From assembly GCF_020085105.1 (NCBI RefSeq), contig NC_058052.1, forward strand, positions 11,637,233-11,701,232: a DNA stretch of 64,000 nucleotides, in the 5' to 3' direction. Shown piece after piece: positions 1 through 64,000 of this stretch; positions within the stretch are counted from its first letter, which is position 1, and the number at the start of each line of letters is the position of its first letter. The DNA comes from Siniperca chuatsi. Taxonomy: Eukaryota; Chordata; Actinopteri; Centrarchiformes; Sinipercidae. Under the pieces are notes generated by a model that saw only the letters and a list, made by a program, of their open reading frames with translations, ran no database searches and was not told where the DNA came from. Position numbers and translations under genes: made by a program.

Positions 1-26
1 GTGTTTTGTTTCTGCTCTGTACTCAG

Positions 27-3000
27 TGAGATTGCTCAGAGTGTAACCCTGGAAACCATTGAGACATTAGCGTTTAATAACCTTCTCAACCTCTCTGAAA
101 TGTAAGTTTTTTTCTATGATTAGATGAATCAATAAAAGTAATGGTCACTGTAAAGCAGCAGAGTTTCAACTGATGTTTTATATCGCTTTGCAGCTCAATC
201 CAGAACACAAGGAGTCTGATGCACATTGGCAGAAGGACATTTAACAACCTTCCCAAACTACATTACTTGTGAGACAACTCAAAATATACAATTTAAATTT
301 ATATGTATGTTAGTTTAAAATTTAAAGATGCATATTAGACAGAACTCTGTTTGTTTTCAGATCCCATATACTTGAGCAATAACCAGATCAAATCAGACAC
401 ATACTAACTTATATGCACTTATACTGATACCAAGTAATAACTTTTTCACTGCATTAAATACTGCTAAGAAGCAATTAATTTAAATTTGGTTTAAATTCCA
501 AAACATATCACCAAATGACATGAGTTTTCCTTTGCATTAACAGGAGCATTTCAAACACTGGGATAACAGTTTTTCCTGACGTTACATCTATCAATTCTCT
601 CGAATCAGAGTTTATCTTGTAAGTACATATGCTGCCAACGTTTTAGTCATGACAAATAAAACTAAAAAGCACATCACCATAAACACATTGCTATGAACTG
701 TCATGCTATTGCAGGGATATCTGTGACAACCTGTATCTACTGGAAATACCTCCAAATGCTTTCATTGGAATGACACAAGAATACGTTACAGCGTGAGTGA
801 TGCAAGAAATTCCTTTTAATCGCTTTACACTGTCAGTTGGAAATAAATGTTAGTCAGCAAGATAGTAATTTCTCACCTTTAATCATAACAAGCTTGTGAC
901 TGATTGCAGGAACCTGTACAACAACGGCATCAGAGAAATACATGGCCATGCCTTCAACAGGACAAAGATAGATAAGCTGTAATTTCCCACATTTCCTTTT
1001 TCTAACTGAATGATGTAAGTTGAGTTTCTGTTCTCATAGCGTTAAGCTTTTGCTTCATTACGGTACTTTATCATTTCAGGGTATTAAAGAATAATCGAAA
1101 CCTCAGAGTGATCCACAGAGATGCGTTCAAAGGAGCCACAGGCCCTGGAGTCTTGTGAGTGGTATTTTTAAACCTCCTGAAAGTCACTTAATGCTAAATT
1201 TATATGCTTAACTTTGCTTGGGAGAGGAGGAAGATGTTTGTAACAGTGGGTTATATGTTACTGCTGACATACTTGCAAACGTATGCAGCTCAGCTGACTG
1301 AAGGCTAGGTGGAAGAAAGGCTGATTTTGATAGACGTTATGCTCTAAGGCAGTGTACAACCAGCACGATGGTCACAAAGAGGCCTTTACACCCCCATGCA
1401 GTCATATTGTTGTCTGTGTCATTTCACAGGGACGTGTCTGCGACAGCTCTCACGAAGTTACCACTGCAGGGACTGGAGTCAGTTCTGGTTTTGTTAGCTC
1501 AGTCAGCATATGCCTTGAAGAGTCTGCCTCCTCTGCAGGGACTGTGGAGCCTGCGAGAGGCCCATCTCACCTACAACAGTCACTGTTGTGCACTGCTGAG
1601 CTGGAACACCCACAGGTGACTTACACTGTGCATTTTACACGTCAATCAAGGATCGTTTTGTTCATGGATTATCTCAGTAAGATCTGCTCCACTGCTCTTC
1701 CAGTTTTCACTCACTACTCTAGTAGTTAAGTACACCAAGGGCATCTTATTCAGAGATCTTACCAACTTGCTTATTACAGTATAAAACAAACAATACTGGA
1801 CTACAATATAAGCACAATGTACAATATAAGTAATAGTATTTCACAGATGTGTTTGTGTGCCTGATATGTGTCAGCCAATGTTAAATATTCAAGCAGTCTT
1901 TACATGATTTCCTTCTTTTTCTCCAGGGACTTTCCCATCAATCCTGCATGGAATAATGGCTCTACATATTGTGATGAGAGTGACCCATCAGCAAGGTAAA
2001 ACATTGTTATGTTTTCCTGTTTTTTTTTTAATAATCTGCTTCTGTAATGGTTAAATTAAACTCTGTGCAGCCTTAATGCTTTAATGAAAAGTTGTATTGG
2101 AAGCACCGAAACTGCCCATATTTGATTCCAACTGACATGCCAATCTGTCGGTCATGTTGTTTAAGCCTTGAGTGCATTGACTTACAAAAAAGATCTGTCT
2201 GCTGGAAACAGTTTGTCTTTAGTTTACTTTACAGATGCCTGTGTTACTGATCTTATCAGCTCTTTATTCTGAATTCTTCAGTTTAAGATGAACTAACAAC
2301 AACAATCTCCTCTCCCTTTTCTTCTTTGAAAACAGGGTTCAGCATGTGATTGGAGGCTCAGCAGATACGACTCTAGTTATGGATATGCCATTTTTTTCAG
2401 CCGCTGATCTGTCTGTGGACGATGAAGGCTTTGGAGATTTGAATTTCCACTATCCAGAACTAGACTTATGTCAGACCCGGCCAACTTTGGTTTGCACACC
2501 TGAAGCAGATGCTTTCAATCCCTGTGAGGACATTGCAGGTTTCAGTTTTCTCAGAGTGGCTATTTGGTTTATCAATATACTGGCCATCACAGGTAACCTG
2601 ACAGTGCTCCTGGTCTCCTTTACCAGCCGGAACAAGCTGACGGTGCCTCGCTTCCTCATGTGCCACCTGGCTTTTGCAGACCTCTGCATTGGGATCTACC
2701 TTCTGATGATCGCTACAGTAGACTTGCGCACACAAGGTCACTACAGTCAGCATGCTATTGAATGGCAGACAGGGCCTGGCTGTAGTGCTGCGGGCTTCCT
2801 GTCTGTGTTCGGTGCGGAGCTGTCAGTCTACACACTTTCCACCATCACCCTGGAGCGCTGGCACACCATCACCAACGCTCTGCAGATAGAGCGCCATCTG
2901 GTACTTACACAGGCAGCAAGTATAATGGCAGCTGGTTGGCTCATCTGTCTGGGGATGGGGATGCTGCCCCTGGTTGGTGTGAGCAGTTACGCCAAAGTCA

Positions 3001-3557
3001 GCATGTGCTTACCCATGGACATAGAGACTCCTCTGGCTCAGGCCTTCATCATATTTATCCTGCTCTCCAATGTGGGCGCCTTCATTGTTGTGTGTGTTTG
3101 TTATGTGCTGATCTATCTGGCTGTAAAGAACCCCGAGCTCCCCAGAAGAAGTGCTGACACCAAAATTGCAAAGCGCATGGCTGTGCTCATCTTCACCGAT
3201 TTCCTCTGCATGGCGCCCATCTCCTTCTTTGCCATCTCTGCTGCATTCAAGGTTCCCCTCATCACAGTTACTAACTCCAAGATTCTGCTGGTCCTCTTCT
3301 TCCCTATCAATTCCTGTGCCAATCCCTTCCTCTACGCTATCTTCACCAAGGCTTTCAGAAAGGACGTGTATCAGCTCATGAGTGCCATGGGCTGCTGTAA
3401 AAACAAGGCCAGCGTTTATCGCATGAAGGCCTACTGCTGTGAAAATGCAATCAAGAGCAATTTGGGGTCCAATAATAAAGGATCCTGCACAGGAGTGAGG
3501 CTGGCTGCCATGCCACGGCAGAGCCATCACCTGAAAGAGGAGGGAGAGCTCACCTGA
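27..3557 (+). CDS. fshr: Follicle-stimulating hormone receptor, 5'-partial
   Basis: Glycoprotein-hormone GPCR that binds FSH on gonadal somatic cells and signals mainly through Gs/cAMP. Exons: 27-101, 194-268, 544-618, 715-792, 910-978, 1080-1154, 1430-1615, 1927-1995, 2336-3557; all junctions are phase 2 and GT-AG. The first six visible exons (69-78 nt each) encode one leucine-rich repeat apiece. The 186-nt exon ends the LRR domain with SHCC. The last exon holds the hinge, the FNPCED cysteine box and all seven membrane helices, with ERW (about 2852) in place of DRY and NPFLY (about 3321) in helix 7. A GCC pair in the tail is a likely palmitoylation site. FSHR rather than LHCGR is favoured by [23 protein letters not shown] and [16 protein letters not shown] has FTDFTCMAP and CFPMDV. 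The signal peptide and first LRR exons lie left of the window, leaving about 640 codons. mertk follows on the same strand. Confidence 0.9.
1927..1995 (+). other. fshr: Extra hinge exon of fshr, absent from mammalian FSHR
   Basis: This 69-nt in-frame exon lies between the 186-nt LRR exon and the large membrane exon. It encodes 23 residues of hinge with one N-glycosylation sequon (NGS) and one cysteine. Mammalian FSHR has no exon at this position, whereas LHCGR has one (its exon 10). It has clean splice sites (ctccag / gtaaaa) and is phase 2 on both sides, so skipping it would keep the frame. Confidence 0.8.
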
Positions 3558-4883
3558 AAAAAAAGAGATGCAAAACAAAAAATGGCTTTTCCTATCAGTT
3601 CAACCCACTGAATAGGCCTTTTTCGTAGGAGACATGTTGACTGGTCATAACAGGAAAAGTACAAGTATAACTACTAACATTGATGATGGCTCTGTTCAAT
3701 TAAGTCACCAGTGAGCCATGGAACTGGTAAACCTGAATGGAATGGAGCCATCATTCATGGTATTAGTCCAACCTGTAGTTTTCTTGCTTATCAAATGTCA
3801 AAATGGCTCCAGAACAGCTACTAAACAGACCTTGATGGACCCTCATTGTTTTGTCACTGCTACTCTCAAGAATGAACTTTCAACCTCAACATTTAAATGG
3901 GTGAGCTAAATGGACAAGAAGACCATAAAGTGCTCCAAAAAATGGATAGTTGACAATTCTGGACACAGCTCATCTACTGATTGTGTGATACCAGTGAAAG
4001 CTCCAAAACAGCTAATAAATGGACCTTGTGGTGAGATTGTTTAGTCAAATAGAAATCCTCTCTGAGGGATCACCTTCATCCTACCTTCATCTCCAAATGG
4101 TTATCAGTGGTTGCAATGAAAACCAAACCATGGTTGCCTCTGTCAATTAATCTCAATCCTGTTATTAATTTATGGAAAATAAGTTGTTTGTTTTATTCTG
4201 AGGTTGGCTAAATGTGTTTAAATGAAGAATATCTACAGCCATGGTTAATATGGAAAGCTTAGTAGGCTAGTTATGGTTGACCACGTGGTGGAGTAGTTGG
4301 GAAGACAACTTAACTACACCACTGGGGGTTTTGTTTTTCTTAAAGGGTTTTTGAGATTGTGTAATTGAAAATAAAAGAGATCACCTACCGTAATAGTCCA
4401 TGTGTTGTTAGGCTACATACATGTACATAAAGCGTATTATAAAATATTAAGGTAATGTTTGTAAGATAATGTTTTTCTGTCTCAAAAAAAGAGAATAAGA
4501 AAAAATAGATAATAGGAAAAATAGAAGGATAAAAAATATATAAACTTTTGTAAAATTCCAAGAGTTTTGTTGAGTGTCTGCAGCTCCATTTATCTGTTGT
4601 TTTTCTGCTGTGTTTCGGCTGTTTCCAGTATTTCGGTGTATTTATCCACACTCAGTCCCGCCTTCATGGAATCCCTCCTGTGACGTCGGGAAAAGTAAAC
4701 TCTCCTCTCGCTGAATCTGATCTTGGGTCAACAACTCTTGACACAAGCTGTGCTGAAGCCACAGTAGCGGGTGATGTTGGTTATTATCGGGGGTTATAGT
4801 GTCCGGTCCGCTTAGAATAAAAACGTGGACGTTTCCAGACTGTTGCGGGACAGAAAGCAGCAGCGAAGAGCTCAGACTTGGTC
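3558..4883. other. fshr 3' flank and mertk upstream region
   Basis: No coding exon is seen. The left part should be fshr 3' UTR; the only well-placed AATAAA on the plus strand is at 4370-4375, so the UTR may be about 0.8 kb. The right part, from about 4640, should hold the mertk promoter and 5' UTR. It has no obvious TATA box close to the start; a CRE-like TGACGTCG lies at about 4681. Confidence 0.5.
4370..4375 (+). terminator. fshr: Candidate fshr poly(A) signal
   Basis: Canonical AATAAA about 810 nt after the fshr stop codon. It is followed within 35 nt by a GTTGT-containing stretch. Position is the only support. Confidence 0.35.
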
Positions 4884-19709
<14,826 letters not shown>

Positions 19710-21063
19710 AGATTGGTACCCAGCAGATCCAAACTGTAATAAAACTGTCACCATGGTTGATTAGTACTAAACATTATGCCTCATTGCACTGGGAGCACCT
19801 TGACATTTCCTGATGTGGACTCTGTAGTATTGTTATACAAGCAGTTTTTGCTTTACATGGCCAGCCTACATGTCAGTGTTAGGAATGGTGTCTCAACATC
19901 TAACATGTTCATGCACATGTTCCATAAGCTTAAGATACACTGAACTGTGAAATTGTTTACTGTATTGAATGAATTGTGTTTCGATGTAAATATATAGAAA
20001 TGTACAGAACATTTATAAAGTGATCTTATATACTGTAAAAATACATGATAAATTAAAATGAGATTCACAGATTCCCTCACATTGGTGACAGTATTTATAC
20101 TATCATGTAAATCAAAATGATCCTTATAAAAGTAAATTTAGTAAAAGTAAAAAATAGCATCTCCAACAATGGGGAAAATATGTTATAAAAAGAACTGCAC
20201 TAAAATATTTAAGTGTAAGTATAAATATAAAATCAGGTCTACTAAGTATCACAAGCAAAAGTACTCATTCTATAGACTGGTCCTTTTCAGCATTGATGCA
20301 TAATCTTATTCTGAAAAGTAAGCAGCCAAGTCACATCAACAGCAAAACAAATATGGACACACCAAGGCAGATAAATAAAATAACAAAACATAACTAAAAT
20401 CCTAGCTAGAGACTGTACTAAAAACTAGGACCATGCTCTAAATATATTCAATAATAGTGCCTGGTAAAATGCTGTACATGGTTAGTGCAAGCATAGGAGA
20501 TGCTGGAAATTGTCATGTATTGCTGTGGCAAGGTGCTTCATTGGAATTGCATGGATCAGTATTGAGAATAATAACCATACAATAAATCTATATATGCACA
20601 GGTATGCAATATACAGTATGTACGGGTATGTCATATACAGGTAATGTATGTACTGTAAGTGGTAAATGAGTAGACGTACTGGTATTTTGTGGAGTCAAAA
20701 GCACCATATCCCTAGAGGAGTAAAACTGTCACAAAATGGAAATATTCAAGTAAATCTGGTCAAGGTCACTGCAGGTTTGAAGTTTAGCGGATAAGGAGCA
20801 GCTAGTTCACCCTTTCTGCCTGCAATGTAAAACCACACTCATTTTTGAGTAAGGTTTAGTCAGTGTGGTGAAACAATTTCTGACAGTAAACCTGATGATC
20901 TAGCAGGCATGTCCGCATTAGACTTTGTTCTTTTGTAATAAAAAGCAGTCAAACTCCACGCTGGGACAGGGGTTACTGTACAGGTAACGAGCCTACTGTA
21001 CAGGTATAGTCACACTGAGATTCCTCCTCCAGCTGTTGCGTTCACGGCGCCTCCTTCAGGGGA
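19710..21063. other. mertk 3' UTR and tmem87b upstream region
   Basis: No coding exon is seen. An AATAAA at 19738-19743 lies only 29 nt past the mertk stop, and others follow (for example about 20581), so the mertk 3' end may be very short or use a distal site. The segment from about 20940 to 21063 should contain the tmem87b promoter; no TATA box was found. Confidence 0.55.
19738..19743 (+). terminator. mertk: Proximal mertk poly(A) signal
   Basis: Canonical AATAAA 29 nt after the mertk stop codon. Use of this site would give an unusually short 3' UTR; distal signals exist. Confidence 0.4.
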
Positions 21064-28614
<7,551 letters not shown>

Positions 28615-31600
28615 GGCAAAACATTTTCAGCCGTCGGTGGACATGGAGGGAGAGCATAGCAGCTGTCCCTGACTCTACAGCAGGGTTTTGTCCAAGATTT
28701 CTAGTCGAGTGGTGGCGGAGTGCCATTTAGTTTTTATGGGGATCTTCCCGTACGGCTGCTACTTAGCAGGTTGGAGCAGGCCACAGTTTAGGGGGACCTC
28801 TGCTCATTTCCTCATCTTCTCAAGAGCAAAGGACTCTACCAGAGAAAAACTGTCTTTTCACTGACCAACTGGTCCACTATTTCCCTGATATGATAATTTT
28901 TGAGCCTTTCTTTCCAAAGAGAATGTTTCATCTTGTTAAGTGCAGTATTTATTTCTGTTATGTTCATGTGAATTTATTTTACCAGAGAATTAAGAACAGT
29001 GGGCCTCATGCATGAACATACTCTCAAATATGTTAAGTGTCTGTGAGGGTATCCAAATATTATTGGTTGGTTGTAATGAAATAAGATGCTTCTTTATGAT
29101 GGGGGGGAGAAAAAAAAATAATAATAAGCCCTTTTTTTCTTAGTTATTAACACCAAGATTGATTTATCTAAGCTATATTTGCAACCAGAAGAGATACAGA
29201 ATTTGACTTAAATGTGTTTATTGATTAATTATATACAGGACCTTTCTTTATATATAAATATATAATTGTGAAGTTCGCAAAAGTTATGAAATTTATGAAA
29301 TTCTATCAGCTGTATGTATTTTTGATGGGACTGAGTGTCTGAAACACTTTTGTGTTACCAGCGTTCAAATCTGAGACTAGAAAACTGAAAATTCAGATGC
29401 TGATTTTGAATAGAACATTTGCTCTTATGCACTATGCAGATGTGCCTACATGTAGTTCTTGTATGAGGCCTAATCTGTTCAGGTAATTGAGAACAATGTA
29501 TGAAAGTGTTGTTCATGTCTCAGATTGAAACTTCCCGTTGTCCTCAATATTGGTCTGTGAATGAGTGTGAGAGGGACAAAGCACAAACAGGTGATTTGTA
29601 CAATTTGAATTTAAACGTTGTTAAACAGTTCAGTAGTGTAGAATTGGGGTTTGCAGTCATGTTTTGAATCTACTGTATGTGTGTGGGAGGGCAGGTTTTG
29701 TGTCTTCTGAAATAAGGAGCAATATGCTGTATGTATGTTAATATGGAGTTAAATAATTTCATTATTTATTTGTGTTTCAAGTGTACTTATAAGTTAAAGT
29801 GTTTGTCCACCCATCTTTACTCTTCAGTGTGTTTACAGTGTGTGCTTCCATTATTTTTAATGCATTCTTATTAGTTTTCTTTATTTGCTGATTAAAATCT
29901 GTCAGTTGGATTTCACAGGCACCTTAATAACATTCACGTTCTTTCACATAAGTCTTAATATGTTTATTTTTTATAATTGTTTTTGAAAATGGCTGGCCTG
30001 GTGTTTTTGTCAGTATAGTTTTGGAGTTGGAACACTGTCGTTCTCAGCACAAGCTGATCACTTGTCACTGTTCCCTTTTTTTTTTTTTTGGGTTGGAAAC
30101 CTGGACTAATTGTGCTTATGATGGCAAGCTGTCCTTCTGTTACATAAATCTGCAGACACCTGCAGTGGACCTCGATTATTTGTACAGATGGGTTTCGGCT
30201 GATTCCTGTTATTTCATAATTCCACAGGTGTCTGGACAATATGACTTGCCTTTTTTTTTTTTTTTTTTGGTTACCATGAAGAACTGGGCTTGAACTTTTT
30301 ATATCGGCACTTTTCTTCTCTCTTCCTTCTCAGGAAGTGTGTACACTCAGATTAAATATTAATCAAATACAGGAGAATGTTTGTTTCCTGATCTATGATT
30401 TTCAGCATTGATTTGTCAATAAAAAATACATTATTTTACGATGGTTGTGTTTTTGCTACATCAGTTAAAATCTGATTCTTTTTAAAGTTGTCTTGAAAAC
30501 ACCAGATGCAAGAGGAAAAAGGAGAAGAAAATATTGAATGAATAGGCTATTGTGAAGAAAATTATGATGAATGTTAATGAAACTCAGAGACTGAAATACT
30601 GAGAGGAGAGTTTGAATGAAGCCCAGTTAGTGAAAATATAAACCCTGAGTTTTCTCTCAAGCCATTAGCCCTTAATAGGCTTGTGACTAAGAAGGCTGAA
30701 ACAACATAAAATCCACAAACAACCCAACGTATTTGTCATGTCGACATTACAAGTTGTTTTATGGAGACCAAACTAGTTTGAAATTAAAGTGCCATTTCGA
30801 AGTTACACCTGTTGGGGCTAAAGCACACAAGTTTCAGAGTTTGTATCCTTCTCCATTAAAGAAGAAAGAGTTTCAAACCTGCTGAAGGCCTCTTCTACAT
30901 TTTTCTGTTCTACAGCTTTAAAAGACCAAACATTAAGAGACTATATACCTCAACTGCACCTATACAATTATGATAATTTTATGCAATTTTTACAGCTGTT
31001 TTCTTGTCAACCCATCATATGTGTTTTCTGCCTAAGCTGATAATAAGACTGCATCAAACAGTATTACATAAATTTGTCAACAAAAGTTATTATGACAGAT
31101 TATAGGCCACTTCAAAGTCAGAGACAAAAGCAAAGGGACCTTCATTCTGCTTTTCTATAGTCTCATATTTCTGGATTTCTTCGAAACATTTATCCCACAT
31201 GAAAGATGATCCTCAGACAACCTCTCCCCCCTCCTGGATAATAAAAGTAGAGCAAAATTCCTCTCCAATGCCTTTCATTCTGGACTAACTCACCAGCAAC
31301 ACACATGCCACATGGCATCACAAATTGCCATAGAGACACTTCTTAAAGTTTCAAAAACACATAAGCTTCATCAAATTGGTATTTACTGGAGGCCACTGTT
31401 TCTGTTATTTTGTCCACGTCCTATGGATGGTGAACTGAAGTCCCCATGAGCACTGAGAGGAAGACTTGACAGAGCACTAAAGTCATCATATTTCTGTGAC
31501 TGACGTAAAAGGAGTGTAAACCACACTCTGTGCTGGCTTTGCCTCAAGGCCCGTACTGTATATTTTTATCATTACTCTCCAGCAAATGGCTTGTGTTATG

Positions 31601-33155
31601 TAGCGCGGCACTCTACATTTGTCTCTGGCAATATCCTTCCGCCTCAGAATGGATGAAACATGTGAACATCAAACAGCCTGAGCACCAGCCTGAAACAAAG
31701 GCTGCAATGTGAGTGCTCCTGGTATGGTTACTGAACGAAATTACGCCTGCCATTAAGGTACATTGTCATTTTGAGAGCAGTGTGTACTGTCGGGGCATGT
31801 GTTTTGATTCTCACCATCCACTCCTTCTTGGAAGCATGCAGCACTTCTGGGCCCTTTTATTGCAATGTAAACCCCTGGACGGAGACGTGAAGGAAGTTAA
31901 GAGAACACATGTGGTGAACATTAGTCTCTTCTTTCTATGACAAATAGACACACTGAGATATGTTTTTAAAAATGTGACAGTTACCATTCCTTGTGTTAAA
32001 GTCAAATAGAAATACTGTGAAACTCCCTTTTGTTTCCGAGACATGTGGGAAATGTTGCTTTGACTTGTAGTGTCTGTGAACTGCTGCCCCAGGGGTTATA
32101 TTATAAAACACACATTCTTCCTCTCTAACCTTTCATCCATTCAATCAGAGAACTTTTTATAGCCATCCAGTGTTCATTTATCAACTATGCGTTGGTTTGA
32201 TTCTCGCTCATTAAAATTCACTCATAATGGATGTAGAATGAAAACAAGCACTGCCAAAAGGACATTTAATAGCACACTGTTCAGCATCAAGTGAGGTAGT
32301 TCTAACAAATAATGAAATGTTGGACTGACTTTATTTCAGTTATGTAGAGACAATTAAAATTCCAGATAAATTGTGAAGTGCATTGGCAAGCTTGCCAGAT
32401 CATCTTTGATTTAGAATATAATGAGACTATTTGTGGGTAACATACAGAATATGAGTAATAGAGGAAATATGCCCAGGTACAGTACTACAGTACTGTATCT
32501 ACTGTTTTAAAAAAACTCCTTTAGTATAATGAATGGTGCCTTAAACAAGGCAAGCTATTACAAAAAACACCCCAAATATACAGTATATGATAGAAGATAA
32601 ACACGTGGTGTACAGTATGTTACAATGTAAAAACCAGCAACAATATTTCCAATAAATTAGAGCCACAGGAGCACTAATGTCTTAGGGATTTATCATCAAT
32701 AAAGCGAGGGCAGTGCATCAGCCCCAGGGCCTGACCCTGAGCTACACAGACATGTATGATGGACATAATAATACAAACATCAAGCAACAGCAAAGACAAA
32801 AAACAGTTATCCATCCCTCCCAACCCATTCATTATGCTTTTGTTTTAGCTAGTTTTCATTCAAACACACCCAGTCAAACATCGTCAGTCAAAGCTCATAC
32901 TGACACTACTTAAAGAAGCATCTATGATGTGTTTTGCAATATATTGTTATTCATAATATAATTGTTAAATATTGTCATGTCACTCTCACTCTTTTGGCCA
33001 CAGAACAAATGCTGGCATGTGTTTGGCTACTCAGACAAATTACTTTCTGATAGGGGCTGAAAAAGCAGTATCAGAAAACTCAGTGCCCATTACACACTCT
33101 TCCGTGTTCCTCTTCACCTCTCCGTCTTTAGTCTTCCTCCTTCGCAAGCTTGCTC
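28615..33155. other. tmem87b 3' UTR and gene-free interval to fbln7
   Basis: Convergent interval. The tmem87b 3' UTR probably extends to the AATAAA at 30419-30424, about 1.8 kb, with T-rich runs near 30075 and 30250. From about 30450 to 33155 no exon, domain or clear repeat was recognised; part of the right end should be fbln7 3' UTR on the minus strand. An ATATCCTT octamer at 31631 is not in a gene. Confidence 0.55.
30419..30424 (+). terminator. tmem87b: Candidate tmem87b poly(A) signal
   Basis: AATAAA in the context GTCAATAAAAAATAC, followed by GGTTGTGTTTTTG, a GU-rich element as expected downstream of a cleavage site. Confidence 0.55.
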
Positions 33156-36100
33156 TCAGAAGTTGTAAGGTGAAACGAGAACGTGGACCCTGGCGACATG
33201 CTTGGCCTGAAAGGTGCGGTCGCTGTACTCAGACATGTCCACATCAATGCTGATCTCCTGCGGCCCGCGCAGCTGCTGGACCAGGATCAGCTCACCAGTC
33301 TGTCTATCTGAACGCTGCATGACAAAGATGCCTCGGGAGTTTCCGCCCACTATGCCGAAGCGCAGGCTGTCTGGCCCGGTGCGACCTGGGGCGGTGGCGG
33401 TCGCCATACGGAAAAGCGTGGCAGGAGTCTGCAGGTTGGAGGGCAGAGACAGGTAGTGGAAGGACACGGTCTTAGGAGCCAGGTGGCAGGAGCGGCTGTC
33501 CATGGGGCAAGGGTTTCTCTCACACTGACTGCAGGACAGAAATGCAGCAAACATTAAGCAGAGGGCATTACAGGACAAAGTGGCAAATGTTTTCCATTCT
33601 CTGTGTGTTTGACAGTTGTCACGTATTGCGGCCATTTTATCACAGAGAAAATGATTACATTATTAATCTGCCCCGTGGGAAAGTGTTCATAACTGTTTCT
33701 TTGTAAAGAGAAGTGACACACATACATACAGTACACATGATGTCAAGTGCCCTGAAGTCTTAGATCATAGCAAGCTGTGAACTTTTTTCTGTCAAAGGAG
33801 TGGACAACATTTTTGCCTGCATATAAACTACCATCTCTGTGTGCTCTTAAACACTGCAGGTCACCATCTTACTTCCCCTCTAACAAACACTAGCTTTGTC
33901 CCAATTCATTTCCATACCACATAATAATACAGAATGTACGAAAGTATATACACATTTTCATAGTATACTATTTTGTAGTTAGTATACAAGACATCAATGT
34001 ACTTTTCCATTTTTTACTAACAGCAAATGATACAGGACATACGAGACAGCAATCAAACTGTAGAAGGGCAATCATACTTTACAGAAAGAAAGAACTAGTT
34101 TTCCAAAGATATAGTAGAATTTCTGTTTTATTTTATGAGATCTTCTTGAAGCTGTCTCGCCATCATCTGCAATTTATTTTAATTTCTTGCAGCTGTGAGT
34201 AGCTATTTCCTTTGAGCACTGCATTGTGGGACATAGCAAATATGAAGTGGATTTAGTATGTAGTACACTGACACCTGTAAGTTATGTAGTGTGAAATGGT
34301 GACACGGCTACTGTCTTAATCGATTCCCTGCATTCTCCGTTGTTACAAGTGTTTTCCCAAACATTTATCCATCCCCTTTGCTGGCAGTGGAGCAGTATTT
34401 CAACACAACTGGTTCAGTGGAAGCAGACAAAGCTTTGTTTCATGATCTCAAATGAGGCAGTTTGCTGATGACTGGCAAATAGGTAGATGGAAGTTGTAAT
34501 GTCTCCAAACATTTGGCCAGGACACAGGCGTTCTACATGGTTTTAAAGAAAAAAAACTTACGTCATCTAGTGCAGTTCTGCTGAGCATACATGTTCTTTG
34601 TCAGGACTGATTTGCTTCACTGTGATACAGCTAGAACCACAACTCTTATTGTCATCATTTCTATTGGTTATGATAACATTGTACTCACTAAAGTAAGATC
34701 TACTTTAGTGAGTAAAGTGAACACGTTGGCATCACTACAACAAAGTCCGATTGGAAAAAGAATCTCGACTAGTCAGACTATCAGAGTTTAGCCAGATTAT
34801 CTAAACCACTTTATTTGAAGGTAAAACTGAAAATGAATGTTTGTAATAATCTCTCACTGCACAGGAATACTGTGAACGCACAACTACAGCAAGTACAGCA
34901 GGTCAAAGTTGAACCAGTTTAAGTTTTGTTAATGGTTTCATCTGCAGCCTTCGATTTGTCTTCCAAAAAGAGTTTGGTTAACTTGGTCATTAGTGATATT
35001 GCTGCGTTGCCAGATCTCAGCAGTTACCATGGTGAGTTTAATGTTATTTCCACCAATAGCAATGATGGCCAAAACTACTAAAATAAGTCTCAAGTTGTAT
35101 GAAACCTGAATTTCCCTTTAAGCAATTTAGCTTGAGACCTCAGAGGCTGTAATACCTTGCTTAACTGCACGTCTTCAATGACAGACCTTTCTCACTGCAG
35201 ATACATGTATGTTGACCTCTTATTGCGCATTGCTGGTTCACTGGCATGGATTACTGGCACACCTCAACACATCATCAATTTAATTTTTGCTTTTCTTGCT
35301 ATTAAAAGTCAAAATGTCCGCCAGGAGCCCATTAGCGTCTCACAGTTGGGTCTGATTTAGTATGCAGATGGCCATTTGAAAGTTAATGACAATTTCTTTC
35401 AGATGTGGAAGATGTCATCGTGGTTTATTTTTAATACAGATTTTCACTGACATAACAAATGACAAAGAAAACAATGTGGTCACATTGGGGCGTATCCACT
35501 TACAAGGAAGATGTCCTGACGTAGCTGATGTTTCCATGAGAACGGGGACACTCTGGGTTGACACACTGAAAGCCTCCCCCCGTGTTGATACAAGTTGTCC
35601 CTCGGCTACAGTTGTGCTGCTGGCTTAAACATTCGTCCACATCTGGCAGACAAAACAGCAGAGGCATGTAAGAATGAGGAGCGGGGAGAGAGACTTGCCA
35701 GACTGACTCCCTGCTTCCTGGTTACCACAGTCTGAGCAGGGGGTGCTGTGCTGTGATTGTTTATTTGGTTTTTTAGTTTAGTCTCCCACAAATGCCTCAT
35801 GTCCTAAAGATCCCTTCTGCTGGGAAAGGGTGAAGTCATTCATTCCACTGGCAAGCATTGTAAGCTCCAACGGTGCAAATGAAAGTGGTCTGACAGACAC
35901 CTCTGCAAAAACTAAAAGCTCTGCTGCTAAAGGCTCCTCGTCTTTCTGAATCACAGGTATTCCTCTCTGGAGCTACATACCCGGCCAGATCTGAAGCCAG
36001 GGCCTTGTGAATGAGCCTTTGTCGTCTGTTCCCCCTTGTCACTCACCCTCACAGCTCCGCCCATCTGGGAGCAACTTGTAGCCGCTGGGGCAAGAGCAGT

Positions 36101-39100
36101 GGTACGAGCCTGGGACATTCACACACTCGTGGACACACAGCTTCCCTCCTTGGTCCAGCCGGTACACTTCACACTCATTTACATCTGTCAAGAATCACAA
36201 AAAGAAATGCATGTACATGTCTGCCTTAAACATGCATCACATGATCAGGCCAAGGCACTGAGCATATAAAAGTAATTAGTTCGGGATATAGGTAATGATA
36301 TACTGTTTAAAACACACACTGAGGAACCAGCGTATGTTGTTTCTTTCTCTCAGGTTAGTTTTGCCCTTTAAGCATCTCGGACATTAACACATTTGGAGCA
36401 ACTGCATGAAAACTCTTACTTCAAAATGTTACTCAACCAACTACATCTTAAAAGCAACTGAACTGTGACCTAAATGGACCCTATCAGCTTGAGACCTCTT
36501 GAGAGGATTATTTTGTTTGTTACAGACTACAGATTACTCTCATTTGCAACCATATTAATCACTAGAGGCATAAAAGATTCAGGTATTCAGGGATCCTTTC
36601 AGCTGTAAAGTCCCTATAACATCTGCTATTTGCCCTGCTGGGATGTCGTTGAGCAGGGCGCCAGCTCGAGAGAACTGCTCTGTAGCTGACCTTGCTTCCC
36701 TGTGAGGAGGAGCAGCAAAAGGAGAATTTCCCCACAGGGATTAATTAAAGTGACACATAATTACAGCTCACCCTGACAGATACTATTGTCAGAGGTGCCA
36801 CTCATGTGAAAGCCTGCATCACAGCTGCAGTGTTGGGCTCGGTTCACTTGGGCACAGCGAGGTCTCCGGCTGAAGGCTGGATCATTCATAACACTCCACT
36901 CAGGTGGTGCTGCATAAGGGGAGAAAACATGAAAGTGAAAGACATGTTCTGAACACATTGTAAACATGTACAGCAGTAGATCTTAGACATACAAATACAA
37001 ACAAAACAAAGAGTACTGACCTGTCTGGGTTTGGTGCTGACAGTGAGAGCCACTCCAGTTCTGGGGGCAGGTGCATTTGTACTGGTTAACACCTTCCACA
37101 CAGGTACCTCCATTTTGGCAGGGATTACTTGCACACTCACTTATATCTGTGGGTGTAGGAGAAAATGATCATTGTAGTCAACTTGTTGAGAAACTTGCAT
37201 CTTCTTCAGCAGTCTCCAGTAGCTTTAAATCCGAACCCTATGTTTTTTTCATCATACTGATGAATACAGATCAAAGGCACAACAGTTGCAATTTTGGCCA
37301 GTCACATTAGAGATACTTCCTTCTGAGTTACATATTTCTGAGATGAAAGTGAAAAAAAAAACAATTTTCAGTTTTGATGCTACCTTCGACATTGCTTACA
37401 CAATTCCTTATATAATCTTTACCTTAGGCTGCAGGTTCTTTTCTATATATGCAGATGTGTAAAGTGGTGAAAAGTTTATTCAGAGATCTAAATAACTTAT
37501 CTGTGTGCTTCTGTCAACCTTGACAAAATGAAGAAGACTAGGTGCTTGATACAGGTTTCAGAAAATAAAATATAACAATTCAACACTGACTCAGAGACTC
37601 TATGGAGCGTCTATGGTTGGTCGAAATCATCTGCAGCCCTATTTATCAAACAGCATTAGGGAAAGAGATGGTAAGAATAGGTCCTGTTTGAAACACTTTT
37701 GAAAGAGTGTCAAGAAAAAGGTGAACTACAAGAGAATTAGCTTCAGGTTTCTCTGAAAAGCAGAAACGATCTTGTAAAGAAATAAAGAAAAGAAATGAAA
37801 GAGCCACTGTAAGCCTTTCCCATCTACCATCCATCCACAGAGCGGTAATGAGTGTCCACCCAGTTTGATAACTGATACTTACGAATGAGAAACTGGTACT
37901 GTCATTATGGGCACAGTATGTCAACAGTAAGTCAGTGATGCCCTTTTATTAGTTCTATTTGTAGAAACGTAATAGTTATCTTGATGAAAGCTAATGGGGA
38001 TCATTATTAAAGTGTGATTCAATGAAATCCATCTGCATCTTCAAAGTTAAAAGTCAAAAGTTAAAATGTTTTACTCATATCTTTCTAGCATTGTGAAACA
38101 CATAGGAATAAAGGCATAAATGCCTTCGTTGTTTTGAAGATTTGAAGGCTTTTCCTTTCAGCAAAACAAACAGTTGTGAAGTACAGTGCTGTCAACGCCT
38201 TCTCAATAAGTTCCCATAAAAAATTCTCAGGCTTACAGCAATTCTACTTGTGTTTCTCATGCAAACTTCATCCATACTTCTTTACAACCCTTTCTATGGC
38301 CTCCACATAAACATGTGCAAAATGCTATTACTGTAAATTCCTTTGACTGTGAGTATGAGTACAGTAGCGTGAGGAATGGCCAATATTGCGATGCAAAAGG
38401 ATCTGGGTAAAATACTTGTACCTGTAATTCATCCACCAGTGTTAAGTTTATTGTCTTTGTCTCTGTGTAGATTAATTAATCATCAAACAGTGACCAAAAA
38501 GATGATAAGCCTGCAAAAAATGTACTATCTATCACCTGATACAGAAATACTACAAAATGCAGACTGTTGAAAACAACACAAGGTTGGATGATATGCTCTA
38601 AAACTTGTTCTGTCTGTCAAAATAAAGACACAAAGTGGACAATTAGTACATCCTGCCTTATGATCTTTGTTACTGAATTATGCAGATGTTCAAATTATAA
38701 AGCAGCCTTTGCTCTCTGAGCTCCAGAGCTGAGGCCACAGTATACTGGATGACAACCAATCCCTTTAATGTTTATTTGGCTTCCCCCGGGGCCACCACAG
38801 GGCCATAACATGAAAAGACCCACTTCACTCTGCGAGATAATTTTAAACTCTTCTTAACTTTAAAGTTTTCACACTCTGTCAATACTGCTTTTCAAGCATG
38901 ACTATATTTAGACCTCTTACGCTGGGCTGAAAAACATGAACAGGGATAATACTGTGCAGAGTCAAGCCTTCTCATGTTGTTTTAGCCATGATAAACGTAT
39001 GCACATGTTCAGCTGAGTTTGCCACTTGGAATGTTTGGAAGAGTGCCACCAGCGCAGGCTGAACGGGCTATCGATAGCATGCTTAGCATACTTCTGTGCT

Positions 39101-42100
39101 ATCAGACTATGGTGTGGGTATAATGTCTGGACCTAACCCCGTCCAGTGGGACTGCTGTCAAAGAACCAAGGAAACATGAGCAGTGGGGGGGGGGTATCTT
39201 ACAGTAGCCCAACTACTGCTGTTCATGAAGAGCAGAAACCTGGAGGGTAAGGCACCCCACAGTGGAATGCAGTACAGGTGTTTTTCTGTGTTCAGAGACA
39301 TTCACTGCCATTTTAACGAGGGCTTCATTCAGTATGCTGAGGACCTCCAGCCACGCTAAAGAATGACTCTTTTCTTTGAATGGCTCTATCTGTGTATGTG
39401 TGAGGAGGTCAGTTTGGCCTCTGGGCTGATGTCTCTTTCAGCCTGGCATTCAGACGCTGCTGAGCCAAGGTCGCCTTACGTGGGTGTGGGGATTTTTGCT
39501 CAACAGTGAATAATACACAGACATGGCAGCCCTGGCCCAAAACATTCCACTAAATCATACATAGGTGGTAGTGGATGTATGTGTGAATGTGGAGAAAGTC
39601 ATGGGGCTCATGAAAACATACTGTAGCTGAAGTTAGACTGCATTGCTCACCTGAATCAAATGTAACACTTGTCTCACACATGGTCAAATATTAGGATTTG
39701 TGGCAGGTTAATACACAACAAACTAAACTCCTAATGAGGCTCACCTTTACAGATGGCACTGATGCCAGTCCAGGTGCCGTTGTCCCGGCAAACACGCATG
39801 GCAGAACCGACAAGATGGTAGCCCTGGGAACAAGTGAAATGGACCTCATGTCCAACAAAATACTTTGAGCCAAACTTGGTTCCATGAGCAGGGGCTTCCA
39901 GAGAGGGGCAGGTGGTGGGAGCTGTGGGAGAGAGAAAGAGAGCACGAGAGGAAGGCTGGTCACATGTGGAGTAAGCCTGCTGACATCCTGTGGCATTCTC
40001 TGCCTGGGGACATACACGTGTCACCGGGCAGTGCAGTGCCTTCATGGGAAAGGACGGTTCAAATGCTTCATTTACAGCCAACCAGCACAGGACCGGCTAT
40101 TTCCAGTCAGAATTTCACCAGCAGCCAAATGTTATGCTATGTTGCATGCTCTGGAAAGTTTAATGCTTGCATAATATATCGCATAATTACATTATATAAC
40201 ATTGTGAATGGATTACATCTTTGGCTTTTATTAGAACTGTGTGCTTCATCCAACTAGGAGGATTGTGAGAAAATGTTTCCCATTCTGTCAGGACACTTAA
40301 GAATCTGTGTGATAAGTCAGTCTCACATGGCCAGACCTCCATCATGTCCAGCTCATGTTTGTACTATGATGAAAGCCCATTGTGCCTTTTTCTGACCAGT
40401 TTTTGAGTTTAAGTTTGAGCTTGATGTCACAGGGGTATGTAAGATAACTGTGTGTAGTATGGTTTTTACATGTATTGTATGTAGGGAATCATGTACTGTA
40501 GAATAGGCTAACTATGCTTAATGTTGATAAGTACTGAAAATAGATGGGGAATGCTGCACAACATTATTTGGATAATATTATTAGGAAATTAAATCATATA
40601 TTATTTTACCAATTAATTTATTGCAACTATATCTAAATCAAAAATGTATTTGTTTTTTATTAATATTTGGATTTTTGGATTTGCCTCCTTATCTGAGCAT
40701 TTAAAGCAGGTGGTGCAGTAATTTCACTTCTGTCTTTTCATTTTATTAAGCCTTTATTGCTGTAAATGTAAAATATCAGCTTCTTCCTGTCTTGCCAAGT
40801 ACTCTCCACAGAGTTATGGACTGCACTGGTCCATCACTAACAAATTGGCCTCAGTGTCTGCTGCCAAACAACACAATTCCACAAATTCACTTCCCCTGTC
40901 AAGTACCCAGCTCTGTAACTGAGATGGCCTCGCAATGTTGGATGAATATACAGTATAATCCCATAATAGAAGAAGCCATATCTGGCTCTCTATTGCCACT
41001 GGTTGATGGAAAAAACTGTTTGAAGATCAACTTCTAACAATTGAATGTTCCTAAAATGTTGTAAATTTGATACTTTGGAATCTTCTATTGCCTTTAACTG
41101 AACAATCATTCACTGAATTACTGACCAAAACCTCAGTCACATCATGCATGCATGTGAAACTTTATACAGCATGGACTTCAAATGAAAGGACAACTCGTTC
41201 GGTAAACTCTTTCTGTGAAAATAAATGTGTAAAATAATAAGCATCACAGATGAAATGACTTAGTTTTAGTTAACAGCCAGTTAAGTTTTACAGCCAATCA
41301 TATAGTGTGTGTTTACATGATCAGTGGCAAATGTTGATTTTACAGCATAAACCTAAGCAATATGTATAAAATATGACTATAAAATCTATTTCATACAATT
41401 ACTCACCATAAAGTAATATCAGATTGGTATCCACCAGATACTTTTAATCAACTTTAAATCAACTTAATCAATTGTATTTAAATTGTAAACTTGAAGACTT
41501 CTACCATAGTCACTTTTTAAGACAACAAAAACATTGCATAAATACACGCTAAATATTTATGTATTACATTTATCCTAATGCTCAGTGATATATTAGCTTC
41601 TCTGCACTGGCTCCCTGTAACATCCACAATAGAATTTAAAATCCTTCTCCTCACCTACAAAGCTCTAAATGGTCAGGCACTATTGTATCTTAAAGAGCTC
41701 ATAATATCTTATTACCCCACAAGAACACTGCGCTCCCAGGATGCAGGGTTACTTGTGGTTGCTAGAATCTACAAAAGCAGATTAGGAGCCAGAGCCTTCA
41801 GTTATCAAGCTCCTCTCCTGTGGAAGCAGGTCCCAGTTTGGGTTCGGGAGGCAGACACCATTTCCACATTTAAGAGTAGGCTTGAGACTTTCCTCTTTGA
41901 TAAAGTTTATAGTTAGGGCTGGCTTGGGAGAGTCCTGAACCATCCCTTAGTTATGCTGCTATAGACCTAGACTGCCGGGAGACTTCCCATGATGCACTGA
42001 GCTCCTCTCTCCTCCTCTCCCTCTCCATTTGTATGCATTTTTATCCCATTAATGCATGTTACTCAACATCTTCTCACTCCTGTAGTTTTGTGCTTTCCCA

Positions 42101-44130
42101 TCTCTCCCCTCTCACCTTCTGTTGCTTTCAGCAGGTATTTCTGCCTCTGGAGCTGCAGAGTCTGGATCTGTGATTGTGGGCCACCTGTTGCCCCGTGTTC
42201 CTGCTCGACAACTGCTACTACAATTGTTGTTATTAGTCTTATTACTATTATTATCATTATTATTCGGTTTAGTTTTCTGCCTCTTAAAGGAAGTTTTTCC
42301 TTGCCACTGTCACCAAGTGCTTGCTCATGGTGGGATTTGTTGGGTCTCTGTAAATAATACTGTAAAGAGTACAGTCTAGACCTCCTCTATAGGAAAAGTG
42401 CAATGAGATAACTTCTGTTATGAATTGGCGCTATATAAATAAAATTGAATTGAATTGAATTTTCCTACTATGACAAGTCAAAATACCTGCTGTGAAAAAG
42501 GCCTATAAAGATGACAATGATGATGATTATGATGACGAATATGATGACTAGGGTGGTGCTGTGTGGTATCTGTTTCTGTATCACTCACTGACTGACTGGT
42601 CGGCTTGAGGTAACTTGGAGACAGAGTTCTGAAGCGTCGCCAGCTTCGACTTCATGATCCTGAGGCCCTCTGTAAACCGCATCTCCTGGCCTTTTAGAAA
42701 CTTCTCCATTTGACGAAGCACCCCAACCACCTGGTGCTTATCCATGCACGTCTGTGAATAAAGTATGAGCACTATGAGCAGAATTAAGAGTTATAAAAGA
42801 GTTATGGGCAAAACATTTCAAAATGCAATGATTTTCCAACAAGAAAACAAGCGCAGGAATAAAGGTTACCTCAGTTTAACGGTCATAAAATATAAAACAT
42901 GAGCGGTGAATAAACATTAATGTGCAGCTGTGCAGCATGATGTAATTGAAACTAAATCCATCTTATTGGTGGGCATATGGTCGTAAGGGTTACAAAGACT
43001 TTTCATTGATACTAAAATACATTATGTAACACTGACAAGACATATTAGTGAGATGTTTTTACTGTACTTTCATGATACAGCAACTCACCATGATTTCTTT
43101 TACTTAAACTATTTTTGCTTTCCACTATTTTCCATTAGACCTCATTGCACTCACACGTGAGATATCCTATGCCTACCATCTCTCTTCTTCTCTCCCTCGC
43201 CCCTGTTCACTTACTACCACAACTCCAGTGGCAGACACAGCTGGACAAAAGCTGTCTGGCAGATGTCAGTGGGACCTTAGTCCAAAATGCTGTTCCTCTG
43301 TATATTTTGCATGGCGGTAGGAAGGCACAAGCTCATTGGATAATCCTGCATGGGCAGACTCAAAATAGCATGGGTGCCACTAGCAGTTACTTGAGGGAGA
43401 AAGCTTGTCAAGCCATTACAGGGTTCCTCAGGGAAAGTGCCTCTAATCCTTTCAGGAGGGTATATTAATCACATGCTCACTGGAACAATTTCTCTGTGCA
43501 GCATACCTGAAATTCCTGCTCTGAATTGGGGGGGGGGCTTTGTACAATAACAACTAGCTTCTATACATTTAAATTCATTGTACACATAGTTTGGATCTGT
43601 GCAGTAGTTAGACAATGCTCTGTTGCTTTTACCTGCCCCAGGCAAAGGGGAAATGCCACCAGCTCAAACTCATATCCAGATGCTACAATGAATTTTTTGG
43701 GGAATGCAAAAAGTACCATGTAATTTCTCCTGTGGAAACTGTAGACTATGATCACAAACCTTGCAAAACTTAAAATAACACACAATCACAATAGATGGAA
43801 GCTGGATAAAGTGTTAAAACTAAATAAAAAACAATTCTATTATCTGTTGGGGTGACTCTTTATGGATAATAGGATTAAGATATTAAAATGAATTACCTTT
43901 CGTCAACTAATTTGATTTCCAAAATCCGGATGGGCAGATTTTGAGATGTGATATAGTAACACGCTTTATTGAGTCAGTTTGTCTAGGCGGAAGATCTTCT
44001 TGGACAAGTAAGTTGTTGTTGCATAAACTAATGTAAAGTAAATTGCTCTTACCTGAACGGCAGTATGACCACTCTGGATAGCTGTCAAACACAGCAAAAG
44101 CAAACACCTGCGTCGAAAAGACAGTGCCAT
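33156..44130 (-). CDS. fbln7: Fibulin-7
   Basis: Secreted matrix adhesion glycoprotein known from teeth, cartilage and eye. Exons in transcript order: 44130-44053, 42751-42589, 39921-39745, 37146-37021, 36909-36772, 36184-36047, 35642-35504, 33528-33156. The sum is 1332 nt, 443 aa; human FBLN7 is 439 aa. Order: signal peptide (1-24, [14 protein letters not shown]), coiled-coil stretch (27-80), sushi/CCP domain (about 83-139), EGF-like domain (140-181), a variable linker with HCSC (182-227), two calcium-binding EGF domains each opening with DVNEC or DVDEC (228-318), and the fibulin C-terminal domain (about 320-443) ending VSPYNF. All expected cysteines in the EGF domains are present. Each EGF module sits in its own phase-1 exon. 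It is divergent to zc3h6 and convergent with tmem87b. Confidence 0.94.
33529..35503 (-). other. fbln7: fbln7 intron 7
   Basis: A 2.0 kb intron before the last exon. About 33890-34300 resembles a fish dispersed repeat (AGTATACTATTTTGTAGTTA and GCATTGTGGGACATAGC), weakly supported. A perfect 14-bp inverted repeat lies at 34682-34714. Confidence 0.5.
34682..34714. repeat. Perfect 14-bp inverted repeat with 5-nt loop
   Basis: TACTCACTAAAGTA (34682-34695), loop AGATC, TACTTTAGTGAGTA (34701-34714). It lies in the last fbln7 intron and could form a strong short hairpin. Confidence 0.85.
37147..39744 (-). other. fbln7: fbln7 intron 3
   Basis: A 2.6 kb intron between the sushi exon and the first EGF exon. 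No repeat family, RNA gene or exon was recognised; a run of G (about 39184-39192) is the only low-complexity feature. Confidence 0.5.
41560..42465 (+). mobile_element. 3' remnant of an L2-like LINE
   Basis: It lies antisense to fbln7 in intron 2. The open frame 41578-41916 carries the C-terminal end of a non-LTR reverse transcriptase: [62 protein letters not shown] 3' UTR with CTGCCTCTTAAAGGAAGTTT and TTGGCGCTATATAAATAAAA follows, ending in the tandem GAATT repeat (about 42448-42465) typical of fish L2/Maui insertions. The rest of the element is missing (5' truncation), so it cannot move. Confidence 0.85.
42752..44052 (-). other. fbln7: fbln7 intron 1
   Basis: A 1.3 kb intron between the signal-peptide exon and the coiled-coil exon. 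No repeat or exon was recognised apart from a G run at about 43526. Confidence 0.5.
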
Positions 44131-44299
44131 CTCTGAAAGTCCAGTAATAATAAAGTAATATTGTTTTCTGTTGATGTTCCCCAAGATTTGGAAGGCTTCT
44201 TTTTTTCGATAAAATCCAAAAAACAATTCAAGTTCCTTTCCTTGGTTTCAAACTTTTCGAAGATGCTCATCAGGTGTCTGAGACAGATGCGCTCCTGTC

Positions 44300-44305
44300 T
44301 TTATA
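44300..44305 (-). promoter_or_regulatory. fbln7: TATA box of fbln7
   Basis: On the minus strand the sequence reads CACATATAAAGACAGG. Transcription starting about 30 nt downstream (near 44273) would give a 5' UTR of about 140 nt. Confidence 0.5.
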
Positions 44306-45219
44306 TGTGCGCTCTCGGAAAGTTTCGCCTCTGAGCTCTGCACGCCACCTAGGTTTCCTGCAGCAAGAATCCCTCCCACCGAGATACTCCCAAACACTGG
44401 TACGTGTTTTCTCTTTACATCACTCTGTGGATGACAAGGAAAGTTTCACGCAATGTAAAGTCAGCTATAGGCCTGTCTGGCAAATTGCACGAGTACTATG
44501 ACCTTGTATTTGTTTGCACGGCCATTAGGGTCAAAATAAAACCTCAAAATAGGGCCTCAATTAAAACTCAAATGACTGGATCTCTTCAGAATAAGACCTT
44601 CCTCAGAATAGTATGATGTTCATTACGAATCAGGTCGTTAAGCCGTATCTCTGATTGACTGAGTCGCCTAAACGCACTTCAAATGACCAGGGTAGCTATC
44701 TGTAATATCAAGTAATAGCCGCATGTTCACTGTTAAGGCTACATTATGTGGCTACAAAGAACAACAGTCATTTTCCATTTTGAGTACATGGCCTATTGAC
44801 TGAACATATTACAAACCACCGAACGTGCATTATTTTATTGGCTCGATGTTACCGTTAATAAACAAATATGGTTACGTCTTTTAGGGTTTGATTTGTAGAG
44901 TCGGAGCCACACCTGGTGGTCAATAACAGGACTGCACGAGCGCAAAAGTCCAGCTCATCCAACGGTCGTGCGCGTTATTCGTGCGCGCGTGAGCCCGTGA
45001 GCGTAAAAAACAAGGAAAGAAATACTACTAATACTACTACTAATAAAGCAAAAAAGACAATTAGCTTCAGCTGTTTTGTCTTTAAAAATACGATAAACTC
45101 GGGTCGTTATAACTGCGTAATACACACAGTCATAAATTAAAACGTTGACTAAGGACAAAACTGAGCGTCGTAAACACTCCATTGTTGCAGATGTTGAAAA
45201 TAACTGACAGAGCTTTGAA

Positions 45220-45319
45220 CCAATCAGAATCGCAGCTGTCTTTATGTGCGCTGTCTGACCAATAGCTGATGAGGATTTGTTGTACCCAAGTTAGATAGAT
45301 CCGGATAGGACTATATAAG
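45220..45319 (+). promoter_or_regulatory. zc3h6: CCAAT-CCAAT-TATA core promoter of zc3h6
   Basis: CCAATCAGA at 45220, CCAATAGC at 45259 and CTATATAAGC at 45311 are all in the plus orientation. The CCAAT boxes are 39 nt apart and the TATA box is about 52 nt further on. The expected start site is near 45345. Confidence 0.5.
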
Positions 45320-45763
45320 CGTGGAGGAATACACAATCTTGGAATGTGCTGCAGACCTCAGAAGCCATTTTGAGATGATGTCCCTGTTGAGAAAACCTAT
45401 GAAGATGCTGAAATCAACGAACATGGTTACATTTCTATCTGTTTCTCCCTCCGTCTCCTCTATTTCACCATGGCAGCTGTCAACCGACGGGACATTAGCA
45501 AAGCGGGGTATCAAGCTGTGCTCACAGAGTTAAAACGTCATTGATATGAAAGAGGAGAGTGTCTGTTTACTGTCTCTGTCGAGACATGTAACACCGTGAG
45601 TTTTTTCCAGTCTGAAATCTTCCAGCATCTCTCACAACCCAACGTCTCCTTGAGTGACTGAGTTAATTCACTCTTGTACCGGAGAGAAGGGAGGCAGATC
45701 CGTTTTCCAATGGCTTCTGTGAGCCTTGTTTCCAGTCCCCCAGCCCCTGTTCTTGACAAAAAC

Positions 45764-48700
45764 ATGACAGACTCTGAGCTTGCAGGGGATGAAAGGTCGA
45801 GTAACATTCTTATGCAATTCTTAATACGCTCATCTGTGCGTTTCGGTGCTGTGGGTCTACATGCTTGTGTTACTGTTTTCTCTTTTTTTTTTAAACCATG
45901 AATCGCAGGGTATAGAGTCCACGGTTTCCCCCCTCAAAATCTTTGCATGCCTCTTTGGTGAAATTGAATAACGCTGTCCAAATAGCCTAGTTTTCCCATC
46001 ACCGTGTCGATAAGACTCATTCATGATCATTTCCATGCAAGATAGGAGACCTCATCGTTTGTGTTGTGGTACTGGGATGGATTCATGGCTTCATTGTTTC
46101 CCTCTGCAGGAGACTATGCAAATGACCATGATGGAAATGCTACGCCCATCCTCGTAGTACTCCCCCTACCGGACACCTGGTAGTACTGCTGAGACAGGGT
46201 TCACGCAGGGTTGACATTAGTGAGATTATGTGCTTCTGCTGGGTTTAGGCCATGTCTGTGGCCTTGTGATTGGTCTCTCCTGCTAACAGGGCAGCCAGAC
46301 CACGTGAACGTAGAGGGACAAGAGTTTACTGGTGTCAAACCAAAGATTTCACCAGGTGATTTTACTGTCTTAACACAAGTTCAAGCAAAGAAGACACAGC
46401 TGGTGTGGTTGTTGGTTGGAACAAAAGCTGGTGTAGTCTCAGCTGTTGAACGCATGCCTGTCCCTGATTTACACCTTCAGCTTTAAGTTCAGCTTTAAGT
46501 TCTTAAATGGATCAGAAAAGTGATGTTGAATTCCAATAGGGACTTCAAGTATGATTATAAGTGCTCAATAGCAAAGTTGTGCTTTTATTGCACCTTGTAG
46601 TATTACTGTAATTATGGTATCATTGGAAAATACATGTTTCTATACAGTTGAAAAATTCTGCTGGGATGTTTGTACAGTATACCATCCTTGTGAACAGTGA
46701 AGCTGGTATCAAGTATTTGCCTACATTTGTAGGCAGTCTTCAGTAAGGTACATGATTATGGACAAATGTGAAAATAGGAAAGGGTAGTTTTATGCCAGTT
46801 TTCCCTAATCATATGCAACATATTTAAGTTGGCAAGTGTTTCATATTGAATCTTGAGGTCTCTGCTGCTTTAACTGGACTAAAAGTGAAGTTCAAGTACA
46901 GTATCGTGGCAGCTTTGGATGTGGAGGGTGTCAGGTTGAAGTCTGATCTGCACTGGTGTCAGAGGAACAGATAGCTAGTGTCTGTGAAAACAGACCTGGA
47001 TCAGTGGGAGGACATTCTTTCCTATTTCATGGTGTTTTTGTTTCATGCTCCTACCTGCACTATATTTTTTAAAGCAGCTGACGTTACATGTTATGAAAAG
47101 AATATCAACATACCATTGTCATACTTTGATAAGAAATGGTTTCACTTGAACAACAATCTTTTAAGGATATACTTTAACAGGAAATACTTGCTCTGTATTG
47201 GCCATCTATTATAATACAGTATGTGTTAATCCAGGTGTAAATTAAAATTTGGATTATGTGTCATAAAAGTTTTTAGTGTTATAACCTAACTAAATTTTCC
47301 CTTACCATCCCCTTCTGAAACATGACTGATGATTATAAAAGCAGCATGTATGTGACGTACTTATCTCCAGCTCAGTCATGTTTCAGTAACAACTCATCTG
47401 GGGTCATGTGTGCTGCAGCAAACTAATAAAAAGAAAGCCCCAAATTCTTCCCAAATCATGCTTACGTACTGATCATAACAGTAATAGATGTTAGTGTCTT
47501 TAAACTTTAACTTCACTGTATTCCTTTGTCCAGCATTGGACACAATATTTGCAGTCCTTGTAATTATTCCTTTGGAGAGTTCCTGCAGGAGTGATCAGGC
47601 CTTTCAGCCAGATAGCTTTTGTTGAAATTCCATCAAAACGTATGCCATTTTGCTATTTACATAAGAATAGTTTACTTTTACTTAACTGTAATAGTGGACC
47701 TTTGTCATATAGATTTTTGACTAGTCAACAAATGTGTGCCTAAATCATACTTAACTGGTCTCTGACTCCAGGCTGTCATTCTATAAAGAAACTGAATAAC
47801 CTTGCTTCTAGAAATCAGAGGTTTTCATAGATTTTTCTCAACCTGAGGTTGAATTTCATTTGGTTTTAAAAAATAACTACACACAGGAAATCAAAACTTA
47901 GCCTTGAATTATTGACAGGATGTTTTTAGTACAGGAAAAGCTTAGAGCGTATTGGACACTGCCTGGCATGATATTTGCTACTTTGCTCCAAATGATGGGG
48001 GAAAAAATTTAGCGGACAGTTTTAGTATAATTTAATTTTTGTTTCTTATGAAATTATTACAGGAGGGGATTCTGGATTATTTGCTCATCAGATGTTTTGC
48101 TCATGATGTGAAAAACATTTTAATTATGTCTGAGGCTGACAAAATATAGTATATAAACCCTTACACTTATATTGACTGTTTTTCCTCTTTTTAGAGAGGA
48201 TGGCGAACTGGAAGATGGAGAAATAGATGATGAAGGGATTGGAATTGAAGAGGAAAACAAAGAGGCTACAGAGGTGAATGAAGACAAAGAGAAGGAAAAG
48301 GGAAAAGAAAAAGCTAAAGAGAAAGAGAAAGAAGAAAAGACTCACAGGCACTCCAGGAAAAGATACAAAAAGACCAAGGAGAAGAGGAGGTCTAAAAGGA
48401 GGAGGCGTGACAGACAGAAAGTAAGATGCTAGCATACTTGTTATTACAACATAATATCTCTTACTGCTACTGCAGTTAAGGCATGAATGTGAACTACTGA
48501 GACTAATCCAAAATTCACTTTAAAGGTGTGTTTTTCCTTTGTTCCCCCTGCCCTCTCCGCAGCACCACTCCCCCTCCAGCAGCTCCAGCTCGGACAGTTA
48601 TGACTCTGACTTCGACCGACCAGAAAGGCCCAAAAACCGCAAGAGCCAGGGATCTAGCCGCGAGTCTGATGGCCAGTCCTCTCAAGTGAGTTCCTCACCG

Positions 48701-51700
48701 CTAGCATGCTGAAGCTTAATATTCATATAAGCATTATTTTGTGACATTTTTCTCTTTGACTGTTGACTTGCCAGCACGGACGGGATTCAAAGGGAGGCCA
48801 TGGCAACTCACAGAAGTCCCCACCACACAAGAGCAGTGATTTTGACAAATACAGTGACTACAGTGATGACAAGTATGACTATGACGAAGAGGAGGATGAT
48901 TACGAAGATGACATGTCCGAGTACCCGCCGTCAAAAGATTCAGCTTCCCTGAGTCAGGGAAAGGGACGCCATGCTAAAGACCAGATGAAGAGAGGAAACA
49001 TGAGGGGGATGAAACAACAGCAGTGTATGAATGCTTGTCAAATTATATCAGATTATTCCTGTAGTAATTTATCTAGATTTACTGTGAATGATAAAAGATT
49101 TTATGTGATAGGAAGGGTCATAATCAAAGAGTCAACACAATTAGTAAATGTAATGTTGTGCATTGGTAAGGATGCACAACATTGACAACATCACTTCTTC
49201 CAAAATGTCATTTTCAGTTGGGCTGAGAGGAAGGGGCAGAGGGAGTGGACCAGGAAGAGGACGTGGGATGCTCAACAAAAACAAGAAGCTGAAGGGCAAA
49301 CCATGGGGAGGACGTGGACGAGGTCAAGGAGGAGACCAGGGTATGGAAGACATGGCACTGGTAAGTATGGCCGTGAAAATTAAGTATCACAATGAACCAC
49401 TAAATTGTGCTGTACAGATTGTACTGTACATTCACAAATTAGTTGGGGAAAAAGACAAAACTAAGACCACATCCTCTTGTTTATTTTGTGCCACAGGAAG
49501 GAAAAAATTCTTCCGGTTTTCAGAAGAAACGGCCAATTATGAGCAAGGAGTTTATCAATCAGCACACAGTTGAACACAATGGTAGATACATCTGCAAGTA
49601 TTTCCTGGAGGGTCGATGCATCAAGGTATAGTAGCACTAGTGTTCTTTTGCTTGTTTTAACAATGTAAGCTTATTTACGCTGAAATATTTGAAAAAGATA
49701 ATCACTTTCTTGTCTGAAAGATAAAATGGTTTTTTTTCGTCATACAGGGGGAGCAGTGCAAGTTTGAACATGAGCTCGTCGTACCAGATAAAAAAAGGGA
49801 GCTTTGTAAATTTTACCTCCAAGGATACTGCAGTAAAGGAGATAATTGCATTTACATGCACAATATCCTTCACTAATAACAGCAAGGGTTTTTAATCACA
49901 TTTGTGTTATTGCATCGCATAATTAAATCAAATCTCATTACACCTTTCAATTAGTCCTGTTCCTTAACCTGTGATTTCACATGAATACCCATGCAAGTTC
50001 TTTCATACTGGAGCCAAATGTTATCAAGGGGACAACTGCAAATTCTCCCACGAGGCTTTGACCGATGTGACCAAAGAGTTGCTTGATAAGGTAAGATAAA
50101 AAGTGTTTTTGATTAGTAACACCTCTATGCCAAGAGATTCTCATCTCTAATGGTCAGACAATAAGACAATTGTCTTAATTCTGCTTTCTGACTCATTTAT
50201 CAGATAATTAACACTGAAGAGGAGAACGCCCGTGAGGATGAGTTGGAGCTGGAGGATCTGAGAAAGCAGGGTATCGCCCCACTTCCAAAGCCTCCTCCTG
50301 GGGTGGGGTTGCTGCCCACTCCTGGCCAGAGCAGTCCTACAGATGGAGCGTCTGGCCAAGCAGGGAAGAAGATCCCCTCCCTGTTTGAAATCAAGGTTCA
50401 ACCTACTGTAGACTTGGCACAAAAAATTGGCCTGAGGTAAGCAAAATAATCTGTAATCAAACTCTAAAGAGTGTTTGGCGCTCATCCTCAACCTAATTGC
50501 ACACATTATTTTTCAGTGGATCCAACTTTTCCCAGAATCAAGGTGAAGGCACAAATCAGTTTAGTGGAGGCTCAGAGGACACGCAGAGTGGAGGCATGGT
50601 GCCTTCAGGCCCCTCTGCTCCTTCAATTCCTCCCCCTGGATCACCTGTTCCCATGTGTCACCCCACTGGACCATCCATGCCCCAGAGCCCCCCAGGACAG
50701 CTCCCACCACATGGATTTCCAATGCAGCCACCAATCCCCTCTGGTCAACCCCCACCCTTCCTTGGAAACCGACCTAATATCAGCCCCCAGATGAATATGC
50801 AGAGGCCTCCATTCCCTCCTATACCAGATCTGCAGATGTTGCAAAGTCTCTTCCCTTTTCCATCGTTGGGTCAGAACCCAGTAGATTTCTTCAGCAACTT
50901 TGTCCGAAACCAGGCCATGGGTCAACAAGGAGGTCAGTGTTTAATATTAATATGGTTGTCCAATAGATTAATTACCTTAACTGTTACTGAAATTGGCCTT
51001 TTGTTTTATTTTCAATGTGGTAGACCCTGGTCTGGGCTTCATACAGAACCTCCAGCAGCAGATGGGCGCAGAGTCACAGTTGCAGTCTTTACCACCAGCA
51101 GTACAGAAAGCCATCTTTTTACACCTGACACAGCAGCAACAGCAGCAGCAACAACAAAAAGACTCACATCCACAGGGGAATGAGCCACAGAGAGCAGAGG
51201 GCCAGGATGATAATAATGCAAACAGAGGTAAGTGTCCAGGGACAAGAAGCAGGTTTGCTAAATTATAAAAGGTAAACTAAAACCAAGTAAAACCCAGAAC
51301 CTCCTCAGAAAAGGAGCATGGACTGAAGTAAAAAGACCTTTATTACCCAGGAAAATTCCAATCCAAATACCTCAGTAAACCTATTTTTTGAAACAAGCCC
51401 CAGGTGTGACAAGGTGTTGATACATACATTTATAAATGTGGTCTGAGAGAACAAACATTTAGATATGATTTCATCTTTTTTAGCAGATGAAACTACAAAC
51501 TGGTACTCAAGCGATGAGGAGGATGGAAGCTGTGTTTCCTCCATCCTTAAATCTCTAAAGAAGCAGAATGAGATGCAGCAGTCTCAGTCCAAGCCCCTCC
51601 AGGTAGCTCCGGTGGCTCCAGTACTGGGTGACCCTCGGCTTGTGAAGGAGAGGGCCCTGCCAAGTGACCCCCGTGTGAAGGCAGACCCTCGTCAGCGACC

Positions 51701-52976
51701 CCCAGATATGAAAAAGGAGTCAGATGGAGCTGCAGACCCACGGCTTTCCAGAGACCCCAGGAAGATGAGACCAATGGAGCCAAGTTCATATCGCCAGCAG
51801 AGCCACCCTGTTCCTCAGAAACCTCCTACAGGCGATGAGGATGAGGAAGGAGAGAGGGAACTCAGGGACAAAGCTGTTCTCATCCCTCTAGATGCCAGCC
51901 CAGGTGTGGTGCTGCGGGACCCTCGTTGCCAGTTAAAGCAGTTTAGCCACATTCGCGTGGACATCCTGCTCCAGCGCCCAGCCTTCGCTCAGACAGTGGT
52001 GTGGGCCCCTGAGGACCTCATCCCTTCCCTTGTGCCCAAACAGGAACACTCCATCAATCTGCCCCTTCCACCCCTAATTGCAGATGCTCAGATGAACCGA
52101 ACAAGCCTGCCTGACCACCCCCCCGTCTCCAGCCCTCCACCGACTGACCCCAGACTGGCAGCTGCACGTTTGAAGGAACGTATGAGTCGATTGCCCACTG
52201 GATCTCTAGAGTCTCGACCCTCCACTGAAAGACCTGCAGATCCGCGTCAGCAGAAGACTCTGGACCCCAGACTCAAGCGTACAGGAAGTCTGGACTCTAA
52301 GCTGCTGGGTCAGAAAGAGCCCTCCTCTGGGGGAGGAGTTGCGGACCCCAGGCTACAAAAGGCCAGTGCTAGCTCTTCACTTCAAGCTGCGCGAGCCAAG
52401 CCAGAGCCTGAGAGGCTGCCACCGTATGCCCCTCGTCTGGCCTCCTCTGGTGGAGGGCTAGAGAGTCCCACTACAATCCTTGGGGGCATCAGTCTGTACG
52501 ATCCTCGTAATCAAACCGAGCAGGCTCAGAAGGAGCAAGCAGAGCCTCCTAAAAAGGTGGGGATTCTGAAACACCCAGATAAGAAAGACAATACTCCACC
52601 ACCATCACTCTCACTAACCCAGCGAAGTGGCTCTTTCGAAGAGGCCAAAAGCACAGACGTAGCCTCAGATCAGCCTCCACCTTCCAGTTCTCCCACAGTG
52701 CCTCCTTCCTCACCTGTCAAACCCCCCGCAGTTCATAATCTCCCCATCCAGGCACTGGCCGGGCTGATCCGACCCCAGTACACTGACTCCAGACAGGCCA
52801 AACTTGGAGGACAGGGCTCTACAGGAGCACAAGAAGAGGCAGAGGAAAAGAAGGAGCAGGAGAAGGCCATGGAGGAAGAACCAAAACAGGACGATCCAGA
52901 GGAGGAGGTAGACGACAGGACACTTAAAGATGTGTTCAAGACTTTTGATCCCACTGCTTCCCCTTTCTGTCAGTAA
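45764..52976 (+). CDS. zc3h6: Zinc finger CCCH domain-containing protein 6
   Basis: Nuclear CCCH RNA-binding protein; its paralogue ZC3H4 restrains unproductive transcription with WDR82. Exons: 45764-45795, 48195-48420, 48563-48685, 48775-49024, 49218-49360, 49497-49625, 49748-49862, 49981-50090, 50204-50436, 50517-50932, 51024-51227, 51484-52976. The sum is 3474 nt, 1157 aa; human ZC3H6 is 1189 aa. [20 protein letters not shown] opens the protein as in human. Order: Lys/Glu-rich segment (12-87), Ser/Asp-rich stretch (88-200), RG-rich patch (212-255), three CCCH fingers (C290-H309, C321-H339, C344-H363; spacings CX7CX5CX3H, CX7CX5CX3H, CX8CX5CX3H), proline-rich region, a Q9 tract, then 11 DPR motifs, ending [13 protein letters not shown]. 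Intron 7 is AT-AC (U12). An in-frame ATG at 45710 could add 18 residues. Confidence 0.94.
45796..48194 (+). other. zc3h6: zc3h6 intron 1
   Basis: A 2.4 kb intron after the 32-nt coding part of exon 1. It holds an octamer ATGCAAAT at 46117-46124. No other exon, repeat or RNA gene was recognised. Confidence 0.6.
49863..49980 (+). other. zc3h6: U12-type (AT-AC) intron in zc3h6
   Basis: The donor is ATATCCTTCA; the branch site TTCCTTAAC (49960-49968) is an exact U12 consensus; the acceptor is ...TTTCAC. The branch adenosine lies 13-14 nt from the 3' end. Removing the 118-nt intron joins YMH-N-EYPCKF, between the second and third zinc fingers, as in human ZC3H6. No GT-AG alternative restores this join. 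Confidence 0.93.
51131..51158 (+). repeat. zc3h6: Coding CAG/CAA repeat (Q9) in zc3h6
   Basis: Mixed CAG and CAA codons encode nine glutamines after FLHLT in exon 11. CAA interruptions should limit slippage. Confidence 0.85.
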
Positions 52977-53381
52977 ATACTATTAATCTTTATTTAGCTT
53001 TACATGAACCTATTTATTTCTGTATATAAATTATCCTGTATAGAATCACATACTATCTAGTGCACCACACATTTGCCAGTATGGAGATGATGCTCGATAT
53101 GTGCACAAACACAGCACAGTGTATAGTTCCTTTTAACATAATCATATAATGCTGAAATGTGTATTTTGAAAGTTTGTATGTTAAGGTGTTTTATCATTGT
53201 GTAATTTTGGTGTTCATTCTAAACAATCAGAAAAAAAAGGAAATTTTGTTAACTTGGATAGTTTTCACTGAGGACTGTCCCATATGCTGTTTACTAAACT
53301 CTGGGTTCATTCCAGGCATTACACCCCGTAGAACAGATCATTCACTCACTCTATATGCAGTCAGAGAGATAATGCGTAATC

Positions 53382-53387
53382 AATAAA
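53382..53387 (+). terminator. zc3h6: zc3h6 proximal poly(A) signal
   Basis: AATAAA in CGTAATCAATAAAGCAAC, about 405 nt after the stop codon. It gives a compact 3' UTR; a distal AATAAA lies at 54475. Confidence 0.5.
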
Positions 53388-54677
53388 GCAACAATTGTAA
53401 GAATCCCCTTGAGAATTTTTGTATTTACTTATTTATTTCAAGACACTTTTATATTATGAGATCTTTATGTTTATGCTCACTTTTATGATAAGGGATTTTT
53501 TCACAGTAAGTCAACAGATGTTTTTTTGAACAGTTAAATTTTTTACCACACACCCTGATGAGTTGTTGTGATTTGTCAACCACTGACATGATCAGGTCAG
53601 ATTAACAAAACAGAATCCCTGCAGGTCCTTTTTACTGTACGTTTCCCAGAAAGGCACATGCAAGGTATGTGCTGATGTTGAGATACAGATGTTTGTTCAT
53701 CAATTCTTTGCCTAAAATGCATACAATTAACTAGCTTGCAGGAATGTTTGTGCAATATGAGACAGTTCCCAGCTTAGCTGAGAAGAAATGTGTTGTTTTG
53801 TAACATGGCAGCCGTTTTCTGTTTTGTGGCCTAAATGCTTTGAGAATGTAACATTACTGTTGTAGGCTTTTCTAACTTGCTAACCAGTTATTAATGACAT
53901 TTAGTGGAGTAAATTAATATTGGTTACTTGATTTGTCATTGTCATTCCTCAAAACACTCACAAGCTTGTAAATAGCAGGAACACTGTCTTTCTCTTATTT
54001 TCACCAGAATATGACATCAAGAAATAATTAATAAAGTGTAACAAACAAAGAGAGAAAATATTATCTTGGTCACATTGCAGATATATATGATACAAATATG
54101 ACCTTGTTTCATGTTGAATTTTGTTGGAGTTGACTGTAGATGAACTCATATGGGGTTATGTGCGCTACAAAGGATGAATGTTGTAGGCTTAAGGTGGCAT
54201 AGTGCTGGGCAGTTTGTATTATTTGACAGTTCTGTGTCTGTTAAGGTGAGCTATCCTTGTTTGAAACTAAGCTATGTACTTTTGTATTGCTTTCATAATT
54301 CACATTGTAAATGCCTATTTTGTATCACATGTACAGTCTGTGTTTGAGTTTCTTAATGAATAATGCTTTTTTCCCTCCTGTCAGTGTGGTGGTTATGGTT
54401 GTAATAATACTGTATGACATTTTAACAACAACATATGCCCGTCATATTTCAGTGATTTTATTATGAATATCTGAAATAAAGAGATAAAACACAAGGTATT
54501 TTATTTCAGAATCACACATCAAGTTGCAATGTCTCATTTTAGTGTGCATAAATGTAGAAACAAATCTCAGCTTCAATACAAAATATTTTACGTCATGCAG
54601 CTTGCTGTAATGCTCAAGTGCCCTTGAGCATGACAGTCTGTGAAAGCTCCCTCCAAGGGTTAAGTGGGTTTCACATC

Positions 54678-54683
54678 TTTATT
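54678..54683 (-). terminator. Candidate poly(A) signal of the vinculin-like gene
   Basis: TTTATT on the plus strand, i.e. AATAAA on the minus strand, 86 nt past the stop codon at 54769. Confidence 0.45.
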
Positions 54684-54768
54684 ATCATATCAAATAGAAA
54701 ACAAGATGTGATCTGTGTTAGGCTTTTCTTGAGACCTAAACACTACTTGTGCTTTGAAGGGGTAGTGG

Positions 54769-57700
54769 TCACTTGTAGTGGTCTTGCACATTAACTGGGA
54801 GGGCAAGACTGGGTGCTGCAGGGTGGGATGAGGTCTTTCTCAAACCCAGCTCATCAGTCTCTGGGTTAGAGGTCTGCTGGGCTCGATGGATCTCCAGCTT
54901 CCTCCTCCACTGGAAACACAAGGCTGTAGCCTCTGCACCATCTGAATTTGGCTCAGGCTGCTTCAAACCCTAGAATAAGAGAGCTATTGTACAGTTTTAA
55001 TCGCTCAGGAGACAATTCTCACAGGACATACGTTTACGTTTTTGATGTTAGATTTACTGTGATGCTGGCTGTCTCTGCAGCGTGGACCCCACGCAGGACC
55101 GTCTGGAGTAGATTTTGTGCGTTCTTTACCAGGATCTCATCAGATGATTTGCACCCAGGTGTTACAGCATTGACACTAAGTAAACATTAAGAAAAACTGT
55201 CTTATTACCTTTCTTTATTTTTTTTTTCTAGCTTAGTTTTCAGTGTCTGAAATGTCTAAACTCTTCTGACCTGGAGATGATGTTGAGCTGGTTGGTGATG
55301 GTGAGAATCTGCTCAACTATTAGGGAGAGCTCAACCCTACACTGTTTATCCAGGCAGTGGTTGGCAATAACTCTGATAAAGCGAGTTACTGACTGGCAGT
55401 TTGAAATCACATCTTTGGCTGCAGTGACAAATGTCGCTTTATTCTGAAAAAAAGGAATGATTGTTAATGAGGGTGTCTGCAAATATTAAGATCAAGGCAG
55501 TAAAGTGCCCTCTAGTGGTTATTACCGGTATTGGGCCTTTCTTCTTCAAGTACTGTGTCATGTAACATAGTGTGTCAGCCATCTTCCTGGTCACCTGGAC
55601 AATTCTGTTATCCTTGGGATCCCAGCTGTCACTTTCTTGCTTTAGAAAAAGGGAGGTGTAGGTCAGCGAAGAAGCTTCTTTGTATGCAGTAGACCTGACA
55701 CCATCCTGTAGAGAAAAATAGGTTTTAGGTGATTTATTGTGACATAAAGGAATCACTGAACTGTAACATCTTATTAATCATGAGATACCTACATCTTTTT
55801 CCATATTTCCAGGTCCATATTTGACCACAGCTGCCATGTTCATATTCGGTTTTGCAGCATCTACACACTCTGTGTTGCCTTTCTGCCAGGATGTCATTGT
55901 CGTGTCGGGAAATTCCACTTCTTTGACTTTAGATGGGATTGTAGCCAACACTTCTTCGATATCCTCAGGTGTTCTGCCCTGTAGACCAGCCCTCATATGC
56001 TCTTTAGCCTCTTGGTGAATCCCATCTTGCTTCCAGATCTCCTCCACCACATAATGAGCTTTGGCTGACCAGCACTGTATCTGCACCTCCAGACTGAGTG
56101 TGTCACAAATGTAGTGAGTCTCGACCATGAGCCTCGCCCTGCTGATTATATCTGAGATCTGGAAAGACAGGTGGTCGTTGATAGACCTCAGATTAGAACG
56201 GGCACGTGGATCGCGGATGTAGTTTAAGCAGTCCTCGACTCTTTTGGTCACAAGTTTTACATTTTCAAAAAGCCTTTGTGCTGCGTTTTCAAATTTCTGC
56301 TCTGCATCTTCTGTGTTCTCCCGAAAGTGTTCAGCAGCAAAATAAGCAATGCTGACAATATTTTGAAGTGCAGTTTCATAATCCTTATTTGCTTTGCTCA
56401 AATGACCAGAAAGCGCTCTAATTTTAATCAAAAGATGTCGCTGAAAGAATTCTGATTTTGCAAGTTGCATCACACTTGGCATTATGTCAAGCTCTTCGGC
56501 AGCTTTAAGATAAGCTTCAGTCAGTGTTTTTAGTTCATTCTGGTATCCTGTTAACTGTTTTGATTTGTAAGCACTTTTACAATTTAGGCTGGTTAGCCTC
56601 GCTGCCTCTTGGATTCGAAGCGAGTTCTCAGACAACACTGATAGCTGTTTCTGAGGGCTCAGCTGGTTCATTGCAGTTGATGTTCCCAAAATCTTATCAA
56701 GAGAATTGAGTAAAATCTGAATAGACAGGCCCCAGAGGATACAGAGTCCCTCTAGTTGATCTACTTGTCCTACCAATGAGGTGGAAAATCCCACCAGATA
56801 CCTTGTGTTGTTCTGGGCTTTGTTGAGCTTGTTGTGTAAAATGCTGAATGTTTCTTGACTGTCACTTTGTGAGGTTAGATCAGAAGATGTCAAGAGCTGG
56901 ACCACGTCAGCACATAAAGCCATCACTTCATTTAGTCGCTGTGTAACAGTGATTGCCATTGTTGGCAGAATTCCTTGCAGCTCAGTGTAAACAGCATGAT
57001 ACCAGGTTCCAGCTACTGGCAGTAAAACCTTTCGAGTGTTGTTAATAAGGTCAGAAAACTGTGTGCTATATTTGTAGATGCTCTCTGTGCTCATCGCTGA
57101 GCTCATCGCCGTCTCTTGAGCTGTCTGGACGAGCAGCGGAGTCAGCGACACCAGCTCTGCTCTAAAACTTTCCAATGTCTGACGATCAACCGCATCAACA
57201 ATGGCCAAGGCTTCCTTTGCAGCTTGAGCATAACAGTTTGACAGCTCAAGAACACCATTGCATGCCTGGTTGAGTACTGTCACATCTTTCCCTTTAGTCA
57301 CAGTCACAACTTCATACAAGAGGGGTAAAAGGTCAAATTCAAGAGGTTTGTGGATCAGTTTGGGCGCTTCGGAGACAGCTGGGATCTTTAAATCATCTCT
57401 GTCATATTTACGAGCCAGTTCTACTTCTATGGTTTCCTCATCTGAGCGCTCCTCCTCATGTTCGGTTTGGGAATCCCTCATAACGTTCAAAACAGGAGAA
57501 GCAGAGCCTCTTCTCATATGATCCAGGTTCAGTTCACAGGTGTCTTTGACTGGTAAACATGATTGTGAGATTTCAGGCTGACGTGCCCCCTCTCGCAGTG
57601 GGCTCAGGAGATGTGGGTGCTGTTGGCCGTCCAGTCCCTTTCGGAGCACTTTGAAATGCTGAATAGCCATGGAAACATTATCTGAAAAAGTAGTATATAC

Positions 57701-60700
57701 CTCCACATTTAGACTGGAACCTAAAAGCATGTCTCTGACTGACTCCCCCACTTTGGTTTGAGATGGCTGAACCTGCTTCAGCAAGACCAGGAGGCCATTC
57801 CTGTAGATGGGGTTATCACTTCTGTCCAAGTGCCTCCTCACTGACTGAATCACCAGCTTCATGTGACAAATAAGGTTTGTTGCATGTTCATTGAACAGTT
57901 TATAGCTCTGCTCTCTGTACGCTGCGTCACACCCATGTCGGTCATTGACCATCTCATTAATAGCAACACTGGTGAACTCCCTTACATCCATTACATCACC
58001 GAGAGCGTCTTGAAGCTGAATATTCTCTTCCTCCCATTTTTGACACACCTCATGAAGCGTTTGAACAGTTTGGATTGAATTATCCGCCAGCTCCAGTGAA
58101 AGAGGTGCGATTCGAGCTCTGAGTCTTGTAAGGCATGCGTGTGAGTTTTCCACGTTCTCCAAACTCTTTGCATCAACAGCCACAGCTGAGATAAAATTTG
58201 CCACTTGGATTATTCTATCAGTGGAAGATATGAAATCCTCAACTAGTGGCTGAATAAAGTTCAGATCCATCTTTGTAGAAGAATGTGCAACTAGGATCGG
58301 TCTCATCACACTTAAAAGTTCCTCAACTGTTGAAGATGCTGTAAGAAATGTGTCCAAGACTTGATAAAGAACAGCAGTCATCAAAGCTTTGTCAAGCATT
58401 TGTATTTGCTGCACCAACAAAGTGCAGGTTTTCTCAAGGCTCTGCTCAGTAATATCAGGATCCTCTGAGGACTTTAAAATAAATTTTATGTCTGACCAGA
58501 ACTGCAGGATGTGACGACAATGACCCACCACTCTTTGCTGAAACTCTCTACGAGAAGAGTTTGCCACAACCATACAGTGAAACACAAGATCTCTTATCAT
58601 GCTGTCAAAGCCACTGCCTCGGATTGAAGAAGTGGAGGAACTGGTAAGTAGTTGCAACACACTGTTCCTCCTCCCTGTGTAATACCCACAAGGACCCAGT
58701 GATCCATTGTGACATTCACTTTTCAGGGTTATAATAATCTCACTCACTGTGCTCTGCACCTTGTCCAGAATGTACCTCTTGGCTTCCTGTGCCTGCTCGC
58801 TTGTAGGGTGTTTGATGGTTGTGCACATGGCCGTGTGCAGCATGGAGATGCACCTCCTCAGGGTCTCCAAGGAATCAAGAAGCTGTTTCGTTTGTCTGGG
58901 ATCCTGTAAGGAATTTGCTCTCTCCACTGTCAGACTGTTGAGGAGAAGCAGAGCCTGAGAAAACACCTGGAAAGATTTGAGCAGAGACTTGATGTCTGAG
59001 GAAGAGACAAGCTCAGAGAGGCACTCCAAAACTCGATCAGCAGCAGCTACAATTCTCCTTACAGTAGCATCATCGTCCACTAACAGAACCTAAGATCAGA
59101 AAGACAGATGAGGTTACTTACTGCTGCTGAACAGTTTCTTATGCTTTTTTAGCCATACTAGCGGCATGGAACTGTGGAGGGCAATGTCAGCCTGTCAGTC
59201 GGTCGGTCAGGCCACCACTTTGCTACTGACTGAAATATCTCAACAACTACTGGATTGATTGCCATGATTTTGGAGATCCACAGACTTTTCCTTTATTGCC
59301 ACCATGAGGTTGACATTTTTGGTTTTTAGTTAAATGTCTTGACAACTGTTGGATGGATTGACATGAAATTTGGTTAAGACATTCACGTCCCTGGAATTGT
59401 AATTCAGATAGCGCCAAGATCAGGTGAAAATTATAAGCTGTGCAATAATGAAAATAGCTGCAAAACTATGCAAAACTAAACTATATGATATTCCCATCAG
59501 CCTCAGCTATACTTTAGGTTTAGTGCTAATTAGCAAATGTTAGCATGCTAACACAGTAAACTAAGATGGAGAACATGGTAAACATTATACCTGCTAATCA
59601 TCAGCATGTTAGCATTGTCACTGTGAGCATGTTAGCATGCTGACGTTAGCATTTAGCTCAAAGCACCACTGTGCCTAAATACAGCCTCATGTAGAGCTGC
59701 TAGTATGGCTGACTCTTAGTCTTGTATATATTTCACACATGTTGACTGGGCATAATAAATATTACCTAGTCATGCAATAATGTCACTGATCAAATTTAAT
59801 GACTAAATGTAAAACCTAGAAATGAAAACTAGGTTTGTGTGCACATAAATTAAATAGTGATGAACTGAAAAAGTTCTACATTGTGGTGCACAGGTATTGT
59901 ATATATAAAGTGACCTGTGTTGCAGTATGAGTTCATAATATTGTGAAAATAACAATTATGGGTAAAGACAGAAGTCCCAGATCATTTTGCAATCTCTTAC
60001 TAAACCTTGGACAATGATGGGAAACAAAAAGTCTGCCTGTTCTGACTGTAAGAGCTATTGTTTGCGAAAAATGTTGAAATTTAACTTGCACAAATCGCTG
60101 TATTCAAATATGATACTCTAGTGTGCTGAAATAGTGTTGGCAGATAGAGAGCATTTCCCATAACCAAAGAGAAGAAAGAAGTCACCATGTGATGTTATGA
60201 GTGTAGAGCTTCTTATAAAGTTACAAAAGATTATGACAGTGTCTTGAGTAGTCTTGAGTAGCTGATGTAAACCCATTTCATAAATTACTAACAGTCTGTA
60301 CACTGGCATGGCATTACAGATATCAGTCAGTAGCTAACACTGGAAAAAGTTCACTGTCCTCACAAATTAACAAAAGTTCATTTAAACAGTTTTTTTATGA
60401 CACACTGGAAGTGTAGGCCAAGGATCTTGGTTTAGTAGCAGAGATATTTCAGGTGTAAAATGTAAAACAGCCAGCAGTTTGGCCTCTTGTGTTAAGTAGT
60501 ATTCCCATTTAAGGAAACCTCTGGGAAAGTAAAAAGCAGATGTAGCTGTGGAAGATGAATCTATTGGAACCTGTCTGTGCTTTTAATCACAATCTGCAGC
60601 CATCCCTTCTCCCTATCTCTGTTTATTTTTAAAAGTGTAATATCTTAAATTGAATGGTATATTTAGTAACATACTTGCAACCACCTTTTAAACCAGGAGA

Positions 60701-61258
60701 AGAAAAATCATACTTTACTTTGACTACTCCCAGGAAGACATTTTGTGTAGCAGTGATGAGTTCTTCTCTGTGCTCGGTCAAACTGGGCTGGATGCTGAGT
60801 TTCTGGGCTGCCAGCAGCACATGTTGTCCAGACACAGTGACTGACTCCAACAGGGACGACACCTCCATGTGCAAAACTTCATCCTCTGTCTCACTTATTT
60901 GCCTGGAAGTAAAGAGCCTGGTGTTTATTTAATAATAAATCACACGTCAGTCTCTTATATAATTTTAATAAAGACATCACATGTTGGAATGTGACTTTTA
61001 CAGACTTGTACCTGCGGTCTTGTTTGTTAAATTTCTATTCTTTACCTCAGCAAACTGTACATACCTGGAGGCCACTGCTGCCATATTCTCAGTAGCTTTA
61101 GCCACAGCCTGAGCTGCCCCCTCCAGCTGGCTGAACTGTTCAGGTTCCTCTGCACTGTCACACAGCAGCACCAAGTGGCATAAATGACTTGCAATTGGTG
61201 CAACCACCCGCTCCACCACCGCGGTCCTGATCAACCCATGATCCAATAAAGAGGACAT
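54769..61258 (-). CDS. Vinculin/alpha-catenin superfamily protein, long form, unnamed
   Basis: Probable actin-linked adhesion or scaffold protein, inferred from family only. Exons in transcript order: 61258-61065, 60902-60719, 59089-55793, 55705-55526, 55443-55271, 55175-55058, 54969-54769. The sum is 4347 nt, 1448 aa, all phases closing. Residues 1-130 match the vinculin/catenin N-terminus (VVAPIASHLCHLVLL; DDDATVRRIVAAADRVLECL), with exon borders in the same places as vinculin. Residues 130-620 are predicted helical bundles like the alpha-catenin D1 and M regions. Residues 620-690 are a polar acidic linker (EEERSDEETIEVE), followed by further bundles to about 1225. The last exons resemble the vinculin tail: DNRIVQVTRKMADTL, VIANHCLDKQCR, ILVKNAQNLLQTV, FQWRRKLEIHR. 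Vinculin is 1066 aa and alpha-catenin about 906, so this is a third longer. No proline-rich neck is seen. Alpha-catulin (734 aa) is a poorer fit in length and tail. One 3297-nt exon holds residues 127-1225. Confidence 0.85.
59151..59710 (+). mobile_element. Complete non-autonomous element with 12-bp terminal inverted repeats
   Basis: Left end AGCCATACTAGC (59151-59162) and right end GCTAGTATGGCT (59699-59710) are exact reverse complements. The interior has GTGCTAATTAGCAAATGTTA and several GTTAGCATGCT motifs. It matches the truncated copy at 14590-15030. No open frame. It lies in intron 2 of the vinculin-like gene. The target duplication could not be defined. Confidence 0.75.
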
Positions 61259-64000
61259 AGTTAGCAGAGTGATTCTCTCTGGTCAAAAAAAAGTAAGCAG
61301 CTCCATTTGTTGTGGGGCTCCTGCTGTATTCAGTGAGGTAGCTGTATTAATAATTCATTGTGCTCTACAGAGGAGCTTGTGCTTGATTTCAGTGTTTCAT
61401 AGCAACTGGGTCATCTGACCACACACACATAACCTCATCAGGTTTAAAGAGTGACTAGCTGCCTTTTGTTCTTGACATATTGTTGTGTATGCAAACCTGC
61501 AGTTGCACTGCTCCCGCAAGCAGAATGTACGTACTATATGCTGCAACTAAAGATTATCAATTACTCTATCGCTAATTATTTTGACTAATTGATTACTCGT
61601 TAGTCTTGCCTTGCTTTGCCAGTAAAGTCTTTTGATCCTGAAATCTTGCCACAACACTACTTGTCATTGAACAGTCAACACTATTTTTGTGACATCGTCA
61701 TTGTGGGAATGGTTGAACTTCAAGACTGTTCATGTGTTCAGGGAAAGTGGACCGGCAAATGAAAGTGGGACCTTACAAAACATAAGGGCTTTAAGTAAAT
61801 ATAAATTGGCCAGTGTCACAGACATTGTACTTTAATAAAGCTGTGTTGTCTCTGATCACAGTTCACAGTAAGAATGCACAATATCATCTTTAATATCTTA
61901 TATCATATTTTGAGCACTGTCCCACGTTTGCTTAAGGTGTAAGCAAAACTGGGACAATATTTTCAGGTAAGGTGGGAACCTTTCTGAAACATGTTTCATG
62001 CAGCATTCCAATGATACTACATTTTAATTCAATAATAGACTTAAAATATAACACAAAACACAAGTATTTTGTAATTAGATTGGTGGTTATATAATTTATA
62101 TTAAAATGTTCTATGGTGTATTAACTATCAGCTGAACTATTTCATTAATTTAGTAGTTATAGGAAACTTAATGCCTAAAAGAGTTAATATATTGTCTTTA
62201 CTGTAGATCAGTGTCCCACTTAAACAGACAAGCTGTACCACTAAACTTTAAAACCCTGATTGGGTTTGAGAGTCTATAACATTTAAATAGTAATCAGTCC
62301 CTTTCAAAACATGAGTTACATGAGACTGATAAGAAAGGTTGTACCATTTCACACAAAAACATGATTGGTGTGTGTGAATATTTGTTATTTACATTTACAT
62401 TTTACATTCATTTGTTAAAAAGTGGCCCACTCTTGCTGAATCCACCCTCTGTAAAATGTACAATTTTGTACCTATAGTACAAAACCCACAGCTATTTAAC
62501 ATACAATGATATAACCCTCATATTTGAGAAGCTGGAACTAGAGAAAGTTTGGCATTTTTGCTTGATAAATGACAAACTGATAATGATTTTCAGTTGACTG
62601 ACTAATCGTTTCAGCTCTACTGTATATAAGCAATGAAAAGAAGTTAGACCCTTCTAATTAATATGCTGTTTTTGCACAAGAAAACTTGACGTTTAAGCAA
62701 ATATTACTCCAAATACGCCCTAAAGAGTTTTCAAAGAACTCTGAATTCCTGTTTTTGTCTGCACATTTAGAGGAAAGCAGCCAGCAGAGAGCACCACACG
62801 CCATCAAAAAGGAAGTAAACCAACCAACAACCACACTGGACTCATGTTGACAAAAACAGCATACACAGCCATGAAATTTCACTCTAAAATTTATCAACAG
62901 ATAAATATACAGCTCAAACATGACTTTTAAACATCAACCATACAGCACACTATAATGGAAATGATATTCAGTGACAGTAGTAGTACTCAGAACAAAACCC
63001 CAAATAACGGTGTGATTAACGGTGACAACAAACATCCAAACAAAATATAACCATCACAGTTAAGATTTATCAAAAAATGTCAAGTGTCGGTTTCTCTGCA
63101 TACAGGTATTTAACAGATGCAGAGGGAAGACGTGAACGTGTACAGTATATGCCGTCATGCCAGTGGAATTAAATGGTAAAAAAAAGTGTATCGGATCAAT
63201 AAAAGATTCATACAACACAAAAGAGAGCCAAGCAATCACAGTGAGCCATAAAGTGTCTTAGCACTGAAGTCTTAGAGAAAAGTGTGAAACATGTTAAAAT
63301 ATTCTTCTGTTCTTTCCCATTGCACGTTTAAGTCTTCTGCAAAATCACCCAAACTTCATGAGACTGCAGGGTTTCATCCTAACATACTGAATATCTCTTT
63401 TAATATAATTATCACCCGACGGTCATTGATAAATTCTTCAAAACTGACATCAAAATATATTTTTTGGAGCATAATTTAAGTTTTTTTACCATGTTATTTT
63501 GTGATAAAGCTCTTCAAATGTATAAAATAGCTAATATTCTTACTTCTTTGGGGACTATTAATATAAAATCAAATTCACTGTGTTCAGCAAAATTTCATTC
63601 ACAACCAAGCCTAGCTTTAAAAAGACTGTCAAGTACATGTGGGGTAACTTTGAGTACTGAGGAGCTGTGAACTTTAATAGTGGCAGATTTTCAGGGCACT
63701 GACATTCCTCCATGTTGACTTAAAATAAGCTTTTCCCAGGAGCCCCAAAGAGCTTGTTTATGTGTAGTGATTGAGTGGAGCACATTTCCACCTATTTTTA
63801 GGGTATTACTCATGCCATGGGCCCCTATAAATGACTGTAGGTGGACTCCCATTGCAGACTTTCATCTGGCCGTGGAGAGTAATGTATCTCATATTTCACG
63901 CTAAAACCCAATGCCTAATAACATAATAGTAAAATTAAATATGGTCTGTTTAGGTGAAGTCTGGAAAGGTTTTGGAAATAAATCATGATCAGGTCGTATG
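61259..64000. other. Upstream of the vinculin-like gene; no gene recognised to the window edge
   Basis: The first 200-300 nt should hold the 5' UTR and promoter of the minus-strand vinculin-like gene. A split dispersed repeat occupies 61549-62621. From 62640 to 64000 no exon or domain was recognised on either strand; an AATAAA at 63197 is of unknown relevance. Confidence 0.5.
61549..62621 (+). repeat. CGATTAATC-family repeat split by an insertion
   Basis: The family's 5' end (TGCAACTAAAGATTATCAAT ... GATTACTCGTTAGTC) lies at 61549-61606. Its 3' end (TTTGAGAAGCTGGAACTAGA ... GACTAATCGTTTCAGCTCTA) lies at 62523-62621. About 0.9 kb of unrelated sequence lies between them, against about 330 nt total for the intact copy at 8160-8490. 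Confidence 0.5.

Follow-up and report, generated by a model that had tools for sequence, protein, structure and literature searches.

A divergent gene of the vinculin/alpha-catenin superfamily in Siniperca chuatsi

A gene of seven coding exons in a 64,000-nucleotide stretch of the Siniperca chuatsi genome (NC_058052.1, positions 11,637,233 to 11,701,232; hereafter the window) is an intact member of the vinculin/alpha-catenin superfamily that has no near copy findable by search and probably represents a separate, deep-branching subfamily. The initial annotation, made from the DNA letters, had proposed both superfamily membership and distinctness from named members, and both are supported, the latter with respect to the other genes with a Pfam Vinculin domain (PF01044) found in this genome. 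The features of the gene are collected in Table 1.

The splice model, with GT-AG introns, reproduced the gene exactly as first described, from 61258 down to 54769 on the minus strand with seven coding exons and a product of 1448 residues. All six introns are GT-AG and their phases (2,0,0,0,2,0) are consistent. Residues 127-1225 do lie in a single uninterrupted exon, as the open frame and its splice sites indicate. Base composition alone would be expected to give about 3e-26 stop-free runs of 1103 codons in the window, so this frame is not a product of chance; the exon's five remaining frames contain 48, 52, 56, 72 and 72 stops. A frame without stops in a protein only about 26% identical to its nearest relatives suggests that selection has hardly been absent. 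No DNA repeats of at least 24 bases were found within the gene. That the gene is an unexpressed relic, or its model false, is highly improbable, given the intact frame, the full set of splice sites, the consistent phases and the polyadenylation signal shortly past the stop codon.

Table 1. Features of the gene, in window coordinates
Feature	Position	Strand	Basis and remarks
Coding exon 1	61065..61258	-	ATG at 61258; residues 1-65; ends phase 2; GT donor; aligns to N-termini of vinculin and alpha-catenin
Coding exon 2	60719..60902	-	To residue 126; ends phase 0; AG/GT sites; unbroken alignment to vinculin
Coding exon 3	55793..59089	-	3297 nt; residues 127-1225; both ends phase 0; 1103-codon open frame; splice sites
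Coding exon 4	55526..55705	-	Residues 1226-1285; splice model
Coding exon 5	55271..55443	-	Residues 1286-1343; ends phase 2; splice model
Coding exon 6	55058..55175	-	To residue 1382; splice model
Coding exon 7	54769..54969	-	C-terminal extension, residues 1383-1448; vinculin-like FQWRRK segment; stop codon
AATAAA poly(A) signal	54678..54683	-	85 nt 3' of stop codon
N-terminal head (VH1-like), residues 10-249	58721..61231	-	Exons 1-3; Pfam Vinculin, PDB vinculin/alpha-catenin
Middle bundles (M1-M3, VH2-like), residues ~283-632	57572..58621	-	Pfam; sponge VIN1 and alpha-catenin-1 alignments
Acidic linker, residues ~640-700	57368..57550	-	17 D/E and 9 K/R among 61 residues
Extra helical region, residues 684-1225	55793..57418	-	No credible Pfam/PDB match; low-confidence AlphaFold2 model of 689-1225
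Putative actin-binding tail (VH3-like), residues 1242-1382	55058..55657	-	Pfam; PDB vinculin tail and sponge VIN1 tail

The 1448-residue protein matches PF01044 with 217.5 bits (E=5e-64) against a curated cut-off of 38.1 bits. Profile positions 2-622 match residues 10-629, corresponding to the head and middle bundles, and positions 680-847 match residues 1239-1406 of the tail with 105.6 bits when the piece 1226-1448 is scanned separately. Among solved structures, the PDB matches to the head and tail are vinculin, sponge VIN1 and alpha-catenin. Sponge VIN1 (PDB 6bfi) aligns with the head, middle and tail of the fish protein, over residues 11-614 and 1234-1382, and alpha-catenin-1 (ctnna1), with a similar short head and middle bundles, over residues 10-564 and 1244-1382. 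The order of domains is a head (VH1), middle bundles (VH2), an acidic linker, an extra helical region of about 540 residues and a five-helix tail (VH3). The acidic stretch noted in the initial annotation exists, but it lies at about residues 640-700 and not at 620-690. Vinculin lacks the roughly 540 residues before the tail and has a proline-rich linker where the fish protein has few prolines (two in residues 1190-1241, three in 620-640 and two in 640-700). The fish protein is 382 residues longer than either of the 1066-residue vinculins of the same genome, in agreement with the earlier estimate of about 380.

Residues 684-1225 had no credible match in Pfam, where the best was a Ribosomal_S15 fragment under the curated cut-off, or in the PDB, where the best was a TOM20 fusion with E=0.27. 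Single-sequence AlphaFold2 models have helices nearly throughout, with mean pLDDT values of 41 for residues 689-1225 and 51 for 715-945. The middle bundles had initially been thought to be duplicated, and the region could then be a second copy of the M bundles, giving a protein with two heads and one tail. Such an internal duplication would account for an all-helical prediction, albeit from low-confidence models, and when the region was aligned over its whole length to a joint M1-M2-M3 profile the score was above all 400 plain shuffles and all eight reversed family pieces. Of 200 class-preserving shuffles it exceeded 194, and 190 when the protein's own head was removed from the profile; seven profiles were tried, with two forms in the class-preserving test, so these 3-5% tails are not significant. 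Single M bundles do not show the lean seen with M1-M2-M3 together, and at least one of the eight reversed pieces reaches the real score for five of the seven profiles, the exceptions being N1 and M1-M2-M3. The head, used as a positive control, scores 44.6 against the M1-M2-M3 profile, whereas the extra region scores -47.4.

Local profile searches with other programs were not significant against shuffles either. HMMER domain E-values are 0.0088 or worse, and the real value was reached by 11 of 400 scored shuffles for N2 and 10 of 339 for M3 (500 shuffles were made per profile, of which the 339-465 with a reported score serve as denominators). Whole family profiles give sequence E-values of 0.0054-0.065, and hhalign gives a probability below 1%, which 4-28 of 60 shuffles reach. 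The weak best matches of several profiles converge on residues of about 1053-1112, and by eye RTPEDIEE at residue 1165 resembles the RTPEELDD that follows M3 in alpha-catenin, as a duplication could explain. Residues 1053-1112 (window positions 56132-56311, minus strand) form a segment that is M3- or N2-like in its weak matches and was noted post hoc. Taken over BLASTP, HMMER, hhalign and the whole-bundle profile alignments with their controls, the case for duplicated bundles is suggestive at most, and we think the duplication rather unlikely to explain the extra region.

The genome searched comprises 719 Mb, and PF01044 was scored on 53 of 58 first-look candidates. Among the 56 PF01044 matches listed there are six regions: two vcl copies, on C20 and at C11:13908629-13937042, ctnna1 on C8, ctnnal1 on C17, a 252-kb region on C3 that is probably ctnna2, and the present gene. 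The C11 copy is a complete vinculin gene on the same chromosome as the window gene, 2.2 Mb away from it. Spliced alignments gave 21 exons for each of the two vinculins and, for ctnna1, 907 residues in 17 exons; the 733-residue model obtained for ctnnal1 is less certain. Since ctnnal1 was detected through one exon only, a further divergent PF01044 gene could be missed by this search. When the genome was searched with the entire protein, all seven matches were its own exons, so there is no near copy within the reach of that search, which did not extend to the known vinculins. No relatives were found in prokaryote genomes or viral contigs, as expected for an animal gene.

A tree of the N-terminal domain and tail was built from nine rows and 477 columns, the rows being the present protein, three vinculins (two from the fish, one human), alpha-catenin-1 and catulin each from fish and human, and sponge VIN1. 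The present protein groups on the vinculin side (100/98) and falls outside the sponge and vertebrate vinculins (86/91). The N-terminal domain alone places it outside these vinculins (95/98), with the vinculin side itself at only 89/92; the tail alone leaves the order among the present protein, sponge vinculin and vertebrate vinculin unsettled. AU tests were run on five groupings picked post hoc, two of which were already branches of the tree. With the groups so chosen after the tree had been seen, the test disfavored placing the protein with vertebrate vinculin but apart from sponge vinculin (p=0.029), and also clades with alpha-catenin and with catulin (p=0.011 each).

In the same 477-column alignment the protein is 26-27% identical to vinculin, its highest value, 24-25% to alpha-catenin, 25% to sponge vinculin and 18-19% to catulin. 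For reference, vinculin and alpha-catenin are 28-29% identical to each other, and vertebrate and sponge vinculins 45-47%. By these figures the present protein is about as distant from vinculin as vinculin is from alpha-catenin. The tree suggests a split older than a duplication of vinculin within vertebrates would be, as far as a post hoc AU value of p=0.029 and a very long terminal branch (2.2 changes per column) allow. With so long a branch and nine rows, one of them from an invertebrate, long-branch attraction of a fast-evolving duplicate could mimic a deep placement.

The gene might instead have arisen from vinculin by duplication in teleosts or vertebrates, perhaps through an RNA copy without introns, and have acquired introns and evolved fast afterwards. 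Its N-terminal domain and tail are closest to vinculin, its branch is very long, its chromosome also carries a vcl copy, the large exon is unusual in size and the introns are confined to near the gene ends, all as such an origin would have it. We nevertheless consider this origin unlikely. The AU test, if post hoc, disfavors joining it to vertebrate vinculin with sponge vinculin left outside; vinculin residues 270-525 have no counterpart in the vinculin alignments except for a stretch at -1.5 bits, whereas alpha-catenin and sponge VIN1, with their short heads, align there without a break; and the gene has none of its five comparable introns in common with vcl.

The comparable introns are the five of six that lie within the alignable N-terminal and tail regions. 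The initial annotation described vinculin-like exon borders at both ends of the gene, and this was wrong: no intron matches either vcl copy or ctnna1 by column and phase, and none does so even when two columns are allowed at the same phase. By the same measure the two vcl copies share 5/5 and 3/3 introns, ctnna1 shares 4/4 and 2/3 of its own with ctnnal1, and vcl shares none with ctnna1. The intron that follows residue 1382 has its column in common with a ctnnal1 intron, at a place where both the catulin gene model and the alignment are poor. A tail intron of vcl likewise comes within two columns of one in ctnnal1, so single coincidences of this kind weigh little. Such a set of introns would be expected after a split about as deep as that between vinculin and alpha-catenin, or in an intronless copy with later intron gain. 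With the vinculin-like borders gone, the main reason for the further proposal that middle introns had been removed by recombination with a cDNA falls away, and that proposal is unsupported.

In the tail, I1340 and V1344 correspond to I997 and V1001 of vinculin (fish vcl and human VCL alike, which also share the VH1 head) and to I792 and V796 of alpha-catenin, and the catulins have M or T and then T in these columns. Residues of the I997/V1001 type are actin contacts. R1405 and K1406 correspond to R1060 and K1061, the RK pair near the C-terminus of vertebrate vinculin. Where alpha-catenin has L785, the fish protein has T, as vinculin does. In the head, the alanine of vinculin position 50 is retained, but it is common to all nine sequences and so is little informative. 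By alignment, the VH3 tail has the hydrophobic contacts that are conserved in the actin-binding helix, and since it keeps the I and V absent from the catulins as well as the RK pair, we infer that the protein is an F-actin-binding linker located at adhesions or in the cell cortex.

A working scheme can be proposed on this basis. The head may dock to a partner at a membrane adhesion or at the cell cortex, which is a guess from the family, and the tail would bind F-actin. The acidic linker and extra helical region could form a long spacer, or a second docking platform, between head and tail. By analogy with vinculin and alpha-catenin the protein might open under force, and it might be autoinhibited.

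Superfamily members outside the named vertebrate genes have been glimpsed before. Sry-alpha and Spt of Drosophila have been set apart as a Vinculin/alpha-Catenin clade of their own, with a reported similarity to the middle sequences (PMC3820746). According to the legend of Fig S2 of that paper, the uncharacterized proteins F1Q8P1 of D. rerio and F7CCD7 of X. tropicalis group with Sry-alpha and Spt, and each of these accessions is named only in that one paper within the literature searched and the text available. PMC13245172 mentions an alpha-catenin-like clade from Miller et al. 2013, which is uncharacterized and by description also old and unnamed. No description of the present gene was recognized among the literature matches listed.

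The gene could be the vertebrate counterpart of insect Sry-alpha/Spt, as the Fig S2 legend suggests for F1Q8P1 and F7CCD7 (PMC3820746). As the only unassigned PF01044 gene among the matches listed, if the C3 region is taken to be ctnna2, it is a natural candidate and may be the orthologue of F1Q8P1. The similarity reported for Sry-alpha and Spt is in middle sequences, and the fish protein has VH1 and VH3 in addition; this comparison is with the published description of those proteins, as is that with the clade of Miller et al. We regard the identification with Sry-alpha/Spt as possible, if doubtful.

The neighbors of the gene in the window include a protein-kinase exon and a gene with fibulin C-terminal and sushi domains, which we take to be mertk and fbln7, and a gene with CCCH motifs, presumably zc3h6. 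Pfam matched five of nine open frames in and beyond the window; the two zc3h6 pieces had no match, nor had two of the three frames that lie outside the window, so the zc3h6 assignment rests on CCCH motifs recognized by eye. Human ZC3H6 is also close to MERTK and FBLN7, and we know of no vinculin-type gene beside it. With uncharacterized superfamily members reported from D. rerio and X. tropicalis, it is plausible that the present gene is a paralogue absent from mammals.

Three other features of the surroundings were noted. An integrin alpha Ig-like domain is encoded about 14.5 kb past the window end (L035:4536-4793, minus strand), which places an integrin alpha chain near an adhesion-type gene. 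A single exon at 2292-3557 (plus strand) encodes a rhodopsin-type 7TM domain (114.9 bits) that by eye resembles the glycoprotein-hormone receptors. An open frame at 41542-41916 (plus strand) looks, also by eye, like the C-terminus of the reverse transcriptase from a non-LTR retrotransposon of fish.

A bolder version of the preferred reading is that the subfamily is pre-bilaterian, has persisted in fish and frogs but been lost from mammals, and has two helical force-bearing regions in series with one actin-binding tail. We think it unlikely that all of this holds. If it were true, the two regions in series would make a mechanical linker longer than vinculin or alpha-catenin and tuned differently from either. 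The mechanics of vertebrate cell adhesion are usually framed by vinculin, the alpha-catenins and catulin. If there is an additional intact subfamily whose domains are ordered differently, fish models of adhesion and force sensing lack one of their components, and the present gene looks like a separate, old branch of this well-studied family.
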